Of a stretch of DNA of 64,000 nucleotides, positions 1-64,000 are shown piece by piece. The position numbers were made by a program, and so were the translations under genes. Each line of letters opens with the position of its first letter. Position 1 is the first letter of the stretch. The stretch comes from an uncultured Spirochaetales bacterium. GTDB lineage: Bacteria; Spirochaetota; Spirochaetia; Sphaerochaetales; Sphaerochaetaceae. The DNA lies in contig CASDRU010000006.1 of assembly GCA_949283305.1 (NCBI GenBank), positions 248,001 through 312,000 on the forward strand, read 5' to 3'. A model generated the notes under the pieces. It had not been told where the DNA came from and made no database searches. It was given only the letters and a program-made list of their open reading frames with translations.

Positions 1-2
1 TG

Positions 3-773
3 TTCTATGGCCTTGGAGATTATAAGGTACACTCTAAGATAGTCTCGATAACAAAGGTGAATGGAAGGAAGATAAGCTATATAACCCATATCGGAACAGG
101 GAACTACAATGAAAGCACAAGCCGCCAGTATACTGATCTGAACATAATCACGGCAAATCAGGAAATCGGTGAAGATGGTGCGAGATTCTTCCGTAACCTT
201 GCAATCCAGAATCTTGAAAATGACTACAAGAGGCTTCTTGTCGCTCCAAAAGGACTCAAGAGCGCACTGATAGCAGAAATTGAAAAAGAGACAGAAAAAA
301 AGGAAGAAGGACTTATTAGAGCCAAATTCAACAGTCTTACCGATAAGGACATGATCGACAAGCTCATAGAGGCAAGCAAAGCCGGCGTCAAGATTGAGCT
401 TGTGATCAGAGGAATATGCTGTCTGCTTCCCAAAATCGAATCTGTTACAGAAAACATCAGCGTGACAAGCATTGTAGGACGCTTCCTTGAGCACTCAAGG
501 ATTTATTCATTTGGCCGGGGAGAAGACCAGAGGCTTTATATCTCGAGTGCCGATTTGATGACAAGAAACACAAGCCGCCGCATAGAAATAGCATGCCCTG
601 TCCTTGATCAGGAAGTGAAGGAAAAGATAAACAGTCTTCTTAGCCTGATTTTAAGCGATAATGTAAAGGCACGCCGTCTTTCTTCGGATGGGAAGTATTA
701 TAAGATTGAGAACATCACAGAAAGCATAGACAGTCAGGACAGATGTCTTAAGGAAAAAAGGAGCAGTATCTGA
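3..773 (+). CDS. ppk: Polyphosphate kinase 1, C-terminal part (5' truncated by window)
   Basis: Open reading frame enters from the left edge, so only about the last 256 codons are seen. PPK1 reversibly transfers the ATP gamma-phosphate to polyphosphate. The fragment shows the two phospholipase-D-like catalytic histidines, in KVHSK (fragment residue 10) and in HIGTGNYN (residue 29). Their 19-residue spacing equals that of E. coli His435 and His454. The C-terminal domain is complete to the TGA at 771-773. The stop overlaps the CTG start of the next gene (CTGA), so the two are probably translationally coupled. Family assignment is firm; start and N-terminal domains are outside the window. Confidence 0.95.
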   Translation, partial: FYGLGDYKVHSKIVSITKVNGRKISYITHIGTGNYNESTSRQYTDLNIITANQEIGEDGARFFRNLAIQNLENDYKRLLVAPKGLKSALIAEIEKETEKKEEGLIRAKFNSLTDKDMIDKLIEASKAGVKIELVIRGICCLLPKIESVTENISVTSIVGRFLEHSRIYSFGRGEDQRLYISSADLMTRNTSRRIEIACPVLDQEVKEKINSLLSLILSDNVKARRLSSDGKYYKIENITESIDSQDRCLKEKRSSI

Positions 774-1294
774 AAAGCGCACTAATTGTTGTAGACTGGC
801 AGAATGATTTCATTACAGGATCTCTTGGTTTCAAAGGTGCAGAAGCTCTTGATGATGTGATTGCTGCAAAAATCAGGAAGTACAGAAAGGAAGGAGCGGA
901 CATAATCTTCACCTTCGATACACATCAAAAGGATTACCTGAACACAAGAGAAGGAAGGGATCTGCCGATTGCCCATTGCATAAAGGGCACAAGCGGCCAT
1001 GAGCTGTACGGAAGAGTCAGAGATGAAAAAGAAGATGAAGACATAGTACTTGAAAAACCCACATTCGGTTCACTTGAACTTGCTTTTGTTCTTCAGAAAA
1101 GGAAATACGAGAAGATAGAGCTTTGCGGACTTGTATCCAATATATGCGTACTTTCAAATGCTGTAATTGCAAAGGCAGCCCTGCCGGAGGCAGAGATAAT
1201 CATAGACAAAAAAGCAACATCGTCAGCAGATAACAAGCTTAACGATGCTGCTTTAAGTGTCCTAGCGGGGCTTTTTATTAAGATAATCTCTTAA
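770..1294 (+). CDS. Nicotinamidase / isochorismatase-family hydrolase with CTG start
   Basis: Cysteine hydrolase of 174 residues, most like nicotinamidase (nicotinamide to nicotinate, NAD salvage). Counting from the CTG, the triad is Asp9 (VVDWQNDF), Lys96 (LEKPTFG) and Cys126 (SNICVLSN). Asp50, His52 and His69 have the spacing of the metal ligands of archaeal nicotinamidase. No ATG, GTG or TTG exists between the upstream in-frame stop (749-751) and the essential Asp9. CTG at 770 has an AAGGAG Shine-Dalgarno at 758-763 and overlaps the ppk stop, so it is the best start. The stop shares TTAA (1291-1294) with the convergent gene. Substrate could be another amide. Confidence 0.85.
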   Translation: MKSALIVVDWQNDFITGSLGFKGAEALDDVIAAKIRKYRKEGADIIFTFDTHQKDYLNTREGRDLPIAHCIKGTSGHELYGRVRDEKEDEDIVLEKPTFGSLELAFVLQKRKYEKIELCGLVSNICVLSNAVIAKAALPEAEIIIDKKATSSADNKLNDAALSVLAGLFIKIIS

Positions 1295-2364
1295 TACTCA
1301 TGCCAGTGCTCATCCATCTTCTTCATCAGCTGGATCTGGTTTCTTGCCCTTACTATGTTATGCTCCGGATATGCAATGTGGTAGTAAACATCTCCGTTCA
1401 GATAGTCTGTGAGGAATCTGACTGCCATGATCTGCGTAATGGTTCTTCCACTCTCTTTTATGAGGCTTTTTTCAATATCCTCAAGATAATCTGCCTTTTC
1501 AAGATATCCTTTGAAGATTGACTTGTAGAAAGATACAGAAAAATCGATTTTGGACAGATCCTTCTCATCTTCTGTGACAGTTGAGCAGCTTACCCTGATC
1601 ATATCTCCAGTATCAAAGAGAATTGTTCCGGGCATTATTGTATCAAGATCAATTACACAGATTCCCTCCCCTGTCTTTTTTGAAAACAGCACATTATTGA
1701 GTTTCGTATCATTGTGAGTGACTCTGCTTGGTATGCTGCCGTCAGCAAAGCCATTCCATATTATGCATCCTCTTTCCTTGTTTGCATAAAGGAATTCAAG
1801 CTCAGCAGAAACGAGAGAAAGCCTGCCTGCCTTATTGTTTCTCACAGCTTCATCAAGCTGCTCATAACGCCAGTTCATGTTATGGAAGTCTTTGATAGTC
1901 GTATAGAGCTTGCTTGAATCGAAATCAGAAAGCTGAGCCTGGAAATTACCTATTGCACGGCCAAGTTCGTATGCAATCTTGTCACTGTCCATCTTGTCAA
2001 AAGTATCTACATCATCAATGAAGTGATATGTTCTCCAGTACTCTCCATCGCTGTCGACATAATACGGCTTTCCATCTCTGGACAATACAACAGAAAGGCA
2101 GCGGGATTCTGCTTCCTCCATTGTCTTGACCTTGTTCTGTATATGCTCTGTCACCAGCATTATATTTGACATGACCTCATCAGGATGAGTAAAGACACTC
2201 TTGTTTATCATCTGATGAGTGTATTTCCTTACTTTTCCGTTTTCTATGAATGTAGAGATGAATGTAGAATTGATATGCCCCTGAGTATTTATCTTGATCT
2301 TCTCAAGCTCACCGTCGATTCTGAAATTTCCAATTATGCTTTTTGCTTTCTCAAGGTTGTCCAT
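1291..2364 (-). CDS. nahK: N-acetylhexosamine 1-kinase-like phosphotransferase
   Basis: 357-residue APH-fold kinase. Along its length it resembles bifidobacterial NahK, which phosphorylates GlcNAc/GalNAc at C1 in the lacto-N-biose/galacto-N-biose pathway. Shared features are the GHIN nucleotide loop near residue 30, the catalytic THNDTKLNN motif, the metal-binding IDLDTIMPG motif and a C-terminal YPEHN(I/L)VR segment. Length matches NahK (about 359). A strong AAGGAGGT lies just upstream of the ATG. The divergent PocR-AraC gene and the nearby NagE-like PTS permease fit amino-sugar use. No phosphorylase gene is visible, so the exact pathway is inferred; other hexose kinases of this fold are possible. 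Confidence 0.8.
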   Translation of the reverse strand: MDNLEKAKSIIGNFRIDGELEKIKINTQGHINSTFISTFIENGKVRKYTHQMINKSVFTHPDEVMSNIMLVTEHIQNKVKTMEEAESRCLSVVLSRDGKPYYVDSDGEYWRTYHFIDDVDTFDKMDSDKIAYELGRAIGNFQAQLSDFDSSKLYTTIKDFHNMNWRYEQLDEAVRNNKAGRLSLVSAELEFLYANKERGCIIWNGFADGSIPSRVTHNDTKLNNVLFSKKTGEGICVIDLDTIMPGTILFDTGDMIRVSCSTVTEDEKDLSKIDFSVSFYKSIFKGYLEKADYLEDIEKSLIKESGRTITQIMAVRFLTDYLNGDVYYHIAYPEHNIVRARNQIQLMKKMDEHWHEY

Positions 2365-2430
2365 GTTTACCTCCTTTTTTAATTCTAAATCCGCTCAACG
2401 ATAATAAAATAGTGCTTACTGCTTTCTATA

Positions 2431-2458
2431 TGGACAAATCTGCAAAGAAAAATATAAT
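2431..2458 (+). promoter_or_regulatory. Predicted leaderless promoter of the AraC-type gene
   Basis: TGGACA at 2431-2436 and TATAAT at 2453-2458, 16 bp spacer. The -10 box ends 7 nt before ATG 2466, leaving essentially no 5' UTR and no Shine-Dalgarno. Confidence 0.5.
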
Positions 2459-2465
2459 AAAAAAT

Positions 2466-3344
2466 ATGGATGCAGGTCATTTTTATTTCTCACCGAAGAT
2501 CAAACCCATAATTGACAGTTTCTCATCCCTTCTGAATGTGAAGATTACATTCTATTCATCAAACATGGATGAATGGCTCACAGGTTACCATACAGGAAAA
2601 TCAGATTTCTGCACCATGCTTCAAAAAGAGCTTTCATCCCGTGTCAGATGCATGCAGCAGGATGACCAGATGTGCCGAAAGTGCAAGCTCAACAAAAAAA
2701 GCTATGTATATAACTGCTATGCGGGCCTGACAGAGATTGTAATACCGGTATTTGTTGATGAGGATAATCTTCTATATGCTTTTGTCGGGCAGTTCAGGAC
2801 AAAAGAAAATTTGAACGAGAACATAAAAGAGGAGCTTAGGAAAAAGAACCTGGACGTTGATGAATTTGAGAAAGCCTTCCTTGACCGTCCATATTTTTCT
2901 CAAAAGCAGGTTGATGACATGCTCCTTATTTTCCAGCGCTTTTGCGAGTATATAATAAAGACTGAGGATCTGAAGGTAAAGGCATCATCCCTTTGCGAGA
3001 GCATCATGCTCTACATAAAGGATAACCTTTCAAAGCCCGTAAGCATTTCTGATGTCGCAACATTCATTAACAAGAGCGAATCTACAATCACGCATGTGCT
3101 GAAAAAGGAGACCGGCCTTTCATTTAAAGAATATCTCATTGAATGCAGAATCAATGAATTTGAAAAAATAGTGATCAATAATCCTGACATAGCAATAAAT
3201 GAGGCATCCCGGCTTGTCGGATATGACGAGAGCCTTTATTTTTCAAGACTCTATAAGAAGAAAAGAGGCAATCCACCTTCTGCCTTTGTCCGCTATGCAA
3301 AAGAGATATACAAAAAAAGCGGGGCTCTGCACTACTCCATCTGA
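2466..3344 (+). CDS. AraC-family transcriptional regulator with PocR sensor domain
   Basis: 292 residues from ATG 2466. N-terminal about 170 residues are a PocR-type ligand domain with cysteine clusters CMQQDDQMCRKCKL and NCYAGLTEIVIPV. The C-terminal about 100 residues are a double helix-turn-helix AraC domain (LYIKDNLSKPVSISDVA, then SRLYKKKRGNPPSAF). Upstream in-frame ATG 2430 has no ribosome site. ATG 2466 sits 7 nt after a TATAAT (2453-2458) with TGGACA (2431-2436) at 16 bp, so a leaderless start is favoured; neither start is proven. Divergent from the NahK-like gene and next to the PTS permease, it may control either. A bidirectional terminator follows. Confidence 0.85.
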   Translation: MDAGHFYFSPKIKPIIDSFSSLLNVKITFYSSNMDEWLTGYHTGKSDFCTMLQKELSSRVRCMQQDDQMCRKCKLNKKSYVYNCYAGLTEIVIPVFVDEDNLLYAFVGQFRTKENLNENIKEELRKKNLDVDEFEKAFLDRPYFSQKQVDDMLLIFQRFCEYIIKTEDLKVKASSLCESIMLYIKDNLSKPVSISDVATFINKSESTITHVLKKETGLSFKEYLIECRINEFEKIVINNPDIAINEASRLVGYDESLYFSRLYKKKRGNPPSAFVRYAKEIYKKSGALHYSI

Positions 3345-3378
3345 CAGAATTTGTATTTAATATTTATGAAAGCATAGA

Positions 3379-3406
3379 AAAAGGGACACGCAGCGGTGTC
3401 CCTTTT
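3379..3406. terminator. Bidirectional intrinsic terminator
   Basis: Perfect 11-bp stem (3379-3389 with 3396-3406), 6-nt loop, A-run on one side and T-run on the other. It serves the AraC gene (+) and the PTS operon (-), whose stops lie on either side. Confidence 0.9.
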
Positions 3407-3425
3407 CAGACTACTGTAAAGTCAA

Positions 3426-4892
3426 TTACTTGATGAGGTTCTTGAACTCATCAGCAACAAACTGTACCTTTGGTCCGATGATGACCTGAACGCCGTTCTT
3501 ACTCGGGCGGAGAACACCGCGAACACCTGCGCTCTTGATCTTCTTCTCATCGACAAGGAGGCGGTCCTTAACCTCAAGGCGGAGTCTTGTGATACAGTTG
3601 TCAACGCTTGCTACGTTGCCCTTACCACCGATACCCTCAAGGATAATTGATGCAACCATTGTGTAGTCATTGTTCTCAAGCTCTGCATTAAGCTCATCAG
3701 CCTGGTCATCTTCTCTTCCCGGTGTCTTGAGATCGAACTTCTTGATGACGAAGTAGAATACGAAGAAGTAGATTACTGCGACAACAAGTCCGATTGGGAC
3801 GATGAGCCATGGATTAACAGCATTTGGAGCATTGAATGACAGGAACCAGTCTACAAAACCTGCTGAGAAGTTGAATCCTGCTCTTACTGGGAGAACTGCA
3901 CATACTGCAACTGAGATTGCTGTAAGTAGTGCGTGTACAAGATACAGACCCGGTGCGAGGAACATGAATGAGAACTCGAAAGGCTCTGTAACTCCAGTGA
4001 AGAATGATGAAAGAGCTGCAGCAAGAAGAATACCAGCTACTGTCTTTCTGTTCTGATCCTTTGCTGTGAAATACATAGCAAGAGCACCAGCTGGAAGACC
4101 GAACATCATAACTGGGAAGAATCCTGTCTGATAAATACCTGTGACCTGGAAACCACCAACAATACCATCCTGCCAAAGAACAGCATCCGGAGCACCCCAG
4201 AATCTTGCGATATCGTTGATTCCAGCAACATCGAACCAGAATACGCTGTTGAGAGCATGGTGCAGTCCAACAGGAATGAGGAGTCTGTTGAAGAATGCAT
4301 AGATTCCAGCACCAACAGGTCCAAGATTAATCATTGCTTCACCAAATGCAACCAATGCGCCATAAATAAACGGCCAAAGGAACATCATTGGAAGTGAAAT
4401 GATGAGTGTAACAAATCCTGTAACAATTGCAACTGAGCGACGGCCTGAGAAGAATCCGAGGAACTCAGGAAGCTCTGTCTTGTGGAATTTGTTGTAGCAA
4501 ATAGCACCGATTATACCTGAAAGGATACCGATGAACTGGTTGTTGACCTTTGCAAATGCTGCAGAGTCAAGCCATGTAATATTGCCAACAACTGTAGGAG
4601 CAACCTTACCAAGCAAAGTCTGGAAAACAAACCATGCTACAAGACCCGCAAGTCCTGATGTTCCTTCCTGGTCCTTTGACATACCGACAGCAACACCGAC
4701 TGCGAACAGAACGGACATATTGTCGATAATTGAACTTCCTGCAGAATAGAGAATATTGGAAACAACGTTGCTTCCAGCACCCCATCCTGATGGATCGATC
4801 CAGTAACCGATACCAACAAGGATACCTGCTACAGGGAGACATGCTACAGGGAGCATGAGAGACTTACCGAGTCTCTGTAAGAATTTCATCAT
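3426..4892 (-). CDS. nagE: PTS EIICB component, glucose/N-acetylglucosamine type (NagE-like)
   Basis: 488-residue membrane permease fused to EIIB. The EIIC part (about 1-385) contains FFPVMMFGLPAGALAMYF, RLLIPVGLHHALN and GVTEPFEF. A linker FDLKTPGRED, very like that of E. coli NagE, leads to EIIB with phospho-accepting Cys433 in NCITRLRL. Unlike E. coli NagE there is no fused EIIA; the crr-like gene upstream in the operon supplies it. A longer in-frame ATG at 4907 is rejected because the Shine-Dalgarno GGAGGG overlaps it and fits ATG 4892. NagE likeness plus the NahK-like neighbour suggests GlcNAc, but glucose cannot be excluded. Confidence 0.88.
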   Translation of the reverse strand: MMKFLQRLGKSLMLPVACLPVAGILVGIGYWIDPSGWGAGSNVVSNILYSAGSSIIDNMSVLFAVGVAVGMSKDQEGTSGLAGLVAWFVFQTLLGKVAPTVVGNITWLDSAAFAKVNNQFIGILSGIIGAICYNKFHKTELPEFLGFFSGRRSVAIVTGFVTLIISLPMMFLWPFIYGALVAFGEAMINLGPVGAGIYAFFNRLLIPVGLHHALNSVFWFDVAGINDIARFWGAPDAVLWQDGIVGGFQVTGIYQTGFFPVMMFGLPAGALAMYFTAKDQNRKTVAGILLAAALSSFFTGVTEPFEFSFMFLAPGLYLVHALLTAISVAVCAVLPVRAGFNFSAGFVDWFLSFNAPNAVNPWLIVPIGLVVAVIYFFVFYFVIKKFDLKTPGREDDQADELNAELENNDYTMVASIILEGIGGKGNVASVDNCITRLRLEVKDRLLVDEKKIKSAGVRGVLRPSKNGVQVIIGPKVQFVADEFKNLIK

Positions 4893-4932
4893 ATGAAAAC
4901 CCTCCATTTATTTAAAACACTACTGTGTTTTT

Positions 4933-5190
4933 TCAAAGATTAGTCTTGAAGAACTCCTCAAGCTCAAGTGCGGCCTTCTCTTCATCCTCTCCTTCACATT
5001 TTACAGTGACAGAATCATTCTGCTTTACGGAGAGCTTCATCAAAGCCATTATTCTTTTTAAATCTGCCATACCCTTTGGAGCAGTGATTGTGATGTTGCT
5101 TTTAAACTGAGATGCTTTCTTCACAAGCTGTCCTGCAGGGCGTGCATGAATACCAAGTTCATCCTTTACCTGATAAGTAAATTCCTTCAT
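4933..5190 (-). CDS. ptsH: PTS phosphocarrier protein HPr
   Basis: 85 residues, normal HPr length. Carries phosphate from EI to EIIA. His15 lies in GIHARPAG. The usual regulatory Ser46 is replaced: the segment reads LKRIMALMKL with Arg at 46. The HPr-kinase route of catabolite repression therefore cannot act on this copy in the usual way. Three bases separate its ATG from the stop of the EI gene, and the EIICB gene follows. Confidence 0.95.
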   Translation of the reverse strand: MKEFTYQVKDELGIHARPAGQLVKKASQFKSNITITAPKGMADLKRIMALMKLSVKQNDSVTVKCEGEDEEKAALELEEFFKTNL

Positions 5191-5193
5191 CCT

Positions 5194-6810
5194 TTATACC
5201 TCACTATTTATAACGTTCTTCTTAACAGAGAGAACCTTTGCCGGTGATACGCTGAGCTCTGTATACCCCATCTTTATGAACCTGTCAGTAAGCGTCAGAT
5301 CAGAGCCGAGCTCACCGCAGATTCCTGCCCAGATATTGTTCTTCACAGCCTCTCTTGCCACATTCTCCATAAGACGCAAAATTGCCTCATGGTGAGCATT
5401 GAAGAAGTAATCAAGCTTCTCATTCTGCCTGTCTATGGCAAGTGTGTACTGGCTGAGATCATTTGTTCCCACAGAGAAGAAATCGACAAGAGGTGCAAGC
5501 TCATCAGCAATGACTGCAGCAGCCGGGGTTTCAATCATGATACCCTTCTCTATGTTCCTGTCAAAAGCAATGCCATCATCCTCAAGTTCTTTCTCGACAA
5601 GAGCAAGGAAGTCCTTTATCTCAAGAACCTCTTCCTTTGAGATTATCATCGGGAACATGATGGCTACCTTTCCATATGCGCTTGCTCTGTATATTGCCCT
5701 GAGCTGTGTGCGGAATATGTCCTTCTGCCTGATGCAGATTCTTATTCCCCTATATCCGAGTGCAGGATTCTCTTCATCCTCCAGATTGAAATAGTCAACC
5801 TTCTTGTCAGCTCCTATATCAAGAGTTCTTATGACGCAGAGCCTTCCTTCCAGGGCTTCAACAGCTTTCCTGTACTGCTCGAAAAGCTCATCCTCTGTCG
5901 GGAAGCTGTCGCGGCCGAGGTAAAGGAACTCGCTTCTCATGAGTCCGACACCGTCCGCATCATTCTTTACAGCAAGAACAGCATCATCACTTGATCCGAT
6001 GTTGGCAAATACTCTTATCTTCTTGCCGCTCTTTGTGACTGCGCTCTTTCCGCGGTACTGCTCGAGTTCCCTCTTGTTTCTCTCCTCATCCTCTTTTTTC
6101 TTTTCTGCCTTTTTTATCTCGCTCTCATCCGGATCGATAACATATGTTGAGTCAAAGCCGTCAACTATCATCATCTTTCCGCTCAGAGTACAGGAAATGT
6201 CTATATCTGCCTGTACAAGGGCCGGAATTCCCATTGCTCGTGCAAGTATGGCAGTATGTGAATTGCTTGAACCGTTCTTTATTACAATTGCAAGTATCTT
6301 TGATTTATCAAGACTTATTGTCTCACTTGGAGTAAGGTCATCAGATACAAGGATTGAAGGTTCATCAATCTGATTTCCCTTATCTGCACCAAGAAGAGTC
6401 CTTACAAGGCGGTCAGAAATGTCTCTGACATCAAGAGCTCTTGCCTTCATGTAATCATCATCAAGGGATGCAAAGCTCTCAGCCATTTCATCACCGACCT
6501 TCTTTACAGCGGCAGGTGCGCTGAGTCCGCCCTTTATCTCTGCTTCAATACCTTCTGTGAAATCAGGATCTTCAAGGAACATTGACTGAACATCGATTAT
6601 ATCAGCCTGCTCCTGACCAAGTTCTTTCAGAGTCTTCTCATAAAGTGCTGAAAGGTCAGCTCTTGCCTTGTCTATCGCAGCATTGAGCTTCTCTAGCTCA
6701 TTTTCAACACACTCGCCTTCAAGCGAGTATGAAAGATCAGCCTTCTCAAAAACAAAAATCTTTCCAATTGCTATTGATGAGAAAACACTCTTTCCTTTTC
6801 CCTTTATCAT
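5194..6810 (-). CDS. ptsI: PTS enzyme I (phosphoenolpyruvate-protein phosphotransferase)
   Basis: 538 residues, slightly shorter than the usual 570-575. Cytoplasmic enzyme that takes phosphate from PEP and passes it to HPr. The active-site His185 is in NSHTAILAR. The PEP-binding barrel shows GLMRSEFLY, FPMIISKEEV and FSVGTNDLSQY, and the catalytic cysteine is in GICGELGSD. ATG 6810 directly follows the EIIA stop, with GGAGGT inside the EIIA 3' end as ribosome site. Second gene of the crr-ptsI-ptsH-nagE operon. Confidence 0.96.
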   Translation of the reverse strand: MIKGKGKSVFSSIAIGKIFVFEKADLSYSLEGECVENELEKLNAAIDKARADLSALYEKTLKELGQEQADIIDVQSMFLEDPDFTEGIEAEIKGGLSAPAAVKKVGDEMAESFASLDDDYMKARALDVRDISDRLVRTLLGADKGNQIDEPSILVSDDLTPSETISLDKSKILAIVIKNGSSNSHTAILARAMGIPALVQADIDISCTLSGKMMIVDGFDSTYVIDPDESEIKKAEKKKEDEERNKRELEQYRGKSAVTKSGKKIRVFANIGSSDDAVLAVKNDADGVGLMRSEFLYLGRDSFPTEDELFEQYRKAVEALEGRLCVIRTLDIGADKKVDYFNLEDEENPALGYRGIRICIRQKDIFRTQLRAIYRASAYGKVAIMFPMIISKEEVLEIKDFLALVEKELEDDGIAFDRNIEKGIMIETPAAAVIADELAPLVDFFSVGTNDLSQYTLAIDRQNEKLDYFFNAHHEAILRLMENVAREAVKNNIWAGICGELGSDLTLTDRFIKMGYTELSVSPAKVLSVKKNVINSEV

Positions 6811-7296
6811 TTATTTGATGACCTCCAGAACCTTGTCTCCAGCCTTGACGCTTTCTGAAGTGAATACTTTCACATCTTTGAAATCATCACTGTTGCAGAT
6901 GACCATCGGAGTTATGGTCTCAAAGCCCTTGCTCTTGAGAAAATCAAGATCGAATTTGATGAGCTCATCTCCCTTCTTGACACTGTCCCCTGTCTGCTTG
7001 AGAACTGTAAAGCCTTCGCCTTTGAGGCTAATTGTCTCCAATCCAACATGGATGAGGATTTCAAGTCCTGAATCTGTTATGAGATTGACAGCATGACCTG
7101 TATCGAACATAAGATCTATCTTTGCGTCAATAGGAGCGCGGAGAACACCTTCTGAAGGCTCGATTGCAACTCCCTTTCCCATAAGACCATCACTGAATGT
7201 AGGATCTGGAACCTTTGTTATATCTACAGCCTTACCGCTTACCGGTGCACCCAGAACAATGCCTTCCTTTTTCTTGAGGAAATCAAAAACTCCCAT
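6811..7296 (-). CDS. crr: PTS EIIA, glucose type
   Basis: 161 residues, like E. coli EIIA-Glc. His68 (MFDTGHAV) is the phosphorylated residue and His83 (LIHVGLET) the partner, spaced 15 apart as in E. coli His75/His90. First gene of the PTS operon, with a good AGGAGG site before ATG 7296. As a separate protein it can serve the EIICB permease and other EIIB-EIIC units. Confidence 0.95.
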   Translation of the reverse strand: MGVFDFLKKKEGIVLGAPVSGKAVDITKVPDPTFSDGLMGKGVAIEPSEGVLRAPIDAKIDLMFDTGHAVNLITDSGLEILIHVGLETISLKGEGFTVLKQTGDSVKKGDELIKFDLDFLKSKGFETITPMVICNSDDFKDVKVFTSESVKAGDKVLEVIK

Positions 7297-7333
7297 AGCT
7301 TAGCCTCCTAGTGCGCATACATACGCTTGTTTA

Positions 7334-7342
7334 AGTATAACA
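7334..7342 (-). promoter_or_regulatory. Candidate extended -10 promoter of the PTS operon
   Basis: Minus strand reads TGT-TATACT, an extended -10 element about 37 nt before the crr ATG, in an AT-rich gap (7297-7442). No convincing -35 box was found. No clear terminator for the upstream ilv-leu operon is visible in this gap; only a loopless GTAAAA/TTTTAC palindrome lies at 7415-7427. Confidence 0.35.
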
Positions 7343-7442
7343 TTAAAAAATCAGTTTCATATAACAAAAAATGCAACTAATATAACTTTTTCTGTAAAAA
7401 TCGTATGAAAATTATGTAAAATTTTTACTATAAACAATTATT

Positions 7443-7991
7443 TTAAATCTCTATGCACTTGCACTCAGAGAAATCGAATGCAGAAAAATACATATCCTCA
7501 AGCGGGATGTACACTTTCCTGTACTGTTCAAAAACCTGAGGGGATGTGCGTTTTTCTATTCTTTCCAGTCTTTTTTCAAACTCTGACTGCAAGATGTATT
7601 TCAAATCATAAGCATGTCTGAATTCAGGATTAAGTGCATATACGCCTTCAACTATCCTGATTCTGCTTTTTATCAGCTTCTTTTCCCTAATGCTCTGGCT
7701 TCTGCAATCAAACACAGAATATTCAAACGATGGAAGATCGATCTGGTTTATGACTTCACTGAGAAATCTCTTCTTGTCAAGGAAATTTCCAGCAACTGTA
7801 AAATTTTCCTCCTTTCTCTCTTTTACGGGAATGAAGAAGTCATCCATATGGATTATATCAGCGCCCAGAATATCTTCCAGCTTCTTTGCCAGTGTTGTCT
7901 TTCCGCATCCGCTCTTTCCGTCAATTGCAACAACAGCCATCCCCTTTCTTTCAAGAATAGAGGAGATGGCATTCATTATTTCCTCAATCAC
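7443..7991 (-). CDS. Uridine kinase-like P-loop kinase
   Basis: 182 residues with Walker A GKSGCGKTT near residue 25, then HMDDFF, the substrate-site arrangement of uridine kinase-like P-loop enzymes, and a later RIVEGVYAL strand. Starts at GTG 7991, whose GTGA overlaps the ilvB stop, so it is translationally coupled as the last gene of the ilv-leu operon. Nothing ties its activity to branched-chain synthesis. The exact phosphate acceptor cannot be read from the sequence. Confidence 0.72.
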   Translation of the reverse strand: MIEEIMNAISSILERKGMAVVAIDGKSGCGKTTLAKKLEDILGADIIHMDDFFIPVKERKEENFTVAGNFLDKKRFLSEVINQIDLPSFEYSVFDCRSQSIREKKLIKSRIRIVEGVYALNPEFRHAYDLKYILQSEFEKRLERIEKRTSPQVFEQYRKVYIPLEDMYFSAFDFSECKCIEI

Positions 7992-9676
7992 GAGAAATCC
8001 TCATTGTCAATAAAGCCGATCATGTCATTTATCGATGCACCGGGAGCGACCATGGGAAGAACCTTGTCATCAAGAGGAATCTCTACATCGACAACGCATG
8101 CCTTGCCTAGGGCAAAGACCTCTTCAAGCACTTTAACAGGATCATCGCCCAAGCTGAGACGCCTACCCTCAATTGAGAATGCAGATGCAAGCCTGATCCA
8201 GTCAACAGGAGTTGAAAGCGTTGTCTCGCTATAGCGCCCATCATAGAAAAGAGTCTGCCACTGGCGCACCATCCCAAGGGCATGATTATTCATAATCAGG
8301 ATGACTACAGGAAGATTGTAGCGTGAGATTGTTGCAAGCTCATTCATGTTCATCCTGAAAGAGCCATCGCCTGCTATGTTCACTACACGGGCATCAGGAC
8401 GTGCCATCTGAGCCCCTATTGCAGCACCAGTGCCGAAGCCCATGGTGCCAAGACCTCCGCTTGTCAAAAACCTGCGTGCTCTTATTGTCTTTAGAAACTG
8501 TGCAGCCCACATCTGATGCTGCCCGACTTCTGTTGTTATCACATTGTTCTCAGGAAGGACCTTCTCAAGAGCCTTCAGAACCTCACGGCTTCTCTTGCTT
8601 TCTGTAGTGACCTTCATAGGATAGCGTTCTCTGAGTCTCTGGATATTCTCAACCCATTCATGGTGATCAAGAGGATTCGAATCAAAGTGAGAGACAAGAC
8701 GTGAAAGTATCTCCTTTATATCCCCTATCACATGATGTGAAGTGTAGATGTTCTTGTCTATTTCTGCCGGATCCACATCAAGCTGAAGTATTTCTGCCTG
8801 GCGTGCAAATGTCGATGCATTTGAAATGACCCTGTCGGAAAAACGTGCTCCGCATACGATAAGCAGGTCGCATGAGTTCACGCACATATTCGAAAGTTTT
8901 GTTCCATGCATTCCCACCATTCCGGTAAAACGGGGATTTCTGGATTTTACTGCTCCAAGTGCCATGAGCGTTGAGCATGTTGCGCTGTCAGTAAGCTCCA
9001 AAAGCTTATTGAGGAGCTCTGAGGAATCGCTTCTGATCACACCTCCACCGATATAGAAGAAAGGACGCTTTGCACTCTCGATCATCCTTATCGCCTTATC
9101 AAGGTCTTTCTCATTCAGCTCTTTCTTCTCATCTTCATCAAGCACAATGTTCTCATCATATTCAATTTCTGCAACCTGGAGATCTTTGGGTACATCGACA
9201 AGAACAGGACCGGGGCGTCCAGATGATGCGATTTTAAAGGCCATGCGTATTGTCTTCACTATGTCCTCAGCCCTTTTTATGATCCAGTTGTGCTTTGTCA
9301 CAGGCATTGTGACACCTGTTATGTCAACCTCCTGGAAACTGTCGCGGCCAAGAAGGGAAAGAGGAACATTTCCCGTAATTGCAACAACAGGAGAAGAATC
9401 CATATAAGCTGTAGCAAGCCCAGTGACCAGATTTGTCGCACCCGGTCCGCTGGTAGCGATGCACACTCCTACCTTTCCGCTTGTCCTTGCATAGCCGTCA
9501 GCTGCATGGCTTGCTCCCTGCTCATGAGCAGTGAGGATATGCCGTATGTTACCTTTTTCCTTATATAGAGCATCATAAAGAGGTATGACCTGCCCCCCTG
9601 GATAACCAAACACGGTGTCAACACCTGCCCTTATAAGCTCTTTTACAATTATCTCAGCGCCTGTAAGCTTCATCAC
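7988..9676 (-). CDS. ilvB: Acetolactate synthase, large (catalytic) subunit
   Basis: 562 residues, typical length. TPP/FAD enzyme making acetolactate and acetohydroxybutyrate. N-terminal domain has [15 protein letters not shown] with the catalytic glutamate in [16 protein letters not shown]. The C-terminal TPP domain has the GDGSFRMN-to-NN metal motif. Overlaps the ilvD stop by ATGA and its own stop overlaps the kinase gene. Its regulatory subunit IlvN is at the far 5' end of the same operon, about 7 kb away, instead of adjacent. Confidence 0.96.
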
Positions 9677-11346
9677 TCCTCCCCGAGCACCGCACCCATA
9701 TCAGCACTCTTTACCTTCTGCATGTAGCGGTATAGATATCCGCCTTTGACTTTGCTCTCAAAGCCCTTGAGGTTTTTCCTTCTTGTGCTGAGAATTTCCT
9801 CTGAAACAAGAAGGTCAAGTCTGCCCTCATTGATGTCTATGTCAATGATGTCCCCTTCTTCAACAAGGGCAATCGGACCATCAGATGCGGCCTCAGGAGA
9901 AACATGCCCAATTGACGCTCCCCTTGTCGCACCGGAGAATCTTCCGTCTGTTATCAGGGCAACATCATCGCCAAGCCCCATTCCCATTATCGCACTGGTG
10001 GGAGAAAGCATCTCGCGCATTCCGGGTCCTCCCTTGGGTCCTTCATAGCGGATTACTACAACATCGCCCTTTTCCATTTTCTTTCCGTAAATTGCTTTTA
10101 TTGCCTCTTCCTCGGAATTGAAGACACGTGCTCTGCCCTTATGAGTGAGCATCTTTTCAGATACTGCGCTCTTCTTGACAACAGCTCCATTTGGAGCAAG
10201 CGAGCCGAAAAGTATTCTTATTCCACCAGTTGTACTGTATGGATCATCCACATTCCTTATGACAGAAGCATCATAGTTCTTTGCATCCTTGTAGCTTTCG
10301 TATATGCTCTTTCCTGTGACTGTCACAGCACTTCTGTTCAGCAGTCCTTTCTTATCAAGCTCATTCATAACAGCCATTATTCCGCCAGCTGCATCAAGAT
10401 CCTCAATATGATGCTTGCCTGCAGGAGCCAGATGGCAGAGGTTAGGAACCATCTCATTGATTCTGTTTATTTCTTTCAGATCAATCTTTATACCCACTTC
10501 ATGTGCAATTGCAGGAAGATGAAGTATTGTATTTGTACTGCAGCCAAGTGCCATGTCGACCTTCAGAGCATTCAAAAATGCATCCTCAGTCATGATATCC
10601 CTTGGCCTGATGTCTTTCTTCAGCATCTCCATAACGGCAAATCCTGCCTCTTTTGCAAGACGCTCACGTGCACTTGTGACGCTCAATATCGTGCCGTTTC
10701 CAGGAAGGGCCATTCCTATTGCCTCGCACAGGCAGTTCATGCTGTTTGCTGTGTACATTCCGCTGCAGCTTCCGCATGAAGGGCATGCTGAGTTCTCATA
10801 CTCCAAAAGCTCTTCATCGCTTATCAGCCCGGCCTTCTTCTTTCCCACAGCTTCAAACATGACAGAAAGACTCATTCCGTTCTTGTCTCCGCCCTTTATA
10901 TGGCCTGCCATCATCGGACCGCCTGAGACAAATACAGACGGCAGATTGAGTCTTCCTGCGGCCATCAGCATAGCAGGAACTATCTTGTCGCAGTTCGGAA
11001 TGAAAACAAGAGCGTCAAACTGATGAGCCTCAGCCATAACCTCTATGCTGTCTGCAATCAGCTCACGGGAAGGAAGAGAATACTTCATTCCGCTGTGTCC
11101 CATCGCAATTCCGTCGCAGACTCCGATTACAGGAAAGACTACAGGGTTTCCCCCAGCAAGGCGTACTGCTGCTTTCACATCCTCTGCAATCTTGTTCAGT
11201 TCCTTATGCCCGGGAATTATCTCGTTGAACGCGGATGCTATCCCGATTACAGGAAGCTCCATTTCCCTGTCAGTCCATCCCAGGGCCTTCAAAAGGGACC
11301 TGTGAGGTGCTCTGTCCTCACCTTTCTTTATTGTATCGCTTCTCAT
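9673..11346 (-). CDS. ilvD: Dihydroxy-acid dehydratase
   Basis: 557 residues. Fe-S enzyme that dehydrates dihydroxy acids to 2-keto acids in valine, leucine and isoleucine synthesis. Cluster and metal cysteines are in NCDKIVPAM and [17 protein letters not shown]. The active-site region [18 protein letters not shown] is near the C-terminus. ATGA overlaps with leuB upstream and ilvB downstream. Confidence 0.97.
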
Positions 11347-12404
11347 AATATCTCTCCTTCGACAAGACTTCCCATTTCGGATGTGCTAATCCAGGCCTCT
11401 CCTTCCTTTGCAATGTCCTTTGTCCTGAATCCCTTCTCTAAAACAGTTTTTACAGCCTTCTCAACATCATCGGCTTCCCTATCGAGGTTCAGGCTGTATC
11501 GGAGCATCATCGCAGCTGAGAGTATTGTTGCAAGAGGATTTGCAATATTCATCCCGGCAATGTCCGGAGCAGAGCCGTGAATCGGCTCATACATTCCTTT
11601 CTTTCCGTCAGACAGGGATGCAGATGGAAGAAGCCCTATGCTGCCTGTAATCATGCTTGCCTCATCTGAGAGAATGTCTCCGAACATGTTCTCTGTAAGG
11701 ATGACATCAAACTGGGCTGGATTGATTACAAGCTGCATGCTTGCATTATCGACATAAAGGTGGTTGAGCGTGACATCAGGATAGCTTGATGCGACCTCGT
11801 TTACAGTCTCTCTCCAGAGCCTTGAGGTCTCAAGCACATTTGCCTTGTCGACACTTGTCACTTTCTTTTTTCTCTTGCGTGCAGCCTCAAAGGCCTTGAT
11901 GCTGATTCTTCTTATCTCATCCTTTGAATAACTCATCACATCGTACGCGCTGTCGCCCTGTCTTTTCTTATCGCCAAAATATATTCCGCCTGTAAGCTCG
12001 CGGATGACAAGAACATCAACACCGCCCTTTATGATGCTGTCTTTGAGCGGGGAAGCAGACAAGAGCGCATCATAAATCACTGCAGGACGCATGTTGCAAT
12101 ATAAATTAAGGCTCTTTCTGAGTCCTAAAAGTGCCTTTTCAGGCCTCTTCGATCCTTCCAGGCTGTCCCACTTCGGGCCTCCGACTGCGCCAAGGAGGAC
12201 TGCATCGCTTTCCTTTGCCTTTTCTACAGTCACATCAGGCAGGCACTCTCCAGCTTCGTCTATTGCGGCGCCCCCTGCAAGAAGGTACTCAAAATGAAAT
12301 TCATGGCCATATTTTTTCTCAACAGCCTTGAGGACCTTGAGTGCCTCATCAACAATCTCCGGCCCGATTCCGTCCCCTTTTATAACAGCAATCCTTGCTT
12401 CCAT
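11343..12404 (-). CDS. leuB: 3-isopropylmalate dehydrogenase
   Basis: 353 residues. NAD-dependent oxidative decarboxylation of 3-isopropylmalate. Motifs: [11 protein letters not shown] at the N-terminus, [21 protein letters not shown], and the metal/NAD segment [17 protein letters not shown] followed by [12 protein letters not shown]. Start overlaps the leuD stop by one base (TGATG). Confidence 0.97.
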
Positions 12405-12889
12405 CAGAAATTCTCCTTCATGTAGTTTATAAGCCCTCCAGCTTTGATCAGATCCTGCATGAAAGGAGGAAAGCTTTTTGTCTCATACTCTTCATTCTTT
12501 GTTATATTCCTGATCTTTCCACTGTCAAAATCCACTGAGATTATATCGGATGCTTCTATCCTGTCTGCATCCTTGCACTCTAAAATCGGGAGGGCGATGT
12601 TTATGCTGTTGCGGTAGAATATGCGGGCAAAGCTCTTTGCAATCACGCAGGATACTCCGGCGCTCTTTATTGCAAGAGGGGCATGCTCCCGGGAGGAGCC
12701 GCAGCCGAAATTCTCAAGAGCGACGATTATATCGCCTTTCTTCACATTCTTGATAAAGTCTGCATCAATATCCTCCATGCAATGGCTTGCAAGCTCTGAT
12801 GCATCGCTTGTATTGAGGTAGCGTGCAGGAATGATCACATCCGTGTCCACGTTGTTCCCGTATTTGAATACTTTTCCTTCAACTTTCAT
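12404..12889 (-). CDS. leuD: 3-isopropylmalate dehydratase, small subunit
   Basis: 161 residues, the short LeuD form that pairs with the LeuC2-type large subunit. Motifs: [12 protein letters not shown] and [12 protein letters not shown], the latter forming part of the active site. A GTG at 12892 is possible, but ATG 12889 is preferred: it overlaps the leuC stop as TGATG and lies 7 nt after GGAGG. Confidence 0.95.
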
Positions 12890-14145
12890 CACATGACCTC
12901 CTCAGGATGTGTGATATATCCAGTAAGAGCGCTGGCAGCTGCGACATAAGGGCTTGCAAGATACACCTCGCTCTTCACATGCCCCATTCTTCCCACGAAA
13001 TTCCTGTTTGTCGTAGAGATGCATCTTTCTCCTTCTGCAAGTATTCCCATATAGCCGCCAAGACAGGGACCGCATGTAGGAGTTGAGATCACGCAGCCTG
13101 CATCAATGAATATGTCAGCAAGACCCAGCTTTATGCACTCTTTATAGATTTTCTGAGTTGCAGGGATCACTATTGTCCTGACATATGGCGCAACCTTTTT
13201 CCCTTTCAGGATCTCTGCAGCAGCTTTCATGTCAGAAAGCCTTCCATTTGTGCAGCTTCCAATTACGACCTGGTCTATCTTTATGTTCCCTGAGTCCTTT
13301 GCAAGATGTGTGTTCTCAGGAAGGTGCGGGTAGCTCACTGTGCAATCGAGCTTTGACAGATCGATTTCAATGACATCTGAGTATCTTGCATCCTTATCGC
13401 TTTCATAGATCACGGGCTCTTTTGCTCCGCTGCTTTTCAAATACTCCACTGTCTTTTCATCAACGCGGAATATTCCTGCCTTTGCACCTGCCTCTATTGC
13501 CATGTTTGAAATCGTGAAACGGTCATCCATCTCAAGAAAGGAAAGAGCTTCTCCAGAGAACTCAAGAGCCTTGTATAGTGCACCGTCAACTCCGATTTCA
13601 CCTATAAGGTGGAGTATCACATCCTTTCCGGTCACAAAGCGTCCGGGTTTTCCCTTAAGGTTCACAAGTATGGTCTCCGGCACCTTGAACCAGGCCTTTC
13701 CTGTTGCCATTCCGCATGCCATGTCAGTGCTTCCCATTCCTGTTGAGAAAGCTCCGAGAGCACCGTATGTGCATGTATGGCTGTCTGCGCCTATTACGAC
13801 ATCGCCTGCTGTGACAAGTCCTTTTTCAGGAAGCAGGGCATGCTCTATTCCCATGCATCCCACTTCAAAGTAGTTCTTTATGTCCTCTTTTTTTGCAAAC
13901 TCCCTCATTGCACGGCACTGCTGGGCGGCCTTGATGTCCTTATTTGGAGCGAAATGGTCTGGTACAAGGGCAATCTTTGTCCTGTCAAAGACATGTTCCT
14001 TTCCGAATTTCCCGAATTCCTTTATCGCAACAGGGCTTGTTATGTCATTTCCAAGAACAAGCGAGAGATCTGAGATGATGAGATCTCCCGGCTCAACGTG
14101 ATCAAGATGTGCAGAACGGGCAAGTATTTTCTCAACCATTGTCAT
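12889..14145 (-). CDS. leuC: 3-isopropylmalate dehydratase, large subunit
   Basis: 418 residues, aconitase-superfamily large subunit of the roughly 420-residue LeuC2/HacA type. 4Fe-4S ligands are in GSCTNGR and [10 protein letters not shown], with a substrate motif [16 protein letters not shown] longer frame back to 14193 would overlap leuA by 47 nt. ATG 14145, one base after the leuA TGA and preceded by GAGAGG, is chosen. Works with LeuD. Confidence 0.95.
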
Positions 14146-14146
14146 A

Positions 14147-15754
14147 TCAGATACCTCTCTTGTCTGTATGCTCAAAGAGCATGTCGTTCTCAAAGCTCAT
14201 GTTCACCGCGCTTCCTCCGTCAGAGAGAGCATGATTTGAAAGCATCTTGTTAACAGCATTGAGACAGCTGAGTATGCTTGCCTCAATTACATCAGTTGAG
14301 ACACCTCTTCCGCGGTATACCCCGCTCCTGTCAGAGATCTTTACAAACACCTCTCCCTGAGCATCCCTGTCCTCAGTGAGCGCTTCAAGCTGGTACTCTT
14401 CAAGAGAAAAAGGATGCTTTATTATCTTCTCCACACATCTGAGGGAAGCATATACAGGTCCTGTTCCAGATGCCACTTCCTGATAGATCTTGTCGCTTCC
14501 GCTCTTTTTCAGGCTTATGCAGGCAGTGCTTGTCATCCTGTTTCCGGAATTCACGACAAACGAATCGAGAGCCCATATCTGTTCATCAGGATTCTCCCTG
14601 TTTTCAACAAGCGCCATGATATCGCGTTCTGAAATGTTCTTTTTCTTGTCGCACAGCTTCTTGAAGGCTGAGAAAAGATCATCCATATGCTCTTTTGAAA
14701 ACTGGTATCCCATTTCCTCGAGCTTTTTGGAAAAAGCATGGATTCCGCTGTGCTTTCCAAGGACAAGATTTGTCTTTATAACTCCCACGCTTTCAGGCTT
14801 CATGATCTCATATGTCATGCTGTTGGCCATCATGCCATGCTGATGTATTCCAGATTCATGAGCAAAGGCATTGTCTCCGACAATGGCCTTAGATGGACTG
14901 ATCCTCACACCTGTTGTCGAAGAAAGAAGGCGTGCGCTCTTCATTATCTCCTCAGTTTTTATCGCAGTATGAAAGCCGAATTTGTCGCTTCTGGTCTTGA
15001 GAGCCATCACAACTTCCTCAAGCGCTGCGTTTCCTGCTCTCTCTCCAATTCCGCAAAGGGTGCACTCAACCTGGCGCGCGCCTGCTTCTATTCCTGAGAT
15101 TGTGTTTGCAACTGCAAGACCAAGGTCATTATGGCAATGCATGCTTATAATTGCCCTGTCTATGTTTCTCACATGGCTTTTGACATAGCTGACCATCTCT
15201 TTTATCTCATCTGGAGTTGAGTATCCGACAGTGTCAGGAAGATTTATCGTGCTTGCTCCGCAGTCAATTGCCTTCTCTACAACGCGGGCCATGTACTCGT
15301 AGTCAGTCCTGGTTGCATCCTCAAGGGAAAACTCGACATCAGAACAGAGGGAGCGGGCATATGTCACAGCATCCTCAATCCTCTTTAAAGCCTCCTCTCT
15401 TGTTATTTTGAGCTTATATTCAAGATGAAGATCGCTTGTCGCGAGAAACACATGAATCCTGGGATGCTTTGCATTCCTTACAGCCCCGTATGCCGCATCT
15501 ATGTCCTTTTTCAGTGCACGCGCAAGGGATGCAACCACAGGGCGCTCAACTGCGGTGCTGATTGCCTCAACTGAGGCATAATCGCCTGGACTGCTTATGG
15601 CAAAGCCAGCCTCGATGATATCCACACCGAGGCTTTCAAGCATCTTTGCCATTCTGATCTTCTCTTCGATGTTCATGCTGTAGCCTGGAGCCTGTTCCCC
15701 ATCGCGCAGCGTTGTATCGAAAATGTATACTCTGTTCTTATCAATACCTTCCAT
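14147..15754 (-). CDS. leuA: 2-isopropylmalate synthase
   Basis: 535 residues. Condenses acetyl-CoA with 2-oxoisovalerate, the committed step to leucine. DRE-TIM barrel motif [13 protein letters not shown] near residue 13, metal-site [26 protein letters not shown] and HESGIHQHG. The C-terminal about 130 residues form the leucine-responsive LeuA dimer domain, ending in [13 protein letters not shown] and a short tail. An alternative, citramalate synthase, is less likely given the adjacent leuCDB set, but cannot be fully ruled out. Confidence 0.93.
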
Positions 15755-15768
15755 AGTCCTATCCTGCT

Positions 15769-17284
<1,516 letters not shown>

Positions 17285-17298
17285 CCTCCCTCCCTTGT

Positions 17299-17367
17299 AA
17301 AAAAAAGAGCCCGCGGAATTTTTATACCACGGGCCTATAGCAAAAGAGCTCAACTCGTGGTTCAGCT
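17299..17367 (-). promoter_or_regulatory. Transcription attenuator of the ilv-leu operon
   Basis: Minus-strand RNA has four pairing segments. Segment 1 (17360-17367, spanning the leader stop) pairs 7 of 8 with segment 2 (17347-17354). Antiterminator CCACG (17356-17360) can instead pair with CGTGG in segment 3 (17327-17331). Segment 3 (17327-17335) pairs over 9 bp, two G-U, with segment 4 (17308-17316), followed by eight U (17299-17306), a terminator. This is the textbook 1:2/3:4 versus 2:3 arrangement, reading leader-peptide translation as a branched-chain amino acid sensor. Confidence 0.88.
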
Positions 17368-17427
17368 TCTAAGCAGGCTAATGATAATAAGGGAAGAAAG
17401 ACTGGAAACTATATTAATTCTGTGCAT
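17362..17427 (-). CDS. ilv-leu operon leader peptide
   Basis: Too short for routine gene calling: 21 codons from ATG 17427 to TGA 17362-17364, preceded by a strong AAAGGAGGAG. Ten of 21 residues are branched-chain: Ile at 4, 6, 14, 15, 16; Leu at 10, 13, 18, 19; Val at 7. The run LIIISLL lies just before the first attenuator segment, where a stalled ribosome would free the antiterminator. Function is as a translated sensor, not as a protein. Confidence 0.88.
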   Translation of the reverse strand: MHRINIVSSLSSLIIISLLRS

Positions 17428-17447
17428 GTCTCTCCTCCTTTTATCTT

Positions 17448-17487
17448 TTTATAATGCTTTTCTAACTTATGACAGGTCTTTTGTCAA
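17448..17487 (-). promoter_or_regulatory. Promoter region of the ilv-leu operon
   Basis: Two overlapping candidates on the minus strand: CTGTCA (17470-17475) with TATAAA (17448-17453), 16 bp; and TTGACA (17482-17487) with TAGAAA (17459-17464), 17 bp. The second leaves more room for the leader-peptide ribosome site and is slightly preferred. Confidence 0.6.
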
Positions 17488-17523
17488 TTGAGGAAAAGCA
17501 TTATGTCAAGCATTTTCTTTTCC

Positions 17524-18471
17524 TTAAGTCCTTATTTCCCTGTTAAACGGCTTTCCAAGGCTCTTCGGGCTGTCTTTCTGGTTGCCGCTTGTAAGGGCAA
17601 GAACAACAATTACAAGCACATATGGAAGCATTACAGCAAACTCATACGGGAATGATATTCCAAAGGACTGCATTACTGTCTGGAATGTCTGGGCAAGCGA
17701 GAAAAGAAGTGCTCCGCCCATGATCTTCACAGGATGCCAGTGCCCGAAATACACGAGTGCGACAGCAATGAAGCCTCTTCCGCTGATAAGCTCATCAGAG
17801 AACATCTTTGCATGGCATACAGAAAGATATGCTCCTCCCAATGCTGCAAGCATTCCTCCGAGCGCAAGAGCTTCATAGCGTGTTTTAGTGACATTTATTC
17901 CCATGCTGTCTGCAGCGCGTGGATAAGTTCCTACGCTTCTCACTTTCAGCCCCCAGGGACTCTTGAAGAGTATGTAGCATGAAACGGGAACAAGAAGGAA
18001 TGCAAGATATGTGACTGCATTGTGTGAAAAGAACATCTTGCCAAGATAAGGTATCTTTGATAAAAGCGGGATTTCAAGAGTTCCCATTCCCTTTATCGAC
18101 TGTGTTCCTCCGACAAAGTGGCGGAAAAGCGTTCCAGCAACACCAACTCCGAACATCTGAAGTCCGATTCCTGCAATTCCCTGAGGAGCACGGAATGTTA
18201 TTACAATAAGTCCGAAGAAAAGCCCCATGAGAGCTCCAGATAAAGCGGCAAGGACAAGGCCGAGAACATTATAGATTCCGCTTACAGATCCTGCTCCTGC
18301 AACTGAAAAAGGAATGAGCATGCCGATGAAGGCTCCTATTGCCATTATTCCCTCACAGCCAAGATTGAATATTCCGGCTCTCTGGTTGTACATCTCTCCG
18401 ATTGATGCAAGAAGGAGGGCAACAGATGACGGTATGCAAATACTTATTATGTTTACAATGATATCAAGCAT
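17524..18471 (-). CDS. BMP-type (nucleoside-like) ABC transporter permease 2
   Basis: 315-residue integral membrane protein of the BPD_transp_2 family, like YufQ/NupC-type permeases partnered with BMP-family binding proteins. It has the NQRAGIFNLGCEGIMAIGAF motif and 8 or more hydrophobic segments. Start ATG 18471 has a GGAGGAAG site and overlaps the previous permease by 8 nt; the longer frame to 18558 lies inside that gene. Last gene of the importer operon. No clear terminator separates it from the ilv-leu promoter region. Confidence 0.88.
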   Translation of the reverse strand: MLDIIVNIISICIPSSVALLLASIGEMYNQRAGIFNLGCEGIMAIGAFIGMLIPFSVAGAGSVSGIYNVLGLVLAALSGALMGLFFGLIVITFRAPQGIAGIGLQMFGVGVAGTLFRHFVGGTQSIKGMGTLEIPLLSKIPYLGKMFFSHNAVTYLAFLLVPVSCYILFKSPWGLKVRSVGTYPRAADSMGINVTKTRYEALALGGMLAALGGAYLSVCHAKMFSDELISGRGFIAVALVYFGHWHPVKIMGGALLFSLAQTFQTVMQSFGISFPYEFAVMLPYVLVIVVLALTSGNQKDSPKSLGKPFNREIRT

Positions 18472-19549
18472 CTTTCTTCCTCCAGTTTGAATACTTTCTC
18501 CATACTTTCTCCTCCAGATAGTTATTGGAAAGAACCATCTGGGCCGTGACGATAACAAGAATTATTATTCCCTGCATCACGTTTATGATGTTAGCCGGAA
18601 CTCCTACGTTTATAGGGCACAGCGTCGAGCCATAGATTAAAAGTCCGAAGAAGAAGGAGGCGGGAACTATTCCAGCCGGATGCAGAAGGCCGAAAAGCGA
18701 TACCACAACAGCAGAAAATCCGTAGTTGTTTGTAACTCCCTCTATTGCTCGCCTGTGAAGTCCGGCAATCTCAACTCCGCCTGCAAGTCCGGCAAAGGCT
18801 CCTGAGATGACCATTGCAAGGATCACGTAGAAATTCACGTTTATTCCGCCGTATCTTGCAGCACGCGCCTCAGCGCCGCTGGCTCTCATCTTGTAGCCGT
18901 ATGTCGTTTTCCACATGTAAATGTATACAAGGAAAGCAAGCACGAGCGCTATTATTATTCCATAGTGAAGACGCCCGGATATCCTGCCAAGCCATGCATT
19001 TTCCGCAAGGCGTGCAGACTGCGGTGTTCCTCCTCCGCTCATCTTCTCGGCAGGATCCATCATCACGACTCTCAGGCAGAAGCTGTAGAACTGGGCCGCA
19101 ATATAGTTCAACATGACTGTTGAAAGCAGCTCGGAAACCTTCAGCTTAGCCTTGAGAAAACCCGGAATGAAGCCCCAGAGGGCGCCGCTTGCGATGCTTG
19201 CAAGCATTGCAAGGGGAAGAGTGACAAAACGCGGAGCATCTGGAAGTGAAAGGCTTACTGCCGTGTATGCAAGTATTCCCATGGCCATCTGGCCTTCAGC
19301 TCCGATGTTTATTATTCCAGAGCGGTATGCAACTGATACTCCCAGCGCGATTATGCACAGCGGTATTGCTCTTATCAAAAGCTCAGTTATATGCAGTGAT
19401 CTTGTAAGAGGCATGATCACGATTGTATAGAATGTCTTTCCGACCGGGGCAGAGAGCACTATGAGAATCACACAGCTGATGAGCACTGCCGCAAGAGCGG
19501 AAAGAAGTATTATTGATGTTTTATATGCTGCCTTGAATCCCTTAGTCAT
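18464..19549 (-). CDS. BMP-type (nucleoside-like) ABC transporter permease 1
   Basis: 361-residue membrane protein, paralogous partner of the next permease (YufP/NupB-like). Motif SGIINIGAEGQMAMGILAYT lies around residue 80, with about 9-10 membrane segments. ATG 19549 is 6 nt after CAGGAG and overlaps the ATPase gene by 8 nt. A TTG at 19555 is less likely. Confidence 0.88.
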   Translation of the reverse strand: MTKGFKAAYKTSIILLSALAAVLISCVILIVLSAPVGKTFYTIVIMPLTRSLHITELLIRAIPLCIIALGVSVAYRSGIINIGAEGQMAMGILAYTAVSLSLPDAPRFVTLPLAMLASIASGALWGFIPGFLKAKLKVSELLSTVMLNYIAAQFYSFCLRVVMMDPAEKMSGGGTPQSARLAENAWLGRISGRLHYGIIIALVLAFLVYIYMWKTTYGYKMRASGAEARAARYGGINVNFYVILAMVISGAFAGLAGGVEIAGLHRRAIEGVTNNYGFSAVVVSLFGLLHPAGIVPASFFFGLLIYGSTLCPINVGVPANIINVMQGIIILVIVTAQMVLSNNYLEEKVWRKYSNWRKKDA

Positions 19550-21062
19550 TTCCAACTCCTGCCATCAGGATGCCCAGTGCCTTTACACTTGCCTCCTTTT
19601 TATCCATCACCTTCTGGATTTTGCCCTTATATATGACGGCAATCCTGTCAGAAAGGTTTATTATCTCCTCAAGCTCTTCTGAGATAAGGAGTATGCCTAT
19701 ATTCTCCTTCTTCATCTTCAGCAGTTCTTTATGGATGAATTCTACAGCCCCGAGATCAAGTCCTCTTGTCGGATAGACTGCAATAAGGAATCTTGCATTT
19801 CTTGTAAGCTCCCGCGAGAGTATGACTTTCTGAATATTTCCGCCAGAAAGCGAGCCTGCTGCAGTCTGAGAGGAAGGGCAGCGTATGTCAAAATCCCTGA
19901 TGAGATTCTCCGCATTCTCCTCTATTTTCTTCTTTTTGAGGAATTTCCTGTGAGAGAACTTCTCTGTCTCCGCGTCCTTTAAAATAAGGTTCTCCTTGAT
20001 TGAGAAGGAGGGAACTATTCCCTCTATGTTCCTTTCTTCCGGGATATAGCCCATTCCCTGGCTGATAACGGCCCCGGGAGTGAGATTTACAATATTCTTT
20101 GAGAAGAAGATGATTTCTCCGCTCTCTGCTTTCCTTATTCCGTTTATCGCCTCCGCAAGCTCCCTCTGTCCGTTTCCGGAAACACCTGCAAGCCCCATGA
20201 TCTCACCTGAGTGGATATCAAGATCAAGGCCGTCAACGGCATAGAAATCCATGTCGGACTTGACGCGGAGATTCCTGATTGAAAGAGCAAGCTCGCCTTT
20301 TGCGCTCTCCTCCTCGTTCTTCGGGAGGTCTATCTCATGCCCGGTCATCATCTGCGCAATCTCCTGCGAAGAATAATCGCCGGTGTTTCCTGTAAACACT
20401 ATTTTCCCATGACGGAGGATTGCAACTTTGTCAGAAAGAGCCTTTACCTCCTGGAGCTTATGTGAAATGAATATGATGGAAAGCTCCTTTCTCATGTTCT
20501 TCAACAGTTCAATCAGCTCATCCGTCTCCTGCGGAGTCAGAGCACTTGTCGGCTCATCGAGAATCAAGAACTTTGCACCCAGAGAAAGTGTCTTGACAAG
20601 CTCGACTCTCTGCTGCTCGCCGACAGACAGCTGCCATATATATGCATCGGGGTTTACCTGGAGCTGATAACGTCTGCTCACTTCCTCGATCCTTGAGCGC
20701 ACCATGCCAAGGTCGAGCCTGCCCTTCTTCCATGCCTTTTTATATCCAAGTGCAACATTCTCAAGCACAGTCATGTTGTCAACAAGCATGTACATCTGAT
20801 GCACCATCCCAAGTCCTGCTTTGAACGCATCTTCCGGTCCACGGAAATGCACAGGCTCTCCGTTTATGAGAATCCTGCCCTCATCAGCTTCATAGATTCC
20901 CATCAGAATATTCATCAGCGTTGTCTTTCCAGCACCGTTTTCCCCTACAAGGGCAAGAACCTCGCCTTCATTGACTTCTATCGTTATGTTGTCAGAAGCC
21001 AGCACGCCAGGAAAGCGCTTTGTGATATTCTCCATTCTCAGACTAACGATTCTTTCACTCAT
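19542..21062 (-). CDS. BMP-type (nucleoside-like) ABC transporter, dual ATPase
   Basis: 506 residues with two ABC domains, as in RbsA/YufO. The first domain has Walker A GENGAGKTT, signature LSVGEQQRVEL and Walker B LILDEPTSALT. The second has a degenerate Walker A region GVSGNGQRE and signature LSGGNIQKVILSREL, the usual asymmetry. No Shine-Dalgarno precedes ATG 21062, which lies 14 nt after the stem of a terminator-like hairpin, so its expression probably depends on readthrough. Confidence 0.93.
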   Translation of the reverse strand: MSERIVSLRMENITKRFPGVLASDNITIEVNEGEVLALVGENGAGKTTLMNILMGIYEADEGRILINGEPVHFRGPEDAFKAGLGMVHQMYMLVDNMTVLENVALGYKKAWKKGRLDLGMVRSRIEEVSRRYQLQVNPDAYIWQLSVGEQQRVELVKTLSLGAKFLILDEPTSALTPQETDELIELLKNMRKELSIIFISHKLQEVKALSDKVAILRHGKIVFTGNTGDYSSQEIAQMMTGHEIDLPKNEEESAKGELALSIRNLRVKSDMDFYAVDGLDLDIHSGEIMGLAGVSGNGQRELAEAINGIRKAESGEIIFFSKNIVNLTPGAVISQGMGYIPEERNIEGIVPSFSIKENLILKDAETEKFSHRKFLKKKKIEENAENLIRDFDIRCPSSQTAAGSLSGGNIQKVILSRELTRNARFLIAVYPTRGLDLGAVEFIHKELLKMKKENIGILLISEELEEIINLSDRIAVIYKGKIQKVMDKKEASVKALGILMAGVGND

Positions 21063-21070
21063 AAAATCAC

Positions 21071-21095
21071 AAAAAGAGGGGATTTTACTCCCCTC
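21071..21095 (-). terminator. Intra-operon hairpin between binding-protein and ATPase genes
   Basis: 7-bp stem (21089-21095 with 21076-21082 on the minus strand), 6-nt loop, then five U. Partial termination here would give more binding protein than transporter, a common arrangement in ABC importers. Confidence 0.75.
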
Positions 21096-21111
21096 ACATA
21101 AGTTTTAAAAA

Positions 21112-22116
21112 TCAGAGCTCTACACTTGCATAGTCTGCAAGGAGATCGCTGGATGCAGTAAACTCATCAAGAGCCTGCTCAACCTTTGCCTTTACTTCAG
21201 CAGGAACATCAAGAGCCTCATTGTAGCCGAATCTGAATCCGCCGTTGTTGAAGTTCATCGGTATGCACTGGCCGCCCTTGATTCCGTTTTCAAGGCTTTC
21301 CACGAGTCCGATGACAACAGCCTTGTAGTTATATGCGCTTGCTGCAAGGCACTTTGCCTGTCCCTCAGCAGTATCAAGCTGAGCAAGATCCTGACCGACC
21401 CAGAGCGCATCTGTTGATGCTGTGGCATTGAGTGCTCCGATTGCCTGCTGGGATGCGCCTGTAAGGACGTCACATCCGTTTGCAATGAGTGTTGTTGCAA
21501 TCTCGCCTGCCTTTACATAGTCACTGAAATCGCCGGAGAGTGTTGTGCTTACCTGTGCATCTGGATTAACAGCCTCAACACCCATGATATATCCTCTCAT
21601 GTAGCGTGCTGCATCTCCGCTGTCAACAGGACCGACCATACCTACCTTGCCGCTTTTTGTCATCATACCAGCGATGATGCCTGACAGATATCCTGTCTCC
21701 TCACTCTCTGGCATGTATGTGAATACGTTATCCGGTCCGATTTCTGAGCTTGTACCGAATGCAAATGTAACATCCGGATACTCCTCTGCAACCTCGAGAA
21801 TGGCATTCTTGTACTGTGCACCATGAGCGATGATCAGATCATAGCCTTCTGCTACAAACTGACGGATGTAAGTTCCTGCATCAACAGTTGAGACCTTTTC
21901 TGTATAGCTGAACTCCATTCTGTCCCCAAGCTCTTCCTTTGCCTGTACAAGACCGTCATACATTGACTGGCACCAGCCCTTGTCATCGATTGTGTTCTCA
22001 ACGATGAGTCCGATTTTCACAGCACCTGCTGCACCGTCTGCTGCTTCTTTGCTTCCACCTGCAAAGAGTGTGAAAGCAAGGAGCAATACTGTAAGAGTCA
22101 AAATAATCTTTTTCAT
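21112..22116 (-). CDS. BMP-family substrate-binding protein
   Basis: 334 residues, periplasmic BMP/PnrA-like (Med) binding protein, probably for nucleosides. Signal peptide of about 20 residues ends in LLLAFTLFAGGSKEA. There is no lipobox cysteine, so signal peptidase I processing is implied. Conserved VENTIDDKGWCQSMYDGL and FGTSSEIGPDNVFTY follow. ATG 22116 has an AGGAG site; the longer frame to 22149 is rejected. Encodes the first gene of the importer operon, with permeases and ATPase downstream. Confidence 0.9.
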   Translation of the reverse strand: MKKIILTLTVLLLAFTLFAGGSKEAADGAAGAVKIGLIVENTIDDKGWCQSMYDGLVQAKEELGDRMEFSYTEKVSTVDAGTYIRQFVAEGYDLIIAHGAQYKNAILEVAEEYPDVTFAFGTSSEIGPDNVFTYMPESEETGYLSGIIAGMMTKSGKVGMVGPVDSGDAARYMRGYIMGVEAVNPDAQVSTTLSGDFSDYVKAGEIATTLIANGCDVLTGASQQAIGALNATASTDALWVGQDLAQLDTAEGQAKCLAASAYNYKAVVIGLVESLENGIKGGQCIPMNFNNGGFRFGYNEALDVPAEVKAKVEQALDEFTASSDLLADYASVEL

Positions 22117-22361
22117 ACTTTCTCCTGTTTCCTGTCTTTTTTTTAACATGAAGGAAATATTATTAGCAACATGAAAAAGAAAAATACAACAAAAAGAAAG
22201 ATAAAAACAACAATTTCAATCAGGATTTGCAACACAAATGCAACAAGAGATATAAATATTATTTTATCGATAAAAATTTATAAATTTATATCAGGCAATA
22301 ATTTATTTTGCATTCTCCTCTCATCCGTGTTAGTCTTTGATTAACAAGAGGAGAAAAAAAC
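22117..22361. other. AT-rich intergenic region between importer and methyltransferase
   Basis: 245 bases, very A/T-rich, between two divergent genes, so it must hold the importer promoter. A short dyad ATTTG-N5-CAAAT lies at 22225-22239. I see no riboswitch consensus and no small gene. Confidence 0.5.
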
Positions 22362-22952
22362 ATGACAACAGCAGTATATGACACAAATGCGGGTGAGTTC
22401 ATATCTTCATGGCTTACTGCGGATATGAGCCGGGAATATTCGATTTTTGAGAATCTTGTGAAGCCGGGTGCGAAAATACTGGACGGAGGCTGCGGAAGCG
22501 GAAGGGACACACTATATTTTCTCCAGAAAGGCTATGATGTATCTGCATTCGATCCCTCTGAGGAAATGATAAAATATGCAAGCGATTTTACCGGAATCAA
22601 GATAAGGAACCTCAAATGGGAAGATCTTGATGAGAAGGAAAAATATGATGCTGTTTGGGCAAGTGCCACACTCTATCATGTTGCAAGGATAGACATGCCT
22701 GCAGTATTTGCACGCATTTCAAATGCGCTCAAGAGCAAGGGAATACTCTTTGCCTCGTTCCGCGACCGTCCCGATGACTTTAAGGAAGCAGAGACAGGAC
22801 GCGTGCTCACAAGTTTTGACAAGGATACATTCTCTCATTTCCTTTCTTCAATAAACCTCTTTGACATAATCGAAATTGAAGAGCGCATTGACTCAAGAAA
22901 GGGAAAAGAAGATGAGAAATGGCTCTTTGCCTTTTTGAGAAAGAAGATCTGA
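22362..22952 (+). CDS. Class I SAM-dependent methyltransferase
   Basis: 196 residues. Motif I ILDGGCGSGRDTLYFLQKGYDVSAFD is followed by SEEMIKYA and the DAVWASATLYHV strand. UbiE/tellurite-resistance-type fold; substrate unknown. Good AAGAGGAG site before the ATG. Ends 5 nt before the stop of the convergent azlD gene. Confidence 0.85.
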   Translation: MTTAVYDTNAGEFISSWLTADMSREYSIFENLVKPGAKILDGGCGSGRDTLYFLQKGYDVSAFDPSEEMIKYASDFTGIKIRNLKWEDLDEKEKYDAVWASATLYHVARIDMPAVFARISNALKSKGILFASFRDRPDDFKEAETGRVLTSFDKDTFSHFLSSINLFDIIEIEERIDSRKGKEDEKWLFAFLRKKI

Positions 22953-22957
22953 TTGTT

Positions 22958-23257
22958 TCAGATTAAGAGAATAAGCGTGGTCACGATGAGAGAAGCAAAG
23001 ATTGATATGACCATGCTTATTTTTTTGTACCCAAAGATAAAAGCAACAAGAACTCCCGCCAGTGATGCATACCATGATGAAGAGAAATCTGTGAGGGCAA
23101 GAGGGAAAATCAGCGCTCCAAGAGAAGATACAGGAAGAAGATACATTGCCTTTCTTACCTTTTTAGGAAGCTTTTCAGCTTTTCGCGCAAACATTGGAGT
23201 TATCCTCAGGCTCATGGTTGCAAGAGCTGAAAGAAGAATCAAGAGAATCTTATTCAT
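22958..23257 (-). CDS. azlD: AzlD-family branched-chain amino acid export subunit
   Basis: 99 residues, mostly hydrophobic, AzlD fold with three to four membrane segments and the conserved basic stretch KKVRKAMYLLPVSSLGALI. Works with AzlC as an exporter. Start ATG 23257 overlaps the azlC stop by 8 nt with GAGGAGGT upstream; the longer frame to 23278 is inside azlC. Confidence 0.85.
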   Translation of the reverse strand: MNKILLILLSALATMSLRITPMFARKAEKLPKKVRKAMYLLPVSSLGALIFPLALTDFSSSWYASLAGVLVAFIFGYKKISMVISIFASLIVTTLILLI

Positions 23258-23951
23258 CAAGGACCTCCTCATCTTCATAGATGAAAGTGGATACTATGGT
23301 CGAAATGAGCATTGAAAGCGTGAAGCTAAGCCCTGTTGAAATCTTGAAGCAGAGGATGAACAGCGTGTTCAAGGATGCTGAGACAAAAAAGACAACAAGC
23401 GCCTTGATATTCTTCTCCACCTCCGCTCCCATGAGGGATGAGAACATTGCATATATTGTTATAACTGAAGCGCTCTGCACCACAGGAGGAAGAAAGGATC
23501 CTGCCAAAAAGCCGGTTGCAGTGCCGCTTACCCATCCCAGGTATGAAGTCAGAATCAGTCCTGCCATATAGGAAAAAGGAAGACTCCTTGATTTCAAGGC
23601 AGAGATTGCAAAAACCTCGTCTGTGCATCCGAAACCGCAAAAAAGAAGAGCGAAAAAGCTCTTGGCCTCAAGATGGGGGCGCAGGGATGAGGACATGAAC
23701 AGATAGCGGGAGTTTATAAGGAACACGCTTATGACGATTTCAAGAAGGAACGATCCTGCATTGTAGAGATTGAGCATCAGAAACTGCCCGCTTCCTGCAA
23801 AGTTAGTCAGACTTGTAAGGACTCCCTCGATGAATGTAAAACCGCTTGTGCGTGTCAGGAGGCCGAATGCCAGCGCTGTGGTGAAATAGCCTAAAAAGAC
23901 AGGAAAACCGTCCTTGCATCCCCTTTTAAATGTCAAAACCCTTTCTGCCAT
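23250..23951 (-). CDS. azlC: AzlC-family branched-chain amino acid exporter subunit
   Basis: 233 residues, multi-span membrane protein with AzlC hallmarks: KDGFPVFLGYFTTALAFGLL at the N-terminus, NFAGSGQF and INSRYLFMSSSLRPHL. TTG 23987 is an alternative start. ATG 23951 is chosen because TATATT lies 7 nt upstream and TTGAAT 17 bp before that, so the mRNA is predicted leaderless. Presence near an ilv-leu operon fits overflow export of branched-chain amino acids. Confidence 0.85.
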   Translation of the reverse strand: MAERVLTFKRGCKDGFPVFLGYFTTALAFGLLTRTSGFTFIEGVLTSLTNFAGSGQFLMLNLYNAGSFLLEIVISVFLINSRYLFMSSSLRPHLEAKSFFALLFCGFGCTDEVFAISALKSRSLPFSYMAGLILTSYLGWVSGTATGFLAGSFLPPVVQSASVITIYAMFSSLMGAEVEKNIKALVVFFVSASLNTLFILCFKISTGLSFTLSMLISTIVSTFIYEDEEVLDE

Positions 23952-23958
23952 GGAAGAA

Positions 23959-23987
23959 AATATAGACCTCCTCTTCCTTTGATTCAA
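23959..23987 (-). promoter_or_regulatory. Predicted leaderless promoter of azlCD
   Basis: TTGAAT (23982-23987) and TATATT (23959-23964) with a 17-bp spacer on the minus strand; the -10 box ends 7 nt before ATG 23951. An AGGAGG in the spacer is not positioned as a ribosome site. Confidence 0.5.
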
Positions 23988-23994
23988 TATTTTG

Positions 23995-24024
23995 TTGCGC
24001 TGAATGCCGGAATTTTTCTAAAAT
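23995..24024 (+). promoter_or_regulatory. Predicted leaderless promoter of the ABC-F gene
   Basis: TTGCGC (23995-24000) and TAAAAT (24019-24024), 18-bp spacer; -10 ends 6 nt before ATG 24031. The -35 is weak. Confidence 0.4.
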
Positions 24025-24030
24025 AGGCTG

Positions 24031-25875
24031 ATGAATGTTCTGAGCGTTGAGAATCTAGAGAAAACTGTCAATGACGAGCCTTTGTTTTCCTCTCTTACTT
24101 TCGGGCTGGAAAAGGGAGAGAAAGCGGCTGTTGTAGGAAGAAACGGAAGCGGGAAAAGCACTCTTTTAAAGATCATCTCCGGTTTTTTAAGCCCCGATAA
24201 AGGAAGAGTGAGCATAAACAGGAGCACCAGAATCTCTTCATCCATGCAGGACTTCTCATCATCAGCTGACGACAGCATAAGAAGCTATTTCTACTCTGCC
24301 CCATCGCCTGATATAGCCCTTTTGAAAAAGTACAACGATGCAATAGCAGAAAATGATGAGAGGACATACACAGCCCTTGGGGAGGAAATCTCGCAGAAAG
24401 GACTATGGAACATCGAGCGTGAGTTTTATGCAAAATGCGAGTATTTCAATCTGAAAAAGGATCCAGAGACTCCTGTCTCAACACTCTCAGGAGGAGAAAA
24501 GAGAAAGCTACAGCTTGCACTTGCATTCAGCCAGAAAGCAGATCTTGTGCTCCTCGATGAGCCCACAAACCATCTTGACATAAAAACAATAGAGAAGCTG
24601 GAAGCTCTCCTTGAAGATGAGAAGCTCACAGTTCTCCTTGTCACTCATGACAGACAGCTTATTGACAATACATGCTCCGTGATCTATGAGCTCGATAAAG
24701 GTGAGTTTTACCGTCATGAAGGCACATTTCTTTCATACCTGGAAAACAGAAGGGAAAGAGAGGAAGAGAAGGAAAAGAGGCAGGAAAAGCTGAACAACAT
24801 CCTTTCAGGAGAGCTGAAATGGCTCAGCCGCGCTCCAAAGGCAAGAGGAGGCAAAGACAAGAACAGGAAAGAAAGGATAGAGAAAATGCTTTCTCTTGTT
24901 GAAAAGAAGAAAAAAGACAGCTCGCCTTTCTTCTCTTTATACAAAAAGCTTTCAAAAAAGGTGCTTGAGATAGAGAACATTTCCAAAGCATGGGACGGTA
25001 AAACATTGTTCTCAGGCTTTTCATTCTCTTTTCTTGACGGCATGAGAATCGGTGTAATCGGTGACAACGGCAGCGGGAAAAGCACTCTTTTGGACATAAT
25101 TGCAGGTGTTGTTGAAAGCGATGAGGGAACTGTAGACAAGGGCAGCAGCACATACATCTCCTACTATGACCAGATGAAACGCACTCTTAAAGAAGACAAG
25201 AGCATACTTGAATATTTTTCCTCGATTGCAGAGAACATACAGACTGAATACAAGATTCTTTCAGCAGATGCCTTTCTCTCCATGTTCGGATTTTCCAGAA
25301 GCAACCAGAACAAGAGGATAAGCACTCTCTCCGGTGGGGAGAAAAGAAGGCTCTATCTCATTTCAAAGCTTATTGAGAATCCCAATTTCCTGATTCTTGA
25401 TGAGCCGACAAATGACCTTGATCTCTGGAGCATGGAGAATCTTGAATACTATCTCTCCACTTTCCGCGGAGTGAGCCTTATCTGCTCGCACGACAGGGCA
25501 TTCCTTGAGATAAACTGCGACTATCTCTTTGTCATAGAGAATCAGAAGATCAGCTTCTACAGCTCATCATACAGTGCATATGAAAAAAGCAGAGCAGCGG
25601 AAAAGGATTCAAAGAAAAGGGAAAAGGAAACTGCAAGACGTGAAAAACGTGAGAAAAAAGGCCTTACATACAAAGAGATGAAGGAAAAGGAAGAACTGGA
25701 GAATACACTGTCTTTTCTGATGGAAAAAAAGAAAGCTCTTGAAGAGTCATTCACACAAGCCGGCCTTTCCTACATCGAGATTGATAAAAACAACAGGAAA
25801 TATGAAGAAATCCTCAGGAAAGAGGATGAGATTACAGACCGCATTCTCGCCCTCATGGAGAAGGAAGAAGCCTAG
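24031..25875 (+). CDS. ABC-F family ATPase (Uup/EttA-like)
   Basis: 614 residues, soluble protein with two ABC domains and no membrane part. Domain 1: Walker A GRNGSGKST (about residue 35), LSGGEKRKLQL, LLDEPTNHLD. Domain 2: GDNGSGKST (about residue 345), LSGGEKRRLYL, LDEPTNDLD. A basic linker lies between them, and a C-terminal coiled coil of about 90 charged residues is typical of Uup. Such proteins act on ribosomes or nucleic acids; whether it gives antibiotic resistance cannot be told. Start appears leaderless. Stop shares CTAG (25872-25875) with the convergent gene. Confidence 0.93.
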   Translation: MNVLSVENLEKTVNDEPLFSSLTFGLEKGEKAAVVGRNGSGKSTLLKIISGFLSPDKGRVSINRSTRISSSMQDFSSSADDSIRSYFYSAPSPDIALLKKYNDAIAENDERTYTALGEEISQKGLWNIEREFYAKCEYFNLKKDPETPVSTLSGGEKRKLQLALAFSQKADLVLLDEPTNHLDIKTIEKLEALLEDEKLTVLLVTHDRQLIDNTCSVIYELDKGEFYRHEGTFLSYLENRREREEEKEKRQEKLNNILSGELKWLSRAPKARGGKDKNRKERIEKMLSLVEKKKKDSSPFFSLYKKLSKKVLEIENISKAWDGKTLFSGFSFSFLDGMRIGVIGDNGSGKSTLLDIIAGVVESDEGTVDKGSSTYISYYDQMKRTLKEDKSILEYFSSIAENIQTEYKILSADAFLSMFGFSRSNQNKRISTLSGGEKRRLYLISKLIENPNFLILDEPTNDLDLWSMENLEYYLSTFRGVSLICSHDRAFLEINCDYLFVIENQKISFYSSSYSAYEKSRAAEKDSKKREKETARREKREKKGLTYKEMKEKEELENTLSFLMEKKKALEESFTQAGLSYIEIDKNNRKYEEILRKEDEITDRILALMEKEEA

Positions 25876-26336
25876 TCTTCCTTCTCGTCCGTTATTAGAC
25901 TCACATCCTGGCTTTTCACGCTGAGGCTCCTTCTCAAAAAAGGATTGAGGCCCAGGAAAGTCTTCTTGAACTCTTCCTCGCTTTCTTTAAGCGCAGCCTG
26001 CCACACAGGAGCAAACCCCGGAGAATTCATAGTAAGACGCTCTGCTGCTGTCTGCATGACTTCAAGACGCTGTATTTCCCTTCTTCCTGGCTTCTGGCTG
26101 AGAGTCTTGAGCGAAACGCGGAGATTCTCATTCTCCTTTTTCAGCTCCTCAACCTGACTTTTGAGCTTTCCGACTCCTTCGCTTTCAAGCTCCATGCGGT
26201 CAGTAAGCATTTTCTTCAGCCTTTCAACCTCTTTATTTCCAGCCTTCCTGATCTGCGAAGTCTTTACAACAGACACGCAAAGAATCACGAATGCGACGCA
26301 TAACCCGATAATAAGTCCAACAAGCATTTCATTCAT
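25872..26336 (-). CDS. Membrane-anchored coiled-coil protein, unknown function
   Basis: 154 residues. One N-terminal membrane helix (about residues 4-24), then a charged coiled coil (about 30-85, SQVEELKKENENLRVSL) and a C-terminal region with GLNPFLRRSL. No family recognised. TATATT ends 11 nt before the ATG and no ribosome site is seen, so the 5' UTR is probably very short. Encoded opposite the ABC-F gene with a shared CTAG stop. Confidence 0.6.
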   Translation of the reverse strand: MNEMLVGLIIGLCVAFVILCVSVVKTSQIRKAGNKEVERLKKMLTDRMELESEGVGKLKSQVEELKKENENLRVSLKTLSQKPGRREIQRLEVMQTAAERLTMNSPGFAPVWQAALKESEEEFKKTFLGLNPFLRRSLSVKSQDVSLITDEKED

Positions 26337-26387
26337 ACATCTAATCTAATATATAAGGAGACAAAAAACAAACAGAAAAATTTAGAC

Positions 26388-26416
26388 TTAACAAAAAGAA
26401 GAAAAAAGTTTATATT
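26388..26416 (+). promoter_or_regulatory. Promoter of tRNA-Leu
   Basis: TTAACA (26388-26393) and TATATT (26411-26416), 17-bp spacer, about 10 nt before the mature tRNA 5' end. Confidence 0.7.
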
Positions 26417-26425
26417 ATCCTCGTT

Positions 26426-26508
26426 GCCCAAGTGGTGGAATGGTAGACACAAAGGACTTAAAATCCTTTGGCAGTAATGCCGTACGAGTTCGAGTCTCGT
26501 CTTGGGCA
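26426..26508 (+). tRNA. tRNA-Leu(UAA)
   Basis: 83-nt class II tRNA. Acceptor GCCCAAG pairs with CTTGGGC; anticodon TAA at 26459-26461 in a 7-nt loop on a perfect 5-bp stem; long variable arm; T-loop TTCGAGT. Only CA, not CCA, follows the discriminator, so CCA is added enzymatically. Confidence 0.97.
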
Positions 26509-26526
26509 CATTTTTCTTTTCCCAGC

Positions 26527-27309
26527 ATGAATATATTTGACTCGCATTTTCATAGTCTCATAATGAGAAAGAACGGAGATTTATCTCCTCTCCCCACATC
26601 CGTTACAGGAATAGATGTATCTGCAGATCCTTTTGACATAATAGAGAGAATTGAAATACTAAAGGGTCTTGAAAATGTAAGCTATTCTGTCGGCTCCGGT
26701 CCATGGAGGATAGCAGACGAGGATTTTTCTTCTCCAGAAGAGGAAGCAGAAATTCTTGAAAAGCTGATTCTTGAATATGATGCGCATTTCATCGGAGAAT
26801 GCGGGCTTGATCTCTTTCATGACTATGGCAGTATAAAAGCGCAGAGAGAACTTTTTTTAGTTCAGATCATGCTTTCCAACAAGCTGAATAGACCGATTAT
26901 AATCCACTCACGTGATGCAGCGGAGGATACAGTTGAAACTCTGGAAAAAAACACTTTCTCCTCTAGCGGCATCATGCATTGCTTCAGCTATGACAAAAAC
27001 ATCATGAAAAAAGCCCTTGATAAAGGTCTTTACATATCATTTTCCGGAAATGTCACATACAGGAAAAATGATTTGATCAGGGAATCTGCCATATACTGCC
27101 CTTCTGACAGGATACTGTATGAGACGGACAGCCCGTATCTTTCACCTGTGCCCATGAGGGGAAAGAAGAACAGGCCGGAATATACAGAATACATTCTTTC
27201 ATTCCTTTCAGAAATAAGGAAAGAGGACAAGATATCGCTTTATGAGAAAGTGATTGAGAACTACAAAAGACTCTTAAGCCTCTCAGAAGGAAAGGGCAGA
27301 GCTGATTAA
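26527..27309 (+). CDS. tatD: TatD-family metal-dependent deoxyribonuclease
   Basis: 260 residues, amidohydrolase-like TIM barrel. Metal motifs in order: DSHFHS (residues 5-10), GECGLDLFHD, IIHSRDA, MHCFS and ETDSPYLSP. ATG 26527 lies 18 nt after the tRNA-Leu gene without a Shine-Dalgarno or promoter between, so it is probably cotranscribed with the tRNA. The 3' end overlaps the convergent gene by 27 nt. Confidence 0.88.
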   Translation: MNIFDSHFHSLIMRKNGDLSPLPTSVTGIDVSADPFDIIERIEILKGLENVSYSVGSGPWRIADEDFSSPEEEAEILEKLILEYDAHFIGECGLDLFHDYGSIKAQRELFLVQIMLSNKLNRPIIIHSRDAAEDTVETLEKNTFSSSGIMHCFSYDKNIMKKALDKGLYISFSGNVTYRKNDLIRESAIYCPSDRILYETDSPYLSPVPMRGKKNRPEYTEYILSFLSEIRKEDKISLYEKVIENYKRLLSLSEGKGRAD

Positions 27310-27927
27310 TGCATTCCAGTCCGGACAGGCTGTGAAGATGATTCTGTCCTTATTTTGAAAGACACAGGAATCAAGATAATCGAGCACAATAGCATTTTCT
27401 ATGCTCTCAACAAGAGCATAGCAATCATATATTGATGCGGCTATCACAACATCACCTTCATCAATTAAGGATCGGAATTCTCCGGCATTCCTTTCATTTA
27501 TCGCGCCCTTATAGGAAATTGCCCTGAAAAGAGGAAGATTGCTTTCAAGAAAAGTGCAAAGCTCCTTTTCCATTTCATTTTCCTCATCATATAAGAGAAC
27601 TGCGCTCATATCCTTCAGTTTATCTATAAGAGGAGAATATGAGGTGATGTAATCAAATGAATACGAAATTACATTTTCATTTTCTATTGCTAAATCGGAA
27701 TGATTAATTATCAAATCATATTCTTTTTTGCTGTCAAAATCACTTTCCCTTATAATCTCAACAGAATATGAGAAGCCGCCTTCAGGCAATGGCATGAGAA
27801 AAATCATTTCATCAGGCAGATCAGGCAACACAAAGGCAACCCTGTCTCTGGAAAAAAGAATGAAAGAAATGATAATCAGAGAAAGGAAAAGCAGCAAAAA
27901 AAGCAGAAGGAGGAATTTCTTTTTCAT
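27283..27927 (-). CDS. Hypothetical membrane-anchored extracytoplasmic protein
   Basis: 214 residues; N-terminal basic residues then a long hydrophobic segment (about 5-27), rest soluble. Motifs YDLIINHSDLA, VVIAASIYDCYALVE and CPDWNALISSALSF give an alternating alpha/beta pattern reminiscent of half a periplasmic-binding-protein fold, but no family is recognised. Upstream TTGAGA-N17-TAGAAT ends 8 nt before the ATG, a leaderless arrangement. Confidence 0.6.
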   Translation of the reverse strand: MKKKFLLLLFLLLFLSLIIISFILFSRDRVAFVLPDLPDEMIFLMPLPEGGFSYSVEIIRESDFDSKKEYDLIINHSDLAIENENVISYSFDYITSYSPLIDKLKDMSAVLLYDEENEMEKELCTFLESNLPLFRAISYKGAINERNAGEFRSLIDEGDVVIAASIYDCYALVESIENAIVLDYLDSCVFQNKDRIIFTACPDWNALISSALSF

Positions 27928-27935
27928 ACTCTTTC

Positions 27936-27964
27936 ATTCTAAAGGCCCTGCCCTTTCTTCTCAA
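27936..27964 (-). promoter_or_regulatory. Predicted leaderless promoter of the 214-residue gene
   Basis: Minus strand TTGAGA (27959-27964), TAGAAT (27936-27941), spacer 17 bp, 8 nt to ATG 27927. Confidence 0.55.
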
Positions 27965-28034
27965 TATATTATGTTGACGATATGAGCATTAAATGAGTAA
28001 AATAGTATCGATTGATATTTAGGAGGTACCATTA

Positions 28035-29033
28035 ATGGTAAGCTACAAAGAACTTGGTCTTGTTAATACAAGAGATATGTTTGCAAAGGCTGTCAAGGGC
28101 GGCTATGCTATTCCTGCATACAACTTCAACAACATGGAGCAGATGCAGGCAATCGTACAGGCATGTGTAGAAACAAAGAGCCCTGTCATCCTTCAGGTTT
28201 CCAAGGGTGCAAGAGACTATGCGAACATCAATATCCTCAGAAACATGGCACGTGGAGTTGTCGAGTACGCACACGAGCTTGGTTGCGATATTCCTATCGT
28301 GCTTCACCTTGACCACGGTGACAGCTTTGAGACAGCAAAGGACTGCATCGACAACGGATTTTCTTCTGTCATGATTGACGGTTCACATCTTCCTTATGAT
28401 GAGAACGTCGCTCTTACAAAGAAAGTTGTTGAGTATGCTCATAGGTATGATGTGACAGTTGAAGGTGAGCTCGGAGTTCTTGCAGGAATCGAAGATGAGG
28501 TCTCAAGTGCAGTAAGCCATTATACAAAGCCAGAAGAAGTTGAGGACTTTGTCTCAAAGACAGGTGTTGACAGCCTCGCAATCAGCGTAGGAACAAGCCA
28601 TGGCGCATATAAGTTCACCCCCGAGCAGTGCACAAGAAACGCTGATGGAATCCTTGTTCCACCAGAGCTCAGGTTCGACATTCTCGCAGAAATCGAGAAG
28701 AGACTTCCAGGCTTCCCAATCGTTCTTCACGGTTCAAGCAGCGTACCTCAGGAATATGTTAAGATGATCAACGAGCATGGCGGAAAGCTCACAGACAGCG
28801 TAGGTATTCCAGAAGAGCAGCTGAGAAAGGCAGCAAAGAGCGCTGTATGCAAGATTAACATCGACAGCGACGGAAGACTTGCAATGACAGGAACAATAAG
28901 AAGAATATTTGACGAGAAGCCAGCTGAATTCGACCCGAGAAAGTATCTTGGACCGGCTAGAGAGGCTCTCAAAGAGATGTACATGCACAAGAACATCAAT
29001 GTTCTCGGTTCAGCAGGACATGCTCTTGACTGA
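28035..29033 (+). CDS. fba: Fructose-bisphosphate aldolase, class II
   Basis: 332 residues, zinc-dependent glycolytic aldolase. Motifs: PAYNFNNMEQMQA, HLDHGDSFE with zinc-ligand histidine, VMIDGSHLPYDEN, GELGVLAGIEDE, GTSHGAYKF and VLHGSSSVP. ATG has a perfect AGGAGGT site. Monocistronic with its own terminator. Length exceeds the 285-residue tagatose-type enzymes and suits the longer class IIB FBA form. Confidence 0.95.
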   Translation: MVSYKELGLVNTRDMFAKAVKGGYAIPAYNFNNMEQMQAIVQACVETKSPVILQVSKGARDYANINILRNMARGVVEYAHELGCDIPIVLHLDHGDSFETAKDCIDNGFSSVMIDGSHLPYDENVALTKKVVEYAHRYDVTVEGELGVLAGIEDEVSSAVSHYTKPEEVEDFVSKTGVDSLAISVGTSHGAYKFTPEQCTRNADGILVPPELRFDILAEIEKRLPGFPIVLHGSSSVPQEYVKMINEHGGKLTDSVGIPEEQLRKAAKSAVCKINIDSDGRLAMTGTIRRIFDEKPAEFDPRKYLGPAREALKEMYMHKNINVLGSAGHALD

Positions 29034-29046
29034 GATTAGGTAATCA

Positions 29047-29074
29047 GGCGGACTAGAAATGGTCCGTCTTTTTT
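29047..29074 (+). terminator. fba terminator
   Basis: 7-bp stem (29047-29053 with 29062-29068, one G-U), 8-nt loop, six T. Confidence 0.9.
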
Positions 29075-29097
29075 AACATCTTGCACAAATTAATCCT

Positions 29098-29127
29098 TTG
29101 ACATGCTGGATTTATTTGTGCTATATT
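29098..29127 (+). promoter_or_regulatory. Promoter of infC-rpmI-rplT
   Basis: Perfect TTGACA (29098-29103) and TATATT (29122-29127), 18-bp spacer, giving a leader of about 65 nt before infC with a small AAGGC/GCCTT hairpin just before the ribosome site. Confidence 0.8.
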
Positions 29128-29198
29128 TGCTCACAGTGCACATAGTGCGCGAATCTAGATTGAAAAATTTTCAAGGCTATGCCTTTTAAGGAGTTTTT

Positions 29199-29729
29199 TT
29201 GGCTACAAAGGATTTAAGAGTCAACCGTCAGATTAGAGCCCGTGAAGTGCTCGTTATTGACGCAGATGGTGTACAGAAAGGAGTGATGGACGTGCTCTCT
29301 GCCTGCAGACTTGCAGAGGAAGAAGGACTGGATCTTGTTGAGGTAAGCCCTAATGCCAACCCGCCTGTCTGTAAGATTCTCGATTTCGGTAAATACCGCT
29401 ATGAGATGGAGAAGAAATCAAGGGAAGCCAAGAAAAACCAGGTTGTTGTGAAGATCAAGGAAATCAGAATGCAGCCGAAGATTGAAAAACATGACCTTGA
29501 GACAAAGAGCAAAGCAATCACTGAGTTCCTTTCAGAGGGAAACAAAGTGAAGGTCTCAATACGTTTTCGCGGAAGAGAGCTTGCTCATCCGGAGCTTGGA
29601 AAAGCAGTCCTCGACAGGATTCTGGAAACTTTGACAAACAACGGAGTACAGTATAATCTGGATAAAGGAGCACTTCTTGAAGGAAAGATGATGAGCATGA
29701 CAGTCTCTCCTTTGAAGAAGAAAATGTGA
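29199..29729 (+). CDS. infC: Translation initiation factor IF-3 (TTG start)
   Basis: 176 residues. N-domain starts RVNRQIRAREVLVID and ends in ILDFGKYRYEMEKKSREA; C-domain carries VKIKEIRMQPKIEKHDLETK and KVKVSIRFRGRE. Starts at TTG 29199 with AAGGAG 6 nt upstream; no nearby ATG or GTG. In E. coli a rare AUU start lets IF-3 repress its own translation, and the TTG here may play the same part. First gene of the infC-rpmI-rplT operon. Confidence 0.97.
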   Translation: MATKDLRVNRQIRAREVLVIDADGVQKGVMDVLSACRLAEEEGLDLVEVSPNANPPVCKILDFGKYRYEMEKKSREAKKNQVVVKIKEIRMQPKIEKHDLETKSKAITEFLSEGNKVKVSIRFRGRELAHPELGKAVLDRILETLTNNGVQYNLDKGALLEGKMMSMTVSPLKKKM

Positions 29730-29730
29730 A

Positions 29731-29750
29731 AAAGTCCCGTATGGGGTTTT
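29731..29750 (+). promoter_or_regulatory. Hairpin after infC (possible partial terminator)
   Basis: 8-bp stem including two G-U pairs, loop GTAT, last arm ends in TTTT. Lies 2 nt after the infC stop. Confidence 0.4.
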
Positions 29751-29764
29751 AAATAATGCTGCAC

Positions 29765-29786
29765 GCAGGGGTATCTTGTTCCCTGC
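29765..29786 (+). promoter_or_regulatory. Hairpin in the rpmI leader (possible L20 target)
   Basis: 6-bp GC-rich stem (29765-29770 with 29781-29786), 10-nt loop, just before the rpmI ribosome site. L20 represses this operon in other bacteria by binding the rpmI leader; this role here is inference. Confidence 0.4.
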
Positions 29787-29807
29787 TGCGCCAAGGAAGG
29801 TAAAGAA

Positions 29808-30005
29808 ATGCCTAAGATGAAAACAAGAAAGTCCGCTGCAAAGCGCTACAAGGTGACAGGCAGTGGAAAGGTCGTGATCAAGAAGATGGGTCTCCGCCAT
29901 ATTCTCACAAAGAAGAATTCCAAGAGAAAGATGACTCTTCGCCATCCTGGAGTTCTTTGCGATGTTGAAGCAAAGAGAGCAAAGTCAATGCTCCCTTACG
30001 CTTAA
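29808..30005 (+). CDS. rpmI: 50S ribosomal protein L35
   Basis: 65 residues, highly basic. N-terminus MPKMKTRKSAAKRYKVTGSG and RHILTKKNSKRK are diagnostic for L35. AAGGAAGG site upstream; 16 nt separate it from rplT. Confidence 0.97.
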   Translation: MPKMKTRKSAAKRYKVTGSGKVVIKKMGLRHILTKKNSKRKMTLRHPGVLCDVEAKRAKSMLPYA

Positions 30006-30021
30006 TTGAAGGAGTGAGAAA

Positions 30022-30378
30022 ATGCCAAGAGCAGTAGACGGAACAAAAAGAAAAGACAGAAGAAAGAAGATTCTTGATCAGGCCAAGGGATATTTCGGAC
30101 GCAGAAGCACTAACCACAGAATTGCAAAGGATGCAGTTCACCGCGCCGGTCAGTATGCATACCGCGGAAGAAAGGAAAGAAAGAGAGATTTCAGAAAGCT
30201 CTGGATTGCAAGAATCAGCGCTGCTGTGCAGAATGAGGGACTTAACTACTCACAGTTCATGCATGGCCTGAAGATGGCAAACATCGATCTTAACAGAAAG
30301 GCTCTTTCTAACATGGCTATCGAAGACAAGGTTGCATTTTCATCTCTTGTCGAGACAGTCAAGAAGACTTTAGCTTAA
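30022..30378 (+). CDS. rplT: 50S ribosomal protein L20
   Basis: 118 residues. Starts MPRAVDGTKRKDRRKKILDQ, with AKGYFGRRS and the RISAAVQNEGLNYSQFMHGL segment of L20. Binds 23S rRNA early in assembly and often regulates its own operon. AAGGAG site. Confidence 0.97.
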   Translation: MPRAVDGTKRKDRRKKILDQAKGYFGRRSTNHRIAKDAVHRAGQYAYRGRKERKRDFRKLWIARISAAVQNEGLNYSQFMHGLKMANIDLNRKALSNMAIEDKVAFSSLVETVKKTLA

Positions 30379-30402
30379 TTAGGTTCTGAAAGGAGGAAGC
30401 TG

Positions 30403-30744
30403 ATGGAACAGGTTCAGGAAAGACAGCTAATAGCACTGAGAATACAGAAAGCGATGGCTCTTATTGCCCAGCTCAGGGACTCATACAGGGAACTTGAGAG
30501 CAGGTTCAGGATGGTTGAGACACACAACATCGAGCTACAGGAGCTTATTGACAAGGTAAGTGCTGACCAGCAGGTTGTTGAACAGGCAATCGAAAGCGCA
30601 ATGGAAGGCCTTGTCGGACTTGAAACCTCTCTTGGAGACCTCGACAACTTCGGAACGATGAACCTTACCGAGCTTGAGGATGCTGAGGCATTCACAATCG
30701 GAGGCGAAGGTGAGGACCTTGAGACTTTCGAAGAGAACAATTAA
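30403..30744 (+). CDS. Small coiled-coil protein, unknown function
   Basis: 113 residues. Residues about 5-75 are a continuous heptad-type coiled coil (QLRDSYRELESRFRMVETHN), followed by an acidic tail. Strong AAAGGAGG site and the short gap to rplT put it in the ribosomal operon, which ends at the terminator after it. Shape is ZapB-like, and a Zap-type gene before 6S RNA occurs elsewhere, but no ZapA signature is seen. Function not assigned. Confidence 0.65.
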   Translation: MEQVQERQLIALRIQKAMALIAQLRDSYRELESRFRMVETHNIELQELIDKVSADQQVVEQAIESAMEGLVGLETSLGDLDNFGTMNLTELEDAEAFTIGGEGEDLETFEENN

Positions 30745-30753
30745 GCAAGCAGA

Positions 30754-30779
30754 AGACGGGCTGATGCTCGTCTTTTTTT
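30754..30779 (+). terminator. Terminator of the infC-rpmI-rplT operon
   Basis: 8-bp stem (30754-30761 with 30766-30773), loop TGAT, seven T. Confidence 0.93.
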
Positions 30780-30788
30780 CATTAAGAG

Positions 30789-30817
30789 TGGTCTAAAATA
30801 CCCTTATATGTTATAAT
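30789..30817 (+). promoter_or_regulatory. Promoter of the 6S RNA gene
   Basis: Extended -10 TGT-TATAAT (TATAAT 30812-30817), weak -35 TGGTCT (30789-30794) at 17 bp. Predicted start about 30824, exactly at the base of the RNA closing stem. Confidence 0.75.
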
Positions 30818-30823
30818 CCTGAT

Positions 30824-31010
30824 ATACCCGAATAGCTGGCTACCTCAGGCCTCTTGGAGCAAACAATATTATTATGGGCTGTGGAATAGCGCAGATGTGC
30901 TGCTCCTACCTCTTATTAAGGTTTAAAGGAACAAAAGCGATGCGCAGACATGCGGCCCCCCTTGAACTTAGTTCAAGAGCACGTAGCTTGCCAGTTATCC
31001 GGGTCATTAT
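30824..31010 (+). ncRNA. ssrS: 6S RNA (RNA polymerase regulator)
   Basis: About 185 nt, the usual 6S length. The ends form a closing stem: 30826-30840 pairs with 30990-31004 over 15 positions with one mismatch. The 3' half contains CCTTGAACTTAGTTCAAG, very like the 3' hairpin of E. coli 6S RNA. Between lie the unpaired CTACCTC-type stretch and a long arm forming the central bubble and terminal stem. It has its own extended -10 promoter between two genes. Identification is by structure and motif; exact 3' end (before a T-rich stretch at 31008-31019) is approximate. Confidence 0.85.
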
Positions 31011-31026
31011 TATCTTTTTAGAGTCT

Positions 31027-32496
31027 ATGAACAACAGAGAAGAAAAACTTAAGAGAATCAAATGGATCAAAGTACCCCATGACCTGAAGATAGACATGGG
31101 ATCATTTACCGTAAATGAGAACACAAGACTGCCTATAGAGCTTCCAGAAGGCCAGAAGCACATTGAAGAGAAGGATGTGACTGTTGAGGCTATAATCGCT
31201 GGAATGCTTACTCTTATTGCATATGATGAAAACAATAAGGACTTTGAGTTCTACAGAAACTTCGTCCTTTCCGTGCAGCCGGATATAGCAGAAGAGCTCA
31301 ACAAGGCTGCAATAGTAAAGCAGCAGAGCAAGGATTATGATTTTGCAGAAGAGCTCTTCTTAAGCGTCTATCATATCCTTCCCCAGAGCGCAAGCTGCAT
31401 CAATCTTGCAACACTATACTCCTACATCAGCGTCGATGCTGAGGAAAAAGAGGATGATGAGAGATATGACTGGGCTCTCAGGATGGCAAAGCTCACGCTC
31501 CTTGATGGACTGAAAAGGTTTGGAGAAGATGAGGCGATCCTTTCTGAAATCTCATCATTTGAAGGGTATATGGGAAATCTTGAGGATGCAAAGGAATATG
31601 CAGAGCGCTACATGAAGGTTGCAAGCGAAGGCGAAAGGAAAAAAGAGATGAAGGAATTTCTTCAGCGCATCAATGAGACCCTCTCTGCAGATCAGGCATT
31701 CAAGGAAGCATATGACTATATCATGCTCAATATGCCGGAAAAGGCTCTTTCCTGCATTGAAAGCTTTTTAAGCTTCAATCCTGATGTATGGAACGGCTAC
31801 TTCCTCAAGGCCTGGGCCTTAAGGAAAATGAAAAGATATTCTGAGGCAAGGGATGCTCTTTTAATGTGCATAAAGAAAGGTGAGAGCAACAGCGACATAT
31901 ATAATGAGCTGAGCATCTGTGAGCTTGAAGAAGGAAACAGGGAGCTTGCCAAGACATACCTTGACACTGCAATCGACCTTGATCCGGAAAATCTTACTGC
32001 AATGAGCAATCTTGCATTCCTGCATCTTGAGGACAAGGAGTATGATGAGGCAAGGTTTTACCTTGAAAGGGCCAGAAGCCTCTCATCATCGGATGAGATA
32101 ACAGCAAATCTGATTTCCCGTTATGAAGCACTTACAGGAGAGAAGATAAAAGAGAACATCAAGGAAGAGTCCTACAGCAAGGAAGAAGTTGAAGAACTCG
32201 AGAAAATAAGGAGCGGGAGGAAGAACAACATGAGTGACGAAGACAAGAGAAAAGAAGAACACCACTGCTGTGGTCACCATAATGGAGAAGAAGGCCATCA
32301 CTGCTGCCACGAAGAAGAAGGAAGAGAACATCACTGCCATCATAGCAGTGAGGATTCTGAGCACCAGTGCTGCGGTCATCACAACAAAGAGGAAGGGCAC
32401 TGCTGTCATCATCACGAGAGAGAGGATTCTGAACACCAGTGCTGCGGTCACCACCATGATGATGACCATCATTGCTGTCATGGCAGACACGAGTGA
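31027..32496 (+). CDS. TPR-repeat protein with His/Cys-rich metal-binding-like tail
   Basis: 489 residues from ATG 31027; a longer frame to 30874 lies inside 6S RNA and is rejected. No Shine-Dalgarno is seen. Residues about 90-390 are tetratricopeptide repeats (for example AKTYLDTAIDLDPENLTAMS and CIESFLSFNPDVWNGYFLKA). The last 78 residues (about 412-489) hold 26 His and 13 Cys, with six Cys-Cys pairs in HHCC, HQCCGHH and GHCCHHH units; one 24-residue block is repeated almost exactly. Such composition suggests binding of zinc, nickel or copper. No signal peptide, so cytoplasmic. Function unknown; upstream of tsaE. Confidence 0.8.
   Translation: MNNREEKLKRIKWIKVPHDLKIDMGSFTVNENTRLPIELPEGQKHIEEKDVTVEAIIAGMLTLIAYDENNKDFEFYRNFVLSVQPDIAEELNKAAIVKQQSKDYDFAEELFLSVYHILPQSASCINLATLYSYISVDAEEKEDDERYDWALRMAKLTLLDGLKRFGEDEAILSEISSFEGYMGNLEDAKEYAERYMKVASEGERKKEMKEFLQRINETLSADQAFKEAYDYIMLNMPEKALSCIESFLSFNPDVWNGYFLKAWALRKMKRYSEARDALLMCIKKGESNSDIYNELSICELEEGNRELAKTYLDTAIDLDPENLTAMSNLAFLHLEDKEYDEARFYLERARSLSSSDEITANLISRYEALTGEKIKENIKEESYSKEEVEELEKIRSGRKNNMSDEDKRKEEHHCCGHHNGEEGHHCCHEEEGREHHCHHSSEDSEHQCCGHHNKEEGHCCHHHEREDSEHQCCGHHHDDDHHCCHGRHE
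32350..32454 (+). repeat. Near-perfect 33-bp direct repeat within the His/Cys tail
   Basis: Copies at 32350-32382 and 32422-32454 differ at two positions and are offset by 72 bp, that is 24 codons. They encode EDSEHQCCGHH twice, indicating recent in-frame duplication of a metal-ligand block. Confidence 0.85.
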
Positions 32497-32507
32497 AAGT
32501 GAGAATT

Positions 32508-32942
32508 ATGCAGATAATTTCAAATAACGTGCAAGAGACAGAAAAAACGGCAGAGGAATTTGCCTCTGCTTTAAAGTGCGGCTCTGTCATCTCTCTTCGC
32601 GGAAGTCTTGGAGCCGGCAAGACAGTATTTGCAAAAGGAATTGCAAGGGCGCTTGGAATAAACGAGGCAATTGTCTCCCCTACTTTCACAATCGTCCAGG
32701 AATATGAGGGAAAAATGAAGATGTATCATTTGGACCTCTACCGTTTATCCGGCTGTGATGAATTTGAATCCATGGGAGGAGAAGATTTTCTGTATCCTGA
32801 TGGAATAACATTGATTGAATGGTCAGAAAAGATTGAGGAAATGCTTCCGGACAACACAATTTATGTCAGCATCATTATCAATGAAGACCAGAGCAGGACA
32901 ATAAATATTGAAGGACTGACGAATGAACATTCTCGCAATTGA
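32508..32942 (+). CDS. tsaE: tRNA threonylcarbamoyladenosine biosynthesis ATPase TsaE
   Basis: 144 residues. Walker A GSLGAGKT near residue 37, then SPTFTIVQEYEG and HLDLYRLSG, and LIEWSEKI, all TsaE hallmarks. Works with TsaB/TsaD in t6A formation on tRNA. Start ATG 32508 is 11 nt after the TPR stop; the longer frame overlaps that gene. Overlaps tsaB by 20 nt. Confidence 0.94.
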   Translation: MQIISNNVQETEKTAEEFASALKCGSVISLRGSLGAGKTVFAKGIARALGINEAIVSPTFTIVQEYEGKMKMYHLDLYRLSGCDEFESMGGEDFLYPDGITLIEWSEKIEEMLPDNTIYVSIIINEDQSRTINIEGLTNEHSRN

Positions 32943-33612
32943 CACTTCAACAAAGATTCTCTCAATCGCAGTAAAGACTGACGAAAGCTATGAGGAGCGT
33001 CTTATAGACGGACATTTCTCCCACTCTGAGGATCTTCTTCATGAGATCAAGCAAATGTGCGCACGCGCTTCTGTTGCTCTGAGGGATCTTGATCTGCTCA
33101 TATGCACGAAAGGTCCTGGCTCTTTTACAGGGCTCAGGGTCGGCATGGCAACGCTCAAGGGAATAAGAAGCGCATCAGGGGCAAAGCTTGTAAGCATTCC
33201 TACCCTTTCTGCCATGATAAACACAGTGAGCGCCATTTCTGATCTTCCTGTTCTTGCCGTGATGGATGCAAAGAAGAAAAGATACTACATCCGTCTTGAG
33301 GACAAGGAAAGAGTAATTGTCAGCGACATTGATGCGAATGCAGAGGATATAAAGGATGAACTCTCATCTTTCAGTAAAATACTTGTCGTCGGGGATTATG
33401 AGAAAATAAAGGAAGATTTGAAGAAGGCCGCCCCTTCTGTTCTCTTTGTTCATGATCCGAAGAATACTGGCAATATTTCAATGTCCCTGATCGAGCTTGG
33501 ACTTATACAGCTTGAAGAAAAGGGAGAGGATGAAATTGGCATGGGACCGGTCTACATAAGAAAAAGCGATGCTGAGGTAAGTCTTGAAAAACGAATAAAG
33601 GAAGGCTTTTGA
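32923..33612 (+). CDS. tsaB: tRNA threonylcarbamoyladenosine biosynthesis protein TsaB
   Basis: 229 residues, ASKHA-fold. Starts MNILAIDTSTKILSIAV; has HSEDLLHEI and the GPGSFTGLRVGMATLKG signature. Non-catalytic partner of TsaD (not in the window). Stop overlaps the trxB ATG by one base. Confidence 0.94.
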   Translation: MNILAIDTSTKILSIAVKTDESYEERLIDGHFSHSEDLLHEIKQMCARASVALRDLDLLICTKGPGSFTGLRVGMATLKGIRSASGAKLVSIPTLSAMINTVSAISDLPVLAVMDAKKKRYYIRLEDKERVIVSDIDANAEDIKDELSSFSKILVVGDYEKIKEDLKKAAPSVLFVHDPKNTGNISMSLIELGLIQLEEKGEDEIGMGPVYIRKSDAEVSLEKRIKEGF

Positions 33613-34517
33613 TGGAGAAAGACATACTTATAATAGGAGCTGGACCTGCAGGACTTGCAGCAGCAACATATGCAACACGAAGCGGCTACTCTGTTCTTCT
33701 TCTTGACAGCATGGCTCCGGGGGGACAGCTGCTTCTGATTGACGAGATTGAGAACTATCCGGGGCACGCTAAGATGAGCGGTGCACAGCTTGCTGAGGAG
33801 ATGGAAAAGCAAGCAGAAAGCTTCGGTGCTGAGATAATGTATGATGAAGTGTCCTCCCTTGAAAAGGACGGGTCTTTATTCATCGCACATCTGGCATCAG
33901 GAGACAAGGTGAAGGCAAAGAGCGTGATCTGCGCCACCGGCGCAACCCACCGCACACTCGGATCTGTGGGGGAAGATAAATACACAGGACGAGGGGTAAG
34001 CTACTGTGCAACATGCGACGGGCCTTTTTTCAGGAACAAGGACGTTGTAGTAGTCGGCGGCGGAGACACTGCGCTTACGGATGCACTCTATCTTTCTAAA
34101 ATAACAAAGAGCGTGGTCATTGTTCACAGACGCAATGAGTTCAGAGCACAGAAGCTGCTTGTAGAGAGAGCCCAGAAAACGGACAACATATCATTTGAGC
34201 TTGAGAACAACGTTGTAAGCATAAACGGAGATGGCAGCAAGGTCACATCTGTTACGCTCAAGGACGGCAAAGAGATCAAGGCTGACGGAGTTTTCATATT
34301 TGTCGGAGTTCTTCCCAACACCAGATTCCTTGAGGGCTTTGTATCTCTTGACAAGAGCGGTGCTGTGATAACAGACAGCGCGATGAAAAGCAGTATCGAG
34401 GGTTTTTTCGCAGCCGGAGACTGCAGGAACACACTCTTCAGACAGGTTGTGACAGCCGCCTCTGACGGAGCGCTTGCAGCGCACAGTGCGGATGAATATA
34501 TCTCGTCTCTGAAATAA
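33612..34517 (+). CDS. trxB: Thioredoxin reductase
   Basis: 301 residues. FAD motif GAGPAGLAAATYA at residues 9-21, redox pair Cys132-Ala-Thr-Cys135, NADPH motif VVGGGDTALTDALYL and C-terminal FAAGDCRNTLFRQVVTAASDG. Reduces thioredoxin with NADPH. ATG 33612 in TGATG with tsaB; a TTG at 33609 is less likely. No thioredoxin gene nearby. Note TALTDALY where many TrxB have SAxEEALY. Confidence 0.95.
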   Translation: MEKDILIIGAGPAGLAAATYATRSGYSVLLLDSMAPGGQLLLIDEIENYPGHAKMSGAQLAEEMEKQAESFGAEIMYDEVSSLEKDGSLFIAHLASGDKVKAKSVICATGATHRTLGSVGEDKYTGRGVSYCATCDGPFFRNKDVVVVGGGDTALTDALYLSKITKSVVIVHRRNEFRAQKLLVERAQKTDNISFELENNVVSINGDGSKVTSVTLKDGKEIKADGVFIFVGVLPNTRFLEGFVSLDKSGAVITDSAMKSSIEGFFAAGDCRNTLFRQVVTAASDGALAAHSADEYISSLK

Positions 34518-34543
34518 GAGTGCATTTTTAATCTTAATCTTCC

Positions 34544-34575
34544 AAACCGCTTTTAAGTGCCTAAAAAGCGGTTTT
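34544..34575 (+). terminator. tsaEB-trxB terminator
   Basis: 11-bp stem (34544-34554 with 34564-34574), 9-nt loop; the descending arm ends in four T. Confidence 0.8.
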
Positions 34576-34589
34576 CAAGCTTTTTTTCC

Positions 34590-34618
34590 TTGACTGTTGG
34601 ACAATCAGAGTTTTTAAT
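34590..34618 (+). promoter_or_regulatory. Predicted leaderless promoter of glgA
   Basis: TTGACT (34590-34595), TTTAAT (34613-34618), 17-bp spacer; only 7 nt to ATG 34626. Confidence 0.6.
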
Positions 34619-34625
34619 TAGAAAT

Positions 34626-36044
34626 ATGAATATTCTGATGGTTTCCAGCGAGGCTGTGCCCTTCTCAAAGTCAGGAGGACTGGCTGATGTTGTAGGCGCG
34701 CTTTCACATGAGCTCAATAAAGAAAATAACGTAAGGATTTTCATGCCTTTTTACTCTTTTATTGACAAGAAAGGCTTCAAAAAAGACATTTCCTGGTCCT
34801 TTGACATGCTTGGCGAGCATATTAGTGTGTCATGCGTGAAAAAAAGAGAAAAAAATGTTGAATACATCGGGCTGTGCCATCCGTATTTCACAGAAAGGAA
34901 AGGCATATACGGAGACACTTCATTCACGCCTTATCAGGATAACGCGAAACGCTTTGCTCTCTTTGCTCTTGCTGCTGTATCATATATGAAAGAAAGCGGC
35001 TTTGATGCAGATATAGTCCACTCACATGACTGGCCTGCAGGACTTGTGAGCTATCTTGTAAAGAAAGAGAAGATGAAGGCCAAGACTGTATTCACCATCC
35101 ATAACCTGGCCTACCAGGGTGTATTCAGCAGATATGATGCAGTCACATTCGGCTTTGCTCTGGACAAGAGGCTGTATAACAACAGCAGTCTCAACAAGCA
35201 GATCAATTTTCTCAAAGCCGGAATTGAGTTTTCAGACAAGATCACTACAGTCAGCCCCACATATGCAGAGGAAATCAAGACAGCATCGCTTGGAGAAGGC
35301 CTTGACTGGCTCCTTAGAGAAAGAGAGAAGGATCTGAAGGGAATAATAAACGGAATTGACACTCAGGAATGGAATCCGAAGACAGACAAGAACATCTTGT
35401 ATAAATATTCTTCTTCAGATCTCTCTGGAAAAGAGAAAATGAAAGAATTTGTCCAGGAAAGGGAGGGCCTCGAAGTCAATGCAGACATTCCTCTTTTTGC
35501 CATGATCAGCAGACTTGCCGACCAGAAGGGGTATACAGAACTTCTCAGCGGATCCCCATCAGCCCTTGAAAGAATTCTTGAGAAAAACAACTGCCAGTTC
35601 GTGATAATTGGCACCGGAGACAAATTCTTTGAAGAGAAACTTGAAACCCTGAGCAGGAAATACAAGAATCTTTCTGCAAAGATAATGTTCAGCAACGCAG
35701 AAAGCCACATACTTGAAGCAGGTGCAGATTTCTTCCTGATGCCTTCCCGCTTTGAGCCATGCGGCCTTAATCAGATATACAGTCTTCATTATGGAACTCT
35801 TCCTGTCGCACATTCCACAGGAGGACTTAAGGACAGCATCTGTGATTACAGTCAAAAAGATGCTGATGGCTTCCTCTTTGAAAAACTGAACGGAGAGGAG
35901 ATAATTGCTGCCACAGAAAGGGCAATAAGGGAGTATAATGAAGACAGGACCGGGATTGAGAAAGCCAGAAAGAGAGGCATGAAGAAGGATTTCTCATGGA
36001 AGAAGAGCGCAGGAGAATATATTAGTCTTTACAACAGTTTGTAA
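34626..36044 (+). CDS. glgA: Glycogen synthase (ADP-glucose type)
   Basis: 472 residues, GT5 family. MNILMVSSEAVPFSKSGGLADVVGAL at the N-terminus includes the KSGGL ADP-glucose motif. HSHDWPAG, TIHNLAYQG, ISRLADQKG and MPSRFEPCGLNQ follow. The frame to 34557 is open but starts in the trxB terminator. ATG 34626, 7 nt after a -10 box with no Shine-Dalgarno, is chosen. glgC follows directly. Confidence 0.95.
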   Translation: MNILMVSSEAVPFSKSGGLADVVGALSHELNKENNVRIFMPFYSFIDKKGFKKDISWSFDMLGEHISVSCVKKREKNVEYIGLCHPYFTERKGIYGDTSFTPYQDNAKRFALFALAAVSYMKESGFDADIVHSHDWPAGLVSYLVKKEKMKAKTVFTIHNLAYQGVFSRYDAVTFGFALDKRLYNNSSLNKQINFLKAGIEFSDKITTVSPTYAEEIKTASLGEGLDWLLREREKDLKGIINGIDTQEWNPKTDKNILYKYSSSDLSGKEKMKEFVQEREGLEVNADIPLFAMISRLADQKGYTELLSGSPSALERILEKNNCQFVIIGTGDKFFEEKLETLSRKYKNLSAKIMFSNAESHILEAGADFFLMPSRFEPCGLNQIYSLHYGTLPVAHSTGGLKDSICDYSQKDADGFLFEKLNGEEIIAATERAIREYNEDRTGIEKARKRGMKKDFSWKKSAGEYISLYNSL

Positions 36045-36060
36045 AAACATGGAGGTATAT

Positions 36061-37356
36061 ATGAAAAAAGGCAACAAAGTCATTGCCATAGTATTGGGTG
36101 GAGGAAGAGGAACAAGACTTTATCCTCTCACAATGGACAGGAGCAAGCCGGCTGTGCCGTTTGCAGGAAAGTACAGACTTGTAGATATCCCTATTTCCAA
36201 CTGTATCAACAGCGGAATAAAGCAGATATATGTTCTGACACAGTTCAATTCAGCAAGCCTGCACAACCATATTGCTAATACATATCAGTTTGACCAGTTC
36301 TCAAATGGTTTTGTAGAGATTCTCGCAGCTGAGCAGACATACGCATCAGAAACATGGTACCAGGGAACAGCAGATGCTGTAAGAAAGAACCTCAAGCATT
36401 TTTCTGACCAGAATGCTGACTACTATGTCATCCTCTCAGGTGACCAGCTTTACAGAATGGATTTCTCCCTCATGCTTCAGCGCCATATAGATAGCGGTGC
36501 GGATCTCACAATTGCTGCCAAACCTATTTCAAGAGCTGAGGCAACAGGACTCGGAATCATCGGAGCTGATGAGAACGGCATGATCAAGAGCTTCTATGAA
36601 AAGCCGGCGCCGGATATGGACATTTCTGAGTACAAGGTTCCTAAAAAGCTCATGAAGGATCAGCTGAACAAGTGCGTTGACGGCTCAAACGAGTACCTTG
36701 CCAGCATGGGTATCTATATCTTCACAGCCAAGGCAATGGAGACAGCACTCAACAATGACAAGACAGATTTCGGCAAGGAGATTATTCCGGAAATCATAAA
36801 GACACGCCCGGTTGCAACATATCTTTTTGACGGATTCTGGGAAGACATCGGAACAATCAAGGCATTCTATGAGACAAACCTCAACCTTGCCAGCGAGAAG
36901 CCTCAGTTCAATTTCTACGATGAGGAAATGCCGATTTACACTCATCGCCGCCACCTTCCGGCAACCAAGGCCAACTTCTGCAACATCTCAAACTCCCTTA
37001 CAAGTGAGGGCTCCATCATAACAAATGCATACATCGTCAACTCCATCATCGGTGTAAGAACATTCATAGAAGCAGGTGCAAGCCTGGATGGTGTTTACTA
37101 CATGGGTGCAAGCCATTATGAGACAGAAGAGGAAAAGGCAGAGAATGCAAAGAAAGGAATTCCTAACATCGGTATCGGAAAGGCTTCAATAATCAAGAAG
37201 GCAATCATCGACCAGAATGTCAGAATCGGAGCAAACTGCCGCATCGGAATTGACAACATCGATCGTCCTGAAGGAGATTATGAAATGTATTCAGTGCATG
37301 ACGGAATCATCGTCATAAACAAGAATGCTGTAATTCCTGATGGAACAGTAATGTAA
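36061..37356 (+). CDS. glgC: Glucose-1-phosphate adenylyltransferase
   Basis: 431 residues. Makes ADP-glucose for GlgA. AIVLGGGRGTRLYPLT and RSKPAVPFAGKYRLVDI at the N-terminus, LSGDQLYRMD, YEKPAP, GIYIF and FWEDIGT; the C-terminal left-handed beta-helix is present. ATG 36049 is rejected since the GGAGGT site overlaps it and fits ATG 36061. Probably cotranscribed with glgA. Confidence 0.96.
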   Translation: MKKGNKVIAIVLGGGRGTRLYPLTMDRSKPAVPFAGKYRLVDIPISNCINSGIKQIYVLTQFNSASLHNHIANTYQFDQFSNGFVEILAAEQTYASETWYQGTADAVRKNLKHFSDQNADYYVILSGDQLYRMDFSLMLQRHIDSGADLTIAAKPISRAEATGLGIIGADENGMIKSFYEKPAPDMDISEYKVPKKLMKDQLNKCVDGSNEYLASMGIYIFTAKAMETALNNDKTDFGKEIIPEIIKTRPVATYLFDGFWEDIGTIKAFYETNLNLASEKPQFNFYDEEMPIYTHRRHLPATKANFCNISNSLTSEGSIITNAYIVNSIIGVRTFIEAGASLDGVYYMGASHYETEEEKAENAKKGIPNIGIGKASIIKKAIIDQNVRIGANCRIGIDNIDRPEGDYEMYSVHDGIIVINKNAVIPDGTVM

Positions 37357-37377
37357 TAAGAGTTCTTTCTCTATTTG

Positions 37378-37404
37378 GGACCTGGTCAAGCCGGGTCCTT
37401 TTTT
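37378..37404 (+). terminator. glgAC terminator, overlapping the 3' end of the MATE gene
   Basis: 8-bp stem (37378-37385 with 37391-37398, one G-U), 5-nt loop, six T. The stop of the convergent MATE gene (37386-37388) is in the loop, so one arm is also coding sequence. Confidence 0.9.
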
Positions 37405-38744
37405 AATATCCTGCCAAGCATCAAGATCATCATGCTTGTGCTTGCAATGCTTGCGACCACATCACAAACTGGCTCTGCATAGAAAATTGCTTCTGCAGAG
37501 AATGCAAAAGGAAAAATGACAAGAGAAACGGAATATATAAGCTTTCTGAAAAGCGAAAGTGGAAGTGCAAAACGGATTTGAGCAAGAGCTGTGAATGAAT
37601 CAACAAATGTATACTGGAAAGCCAGCGGTATTACGCAAGATGTATATATTCTCATATAGCTAATACTTTTTGAAAGTATTTCCTCATCCTGAGTGAAAAG
37701 GGATGCAAAGATTTCAGATCGTGTGAATGTGAAAACCGTCATCAAAAGCGTAAAGAGCACTGCATAAAGAAGCGTTGCATATATTGCCTTTCTCACACGC
37801 TGAGAATCAGATGAACCATAGTTAAAGGATATAAGGCCCTGACTGCCTGCAGTTATTCCCCCGAGCGGCTGGAAAATAAGAAGCATGTAGCTTTGTACGA
37901 TTGTCGCGCATGTGATTAAAAAATCAGCATCAGAGCCTCCCCTGAGCTTGAGCATGAAATTGAGAAGAAGGATGAGTATGCTGTCTGTGGCAATGATCAA
38001 AAAAGGAGAAAGGCCGAATTTGCATATCTCAAGAAAGGCACGCAAGCTGTACAAACTGAAGTTGAGCCTTATCTTCAGCTTTTTCGAAAACAGACAGAAG
38101 AATGTATATGAAGCAGAAAAAGCCTGGCTGATTACAGTTGCTACTGCAGCTCCCTTGACTCCCATGCCAAATGCGAAAATGAAAAGTGGATCCAGCGCGA
38201 TATTGAAAAAAGCTCCAAGGAGCACCGAAGTCATCGCACTTTTGTTCCTGCCCTGACAGATGAGATAAGAATTCATTCCGGTGGCAATAAGGGCAAAAGG
38301 TGTTCCCAAAAGATAATACACAAGGTATTCTTTTGCAAAAGCGAAAGTCAGATCTGTTGCTCCGAATGTGAGAACAAGAGAAGATGAAAAAGAAATGAAA
38401 AGAAGCATCAGGAAAACGGAGAGAATCAAGAGGGATAGAAAGGCATTGTTCAATATTTTCTGTGCCTTATGATAATTCTCCTTGCCGATATTTATTGCCA
38501 TCAGAGGGGCACCCCCAAGACCTATCAGGGATGCAAAGGAAGAAATCAGCGTCACAATCGGACTTGCTACCCCGACTCCTGCAAGAGCAAGAGATCCGAC
38601 AGTGTCGATGTTGCCTATGAATATTCTGTCCACAACAGAATAAAGAACATTGACAAGCTGGGCAAGCATTGTCGGAAACGATAGTTTAAGCACAAGAGGA
38701 AATACAGAATCTGTGCTATATGATGTGATGCTGTCTTTTTTCAC
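37386..38744 (-). CDS. MATE-family multidrug/sodium efflux pump 1
   Basis: 452 residues, 12 hydrophobic segments in two halves. N-terminal LKLSFPTMLAQLVNVLYSVVDRIFIG and SPIVTLISSFASLIGLGGAP are typical of MATE (DinF/NorM-like). Starts at GTG 38744, with TAACAT 8 nt upstream and no Shine-Dalgarno. Substrate unknown. A second MATE gene is at 61619-62989. Confidence 0.92.
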   Translation of the reverse strand: MKKDSITSYSTDSVFPLVLKLSFPTMLAQLVNVLYSVVDRIFIGNIDTVGSLALAGVGVASPIVTLISSFASLIGLGGAPLMAINIGKENYHKAQKILNNAFLSLLILSVFLMLLFISFSSSLVLTFGATDLTFAFAKEYLVYYLLGTPFALIATGMNSYLICQGRNKSAMTSVLLGAFFNIALDPLFIFAFGMGVKGAAVATVISQAFSASYTFFCLFSKKLKIRLNFSLYSLRAFLEICKFGLSPFLIIATDSILILLLNFMLKLRGGSDADFLITCATIVQSYMLLIFQPLGGITAGSQGLISFNYGSSDSQRVRKAIYATLLYAVLFTLLMTVFTFTRSEIFASLFTQDEEILSKSISYMRIYTSCVIPLAFQYTFVDSFTALAQIRFALPLSLFRKLIYSVSLVIFPFAFSAEAIFYAEPVCDVVASIASTSMMILMLGRILKKDPA

Positions 38745-38752
38745 AATGAGAA

Positions 38753-38784
38753 ATGTTATTAAAAACGCTGTACAATGTACAGCG
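38753..38784 (-). terminator. ilvE terminator nested with the MATE promoter
   Basis: On the minus strand a near-perfect palindrome (38766-38784, 9-bp arms) precedes five U (38761-38765), terminating ilvE. TGTACA (38776-38781) in the hairpin and TAACAT (38753-38758), 17 bp apart, make a promoter whose -10 ends 8 nt before the MATE GTG. Confidence 0.65.
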
Positions 38785-38792
38785 CTTAAATC

Positions 38793-39818
38793 TCAGCAGA
38801 TTTCTCTGATCCATCCGGAAGGAGCTTCTATATCTCCATTCTGGATTCCTGTAAGCGTTTTTCTGAGCTTTGCAGTAACCGGACCCATCTCTTCCATCCC
38901 GGATTTAAACTGAATGCTGCCTCCCCTGTAGTCTATCTGTCCAACCGGGGATATTACAGCGGCAGTTCCGCATAGTCCGCACTCTGCGAAGGATGAAAGC
39001 TCATCAAAATAGACTTCTCTCTCCTCTACCTCAAGGCCCAGATAATGCTCAGCTACATACACAAGGCTCCTTCTTGTGATTGAAGGAAGAATTGTAGAGC
39101 TCTTAGGAGTTACAACCTTCTTATCGTTTGTGACGAAAAGGAAGTTGGCTCCTCCAGTCTCCTCCACTTTTGTCCTTGTAGCCGCATCAAGATAAAGATT
39201 CTCGCTGTAGCCGTTCTTCTTTGCCTCATAACCGGCATAAAGACTCATTGCATAGTTCAGACCTGCCTTGATGTTTCCTGTTCCGTTTGGAGCGGCCCTG
39301 TCATAATCTGAGACAGTTATCTTCAGCGGCTTTATTCCGCCTTTGAAATAAGGGCCTACAGGAGTTACGAAAACACGGAATTCATACTCAGGGGCAGGAC
39401 TTACCCCGATTACAGCACCGCTGCCATACACAAAAGGCCTTATATAAAGCGTTGCTCCTGTTCCATAAGGAGGCACATATGCAGCATTTGCTCTGACGGT
39501 CTCATCAACAGCTTTCAGAAACACTTCCTTGCTCACCTCAGGAATCAGAAGTCTCCTGCATGATGAAATGAGGCGCTCTGCGTTCAGATCAGGACGGAAT
39601 GTGACAATCCTTCCGTTTTTCTGAGTATAGGCCTTCAGACCCTCAAAACATGTTTGAGCATACTGAAGAACACCAGCTGACTCGCTCATTCTGCACTCAG
39701 GATCGCTTATAAGCTTTCCTTCATCCCATTTGCCATCCTTATAATGGGATACGAATCTGTAATCTGTCGGGATATAAGTAAATGAAAGCTCACTCCAGTT
39801 GATGTTCTTCTTTTCCAT
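38793..39818 (-). CDS. ilvE: Branched-chain amino acid aminotransferase
   Basis: 341 residues, fold-type IV PLP enzyme. The Schiff-base lysine is probably in NIKAGLNYAMSLYAG. EETGGANFLFV, STILPSITRRSL and EREVYFDEL are BCAT motifs. Last step of Ile, Leu and Val synthesis, unlinked to the ilv-leu operon. AAGGA site upstream. Confidence 0.94.
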   Translation of the reverse strand: MEKKNINWSELSFTYIPTDYRFVSHYKDGKWDEGKLISDPECRMSESAGVLQYAQTCFEGLKAYTQKNGRIVTFRPDLNAERLISSCRRLLIPEVSKEVFLKAVDETVRANAAYVPPYGTGATLYIRPFVYGSGAVIGVSPAPEYEFRVFVTPVGPYFKGGIKPLKITVSDYDRAAPNGTGNIKAGLNYAMSLYAGYEAKKNGYSENLYLDAATRTKVEETGGANFLFVTNDKKVVTPKSSTILPSITRRSLVYVAEHYLGLEVEEREVYFDELSSFAECGLCGTAAVISPVGQIDYRGGSIQFKSGMEEMGPVTAKLRKTLTGIQNGDIEAPSGWIREIC

Positions 39819-39853
39819 ATCTATACGTCCTTTAATGAAATATTGTCTGGATT

Positions 39854-40255
39854 TTAGTCTTCAAGAAAATTATTTTCAAGAAGAAAGGAGGCTATTTTGC
39901 TGTCACTTTTTCCAAAATCGAGCTCTTTAAGTTCCTTTTTCCCTGCATAGAGGAAATCTGTATGCACAGTAAGAGTAAATTCAGGATTAGGAATGTCTAT
40001 CAGGAAGGCCTTAAGGATATAATGCGTATCCTTATTGTCAAATTCGGTAGTGAAGATCTCATCCTTGCAGAAGATCTGCACATCAAGCTCTTCTTTGAAT
40101 TCACGGATGAGAGTATCAGAGAGAGTCTCGCTGTACCTGTTCTTTCCTCCGGGGAATTCCCATTTGCCGGAAAGAGCACCCTCATTTATCCTCTTTGCAA
40201 CAAGAACCCTGCCGTTTTTTATGAAAATTCCAGCTGTGGTGTAACGTGTGTTCAT
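39854..40255 (-). CDS. Nudix hydrolase, MutT-like
   Basis: 133 residues. Nudix box GKNRYSE-x7-REFKEELDV at about residues 36-58 matches Gx5Ex7REUxEExGU except that Asp replaces the last Gly. WEFPGGK before it and the size suit the MutT/CTP-pyrophosphohydrolase group that cleans oxidised nucleotides. AGGAG site before the ATG. Apparently downstream of nnrED and the small membrane gene in one transcript. Confidence 0.85.
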   Translation of the reverse strand: MNTRYTTAGIFIKNGRVLVAKRINEGALSGKWEFPGGKNRYSETLSDTLIREFKEELDVQIFCKDEIFTTEFDNKDTHYILKAFLIDIPNPEFTLTVHTDFLYAGKKELKELDFGKSDSKIASFLLENNFLED

Positions 40256-40263
40256 ATTTTCTC

Positions 40264-40659
40264 CTAAAAAAGAATCAGATACGGAAATAGAAGATGAATG
40301 ATGAAGACTGATGAAAGAGCTACAAAATACTTGAAATACTTATTCTTCTTCAGATCAATCTCAATTATCTCTTTTCTCTCTTTGCCAAGACTTCTTATAT
40401 AAAAAGATGAGAATAGAACAGAAAGCGATACGGCTAAATCTCCAAGCACGATTGGCCCTGGATATACAGGGAAGAAAAGAGAAAGAGATGCTATTGCGAT
40501 TCCTGAAATGAAAATTGTTTTTCTCACTCTCTCATTCTTTCTGATCTGAAAAGACAGAACCTGGTAATCCTTCATTCTGTATGATGCGAACTCAAAGGAA
40601 AGAAGGAACAGCGTGAATGCTATGTAAAAAAGACTCAGTGGATAAAGAAACAGCATCAT
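40264..40659 (-). CDS. Small integral membrane protein, unknown
   Basis: 131 residues with about four hydrophobic segments and a basic cytoplasmic loop (SLGKERKEIIEIDLKKNKY). ATGA overlap with the nnrE-nnrD stop implies coupled translation. No family recognised. Confidence 0.65.
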   Translation of the reverse strand: MMLFLYPLSLFYIAFTLFLLSFEFASYRMKDYQVLSFQIRKNERVRKTIFISGIAIASLSLFFPVYPGPIVLGDLAVSLSVLFSSFYIRSLGKERKEIIEIDLKKNKYFKYFVALSSVFIIHLLFPYLILF

Positions 40660-41981
40660 ATGTTCAGTGCAACCTCATCAAGCAGCTTCAATATATCATA
40701 ATGCCTGTATTTTTTTCTCGCACTCCTGCCGCTCTTCTGATGGACAATAGTCGCATTTACAGCAGCATCAAGCGGCTTTTGCCCCTTTGCCATAAAAGTT
40801 GCAATGATTGCAGAAAGGACATCTCCGCTTCCGGCAATCGCCAGGCTTGAATTCATCCCATCATAGATGAACATACGCACTCCATCACTTATCTCTACTA
40901 TATGGCTCTTTTTTACAACAACAGCTCCAAGAGTGCGGCTTAGCGTTCTCACATCCTCAGCAATGCCAAGGAGGGTGCAGAGAAATCTGAATTCTCCGAC
41001 ATGGGGAGTGAGCACGGCATTGAAGGAAAAATAATCACCTTTTTCTATTGCTTTTAGCCCATCTGCATCAATCACGAGGGGAAGATCTGTGGCAAGCTCA
41101 TCGTGACTCCTGTCATTTCCCCAGCCGGGGCCTGCAAGAACTGCATCATAGCGCCCATCCTCATCCTCTCCATTTATAATCTGGGGATATTGATAGACTA
41201 TGTTCTTGTTCCTGCTTTTCAGGCTCACAAGGCCAATTGAAGAGCAGAAGGCTGCACGTGCTGAGATAATGGCTGCACCTGGATATTTATCAGAACCGCC
41301 TTTAATCAGCAGATGCCCTTTGGTATTCTTATAATCCCAATCCTTCTCTTCTGTCTTTTTGTAATCAGAATCTTCTATAAGGTATGTATCTGTCAGGACA
41401 GAAGAGACTGCTTTTTCGTCAAATCCGGGATTTGATAGAAATAGCCTGCCGCATTTCTTTCTGTTCTCAGGATAGAAGCACTCTTTCTTATAGAACGTAA
41501 ATGATATTGTCTTATCTGCCTCAAAAAGAAAGGCAGATGGAATGTCCAGAGCAATTTTCAGAGCATCCGTATTATTTGCTTTTTCAATCAAAGCTGCAGT
41601 ATCGCAATCAAGCGGAGGATGAAAGGATGAACCGTAAATCCCGTCTATTATGACATCCGGATTCTCAATCTCATCTGTTATTCTGATGCCTTTTTCCTCA
41701 ACTTTTTTTAATAAATCAAGATTGATGCTGCCCCTTTTCCCCTTTACCAGGAGAATGCTGACAGAAGAATTGTCAAGAAGAAGAGAAAGAGAGAGAGCAT
41801 CACTTCCGTTATTGCCCGGGCCGGCAAGGATGAGAACATGCTTTGATCTCACATCCTCTTCAATTGATGCAAATGCAAGTCTTGCTGCATTTTCTACAAG
41901 TGTAGCTGTATCAAGGCCCTTGTCCCTCTTTTCCTTTTCCTCGAATCTGTTTACCTCTTGCGCTGACAATAATCTGAGCAT
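40656..41981 (-). CDS. nnrD: Bifunctional NAD(P)H-hydrate epimerase / ADP-dependent dehydratase
   Basis: 441 residues, fused NnrE-NnrD repair enzyme for damaged NAD(P)H. N-domain (about 1-200): LVENAARLAF and LAGPGNNGSDALSL, epimerase signature. C-domain: HLLIKGGSDKYPGAAIISARAA, VLAGPGWG, LVIDADGL, LTPHVGEF and AIAGSGDVLSAIIATFM, the ribokinase-like dehydratase. Slightly short of the 500-residue norm. TAAAAT ends 6 nt before the ATG with no Shine-Dalgarno, suggesting leaderless translation. Confidence 0.92.
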   Translation of the reverse strand: MLRLLSAQEVNRFEEKEKRDKGLDTATLVENAARLAFASIEEDVRSKHVLILAGPGNNGSDALSLSLLLDNSSVSILLVKGKRGSINLDLLKKVEEKGIRITDEIENPDVIIDGIYGSSFHPPLDCDTAALIEKANNTDALKIALDIPSAFLFEADKTISFTFYKKECFYPENRKKCGRLFLSNPGFDEKAVSSVLTDTYLIEDSDYKKTEEKDWDYKNTKGHLLIKGGSDKYPGAAIISARAAFCSSIGLVSLKSRNKNIVYQYPQIINGEDEDGRYDAVLAGPGWGNDRSHDELATDLPLVIDADGLKAIEKGDYFSFNAVLTPHVGEFRFLCTLLGIAEDVRTLSRTLGAVVVKKSHIVEISDGVRMFIYDGMNSSLAIAGSGDVLSAIIATFMAKGQKPLDAAVNATIVHQKSGRSARKKYRHYDILKLLDEVALNI

Positions 41982-41987
41982 GGCTTT

Positions 41988-41993
41988 ATTTTA
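41988..41993 (-). promoter_or_regulatory. -10 box of the nnrE-nnrD gene (leaderless type)
   Basis: TAAAAT on the minus strand, ending 6 nt before ATG 41981. No convincing -35. Confidence 0.35.
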
Positions 41994-42021
41994 TCAGATG
42001 AAAAAGAGTGGCGCTACATGC

Positions 42022-42050
42022 TTGACCCTAATGCATCAGTGTTTTACTCT
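42022..42050 (+). promoter_or_regulatory. Promoter of the thiamine transporter operon
   Basis: TTGACC (42022-42027) and TACTCT (42045-42050), 17-bp spacer. Predicted start near 42057, at the 5' edge of the riboswitch. Confidence 0.55.
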
Positions 42051-42054
42051 AAAG

Positions 42055-42130
42055 GGGTCTAGGGGTGGCTTTTAGCCTGAGATTATACCCGTCAACCTGA
42101 TCCGGATAATACCGGCGTAGGGAGCGACAA
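42055..42130 (+). promoter_or_regulatory. TPP riboswitch (THI element)
   Basis: Conserved core: GGGGTGGC, CTGAGA (42077-42082), ACCC (42087-42090), ACCTGATC (42095-42102), GGATAAT (42104-42110) and GCGTAGGGA (42115-42123). It senses thiamine pyrophosphate upstream of thiBPQ. No T-rich terminator follows before the AAGAGG site at 42172-42177, so control is more likely at translation initiation. Confidence 0.95.
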
Positions 42131-42183
42131 GTGTATCTAAGTAAAGAAATCCCGGGACAGAACAATTTTATAAGAGGTGTTTT

Positions 42184-43194
42184 ATGAAAAAACTGCTTGT
42201 TTTTGCTCTTGTTCTGTTTTCACTTTTCACAGCTTTTGCTGGCGGAAATAAGGAAGAGAGCAATGAAATCACAGTGTATGCCTACGATTCTTTTGCAGGC
42301 GACTGGGGTCCGGGATCAACAATCATTCCAGCTTTCGAGGAAAAGACGGGAATCAAAGTCAACCTTGTGAATGCAGGTGATGCAGGAGAGATGCTCAGTA
42401 GAGTCATCAGTGAAGGAGAGAACTGTCCGGCAGATGTTGTAATCGGCATTTCTGATGACATGGCATACAGGGCATATGACTCAGGGCTTTTTGCATCCTA
42501 TGACTCTCCTATGCTTGAGAACATCAGCTCAGAGCTAATCTTTGACGAGGAAAAAAGACTTCTTCCTTTTGACTATGGTGTCTTTGCATTTGTATACGAC
42601 ACAGAAAGCTCAATAAAAGCTCCATCTTCTCTTGAAGACCTGAGAGACCCCTATTACAAGGACCAGATCATATTAATTGACCCAAGGACAAGTTCAGTCG
42701 GACTCGGTCTGCTGATGTGGACATACAATATCTATGGCGATGATTATCTTTCCTGGTGGAAGGATGTTAGTGAAAACATGCTTACCATGGCAGACGGATG
42801 GTCAACAGCATATGGCCTGTTTACAGAAGGAGAGGCTCCACTTGTAATCTCATATACAACAAGCCCGGCATACCATGTAAGGGAAGAGAACACCACAAGA
42901 TACCAGGCCCTTGTGTTTGATGAAGGTCATGAGGAGACAATCGAGGCAATCGGAATCCTGAAGAGTGCAAGCAACAGAGAGGCTGCTGAGGCCTTTGTTG
43001 ACTTCATTCTCTCAGAAGGACAGCTTGATCTTGCTGTTTACAACTCAATGTATCCTGCCAACACATCAATCCAGCTTCCAAGCGAATATGAATATGCTCC
43101 GCTTCCTGAGAAGACCTATAAGAGCGAGACATATTATTTAAAAGAAAATCTTGATATAATGCTTGATGAATGGATTCTTACAATGACGGAGTAA
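42184..43194 (+). CDS. thiB: Thiamine ABC transporter, substrate-binding protein
   Basis: 336 residues. Signal peptide ends LFTAFAGGNKEES, again with no lipobox cysteine. Mature part has the ThiB/TbpA pattern (ITVYAYDSFAGDWGPG, FDYGVFAFVYD, TMADGWSTAYGLFTEGEAPL). Under the TPP riboswitch and followed by permease and ATPase genes. Binds thiamine or its phosphates. Confidence 0.93.
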   Translation: MKKLLVFALVLFSLFTAFAGGNKEESNEITVYAYDSFAGDWGPGSTIIPAFEEKTGIKVNLVNAGDAGEMLSRVISEGENCPADVVIGISDDMAYRAYDSGLFASYDSPMLENISSELIFDEEKRLLPFDYGVFAFVYDTESSIKAPSSLEDLRDPYYKDQIILIDPRTSSVGLGLLMWTYNIYGDDYLSWWKDVSENMLTMADGWSTAYGLFTEGEAPLVISYTTSPAYHVREENTTRYQALVFDEGHEETIEAIGILKSASNREAAEAFVDFILSEGQLDLAVYNSMYPANTSIQLPSEYEYAPLPEKTYKSETYYLKENLDIMLDEWILTMTE

Positions 43195-43196
43195 AC

Positions 43197-44840
43197 ATGA
43201 GAAAAGGAAGCGGCGAAAAGAAATTCTACACATTGCTCTCACTTCCGGCTGTTGCCGTACTTGTTTTTCTTTTCGCCATTCCTATTGTCCTCATACTGTC
43301 AAAAGCATTCTGGCCGAGCGCAGAGCCCTTTATCCAGATACTGAAGAGCAGGTATACATACACCCTTCTCTTCTTCTCACTCAAACAGAGCCTGATCTCG
43401 GCCGCACTTTCAATCGTAATCGCACTGCCATTCTCCTATTACTATGCAACATACAGTTTCAAAGGCAGGAAATTCGTTCTCGCGCTCTCAGCGCTGAGCT
43501 TTACAATCCCATCGATTCTGGTAGTGCTTGCATTCGTGATATTCTATGGCAACAACGGTGTGCTGAACAGCATTATCAAGTCACTCTTCTCCCTTGACTC
43601 ATCGCCTATAAGGATTTTATATACATTCGGAGCAATAATTCTTGCCCATGTCTATCTGAATCTGCCTGTTGCATTCAACCTGATCACAAATGGATGGACA
43701 AAGCTTGCGAGAACAGAAGAAATCGCATCATACACTCTCAAAAAAGGAAACGCGGCAACATTTTTCAGCATCACGCTCGTGAAGCTGAAAAGCGTAATAA
43801 TAAATGCCTTTGTAATCATATTCCTTTTCTGCTTTTCCTCTTTTGCGATTGTAATGGTGCTCGGAGGATCTCCTGAGTATTCAACACTTGAGGCAGAAAT
43901 CTACAGAAGAGCTCATATAAGCCTTGATTATGCTTCTGCATCTGCTCTTGCAATATTCTCCTTCCTGATCACTTCTCTCCTACTTCTTCTGACAAGCAGG
44001 AGCAAGAGAAAGGAAAAGATTGACAGAAGGGAGAACATATTGAAGAAGGCTTCAAAGAAAAAGACCAAGGTAGCAATAGCAGTCCTTACTGCACTCATGC
44101 TTCTCTTCATCCTTCCGCCGCTGCTGAGCATACTCTACCGCTCGTTCTTCACAAGGACAGGCTCATTCAGCCTCAGTGAATGGGAAAAAGTCTTCAGCAT
44201 GTCAAACTTCCTCTCATGCATAATCTCAAGCCTTATAATAGCCACAATCGCAGCAACACTCTCTGTGCTGCTTTCAGAGACAATAGCATTCTGCCAGATA
44301 AAAAGGAAAAGCAGGGCTTTAAGCATTCTCTCTTCCCTTCCTCTTGCAACGGGCAGCGTTATGCTTGGCCTTGGATTCAATTTCCTTGCATCCCGTCTTA
44401 ACAGCCAGAATATTGCTGTAAATTATATTCTCGTCATCCTTACACATCTTGTAATAACAATTCCATTTGCAACCAGAACACTTGTTCCGGGAGTAAGGGA
44501 GATACCAGAAGAGATAGCAAGAGCAAGCTATACGCTGAGAAAAGGATGTTTTGAGACATTCAGGCTCACTGAGCACAGGATGATATCAAGCTACAGGAGA
44601 AAGGCATTCATATTCGCCTTTGCGCTCTCACTTGGAGAGGTTAATGCAACACTCACACTTGCCGGAGGAAGGATTACAACCCTTCCTGTAATGATATACC
44701 GCTTGATAGGAGCTTATAACTACCAGGGAGCGAGCGTGCTTGGAAGCATTCTCCTCCTTCTTGCACTTTTTGCATTCCTGCTGGGCGAGTATTATAATAC
44801 GAGAGGAAAAAATGAGCTTTCTAGAAGTAAGAGATCTTAA
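43197..44840 (+). CDS. thiP: Thiamine ABC transporter, permease
   Basis: 547 residues, two fused BPD_transp_1 permease halves of about 6 spans each, as in ThiP. EAA-like loops are near residues 175-205 (ARTEEIASYTLKKGNAATFF) and 440-460 (IPEEIARASYTLRKG). ATG 43197 is 2 nt after the thiB stop with CGGAG upstream; the longer frame to 43170 lies in thiB. Confidence 0.92.
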   Translation: MRKGSGEKKFYTLLSLPAVAVLVFLFAIPIVLILSKAFWPSAEPFIQILKSRYTYTLLFFSLKQSLISAALSIVIALPFSYYYATYSFKGRKFVLALSALSFTIPSILVVLAFVIFYGNNGVLNSIIKSLFSLDSSPIRILYTFGAIILAHVYLNLPVAFNLITNGWTKLARTEEIASYTLKKGNAATFFSITLVKLKSVIINAFVIIFLFCFSSFAIVMVLGGSPEYSTLEAEIYRRAHISLDYASASALAIFSFLITSLLLLLTSRSKRKEKIDRRENILKKASKKKTKVAIAVLTALMLLFILPPLLSILYRSFFTRTGSFSLSEWEKVFSMSNFLSCIISSLIIATIAATLSVLLSETIAFCQIKRKSRALSILSSLPLATGSVMLGLGFNFLASRLNSQNIAVNYILVILTHLVITIPFATRTLVPGVREIPEEIARASYTLRKGCFETFRLTEHRMISSYRRKAFIFAFALSLGEVNATLTLAGGRITTLPVMIYRLIGAYNYQGASVLGSILLLLALFAFLLGEYYNTRGKNELSRSKRS

Positions 44841-45795
44841 GAAAAAATATCCGGATTTCACACTTGACCTTTCCTTTTCAATCGAGGAAGGAGAATTTTT
44901 ATGTCTGATCGGTCCCTCAGGAAGCGGCAAGAGCACCGTGCTCAACATACTTACAGGAATAGAGAGCGCGGATGAAGGAAAGATAATCCTTGACGGTGTT
45001 GACATTACAGATAAGCCGATTCAGGCAAGGGATATAGGGCTTGTCTTCCAGGACTATGCTCTTTTTTCAAACATGAATGTTGAAAAGAACATACAGTATG
45101 GCATGAACAAGAAGAAAAAGAGCGGCAAGGAAATAAAGGAAATGACAGCTCTGCTCTTGTCCTATGTGGGTCTTGAGGGATATGAGAAAAGAAGGGTCTC
45201 ATCCCTTTCGGGAGGAGAAGCACAGCGTGTTGCTCTTGCAAGGAGCCTTGCAAGCGAGCCTAAGGTGCTTCTTCTTGATGAGCCGCTTTCCGCACTTGAC
45301 GGGCCTCTCAGAAAAAGGCTGAGAAGCGTGATCAGGAACATACACGACAAGACAGGAATCACGATAATCTATGTCACGCATGACAGGGAAGAGGCTTTTG
45401 CCATCAGTGACAGGATCATAGTCATGAAGGACGGCTCTGTTGTCGCATGCTCTGATGCTGAGACTCTTTACACCCACCCCCAGTCAGAGTTTGTCGCATC
45501 ATTCACAGGGGATGGTACTCTTCTTCCCTCCTCCCTTTTCTTTGAAGGAGATGAAAGAAGCATATTCTTCCGCCCTGAAAGCGTACTGATTTCCGAAGAG
45601 AGCATAAAGAGCGAGCTCAAGCCGAGCTATCTTGTGATAAACAACACAGAGATAGTCTCAATTGAATACACAGGCTCCCATTACCTTATATGCACATCAT
45701 TCAAAGGGCATCTTATTCTTGCATCCACTCTTGTACGCCCAAGAAAAAAAATCATATCGCTGATGATAAACAAGGAAAGTGTGACAAGACTCTGA
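44812..45795 (+). CDS. thiQ: Thiamine ABC transporter, ATPase
   Basis: 327 residues. Walker A GPSGSGKST (about 38), Q-loop FQDYALF, signature LSGGEAQRVALARSL, LLLDEPLSALDGPLRKRL and H-loop TIIYVTHDREEA. The last about 100 residues resemble a regulatory OB-like extension as in MalK/PotA-type ATPases, longer than E. coli ThiQ. ATG 44812 overlaps thiP by 29 nt with GAGAGG; the frame to 44740 is inside thiP. Confidence 0.92.
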   Translation: MSFLEVRDLKKKYPDFTLDLSFSIEEGEFLCLIGPSGSGKSTVLNILTGIESADEGKIILDGVDITDKPIQARDIGLVFQDYALFSNMNVEKNIQYGMNKKKKSGKEIKEMTALLLSYVGLEGYEKRRVSSLSGGEAQRVALARSLASEPKVLLLDEPLSALDGPLRKRLRSVIRNIHDKTGITIIYVTHDREEAFAISDRIIVMKDGSVVACSDAETLYTHPQSEFVASFTGDGTLLPSSLFFEGDERSIFFRPESVLISEESIKSELKPSYLVINNTEIVSIEYTGSHYLICTSFKGHLILASTLVRPRKKIISLMINKESVTRL

Positions 45796-45826
45796 GCTTA
45801 GCTTTCTATATAAGCAGGAGAAAATA

Positions 45827-46348
45827 ATGAAAAGATTTTTTATTTTGCTATTATCGCTTTTCATCGCATTTCCGCTTTTTTCTGCTTCATACTCATTCCG
45901 CCTCAGCGCCTCTGCCGGGATGAGGGTTGTAAACATAGAAGATGACTGGACAAGGGCTCAGATGGACTATTCCCTTTCCCTTGATGCTCTTGCACTCCGC
46001 TTTGACAGGCACAGAGTATCTCTGCCGTTTTTCGCAGGCTATACGGATAAGAGTGCTGTGGATGCCCAGTACAATTTCCTCTCCCCTTACTACTCTCTCG
46101 GGCTAGGACTTGAATATGACTACTCTTTTACTGATATTCTTGAGCTCAGAAACAGCATATATTACATATTCCGCTATTATCACAGCATGAACGGCCTGTT
46201 AAATGAGATAAGACTCCAGAGCTCAATTGCATATACATTCTCAGAATTCTTCTCCATCACCATGCCTGTATCCGTCTCATTTTCAAAAGATGAGATCGAT
46301 TTCCTCATTGGCATCGGAACAAGCGTGAATCTGGAGGCATCAAGATGA
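45827..46348 (+). CDS. Secreted beta-barrel-like protein, unknown
   Basis: 173 residues. Signal peptide of about 20 residues (FPLFSASYS). The rest is rich in alternating aromatic and polar residues with YSLGLGLEYDYSF-type strands, as in a small outer-membrane beta-barrel. AGGAG site. Stop overlaps the start of the caspase-like lipoprotein gene (ATGA), so the pair is coupled. No family recognised. Confidence 0.65.
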   Translation: MKRFFILLLSLFIAFPLFSASYSFRLSASAGMRVVNIEDDWTRAQMDYSLSLDALALRFDRHRVSLPFFAGYTDKSAVDAQYNFLSPYYSLGLGLEYDYSFTDILELRNSIYYIFRYYHSMNGLLNEIRLQSSIAYTFSEFFSITMPVSVSFSKDEIDFLIGIGTSVNLEASR

Positions 46349-47328
46349 GAAAGATATTCCTGCTCCTTCTGGCCCTGGTCCTTGTCTCATCATGCAGCTT
46401 TGCTCCCCTTGAAGAAACAAGGGGAAGAAAATATCACATAATAAGCATCGCAGCAAGCTATGAAAAAGCAGATGGGGAAATAAATCCGCTTAAGGCTACA
46501 GTGCCTGATCAGAGAAAGCTGAGAGAGCAGTTTGAGCTTATCTTCTCCTCGCTTGGATATGAGTATGATGTATTTGAATATAATGATGAGATGAGTAAAG
46601 ATCATATTTTCAGCTACAGGTATTACCGCAGTTCTGATAAAGAAGAAAACATACAACCACAACCATTTAATCCTGGAAAAAAGACTGAAGAAGCTTCAGA
46701 CCTTTTTAAAATTATAAAGGACAAAGTCAAAGCAGATAAGGATGATGTAATAATCTTTTATTATGCAGGACACGGCACAGAAAACGGGGATTTGGCATTC
46801 TATTATGACAATAGCAGCGAACCAAATTATTCAAAAATGACGGTACGGATGCTCCTTGATGATTTTCTTTCATCCTATGATTGCACTAAGCTTGTTATTC
46901 TTGACTCCTGCTACAGCGGAGCATTTGTCGAGAATTCATCACTTGAGAGCATCTTCACATACACAGAGAGAGATGGAGAGTGGATCACTGATTCATTTCC
47001 CGATATCGGATCCCTGATTGCAGGTTCGTTCACCTCCACGTTCATGTCAACTGCAAAGGATGAGAAGAGGACCTACATACTCTCTGGATCATCTGAAAAG
47101 CAGTCTTCATATGAATCCACAAAAGGAGATGTACACGGTTTTCTTACAATCGCCGTACTTGAGGCACTTGGATACAACAGGAAAACAGAAAGCATTGGTT
47201 TTCCCAGCTGGGAAAGCCTCTCATGCGCAGAGCTTTACAGGATGACACTTGACAACATGGGTTCAGATATTCTGAGCCAGAGCCCGCTCTTTTCATCAAG
47301 CAGGATTGACACTATGCTCTTCATCTAG
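46345..47328 (+). CDS. Caspase-like (peptidase C14) lipoprotein
   Basis: 327 residues. Lipoprotein signal with Cys17 in LVSSC. Caspase-fold dyad: His143 in FYYAGHGTENG and Cys189 in VILDSCYSGAF, with the usual hydrophobic strands before each. A C-terminal part includes ILSGSSEKQSSYE and HGFLTIAVLEAL, the substrate-loop region of metacaspase-like enzymes. So a predicted envelope-anchored cysteine protease, probably Arg/Lys-specific by family. Coupled to the preceding barrel-like gene. Stop shares CTAG with uvrB. Confidence 0.85.
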   Translation: MRKIFLLLLALVLVSSCSFAPLEETRGRKYHIISIAASYEKADGEINPLKATVPDQRKLREQFELIFSSLGYEYDVFEYNDEMSKDHIFSYRYYRSSDKEENIQPQPFNPGKKTEEASDLFKIIKDKVKADKDDVIIFYYAGHGTENGDLAFYYDNSSEPNYSKMTVRMLLDDFLSSYDCTKLVILDSCYSGAFVENSSLESIFTYTERDGEWITDSFPDIGSLIAGSFTSTFMSTAKDEKRTYILSGSSEKQSSYESTKGDVHGFLTIAVLEALGYNRKTESIGFPSWESLSCAELYRMTLDNMGSDILSQSPLFSSSRIDTMLFI

Positions 47329-49373
47329 GCATTCCAGTCAACATTCTTCGCGCTGGCATTATACTGGGCAAGCTCATCGCGGATCACAGCTGCCTTCTCG
47401 AACTCCAGGTTTTGCGCATAGAAAAGCATCTGCTTTTCAAGTTCGCGCACATATTTCTTCCTGTCTTTCTCAAGAAGAAGATTATAGCTACTTTTGCGGA
47501 TCTTTATATCTTCACGGGCAATGTCTTCTTTGTCCTCCCTGTCGCGCTCGATTATATCCTCAACTGCTTTCTTGATTGTTCTCGGGGTTATGCCATGAGC
47601 CTTGTTGTATTCCATCTGAACCTTTCTTCTGTGCTCAGTCTCCTCTATTGCCTCAGCCATGGCAGGAGAAATCCTGTCTGCATACATTATGACCCTTCCG
47701 TTTGCATTTCTCGCAACACGTCCTATTGTCTGAATCAGGCTTGTCGCAGAGCGCAGGAAGCCGATTTTGTCTGCATCCAGAATGGCACAGAGCGATACTT
47801 CAGGAAGATCGAGGCCCTCTCTTAAAAGATTGATTCCAACAAGCACGTCAAACTTTCCAAGGCGCAGATCGCGAAGTATTTCAACACGCTCTATCGTGTC
47901 AATCTCAGAGTGGAGGTACTTCACTTTCAAATCAAGAGAGGCAAGATAATCAGAAAGATCCTCGCTCATCTTCTTTGTGAGGGTTGTGACAATCACCCTC
48001 TCGTTCTTTTCAACAGTCTTCCTTATTTCTCCGTAAAGGTCCTCCATCTGGCCCTCTGTGCTTCTGACAGAGATTTCAGGGTCAAGAAGACCTGTAGGCC
48101 TGATAAGCTGTTCAACAATCTGGGAAGACTCTTTTTTCTCCCTCTCCCCCGGGGTGGCAGAGACATATATCCTCTGCCCGACTATAGAATCAAACTCATC
48201 ATACTTCAGTGGTCTGTTGTCAAGGGCGGAAGGAAGACGGAAGCCGTAGTTCACAAGATTGAGCTTTCTGGACCTGTCTCCCTCATACATAGCTCCGATT
48301 TGAGGAATTGTCACATGGGACTCATCTATGAATGTGACGAAATCCTGTGGGAAATAATCAAGGAGAACTGCGGGGCGCTCTCCCGGGGAGCGGCCGGAAA
48401 GAGGACGTGAGTAGTTCTCGATTCCAGGACATGTTCCTATCTCGGAAAGCATTTCCAGATCATATTCGACACGGCTCTTTATCCTCTCTGCCTCAATGAG
48501 CTTTCCGTTTGAGCGGAAATACTCTATCCTCTCCTCCTTTTCCTCGTTTATTCTTTCAATACCGTTCTTTATGTAGCTTTCAGGAAGCACGAACTGCTTC
48601 GCAGGATAGAGCGTTACAGACTCAACTGACTCATACTTTTCTCCGCTTATTGGGTTGAACCACACAATCGATGCTATCTCATCCCAGTCAAGGGTGATTC
48701 TGAAAGCCTGTTCAAGATATGCCGGGTATATTTCAATCACATCGCCGCGGCTGCGGAAACTTCCACGCTCCAGGATTGCATCATTGCGCTCATAGAGCAT
48801 GCGTGAAAGCTGGGAAAATTCTTTCTTGTGGTCAAATGTATCCCCTGTATTGAATGAGTGGACCATATCAGAAAGGGCAACAGGGTTTCCAAGTCCGTAA
48901 ATGCAGCTGACTGTCGCAACTACTATCACATCCCGGCGCTCCATCAGAGCAAAGGATGCGGCAAGACGCAGGCGGTCTATCTCGTCATTTATATCAGTCT
49001 CTTTCTCAATATAGAGATCTTTTCCGGGAACATACGCCTCCGGCTGATAATAATCATATGTGGACACGAAGTACTCAACCGCGTTATCTGGGAAGAATGT
49101 CTTGAATTCCTTATAAAGCTGAGCAGACAGTGTCTTGTTATGAGAAAGGATCAGAGTCGGCTTCTGTATCTTCTCAATGAGCTTGGCCATAGTGAATGTC
49201 TTTCCGCTTCCGGTCACTCCCTTGAGTGTCTGGGCCCTGTCTCCGGCAAGATATCCCTTATAAAGGCTCTCCACAGCATTCCCCTGGTCCCCTGAGAGGT
49301 CAAATGGAGATACAACCTTGAAAGGATGAGCCTTGCCAACCTGGAAATTGAATGTCTTTATCTCAGAACCCAT
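47325..49373 (-). CDS. uvrB: Excinuclease ABC subunit B
   Basis: 682 residues. Nucleotide excision repair helicase-like subunit. Walker A GVTGSGKT (52-59), damage-probing hairpin YDYYQPEAYVPG, DESHVTIPQIGAMYEGDRSRK, GINLLREGLDLPE, QTIGRVARNANG; C-terminal UVR motif (EKQMLFYAQNLEFEKAAVIRD in part). GAGGAG site inside the htrA 3' end, overlap 16 nt. Confidence 0.97.
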   Translation of the reverse strand: MGSEIKTFNFQVGKAHPFKVVSPFDLSGDQGNAVESLYKGYLAGDRAQTLKGVTGSGKTFTMAKLIEKIQKPTLILSHNKTLSAQLYKEFKTFFPDNAVEYFVSTYDYYQPEAYVPGKDLYIEKETDINDEIDRLRLAASFALMERRDVIVVATVSCIYGLGNPVALSDMVHSFNTGDTFDHKKEFSQLSRMLYERNDAILERGSFRSRGDVIEIYPAYLEQAFRITLDWDEIASIVWFNPISGEKYESVESVTLYPAKQFVLPESYIKNGIERINEEKEERIEYFRSNGKLIEAERIKSRVEYDLEMLSEIGTCPGIENYSRPLSGRSPGERPAVLLDYFPQDFVTFIDESHVTIPQIGAMYEGDRSRKLNLVNYGFRLPSALDNRPLKYDEFDSIVGQRIYVSATPGEREKKESSQIVEQLIRPTGLLDPEISVRSTEGQMEDLYGEIRKTVEKNERVIVTTLTKKMSEDLSDYLASLDLKVKYLHSEIDTIERVEILRDLRLGKFDVLVGINLLREGLDLPEVSLCAILDADKIGFLRSATSLIQTIGRVARNANGRVIMYADRISPAMAEAIEETEHRRKVQMEYNKAHGITPRTIKKAVEDIIERDREDKEDIAREDIKIRKSSYNLLLEKDRKKYVRELEKQMLFYAQNLEFEKAAVIRDELAQYNASAKNVDWNA

Positions 49374-50590
49374 TTGAAATTCTCCTCATTCTGCTCTGCA
49401 AGACAAACATCCCTGAAGTTGATATATGTCCCGTTTCTGTATACCCTGACAGAGACTGTATCGGTGCTGCTTGTGTCAAAGAGGGCCAGGAAATAATCTG
49501 TATAGTTCCTGACCTTCTTCCCATTTATCTCAGTAATTATGTCTCCTCCAAGATAAATGACGCTTTCACCGTAAAGCGCCTTCTCTGATCCTCCCTTGAT
49601 CCCGGCTTTGTCCGCACCGCCTGAAGGAATAGTCTGGCTTATGAGGATTCCTCCATCAAGCGGAAGATCAAGATAGTTTATTATCTCGTCATTGAGCTCC
49701 ACAGTCAGGGCCTCCAGCATTCCTCGTTCAAAGTAACCGTCTCTGATTATCCTGTTGACTATTTTATCAAGGCTTGTGGTCGCAAATGCGAACGTTATGC
49801 CTTCACTGCTTCCGCTTGTAGTGTAGATTGAGCTTATGAGCGCAATCATGTTCCCGCTTGAATCAAGAAGAGGTCCTCCGCTGTTTCCCGGGTTTACAAA
49901 AGAATCAGTCTGAATCAAATCAGCTATGACACCGTTTTCAAGATATACTGTCCTGTCAACACCAGAGACTATTCCCTTGCTCATGCTCCACTCGTTGCTG
50001 TATGGATGTCCTATCGTGTATACAACCTGACCTGTCACAGCTTTTCTGTTGCTTACATCAATCGGCTTCAGATGCTCGCACTCAACCTTTAAAAGCGCGA
50101 TGTCTGTAAGCCTGTCAGTACCAAGGACCTCAGCCTTTTCTGCACTTCCGTCAAAGAAATATATGGTTATGTCATCAAAGCCGTCTATTACATGGAAATT
50201 AGTCAGTATGATTCCATCTTCAGAAAGTATCACACCGCTTGCCTGAGAACGGGATGAGAGGGATGAGGAGGTGACGATGCGCACCACAGAAGGGGCAACT
50301 TTGTCATATATCTCGATGTTTCTTCTCTCCTCGTCAGAAAGACTCCATGATGCCCTGTCATCAAGGAAAAGATCTGATCCGGAGTAACTGATGTTCTCGA
50401 CAGGAACCCCTGCAAGAGAGAGAATGCCCTTTTCCCCGTATTCCTCAAAAAGCTTGCTGAATGCCTGGCTGAAGGCTTTATTCTGCCTTCTCTCATATAC
50501 GGATGCAGTAATTGAGAACAATACGATCAAGAGAATGACAAATAAAGAGAAACACACAATGTATCTTATTTTCCTGCCCGGGGCTTTCAT
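49358..50590 (-). CDS. HtrA/Deg-type serine protease with PDZ domain
   Basis: 410 residues. N-terminal membrane anchor (about 9-30), trypsin-like domain with His133 (TNFHVID), Asp163 (LTDIALL) and Ser237 (NPGNSGGPL), then one PDZ-like domain (about 300-395, GGDIITEINGKKV). Envelope quality-control protease. ATG 50590 is preferred to 50614, because TATAAT ends 7 nt before it (leaderless type). Confidence 0.92.
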   Translation of the reverse strand: MKAPGRKIRYIVCFSLFVILLIVLFSITASVYERRQNKAFSQAFSKLFEEYGEKGILSLAGVPVENISYSGSDLFLDDRASWSLSDEERRNIEIYDKVAPSVVRIVTSSSLSSRSQASGVILSEDGIILTNFHVIDGFDDITIYFFDGSAEKAEVLGTDRLTDIALLKVECEHLKPIDVSNRKAVTGQVVYTIGHPYSNEWSMSKGIVSGVDRTVYLENGVIADLIQTDSFVNPGNSGGPLLDSSGNMIALISSIYTTSGSSEGITFAFATTSLDKIVNRIIRDGYFERGMLEALTVELNDEIINYLDLPLDGGILISQTIPSGGADKAGIKGGSEKALYGESVIYLGGDIITEINGKKVRNYTDYFLALFDTSSTDTVSVRVYRNGTYINFRDVCLAEQNEENFKWVLR

Positions 50591-50597
50591 ATGGCTG

Positions 50598-50626
50598 ATT
50601 ATATTTCTATTCAATATTTTTTTCCA
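50598..50626 (-). promoter_or_regulatory. Predicted leaderless promoter of htrA-uvrB
   Basis: Minus strand TGGAAA (50621-50626), TATAAT (50598-50603), 17-bp spacer, 7 nt to ATG 50590. Confidence 0.55.
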
Positions 50627-50631
50627 TGGGC

Positions 50632-50637
50632 TATAAT
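50632..50637 (+). promoter_or_regulatory. -10 box of the methyltransferase gene (leaderless type)
   Basis: Perfect TATAAT ending 8 nt before ATG 50646; weak -35 near 50610-50615 overlapping the divergent htrA promoter. Confidence 0.5.
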
Positions 50638-50645
50638 GTATTCAT

Positions 50646-51410
50646 ATGATAAACCAGCTGAATGCAATTGCCTGGGATGAGGAAGTCAGAAAAAATAATT
50701 ACTGGACAAGAATCGTCGGCAAAAAAGAGATAGAAAGGGCCAGAAAAGGAGATGTGAGGATCAGAATCACGCCTACCCGCTATGTTCCCCTCTCCTGGCT
50801 TGATGGAATGAAAGGGAAAAAAGTCCTGCTTCTTGCATCCGCAGGAGGGCAGCAGACAGCTATTCTTGCCGCATACGGGTGCACAGTTACAAGCATCGAC
50901 ATTTCTGCTCTGCAGATTGAGCAGGACAGGAAAGCTCTGAAGATGTATGGCCTGGAGGCAGAGACTGTAGTATCTGACATGAGAGACCTTTCTTCATACA
51001 GCGACTCTTCCTTCTCTGCTGTCATAATCCCCCATTCTCTCAATTTCATCGAAGAAACAGAAAGCCTGTACAGTCAGGTTTCAAGAGTGCTGGAAAAAGG
51101 CGGAGCTTTTTTATTTGGAGTTGCAAACCCTGTTTTGTATCTTTTTGATGAGAAAAAAGAAGAAAAAGGAAAGCTCAAGGTGAAATACACGATACCGTTC
51201 TCAGATGAGAAGAGCAAAAGCGAAAAGGAAAAGATGAGGATGATAAGGAAAAAGGATACATTTGAATACTCTCACACCCTTTCTTCTCTCCTTTCACCTC
51301 TCTTCAGAAATTTCATCCTGAAGGATTTCTACTCAGATGAAAGCGGAAACGAGACTGTTGACTCATTCATACACGACTCGTTCCTCGCCTTTTTCTTCAT
51401 CAGAGCCTGA
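50646..51410 (+). CDS. Class I SAM-dependent methyltransferase
   Basis: 254 residues. Motif I VLLLASAGGQQTAILAAYG, acidic loop SIDISALQIEQD, then VVSDMRDLSSYSDSSFSAVI and IPHSLNFIEE. Distinctive Ala-Gly-Gly-Gln instead of the GxGxG consensus, as in some small-molecule methyltransferases. Substrate unknown. Leaderless-type start. 3' end overlaps apbE by 11 nt. Confidence 0.82.
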   Translation: MINQLNAIAWDEEVRKNNYWTRIVGKKEIERARKGDVRIRITPTRYVPLSWLDGMKGKKVLLLASAGGQQTAILAAYGCTVTSIDISALQIEQDRKALKMYGLEAETVVSDMRDLSSYSDSSFSAVIIPHSLNFIEETESLYSQVSRVLEKGGAFLFGVANPVLYLFDEKKEEKGKLKVKYTIPFSDEKSKSEKEKMRMIRKKDTFEYSHTLSSLLSPLFRNFILKDFYSDESGNETVDSFIHDSFLAFFFIRA

Positions 51411-52371
51411 TTATATCATTATCCTGTGTTAGAAGGACTGCAGAGACACCCCAGCTATCACAGATTTCAGCTGTCGCATCGACTCCGAGAATGAAGCATG
51501 CAGTTGAAAGCGCGTCAGCAAGAGCGCTGTCGGCACATATTATGGACACACTCTGGATATCTGACGATGATGGATAGCCGGTACGGGGATCGAGAATATG
51601 ATGATATCTCGTTCCATCTTCTGCTGTGAAATATCTTTCGTATGCACCGCTTGTTACTACAGAAGAGTCAGACACATCCACAGTCGCATAGCTTCCGCCG
51701 AATTCCAGATCCGGATTCTGAAGTCCTACGGTCCATTTCCTGCCCTCTTCTTTTTCTCCTATCACATAGACATTGCCCCCGAGATTGACAATTGCTTTCT
51801 CACATCCCATCTCTTTCATCAGAGAGACAACCTCATTTGCTATCCATCCCTTTGCAACAGCTCCTAGATCTATGCTCATTCCTTTTTTCAGGAACGAGAC
51901 CGTATGATTCTCCTCATCCAGGACAATTGATCTGTAATCGCAAAGCGGAAGAGCCTCTTCTATCTCCTCCGGGCCAGGGAGCCTTGCTTCATCTGTCCCT
52001 ATTTTCCATAAGTCGACAAGAGGCCCTATTGCTATGTTGAAGACCCCGTCTGTCTCATAGCTCATGTCAAGCGCAAATGAAATGAGATCGAAGACATCAG
52101 AAGAGACCTCAACTGGAAATGATGATGCATTTTCATTGACAAAGAAAATCTCGCTTGTGCTGCTGTACCGGTCTACCAGATTGCTTTTTTCCCTGATCAG
52201 GTCAAAAGCTAGAGGGACTATATTCTCATATTCATCCTTGCTGTATACGGTAATCGCATTCACTGTATCCATTAAAATCTCGTTTTCAGTATATGCACGC
52301 TCAGCAATGCATGAGGTAAAGAGAAGGATGATGAAGAGAGGAATAAAAATAAGTTTTATCTTTCTCATCAT
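51400..52371 (-). CDS. apbE: FAD:protein FMN transferase, lipoprotein
   Basis: 323 residues. Lipobox LLFTSC near residue 21. ApbE motifs: MDTVNAITVYS, DGVFNIAIGPLVDLW, SIDLGAVAKGWIAN, NLGGNVYVIG, VTSGAYERYF, HHILDPRTGYPSSS and the metal-binding region SALADALSTACFILG. Attaches FMN to flavoproteins such as Rnf/Nqr subunits outside the cytoplasm. ATGA overlap with the PfkB-like gene. Confidence 0.94.
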   Translation of the reverse strand: MMRKIKLIFIPLFIILLFTSCIAERAYTENEILMDTVNAITVYSKDEYENIVPLAFDLIREKSNLVDRYSSTSEIFFVNENASSFPVEVSSDVFDLISFALDMSYETDGVFNIAIGPLVDLWKIGTDEARLPGPEEIEEALPLCDYRSIVLDEENHTVSFLKKGMSIDLGAVAKGWIANEVVSLMKEMGCEKAIVNLGGNVYVIGEKEEGRKWTVGLQNPDLEFGGSYATVDVSDSSVVTSGAYERYFTAEDGTRYHHILDPRTGYPSSSDIQSVSIICADSALADALSTACFILGVDATAEICDSWGVSAVLLTQDNDIIRL

Positions 52372-53096
52372 AAAGTCTCCATTATCTCTTCAAGCTTTGA
52401 AAGATCAAAAGTGTTCCTGTCAAGAGCGGCCATAAGAGATGAAACAATATCTTCCCTGCTTTTTTTCATCTCATATCTTTTTTCCTTTCCTTCAAAGAAA
52501 AGAATCATGGATTTTCCATCCAGAGAGAGGACAGGCCTCTTTTTCTCTTCTTTATAAGTCTTCTCATAGTTCTCCTTATCTGCAATGACAAGACCTGGAA
52601 GCATTGAAAGGGATGAAAATGCCCTTGATGCTTTCTCGTTTAAAGATCCAAATACATCTGAGACTACGAAAGGAGATGGACTGATGAATGAAATTGAGTC
52701 AACCACACTTGAAGAAGAGCTTTCTCTTGAGAGAATCAGAGGAGAGACATGCACCATGTTTATATCTGTATTCATATTCACTGATGCGCTCAGGGCCTCT
52801 TCAGAAATCGAAAAGAGTGCTGAGGAGGAGAAGAACTCATCATCATCTATCTTATGCGCCGTATGAAGGCTCATCATTGAAAGGTCCGGATCAAACATTA
52901 TCCTCTTTTCCACAAGGCTCTCAAGAACAAATGTCTTGAGACTGTCAGAGCCTAAAGCTGTGAAGAAGAACGGAAGCTCCGTTTTCTCTGCCAGCTTAGA
53001 TACTAAAGAATAGCCATATCCACCGACCTTTTTCTCATAAAGCTGTCCATCCTTTTTCTCAAAGGAGACATATACATCACCAAAGACTGCAATCAT
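52368..53096 (-). CDS. PfkB-like carbohydrate kinase, degenerate
   Basis: 242 residues, ribokinase-like outline: IAVFGDVYVSFE start, VGGYGYSLVSKLAEKTELPFFFTALGSD glycine region, VIADKENYEK late motif. The expected GAGD anion-hole/base motif is replaced by SREDIVSSLMAAL; the Asp position may remain but the glycines are gone, so activity is doubtful. ATG 53096 is preferred to 53132, since TATAGT ends 7 nt upstream with TTGAGA at 17 bp. Coupled to apbE. Confidence 0.65.
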   Translation of the reverse strand: MIAVFGDVYVSFEKKDGQLYEKKVGGYGYSLVSKLAEKTELPFFFTALGSDSLKTFVLESLVEKRIMFDPDLSMMSLHTAHKIDDDEFFSSSALFSISEEALSASVNMNTDINMVHVSPLILSRESSSSSVVDSISFISPSPFVVSDVFGSLNEKASRAFSSLSMLPGLVIADKENYEKTYKEEKKRPVLSLDGKSMILFFEGKEKRYEMKKSREDIVSSLMAALDRNTFDLSKLEEIMETL

Positions 53097-53103
53097 AAGA
53101 GTA

Positions 53104-53132
53104 ACTATAGCTTTACTCTCATCTTCTCTCAA
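53104..53132 (-). promoter_or_regulatory. Predicted leaderless promoter of the pfkB-like-apbE operon
   Basis: Minus strand TTGAGA (53127-53132), TATAGT (53104-53109), 17-bp spacer, 7 nt to ATG 53096. Interlocked with the divergent promoter at 53112-53140. Confidence 0.6.
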
Positions 53133-53140
53133 GCTATAAT
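53112..53140 (+). promoter_or_regulatory. Predicted leaderless promoter of the 139-residue gene
   Basis: TTTACT (53112-53117), TATAAT (53135-53140), 17-bp spacer, 9 nt to ATG 53150. Confidence 0.55.
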
Positions 53141-53149
53141 TTTTCCCTG

Positions 53150-53569
53150 ATGCAGATAAAAAAGGTCGACTGGATAAACAGACCCGGAAAAATGAGGGTC
53201 AACTCATACAGCATCTCCTTTGATGAGAAAGGAAAGAGAGCAGCACTCTACACACTGGGGAAAGAAGAAGAGATTACTCTCTCCTATGAGGGAGACGGGG
53301 TTTCTTTCTTCCTTTTCCACACAGAAAATGATTATCTGATCATCTCCTCTTGCCTTCTGAGCTTTGACCTCTTCTCTCTTAAGGGGAAATATGAGCTTCC
53401 TTTTGAAATCAGGAGTCTCCTCATAAAAAAGGAGAATGAAAAGATCTCATTCATATCTGATGGCAAAGAAATCATGAGCCTTGAAAATGAAGCATTCACT
53501 GAAAGCGCTTCTGTCGGTTTTCTCATAAGAAATGAAGAGGAAAAACAGGTAAGGCTATTTTTCAAATGA
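53150..53569 (+). CDS. Hypothetical protein, beta-rich
   Basis: 139 residues, no signal peptide or membrane span. Starts MQIKKVDWINRPGKMRV; alternating strands throughout (VGFLIRNEEEKQVRLFF at the end) suggest a beta-sandwich, perhaps DUF1349/concanavalin-like, but this is only an impression. Ends 64 nt before glnS, so possibly cotranscribed. Confidence 0.6.
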   Translation: MQIKKVDWINRPGKMRVNSYSISFDEKGKRAALYTLGKEEEITLSYEGDGVSFFLFHTENDYLIISSCLLSFDLFSLKGKYELPFEIRSLLIKKENEKISFISDGKEIMSLENEAFTESASVGFLIRNEEEKQVRLFFK

Positions 53570-53633
53570 CGCTCTTATGCTATCTTTAACAAGATAAATC
53601 TTAGGGTCCTTTGGAAGACCTGAAGGAGAGAAC

Positions 53634-55328
53634 ATGGAAGAAAACAAGGAAACAAAGCCTCTCAATTTCATCGAGAAGATAATTGAGGACGATTTAAAGA
53701 ACAACAGGGTGCCTGATGACAGGATTGTCACAAGGTTTCCTCCAGAACCGAACGGGTATCTTCACATCGGACATATCAAGAGCATATGCATCAATTTCGG
53801 ACTCGCTGAGAAGTACGGCGGAGTATGCCACTTGCGTCTTGATGACACTAATCCTGAAAAGGAAGAGGATGAGTATATCCAGGCAATCAAGAGCGATATC
53901 AGATGGCTCGGTTTTGACTGGGGGAAAAATGAATACTATGCCTCTGACTACTACGACAGGCTTTATGATATAGCTCTCCGCCTGATAAAAGAAGGAAAGG
54001 CATATGTCGATTCTCTTTCAGCAGAGGATATGAAGAAATACCGTGGAACCCTCACAGAACCTGGTATAAACAGCCCTGACAGAGACAGAAGCATTGAAGA
54101 GAATCTGCGCCTGTTTCAGGAGATGAAGGAAGGAAAGCATCCTGAAGGCTCCTACACCCTCAGAGCAAAGATTGACATGGCAAGCCCGAATATCAATTTA
54201 AGGGATCCTGCTCTTTACAGAATAAAGTATGCAACTCACCCCAGAACAGGGGACAAGTGGTGCATTTACCCGATGTATGACTTCACTCATCCTATAAGTG
54301 ATGCAATTGAAGGAATTACACACAGCATCTGCACACTTGAGTTTGAAGACCACCGCCCTGCATATGACTGGGCAACGGAGATTGACGGAATTGAGCACAC
54401 TCCGCATCAGTATGAGTTTGCAAGGCTGAACATAAACTACCTTCTGATGAGCAAGAGAAAGCTTTTATACCTGGTGAAGAACAACTATGTATCAGGATGG
54501 GATGATCCAAGAATGCCCACAATCAGCGGAATCAGGAGAAGAGGATATTCACCTGAGAGCATGAAGGACTTCGTGCAGAGAGTCGGAGTTGCTAAAGTTG
54601 AAGGTGTTGTCGACTATGCCCTGATGGAGTTCTGTGTGCGCGAGGACCTTAACAAGAGGGCAAAACGCCTCATGGCAGTGCTGGACCCGGTCAAGGTGAT
54701 AATAGACAACTATCCTGAAGAAAAGATTGAATATTTTGAGGCTGTTGATAATCCTGAAGATGAGAACTCAGGCACTCACAAGATGCCGTTTACAAGAGAA
54801 ATCTATATCGAGAGAGAGGATTTCATGGAAGTTCCTGTAAAAGGCTATCACAGGCTTTACATCGGAAACGAGATTAGGCTAAAGGGTGCATATTACATCA
54901 AGGCTACAAGCTATGAAAAGGATGAGAACGGCCGCGTCAGCGTGATTCATGCAACATACGACCCTGAAAGCAGGGGCGGTGAGACTGCGGACAAGAGGAA
55001 GGTCAAGGGCACAAGCCACTGGGTATCTGCAAAATACAACATCAAGGCAGAGGTGCGCCAGTATGACAAGCTCTTCAAGGCTGAGAATCCCGGAATGGCC
55101 ACAGGAAACTACCTGGATGACATCAACCCGGAATCCCTCATAGTGATTGAGGATGCATATATCGAAAAAGAAGCCGAGAATGCAAAGGCCGGAGATTACC
55201 TGCAGTTTGTCAGAAACGGATACTACTGCGTGGACAGCAAGGATTCAAAAAAGGATCATATGGTGTTCAACAGGACATGCACGCTTAAGGACAGCTGGGC
55301 AAAACAGAAAGCCAAGATGGGTCTTTAA
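53634..55328 (+). CDS. glnS: Glutaminyl-tRNA synthetase
   Basis: 564 residues, class I. HIGH motif at 44-47 within PPEPNGYLHIGHIKS; MSKRKL for KMSKS; YPMYDFTHPISDAIEGITHS and GWDDPRMPTISGIRRRGY are shared with GlnS. The two-barrel anticodon domain follows. Direct charging of tRNA-Gln is implied. AAGGAGAG site. Confidence 0.95.
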   Translation: MEENKETKPLNFIEKIIEDDLKNNRVPDDRIVTRFPPEPNGYLHIGHIKSICINFGLAEKYGGVCHLRLDDTNPEKEEDEYIQAIKSDIRWLGFDWGKNEYYASDYYDRLYDIALRLIKEGKAYVDSLSAEDMKKYRGTLTEPGINSPDRDRSIEENLRLFQEMKEGKHPEGSYTLRAKIDMASPNINLRDPALYRIKYATHPRTGDKWCIYPMYDFTHPISDAIEGITHSICTLEFEDHRPAYDWATEIDGIEHTPHQYEFARLNINYLLMSKRKLLYLVKNNYVSGWDDPRMPTISGIRRRGYSPESMKDFVQRVGVAKVEGVVDYALMEFCVREDLNKRAKRLMAVLDPVKVIIDNYPEEKIEYFEAVDNPEDENSGTHKMPFTREIYIEREDFMEVPVKGYHRLYIGNEIRLKGAYYIKATSYEKDENGRVSVIHATYDPESRGGETADKRKVKGTSHWVSAKYNIKAEVRQYDKLFKAENPGMATGNYLDDINPESLIVIEDAYIEKEAENAKAGDYLQFVRNGYYCVDSKDSKKDHMVFNRTCTLKDSWAKQKAKMGL

Positions 55329-55335
55329 CATCACA

Positions 55336-55362
55336 CCCCCTGTCACAGGCAGGGGGATTTTT
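55336..55362 (+). terminator. glnS terminator, overlapping the 3' end of the HD gene
   Basis: Perfect 7-bp GC stem (55336-55342 with 55350-55356), 7-nt loop, five T. The HD gene stop (55343-55345) is in the loop and its last codons form the descending arm and T-run. Confidence 0.9.
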
Positions 55363-55819
55363 CTGTAAGCTCGAAAAAAGCTTTCTCTATCCTTTCCCTG
55401 TCTTTGGCTGAGATTATTGAAGATGAAAGATAATGATCCAGCGCATCAGCGTCTTTCAGCACCTCAGAGTACTCATCATCACTTCTCTTCTTGCTGCTGT
55501 GATTCCTTATGGCCTCAGTTATTATCTGGCATTCAGAAAATGTGAAAAGCGCAAGAGTGTTGAGTATCGATGTGGCAAGAAGAGACCCCTTTTCCGCATG
55601 CTTTTCCCTTTCTCCGGTCACAATTGCATAAACATCATGAAGAAGCCCTGCTATGTATGCAAGCTCGCTTTTCTCAATTCCCCTGCGCTCGGCAAGAAGA
55701 TAGGAAATACGGGCAACTGACTCAATATGCATCAGCGAAGAGGCTGGGCTGTCCAGGCCGGCCTCATCAAGAAGAGAATAAACCAGTTTTCTTACGCGCT
55801 CTATACGCTCAGTCCTCAT
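55343..55819 (-). CDS. HD-domain phosphohydrolase
   Basis: 158 residues. Metal residues H (MHIESVARIS), HD (GLLHDVYAI), further H (IRNHSS) and D (KDADALDHYL) in the order of HD hydrolases. Possibly a nucleotidase; substrate unknown. Overlaps the preceding methyltransferase gene by 11 nt. Confidence 0.8.
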   Translation of the reverse strand: MRTERIERVRKLVYSLLDEAGLDSPASSLMHIESVARISYLLAERRGIEKSELAYIAGLLHDVYAIVTGEREKHAEKGSLLATSILNTLALFTFSECQIITEAIRNHSSKKRSDDEYSEVLKDADALDHYLSSSIISAKDRERIEKAFFELTEKSPCL

Positions 55820-57074
55820 CGCTCTTTCTGCTCTTCCTTATATTATCCATGCCGTATGGAAGCATTGCTTTGTGCACTCGGCGGAATTCTCTTTTCTCTC
55901 CGCTTTTGTGAAAATCTTCCCTAAAACCGTTTTTGTCTTTTTTCTCAAATGAAGCCGTCTTTCTTCCCTTTTCATATGGCTTCTTGCCACTCCTGTCATT
56001 CTTTTCCAGAACTTTTCTTTCTGAATAATGAGTGCTTCTGCTTTTCTCATCATGATTTTTTCTCTTACTCTCTTCTTTCACATCATCAAAAACAAGAGCA
56101 AGGTCATCCAGGCTTGTGTTCTCATCTATCTTCTTCATAATATCCCTTTCCTTTTTCATTACCCAGCATCGCATGAGAAAATGCTTTTTTGTAAAGTTCT
56201 CCTTCCTTATGATATTAGTTATCTCGTTTATGGAAAAATACTTCTTTATCCTCTTCTTGTCGAGAGAGAAGGTAGAGAGATTCTCGCTGAATATGATGGC
56301 TCCATCCTTTTTCAAAAGCATGTTTAGCGCTGCAATGTATTTGATATAATCCTTTTTCAGGTCAAAGCTCTTGATTCCATGCTTCAAAGACACACTTGGC
56401 GGGTCAAAGATGATGAGATCGAATTTCTTTTTCATCTTAAGCGCATCCAGGATATATTCATCTGCATTCATCCTGAGCACTGGATATTTTGATTTGTCAA
56501 GAAATCCGTTTGCCCTCATGTTCCTCTCGCACCAGGCTGAGTACTGGTTTGAGCTGTCAACGCTTACAACGCTGTTTGCGCCTCCTGCTGCGGCATAGAC
56601 AGAAAAGCTTCCTGTGTATGAAAAGATGTTCAGAACATCCAGGGAATATGAATCCTCCTCAACCATGGCTCTTGTCACAGCATGGTCTAAAAAAAGGCCT
56701 GTATCCTGGTATTTGAGAAGCTCTACGACAAACTCATGGGAATTTTCCTTTACAATGATCTCAAGGCTCTCACTCCCCTTTTCCTTCATCCCTCCTTTCT
56801 TTCTGTCAAAGAAGATTATCTTTTCCTTCGGCGTGTAGGAAAAGCGGGAGACTATGTCTATAATCTCATCGCGCTCAGCTTGGCTTTTCGATATGGCTGA
56901 ATAGTCAAGAATCCTCACATATGGATAATAAAGGTCCACAGTGACATCAGCTGACTCGATATTCCTGTCATATAGGCGTACTGCGGTATTTATCCCCTTC
57001 TTTATATCCTCATGCACAAGAGAGAGATTCCTTTTGATGATTTTCGCAAAATCTTTCTTTTCAAATTCTTCCAT
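55809..57074 (-). CDS. RlmI/RlmK-like rRNA methyltransferase with basic C-terminal tail
   Basis: 421 residues. Residues about 115-320 form a class I methyltransferase like RlmK/YwbD: YQDTGLFLDHAVTRAM, NIFSYTGSFSVYAAAGGA, SVDSSNQYSAWCERN and the catalytic FDPPSVS. The last about 105 residues are highly charged and low-complexity (repeated Lys/Arg/Glu/Ser), perhaps an RNA-binding tail. Probably modifies 23S rRNA. TATAAT ends 11 nt before the ATG, with no Shine-Dalgarno. Confidence 0.82.
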   Translation of the reverse strand: MEEFEKKDFAKIIKRNLSLVHEDIKKGINTAVRLYDRNIESADVTVDLYYPYVRILDYSAISKSQAERDEIIDIVSRFSYTPKEKIIFFDRKKGGMKEKGSESLEIIVKENSHEFVVELLKYQDTGLFLDHAVTRAMVEEDSYSLDVLNIFSYTGSFSVYAAAGGANSVVSVDSSNQYSAWCERNMRANGFLDKSKYPVLRMNADEYILDALKMKKKFDLIIFDPPSVSLKHGIKSFDLKKDYIKYIAALNMLLKKDGAIIFSENLSTFSLDKKRIKKYFSINEITNIIRKENFTKKHFLMRCWVMKKERDIMKKIDENTSLDDLALVFDDVKEESKRKNHDEKSRSTHYSERKVLEKNDRSGKKPYEKGRKTASFEKKDKNGFREDFHKSGEKREFRRVHKAMLPYGMDNIRKSRKSDED

Positions 57075-57115
57075 AACAGGCTAATATTATATTATTCAGG
57101 TAAAAATTTACAGTT

Positions 57116-57571
57116 ATGGACGAAGATACATTCAAGTTTTTGAAAGAGCGGGAAGACAGGCTCAAAGCAAAGATACAGTACAGGACCTATGCTCTCTTTT
57201 ATGGAGCATCAAACGGGGAAAAGCGAGAATACGGCGTGTTCTTGTACACTGATGGAGATACTTTCATTTTCGAGGATTTCGACAGGCCTCCGAGGATTCT
57301 CGGAATCGAGATAAAGAGCGCGAAAAGGCCAAAGTATGAGAAGATGGAGCACTCGTTCAAGAGAAGCGAAGTGACAGGGTATCAGATTGTAACGAGAAAG
57401 AGTGCCATGGATGTAATAGACATGAAGGCAAAACATGCAAAGACAGCGTCAGCTTTTGCAAAAGCATTTCAGAAGGTGCTTGTCGAAATAAGCCTTGGAG
57501 AAAGGAAATACTACTTTGAGATAATGGATGAGAAGAATTTAAGGAAAATAATATTCGGAGGAGAAAATTGA
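57116..57571 (+). CDS. Hypothetical protein, unknown
   Basis: 151 residues, soluble, basic. Seen: an N-terminal charged helix, then beta-rich YALFYGASNGEKREYGVFLY and GYQIVTRKSAMDVIDMKAKH. No family recognised and no Shine-Dalgarno at ATG 57116. Its TGA overlaps the TTG start of the phosphohexomutase (TTGA), implying coupling. Confidence 0.6.
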   Translation: MDEDTFKFLKEREDRLKAKIQYRTYALFYGASNGEKREYGVFLYTDGDTFIFEDFDRPPRILGIEIKSAKRPKYEKMEHSFKRSEVTGYQIVTRKSAMDVIDMKAKHAKTASAFAKAFQKVLVEISLGERKYYFEIMDEKNLRKIIFGGEN

Positions 57572-58908
57572 ACGCATTCAAAGCTTATGACATAAGGGGA
57601 ATATGGAACAAAGACTTCAATTGCACTGATGTGTATAAAATCGGGCTTGCACTGCCTTCTCTGCTTCAGGCTCCATTTGTCGCAGTGGGACGTGATGTCA
57701 GGCTTTCAAGTCCTGAAATCCATGAGGCTCTCATAAATGGAATAACCGATAGTGGATGCACTGTCTATGATATCGGTCTTGCAACGACTCCCATGGTCTA
57801 TTTTGCAACTGTGTTTTTGAAGGCAAAGGCAAGTGTGCAGATTACAGCAAGCCATAACCCGAAGGAATATAACGGACTGAAGATAAGCACAACAGATGCG
57901 CTTCCGGTCGGAAAGGATACAGGACTTCTGGAGCTCGAGAAGATGATGATGGGCAGCATCCAGAAGGCAGAGAAAAAAGGGGAAGTCAAGGATGCCTCCT
58001 ATATTAGGGATGAATATATCAAGTACCTGAAAACCTTTGCTCCCGATTTTGGAGAGCTGAATATCTCCGTTGACTGCTCAAACGGCATGGCAAGCCTGAT
58101 TGTCAAGGATATCCTCCCCTCTTGCTGCCACTATATCTATGACACATTTGACGGTTCTTTCCCTCATCATGAACCAAACCCGCTGGAAGAAAAGAACTGC
58201 GAGGACATAAAAAAGGAAACAGTCAGGAACAAAAGCGATGTGGGTGTGATTTATGACGGGGATGCTGACCGCGTCATGTTCATTGACGAAAAGGGCCGTT
58301 TCATACAGCCTGACTATGTTACAGCAATACTCGGGCTGTATTACAACAAGAAAGGGCTTACAGGAAATGTCCTTGTTGACATAAGGACAAGCAGGAGCAC
58401 AATTGAATTCCTTGAAAGTCTTGGATTTGGTGTGCATATCTGGAAAGTCGGGCATGCATATGCGAAGCTGAAGATAAGGGAAATAGATGCTGTCTTCGGC
58501 GGCGAGCTTGCAGGACACTACTATTTCAGACGCGATTTCTTCAACTGTGACAGCGGTATCCTTGCAAGTCTTCTTGTGCTCTCTGTCGTAGCAGATCTGA
58601 AGAAAAACGGCTCAAAGCTTTCTGATCTTGTCGATTCAATCGTAAAATACAGCAACACAGGAGAAGTCAACTTCCGCCTTGAGAGAAAGGATGAGGCAAT
58701 AAAGGCTCTGCTGGAAGCCTACAAAAAGGAAAAGCCTCTCAGAATTCTCGACTTTGACGGCTACAGGATTGAATTTGACTCCTGGTGGTTCAATATCAGG
58801 AAGAGCAACACAGAGCCATATCTGCGCCTTGTTCTTGAAGCAAAGGATGAAGAAGAGATGCTGAGGCACAGAAAAGATATCGAAGAGATTATAAAAGCGT
58901 ATCTTTGA
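57568..58908 (+). CDS. Phosphomannomutase / phosphoglucomutase (TTG start)
   Basis: 446 residues, alpha-D-phosphohexomutase. Catalytic serine in TASHNPKEYNG, metal loop DGDADRVMF, sugar loop GGELAGHYYF and phosphate loop RKSNTEPYLRL. Domain order and length match PMM/PGM. TTG 57568 has CGGAGGAG upstream and overlaps the preceding stop. Supplies mannose-1-P or glucose-1-P for glycogen and surface sugars with GalE and GlgC. Confidence 0.92.
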   Translation: MNAFKAYDIRGIWNKDFNCTDVYKIGLALPSLLQAPFVAVGRDVRLSSPEIHEALINGITDSGCTVYDIGLATTPMVYFATVFLKAKASVQITASHNPKEYNGLKISTTDALPVGKDTGLLELEKMMMGSIQKAEKKGEVKDASYIRDEYIKYLKTFAPDFGELNISVDCSNGMASLIVKDILPSCCHYIYDTFDGSFPHHEPNPLEEKNCEDIKKETVRNKSDVGVIYDGDADRVMFIDEKGRFIQPDYVTAILGLYYNKKGLTGNVLVDIRTSRSTIEFLESLGFGVHIWKVGHAYAKLKIREIDAVFGGELAGHYYFRRDFFNCDSGILASLLVLSVVADLKKNGSKLSDLVDSIVKYSNTGEVNFRLERKDEAIKALLEAYKKEKPLRILDFDGYRIEFDSWWFNIRKSNTEPYLRLVLEAKDEEEMLRHRKDIEEIIKAYL

Positions 58909-58961
58909 AGCTTTATCATTTGATACTCATGATGTAAGATGAAAAATAAGGAGAAAGAGAA

Positions 58962-59945
58962 ATGAAAGTATTATTGTTTGGTGGTGCAGGCTATATAGGA
59001 ACACATGTTGCACTTGCATTCCTTGACAGAGGAGATACTGTAGGTATTTTCGACAATCTCTCAAGCGGTCTTGAGAGCAACGTCAGCCCTAAGGCCAAGT
59101 TCTATCTTGGAGATATCCTTGACAGAGAGAGAGTAAGCGAAGTCCTTTCAGAAGGCTGGGATGTTGCTGTTCATCTTGCTGCATTCAAGGCAGCTGGAGA
59201 GAGCATGATTAAGCCTGAGAAATACAGCGAGAACAACATCACGGGCTCACTCATCATGATCACAGAATGCGTCAAACACGGATGCAAGAACATTATCCTC
59301 TCATCCAGTGCCGCAACATACGGGGAGCCAAAATATCTTCCTATTGATGAAAAGCATCCGACAAATCCTGAAAACTACTATGGATATACAAAGCTCTGCA
59401 TTGAAGAGAACCTTGCATGGTATGCAAAGCTTAGGGGAATCAATTTTGCAGCGCTTCGCTATTTCAATGCAGCTGGATATGACACTACAGGAAGGATGAC
59501 AGGACTTGAGAGAAATCCTGCAAACCTCATTCCGGTTGTCATGGAAGCAGCATGCGGCATGAGAGACCATGTTGCGATTTTCGGAGATGACTATCCCACA
59601 GAAGATGGAACAGGCGTAAGAGATTATGTCCATGTCACAGACCTTGCCGACGGGCATGTGAAGGCTGCGGACTATCTTGTCAAGAACAACAAGAGCCTCA
59701 TCGTCAACCTCGGAAGCGAGAGCGGCCTTTCAGTCAAGCAGATTGTCGATGCAGCCAGAAGAATCACCGGAGTGGATATCAAGGCAGTGATGTCTCCACG
59801 CCGTGCAGGAGACCCGGCTAAGCTTGTTGCAACAAGCTCAAAGGCAAAGGAAATTCTCGGCTGGCAGGCAAAATACAGTGATCTTGACACCATCATCTCA
59901 TCAACATGGAATGTTTATAAGTTGAATATGGAAAAGAAGAACTGA
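58962..59945 (+). CDS. galE: UDP-glucose 4-epimerase
   Basis: 327 residues, extended SDR. GGAGYIGTHVA at the N-terminus, catalytic Tyr-Lys in YYGYTKLCIEE, serine in SSSAATYGEP, LRYFNAAGYD. Interconverts UDP-glucose and UDP-galactose. AAGGAG site. Ends before a terminator shared with the next gene's promoter. Confidence 0.95.
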   Translation: MKVLLFGGAGYIGTHVALAFLDRGDTVGIFDNLSSGLESNVSPKAKFYLGDILDRERVSEVLSEGWDVAVHLAAFKAAGESMIKPEKYSENNITGSLIMITECVKHGCKNIILSSSAATYGEPKYLPIDEKHPTNPENYYGYTKLCIEENLAWYAKLRGINFAALRYFNAAGYDTTGRMTGLERNPANLIPVVMEAACGMRDHVAIFGDDYPTEDGTGVRDYVHVTDLADGHVKAADYLVKNNKSLIVNLGSESGLSVKQIVDAARRITGVDIKAVMSPRRAGDPAKLVATSSKAKEILGWQAKYSDLDTIISSTWNVYKLNMEKKN

Positions 59946-59958
59946 GCATCATCCTTGC

Positions 59959-60005
59959 TTTTCAAAACCATCCCTTACCCTTATAATTCAGGTAAGGGAT
60001 TTTTT
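59959..60005 (+). terminator. galE terminator with the next gene's promoter in its loop
   Basis: Perfect 9-bp stem (59971-59979 with 59991-59999), 11-nt loop, six T running straight into ATG 60006. The loop contains TATAAT (59982-59987) with TTTTCA (59959-59964) at 17 bp, so the same bases may end galE and start the ammonia-lyase mRNA. Confidence 0.75.
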
Positions 60006-61235
60006 ATGCGGGATTTTGACTATATTGTAAGAACAAAGAAAAAGGATTATTCGGTCGCTGAACACTATTTCGATATTTCCTATGCACGTGATGCAAGGCG
60101 GTTTCATCGTCAGATTCCAGGCTACAAGGTCACACCTCTTGTAAGTCTGGAAAATCTTGCTCAGATGCTTGGCCTGGGCGGGATATATGTAAAGGATGAG
60201 CAGAAGAGACTTTCTCTCAATTCATTCAAGGTAATGGGAGGCTCCTATGCCGTATACCGTCTTTTAAAGAAATATCTGAAAAAGGAAGATGAGGATCTGT
60301 CATTTGACTATCTTATAAGCGATGAGATTCACAGCAGGATAAAGGATATAACACTTGCATCTGCAACTGACGGCAATCATGGTAAGGGAATTGCATGGGC
60401 AGCCCAGCAGCTACGGCTGCGCTGCGTGATTTATGTGCACAAGGAGACAAGCCAGCCAAGAATTGATGCAATAAAGCGATATGGGGCTAATGTCGTAGTT
60501 GTTGATGGCAATTATGATGATGCAGTGCGTCAGGTAGCCCTTGATGCAAAGGGAAACGGATGGACAATAGTTTCTGACACATCATGGCCCGGCTATGAGG
60601 AAATTCCTTCCTGGATAATGCAGGGCTATACGACAATTATGCTTGAAGCACAGGAAGAATTTGCAGGACTTGGAATAGTCAAGCCCACACATATCTTCGT
60701 CCAGGCCGGAGTCGGAGCCCTTGCTGCAGCTACAATCGGATTCTATGCATCACTGTTTAAAGAAAACAGTCCTAAATTCATAGTTGTCGAGCCTGATAAA
60801 GCCGCATGCATATTCGAGACCGCAAAATACAATGACGGAGAGCTTCACAGCGTCAAAGGCGATCTAGATACAATCATGGCAGGTCTTGCATGCGGAGATC
60901 CCAGCCCGATTGCATGGAAAGTGCTGGACAGCACTGCAGATTGCTTTATAAAGGTTCCAGATTACACAGCCGCAAGGGGAATGAGAATTCTTGCTGTTCC
61001 TCTCAGCGGAGATCCGTTTGTAATAAGCGGAGAAAGCGGTGCAGTGCCTCTTGGAACACTCTACTCCATAATGACAGAAGAAGGAACTGAAGGACTTAGG
61101 AAGGTGCTTGGCCTTGATGAGAAGTCAAATGTGCTTGTCATCAATACAGAAGGAAACACGGACCCGATCCACTTCCGTCAGATTCTATGGGATGGACTAG
61201 ATAACGTTCCTCATGCATATCTTACAAAGCACTGA
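60006..61235 (+). CDS. dpaL: Diaminopropionate ammonia-lyase
   Basis: 409 residues, fold-type II PLP enzyme like E. coli YgeX, converting 2,3-diaminopropionate to pyruvate and ammonia. PLP lysine in LNSFKVMGGSYA; ATDGNHGKGIAWAA; IFVQAGVGALAA and VINTEGNTD. ATG 60006 fits the YgeX N-terminus; the frame back to 59955 crosses the galE terminator. AAGGGA 6 nt upstream may act as ribosome site. Confidence 0.9.
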   Translation: MRDFDYIVRTKKKDYSVAEHYFDISYARDARRFHRQIPGYKVTPLVSLENLAQMLGLGGIYVKDEQKRLSLNSFKVMGGSYAVYRLLKKYLKKEDEDLSFDYLISDEIHSRIKDITLASATDGNHGKGIAWAAQQLRLRCVIYVHKETSQPRIDAIKRYGANVVVVDGNYDDAVRQVALDAKGNGWTIVSDTSWPGYEEIPSWIMQGYTTIMLEAQEEFAGLGIVKPTHIFVQAGVGALAAATIGFYASLFKENSPKFIVVEPDKAACIFETAKYNDGELHSVKGDLDTIMAGLACGDPSPIAWKVLDSTADCFIKVPDYTAARGMRILAVPLSGDPFVISGESGAVPLGTLYSIMTEEGTEGLRKVLGLDEKSNVLVINTEGNTDPIHFRQILWDGLDNVPHAYLTKH

Positions 61236-61240
61236 AGCAC

Positions 61241-61261
61241 AGCCACGCAACATGCGTGGCT
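61241..61261 (+). terminator. Hairpin after the ammonia-lyase gene
   Basis: Perfect 8-bp stem (61241-61248 with 61254-61261), loop AACAT, followed by ATTATATT. A weak T-run makes it an imperfect terminator. Confidence 0.6.
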
Positions 61262-61280
61262 ATTATATTGACAGTTTATA

Positions 61281-61318
61281 TTGGCATGCAAATTGGCACG
61301 CTGGCATGTTTTTTGGCA
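61281..61318. repeat. Cluster of TTGGCA repeats in an intergenic region
   Basis: TTGGCA at 61281, 61293 and 61313, with CTGGCA at 61301; offsets 12, 8 and 12 bp. Lies between two terminators with no gene. Purpose unknown; the remainder of 61262-61363 shows nothing else. Confidence 0.5.
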
Positions 61319-61363
61319 GAACTGGTAGGAAAAAAATAATTCTACACAGTGTACAAAACCATT

Positions 61364-61411
61364 AAAAAAAGAACCCCAGAGAACGATTTTGTTCCGCATA
61401 GGGTTCTTTTT
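61364..61411 (-). terminator. tRNA-Asn terminator
   Basis: 11-bp stem (61401-61411 with 61366-61376) enclosing an inner GAAC/GTTC hairpin; the minus strand ends in a U-run. Confidence 0.8.
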
Positions 61412-61423
61412 AATTGTTTAAAA

Positions 61424-61496
61424 CTCCCCCGGAGGGATTTGAACCCCCGACAGGGTGGTTAACAGCCACCTGCTCTACCGCCTGAGCTACAGGAGA
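61424..61496 (-). tRNA. tRNA-Asn(GUU)
   Basis: 73 nt. Acceptor TCTCCTG pairs with CGGGGGA, discriminator G; D-arm GCTCAGGCGGTAGAGC; anticodon GTT (61461-61463) in loop CTGTTAA; T-loop TTCAAAT. CCA not encoded. Confidence 0.97.
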
Positions 61497-61513
61497 ATTC
61501 TTTAACCTTGATG

Positions 61514-61543
61514 ATAATAACTGAAAACTCATTTTATTGTCAA
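61514..61543 (-). promoter_or_regulatory. Promoter of tRNA-Asn
   Basis: Minus strand TTGACA (61538-61543) and TATTAT (61514-61519), 18-bp spacer, 17 nt before the tRNA 5' end. Confidence 0.75.
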
Positions 61544-61618
61544 TAATATTATCAAAAAAATTTTGCCGCAATGTTTGCCTGAAAACAATTTCCTTTTATC
61601 AAATGGAAAAATAAGCAA

Positions 61619-62989
61619 TCAAGACATCATGCTTTTCTTATCAATTTCCTTGAATACTCTTCTCACAAATATGATTGCAAGTATTGCAAGGACGAGTTCT
61701 GCTACAGGCTGTGCAAATGAAAGTCCGAAAAGAGGATATATCCTGTTGAAAATTATAAGAAGAGGAATTTCAAGCACAATCTTCCTGCATATTGCGAATA
61801 TGAGCGAATAATGACCTTTTCCTGTAGACTGGAAAAGTCCTACGGATATGAAATCAAGAGTAAGGAACGGCAGTGCCAGACAGAATCCTCTGAGCAGACT
61901 GGATCCCATTTTTACAATCTCATCATTGTCCATGAAAATCTCTGTAAGCTGAGGTGCAAACAGAAGGAAAAGCATCATCATCAGGAGCATGAAAGCAAGC
62001 GACATACGGATTGTGAATATATATGATTTCTTGAATCGCTCTCCGTTGCCCGCGGCCCAACTGTAGCTTAAGATTGGCATTATCCCCTGTGAAAGTCCAA
62101 AATTCATATTTGTTGGAACCTGGTTTATCTTCTGGGCAATACCCATTGCGGCAACTGCTGATGCTCCGAAGGCTGCAGTGAAATTGTTCAGTATTGTCAT
62201 TCCTGTGACATTCAAGAGATTCTGTATTGAAGAAGGAATTCCTACAGCACAGATTCCCTTTACTATGTTCTTTCTGAATGTGAGGTACTTTATATTCACG
62301 CATACAAACGTGCTTTTTCTCTTCAAGAAGATATATGTCAAAAAATACATGCATGCAAAGACATTTGATATGCATGTTGCAAGGCCGGCCCCTTCTGCTT
62401 TCATTCCCAGTCCCCAAGGAAGAATGAAGAACGGATCAAGAATCATATTCAATATACAGCCTGAAATCGTTCCTATGCTTGCATGCATTGCACTGCCCTC
62501 GCTGCGAACAAGATAGGCCATGACAACATTTATGATTGAAAAAGGAGCTCCTATGCTGACTGTCCAGAACATATAGCCCTCAGTAGCCTCTGCTGTAACG
62601 CTGTCTGCACCCAGCATCAAAAGAAGGCTGTCCATGCAGAAATATGAGAAAAAAGAAAAGAGCAAGGACAGGAAAAGAGATGCATAGAAACCGAAAACAG
62701 AGCTTCTCTTTACAGTCTCATAATCCTTTCTTCCAAGGGAGGAGCTCATCATATATGATGTTCCTACCCCGAAGAGGTTATTGACTGCATTGAATGCAAG
62801 AAGCACGGGGGCTGCAAGAGTAACTGCAGCATTCTCAACAGGGTCTGAAAGCATTCCTACAAAGAATGTGTCAGCAAGGTTATAAAGCACCATCACAAGG
62901 GATGAGAGAATTGTGGGAACAGTCAGTGTCAGTACGGCCCTTGAGATTTTAGCATTCTCAAAAAGATCCAGTCTTTTTTCATCCAGCAT
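61619..62989 (-). CDS. MATE-family efflux pump 2
   Basis: 456 residues, 12 membrane segments. MATE motifs: LTVPTILSSLVMVLYNLADTFFVG at the start, NAVNNLFGVGTSYMMSSSLGRKD and, in the second half, MGIAQKINQVPTNMNFGLSQG. Distinct from MATE 1, so not a recent duplication. Ribosome site AGAGAAGG. Follows the 103-residue gene by 20 nt, possibly cotranscribed. Substrate unknown. Confidence 0.92.
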   Translation of the reverse strand: MLDEKRLDLFENAKISRAVLTLTVPTILSSLVMVLYNLADTFFVGMLSDPVENAAVTLAAPVLLAFNAVNNLFGVGTSYMMSSSLGRKDYETVKRSSVFGFYASLFLSLLFSFFSYFCMDSLLLMLGADSVTAEATEGYMFWTVSIGAPFSIINVVMAYLVRSEGSAMHASIGTISGCILNMILDPFFILPWGLGMKAEGAGLATCISNVFACMYFLTYIFLKRKSTFVCVNIKYLTFRKNIVKGICAVGIPSSIQNLLNVTGMTILNNFTAAFGASAVAAMGIAQKINQVPTNMNFGLSQGIMPILSYSWAAGNGERFKKSYIFTIRMSLAFMLLMMMLFLLFAPQLTEIFMDNDEIVKMGSSLLRGFCLALPFLTLDFISVGLFQSTGKGHYSLIFAICRKIVLEIPLLIIFNRIYPLFGLSFAQPVAELVLAILAIIFVRRVFKEIDKKSMMS

Positions 62990-63009
62990 ATTACCTTCTC
63001 TTAAAGATC

Positions 63010-63321
63010 TCAGAAATCAAGCTTTCCATCAATGGAGACAGAAGTGTCTTTTATCAGGCGCGAAGGATCTGAAGCATAATATCCGATCTTGTCAAGGGAA
63101 AAATCCCCATGATAGGATGCAGATACATCCAGATCAAGATTTGCCTCTTTATTCTCTTCGTTTTCCATCTCCTCAATCTCAAGATCTATTTCCTCTCCGT
63201 GTTTTTCCTCAAGCGGATAGATATCCGCACTTATCTCATAAAAAATGAGGAAAAGGGTCAGCATCACGCAAAAAAGGAGACAAAAAAGGATAATGGATGC
63301 TCTTCTGAGTTTTCTATTCAC
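63010..63321 (-). CDS. Small membrane-anchored acidic protein, unknown
   Basis: 103 residues from GTG 63321. One N-terminal membrane helix (about 8-30) then an acidic extracytoplasmic region (EEIDLEIEEMENEENKEAN) and a short C-terminal domain. No family recognised. Start is 8 nt after TATATT and lacks a Shine-Dalgarno, a leaderless type. Precedes the MATE 2 gene. Confidence 0.6.
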   Translation of the reverse strand: MNRKLRRASIILFCLLFCVMLTLFLIFYEISADIYPLEEKHGEEIDLEIEEMENEENKEANLDLDVSASYHGDFSLDKIGYYASDPSRLIKDTSVSIDGKLDF

Positions 63322-63329
63322 AGCATAAT

Positions 63330-63364
63330 AATATAAAAAGGGACTGAGGCATTGCCTAGTCCCC
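63330..63364 (-). terminator. 5'-nucleotidase terminator nested with the next promoter
   Basis: Minus-strand hairpin: 6-bp outer stem (63358-63363 with 63340-63345) plus 4-bp inner stem, then five U (63335-63339). TAGGCA (63353-63358) and TATATT (63330-63335), 17 bp apart, form the promoter of the downstream 103-residue gene within the same bases. Confidence 0.65.
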
Positions 63365-63387
63365 TAAATGTTTTTTTCCTGTATTTG

Positions 63388-64000
63388 TCACTTTACAGGG
63401 TAGTTTGCGCTAAGATAGTCAGCAAAAATTTCATTGAGAACTCTTCCTTCCTGGACAACCTTGCCAAACATTGTATATCCATCTCCGCCTGCTGCCATGA
63501 AGTCGTTTGTAGCAACAAGGTATGTCTCATCCTTGTCAATCGGCTGACCGTTTAAAAGAACATTCAGGATTCTCTCTCCCACCGGATTCTCGATGTTATA
63601 CACTACAGTGAGGTCTGTCTGGCTGAATGCTCCATTTTCCTCTGGAAGAACTGAATATCCCCATTCAAGGGCTTCATAAACCTCTGCTCCTGTTATCTCG
63701 CATACATTGAGGACATTTGTGAAAGGAAGTGTGTCATTGACCATTCCGAGTGTGACATCGCCTTTCTTGATGCTTGCCCTGATTCCTCCGCCGTTTACAA
63801 TTGTGAAATCAGCGCCGCTTTCCTCAGTAAGAGCCTTGCAGACAAGATCTGAAAGATTTGTCTTTCTTGTTCTTACATTGCTTCTCTCTCCGTCCAGATC
63901 CTCATCAACTGTTGCAATTACGCGGCTTAACGCCTCGTCAAGCTTTGCATTCACACTGTCAATATATGCAAGCACCTGAGCATCATCATCAATCTCACTT
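63388..64000 (-). CDS. 5'-nucleotidase/UshA-family hydrolase, C-terminal part (5' truncated by window)
   Basis: The frame is open to the window edge, so only about 203 C-terminal residues are seen. 5_nucleotid_C domain: NLSDLVCKALTEESGADFTI, VNGGGIRASIKKGDVTLG, PFTNVLNVCEITGAEVYEAL, then TDLTVVYNIENPVGERI and TNDFMAAGGDGYTMFG with the substrate-stacking Phe/Tyr region. The N-terminal metallophosphatase domain and export signal are outside. Releases phosphate from nucleotides or related compounds, normally outside the cytoplasm. Confidence 0.9.
   Translation of the reverse strand, partial: SEIDDDAQVLAYIDSVNAKLDEALSRVIATVDEDLDGERSNVRTRKTNLSDLVCKALTEESGADFTIVNGGGIRASIKKGDVTLGMVNDTLPFTNVLNVCEITGAEVYEALEWGYSVLPEENGAFSQTDLTVVYNIENPVGERILNVLLNGQPIDKDETYLVATNDFMAAGGDGYTMFGKVVQEGRVLNEIFADYLSANYPVK

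Follow-up and report, generated by a model that had tools for sequence, protein, structure and literature searches.

A probable leader-peptide attenuator of the ilv-leu operon in a Candidatus Ornithospirochaeta genome and its spirochaete relatives

RESULTS AND DISCUSSION

A leader peptide and terminator precede the ilv-leu operon

Upstream of ilvN in the genome of a gut spirochaete lies an element that, judging from its sequence and that of its relatives, is very probably a classical ribosome-mediated transcription attenuator of the ilv-leu operon. Its anatomy, conservation, pairing constraints and codon placement were computed directly in this analysis; the dynamics, footprint step and amino-acid response that we ascribe to it are inferred from established trp, leu and ilv attenuation. 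The element was found in a 64,000-nucleotide stretch (the window) of a 1.49-Mb Candidatus Ornithospirochaeta genome (Spirochaetota, Sphaerochaetaceae-type family). NCBI places Ornithospirochaeta in Spirochaetaceae incertae sedis, and our search family, f1, was taken as Sphaerochaetaceae in the GTDB sense. The original prediction, made from the window alone, had supposed a likely spirochaete, in agreement with the nearest named genome, Candidatus Ornithospirochaeta avicola (Spirochaetota; G029), which shares 99% IlvN identity.

All parts of the element lie on the minus strand (Table 1). The promoter spans ~17487-17459, and the element as a whole begins with the −35 box and ends with the final U residue. 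The 21-codon peptide with 10 Ile/Leu/Val (ILV) residues and a strong ribosome site, the mutually exclusive 1:2, 2:3 and 3:4 pairings and the eight U residues were all recovered as first described. The operon reads ilvN-ilvC-leuA-leuC-leuD-leuB-ilvD-ilvB followed by a kinase-like open reading frame (ORF), and its products make Ile, Leu and Val, the amino acids enriched in the leader peptide. Of the nine ilv-leu genes originally counted, NCBIfam confirmed eight, whereas the ninth, with NCBIfam kinase matches below the cut-off and weak Pfam P-loop matches, is no recognised branched-chain amino acid (BCAA) enzyme.

Table 1. Features of the leader element and the operon downstream of it (positions in the window)
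Feature	Position	Strand	Evidence or remark
−35 box TTGACA, operon promoter	17482-17487	−	Near-universal in g1/g2 leaders
Candidate −10 TAGAAA	17 nt downstream of −35 box	−	
Shine-Dalgarno (SD) GGAGGAG of leader ORF	17432-17438	−	SD also upstream of relatives' leader ORFs
Leader peptide ORF MHRINIVSSLSSLIIISLLRS, 21 codons + UGA	17362-17427	−	10/21 Ile/Leu/Val
P1 protector hairpin (1:2), arms 17367-17360 and 17354-17347	17347-17367	−	−6.9 kcal/mol and strand-swap test
Segment A (2), ACCACG, directly 3′ of stop codon	17356-17361	−	
Segment B (3), GGCCCGUGGU	17326-17335	−	Core CCCGUGG invariant, 48 aligned sequences
Segment C (4), CCGCGGGCU, 3′ arm of terminator	17308-17316	−	
U8 tract of intrinsic terminator	17299-17306	−	
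ilvN, acetolactate synthase small subunit	16784-17284	−	NCBIfam
ilvC, ketol-acid reductoisomerase	15769-16758	−	NCBIfam
leuA, 2-isopropylmalate synthase	14147-15754	−	NCBIfam
leuC, 3-isopropylmalate dehydratase large subunit	12889-14148	−	NCBIfam
leuD, 3-isopropylmalate dehydratase small subunit	12404-12892	−	NCBIfam
leuB, 3-isopropylmalate dehydrogenase	11343-12404	−	NCBIfam
ilvD, dihydroxy-acid dehydratase	9673-11346	−	NCBIfam
ilvB, acetolactate synthase large subunit	7988-9676	−	NCBIfam
Ninth ORF, putative P-loop kinase-like protein, overlaps ilvB end	7443-7991	−	NCBIfam, Pfam

We asked how unusual this combination is within the window. Both strands together hold 265 SD-preceded ORFs of 10 to 35 codons, 23 of them with at least 40% ILV, and a strong terminator hairpin within 95 nt downstream follows just one of the 23, the leader described here (−16.4 kcal/mol; runner-up, −8.0). 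The folding energy of the whole leader is ordinary (z = −0.96), so significance is carried by the combination of features and by conservation. A simple terminator scan did not pick up the leader terminator, because its loop is longer than 8 nt.

Several other elements were observed in the window and genome. A perfect 12-bp inverted repeat (ATAATGCTTTTC / GAAAAGCATTAT; 17451-17462 and 17493-17504) lies on both sides of the −35 box; it is present in G029 too, was not seen in other relatives, and its 12-mer occurs six times in the window with at most one mismatch (0.76 expected). The repeat is a possible candidate operator. At 63393-63434 (minus strand) there is a short SD-preceded ORF, MKFLLTILAQTTL, with 38% ILV and, downstream of it, a strong terminator hairpin (−15.9); this may be a gene end. 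A TPP riboswitch (62.8 bits) occupies 42051-42141 on the plus strand. No His-run leader was found elsewhere in the genome.

Conservation in two genera

An ilvN match was found in 95 of the 139 genomes of family f1, and of an initial set of 90 ilvN loci that we examined, 54 come from two genera, g1 and g2. There, the layout consists of a leader stop codon 0 to 2 nt 5′ of CCACG or a variant of it, then B, C and a U-run. Relatives lacking the peptide or the pairing potential had been named in the original prediction as grounds for rejecting it; leader and A-B-C layout were present at 53 of the 54 g1/g2 loci, in one copy per genome, the exception being L089. At that g1 locus ilvN is present and leader and terminator are unrecognisable, perhaps through degeneration or rearrangement of the region. 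A covariance model built from 48 g1/g2 elements (R1) gave a single strong match per genome, upstream of ilvN and limited to g1 and g2. In relatives that lack ilvN, among them G067, G004 and G024, the model found no match. Weak R1 matches in other families (E ~0.001 to 0.01) resemble ordinary terminators, and none adjoins ilvN-, ilvB- or ilvD-type genes; we rejected them.

Three mutually exclusive helices

The leader RNA is predicted to form P1 (1:2; −6.9 kcal/mol), an antiterminator, A:B (2:3; −13.2 kcal/mol), and a terminator, B:C (3:4; −16.4 kcal/mol). P1 is a small hairpin on codon −1 and the leader stop codon that closes over segment A, and B can pair with A (17331-17326) or with C (17335-17327). 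Folding, which the original prediction had proposed as a check, bore this out: in its minimum free energy (MFE) structure the free leader forms P1 and the terminator, with A:B as the alternative. Across the g1/g2 alignment, pairing was kept in 96.7% of cells for A:B (at most 53.5% when slid) and in 86.0% for B:C (at most 54.0% when slid), counts that measure kept complementarity and not covariation, because A and B hardly vary in these genera. Segment B, being shared by the two helices, is frozen.

Covariation among relatives, also proposed as a check, was uninformative for A:B and B:C, whose segments are near-invariant, and was evident for P1. Examples of P1 in relatives are AACUAGAC-CACG-GUUUAGUU and UGCUAAC-CACG-GUUUAGCA; the window's own P1 reads AGCUGAAC-CACGA-GUUGAGCU. 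When strands were swapped between species, in a permutation test that ignores phylogeny, native pairs averaged −5.77 kcal/mol and permuted pairs −4.26 ± 0.25, with 0 of 5000 permutations as good; the complementary changes are nonetheless several and distinct, codon −1 UGC occurring with GCA, AAC with GUU and AGC with GCU. By genus, g1 alone gave 0/5000, and g2 alone, with 8 distinct sequences, gave 456/5000, which is not significant. Codon −1 ends in C at all but one of the 53 loci, a regularity that we attribute to the P1 helix.

On the basis of shuffles we rejected a protector between A and the leader body, A pairing with the rest of the leader no better than shuffled A does (−4.02 versus −4.24). 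This result, together with the weakness of P1 beside A:B, lends something to a three-segment attenuator without a protector, in which A:B would compete with B:C alone, P1 would be irrelevant and an untranslated leader would read through. We consider that arrangement improbable, however, given that the stop-codon P1 covaries across species, accounts for codon −1 ending in C and appears with the terminator in the window's MFE structure. For the attenuator with a protector, we regard all three exclusive helices, P1, antiterminator and terminator, as supported by the aligned sequences.

Codon content of the leaders

All 52 g1/g2 leaders compared start with AUG, and they range from 17 to 30 codons. 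In nearly all, TTGACA or a sequence close to it lies ~57 to 75 nt 5′ of the leader ATG, with a spacer of 16 to 18 nt. Mean ILV share is 47% in frame versus 25% and 16% in the other two frames. Counting back from the stop, codons −3 and −4 encode Ile, Leu or Val in 52/52 leaders and codon −1 in 0/52; ILV is near-invariant at codons −8 and −9 too. Of the Leu codons in the leaders, 26% are the rare CUA, versus 1% of those in ilvN; the window's own leader contains no CUA. Besides ILV content, the peptides conserve little. Conservation of the layout, in-frame ILV content, the −3/−4 geometry and the three helices together favour the original reading of the locus as a leader-peptide attenuator.

Simple terminators between promoter and gene do occur, and the short ORF might be a chance occurrence or encode a functional microprotein, with a constitutive terminator fixing operon expression at a low level. 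Such an arrangement would leave unpredicted the ILV residues at −3/−4, the excess of CUA, the position of the stop codon right next to A and the exclusive helices, while a microprotein sits poorly with peptides that vary in length and keep little apart from ILV content; we judge this explanation very unlikely. Least credible, to the point of being negligible, is direct sensing of amino acids or their tRNAs by a T-box, riboswitch or protein-binding RNA: the genome does hold a T-box-like element before thrS (L263; G000:C3:5059-5286, minus strand), its only strong T-box match, at 92.4 bits against a cut-off of 93, but no Rfam family, Leu_leader included, reached its curated gathering score within 17200-17600, and the strongest constraints at the leader are codon content and stop-codon placement. 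The T-box model RF00230 had no match at the leader locus, and no Lrp/AsnC protein was found in the genome.

Proposed mechanism

By analogy with known attenuators, we propose that leader RNA would be transcribed from the promoter and that the 21-codon ORF would be translated behind RNA polymerase. When charged Ile, Leu and Val tRNAs suffice, the ribosome would reach the stop codon and place its footprint over segment A, B would pair with C, and the resulting terminator, ending in U8, would stop transcription before ilvN. When branched-chain aminoacyl-tRNA is scarce, the ribosome would instead stall at the Ile/Leu codons three to four before the stop. If its A site held codon −3 or −4, it would mask the 5′ arm of P1 wholly or largely and leave segment A free to pair with B before C is made, so that the terminator would be blocked and the operon transcribed. 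Since A:B can form before C is transcribed, it may pre-empt the more stable terminator. If the leader were untranslated, P1 would form, A would be sequestered and the terminator would prevail, making off the default state. By textbook values, a ribosome at the stop codon covers ~10 nt beyond it, the 3′ edge of the footprint lying ~15 nt from the P-site codon's first base; the invariant ILV codons at −3/−4 sit where this arithmetic puts a stalled ribosome over the 5′ arm of P1. The ILV codons at −8/−9 fall outside such simple arithmetic, as a ribosome stalled there would not mask P1.

Relatives with mostly U-less leaders

In the other f1 genera with ilvN (L010-L091 loci of g6, g11, g12, g13, g15, g16, g17, g19 and g20, with L258 and L260-L262), an ILV run stands at or beside the leader stop codon, adjoined by CCACGG:CCGUGG or a variant. 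Canonical U-runs are mostly missing, with one each at L045 and L049. Leaders there are long, usually 35 to 76 codons, often start with GUG or UUG and follow a GAGGAG or GAGGUG SD; M-x-[AG]-F-x-[KR]-Q-V recurs at the N terminus of many, the N terminus being ILV-poor and the ILV run lying at the stop. Aligned across g16, g12 and g13, the inner stem of the CCACGG:CCGUGG hairpin has five pairs changed on both sides, and in the g6/g15/g17/g19/g20 group one pair of B:C has A-U, G-C and C-G alternatives. The motif UAUACCC is conserved in g16 and g12.

In simple scans of two 20-kb regions of U-less relatives, U-tract terminators were not clearly more frequent than in shuffled sequence. A Rho N-terminal domain was matched in two of the three U-less-leader genomes searched, with one of the two matches below the cut-off. 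We can only suggest, as a possibility somewhat short of likely, that in these Sphaerochaeta-type relatives the same ancestral control is now an attenuator without a canonical U-tract terminator. Such a form would comprise a long leader, the covarying CCACGG:CCGUGG hairpin and a second hairpin, and it may depend on Rho or on a hairpin that lacks a U-tract.

Other families of the phylum

In families f26 and f44 (L219, L220 and L223), ILV-rich leaders occur upstream of ilvD in an ilvD-ilvB-ilvN order. Their triad is GGCGGCGG / CCGCUGCC / CAGCGGG, with the GGCGGCGG-type A abutting the stop codon, mutually exclusive B and C, and a U-run. Their A, B and C segments share no sequence with those of the Ornithospirochaeta element, and the exclusive pairings are alike; on this sequence evidence it is the same attenuation logic spelled in different letters. 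No leader before ilvN was found in the sampled f3 (13 loci), f8 (9 loci) or f4 (2 loci, one cut off at ilvN), where coverage was mostly confined to the region upstream of ilvN.

Comparison with known attenuators

The element closely resembles the enterobacterial attenuators of ilvGMEDA, ilvBN and leuABCD (ilvL, ivbL and leuL), which likewise combine a short, SD-preceded, ILV-rich peptide with exclusive 1:2, 2:3 and 3:4 helices and a U-tract terminator before a BCAA operon. The rare Leu codon CUA is enriched in leuL, as it is in the window's relatives. Unlike the enterobacterial attenuators, the spirochaete element has no Rfam Leu_leader match, its protector is a small stem on the stop codon, and one attenuator serves a fused ilv-leu operon that starts with ilvN.

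Outside the enterobacteria, too, leader peptides are known or proposed to control ilv genes, in Actinobacteria (PMC1262725, PMC10272879) and in Staphylococcus (PMC5794164). The Corynebacterium ilvB-II motif has a BCAA-rich upstream ORF (uORF), exclusive terminator and antiterminator, and reporter evidence (PMC10272879); it differs in that most of P1 falls within the uORF, the P1 loop carries the antiterminator strand and the operon controlled, in another phylum, is ilvBNC. In Staphylococcus aureus, a leucine-rich ilvD attenuator peptide precedes a combined ilv-leu operon (PMC5794164), but there, according to the published model, it is the poly-U tail of the terminator that is sequestered and not its stem, and CodY also acts. 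Mycobacterium cys leader peptides lack obvious terminators, and their authors suggest Rho (PMC1262725); they offer a precedent for the U-less spirochaete relatives, from which they differ in having cysteine codons and no conserved hairpins reported.

Also comparable is the Leptospira ilvB motif (WRC-14-1), with a BCAA-rich uORF ~70 nt 5′ of ilvB and attenuation proposed (PMC8632094, PMC10272879). Like the window element it comes from the same phylum and places such a uORF before an ilv gene; unlike it, the motif, known from seven Leptospira representatives, precedes ilvB and not ilvN and is Val/Thr-rich, and it is on these descriptions that we set the two apart. The original prediction had called the attenuator noteworthy in a spirochaete. 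The host is indeed one, but an ilv attenuator in a spirochaete is not new, given the Leptospira proposal, and the argument from novelty is weaker than stated because that proposal came earlier. We found no papers on ilv attenuation in Sphaerochaeta or Ornithospirochaeta in the open-access literature, to which the search was confined.

For Sphaerochaetaceae-type spirochaetes, our comparisons now give the classical attenuation proposed for a combined ilv-leu operon a comparative grounding, and they add an RNA element absent from Rfam. Its design is compact, the stop codon itself being part of the protector hairpin. Together with the mostly U-less leaders of its relatives, it provides a natural series for studying how attenuators lose or replace U-tract terminators; if our suggestion about those relatives is true, one family would hold both intrinsic and non-intrinsic forms of one attenuator.
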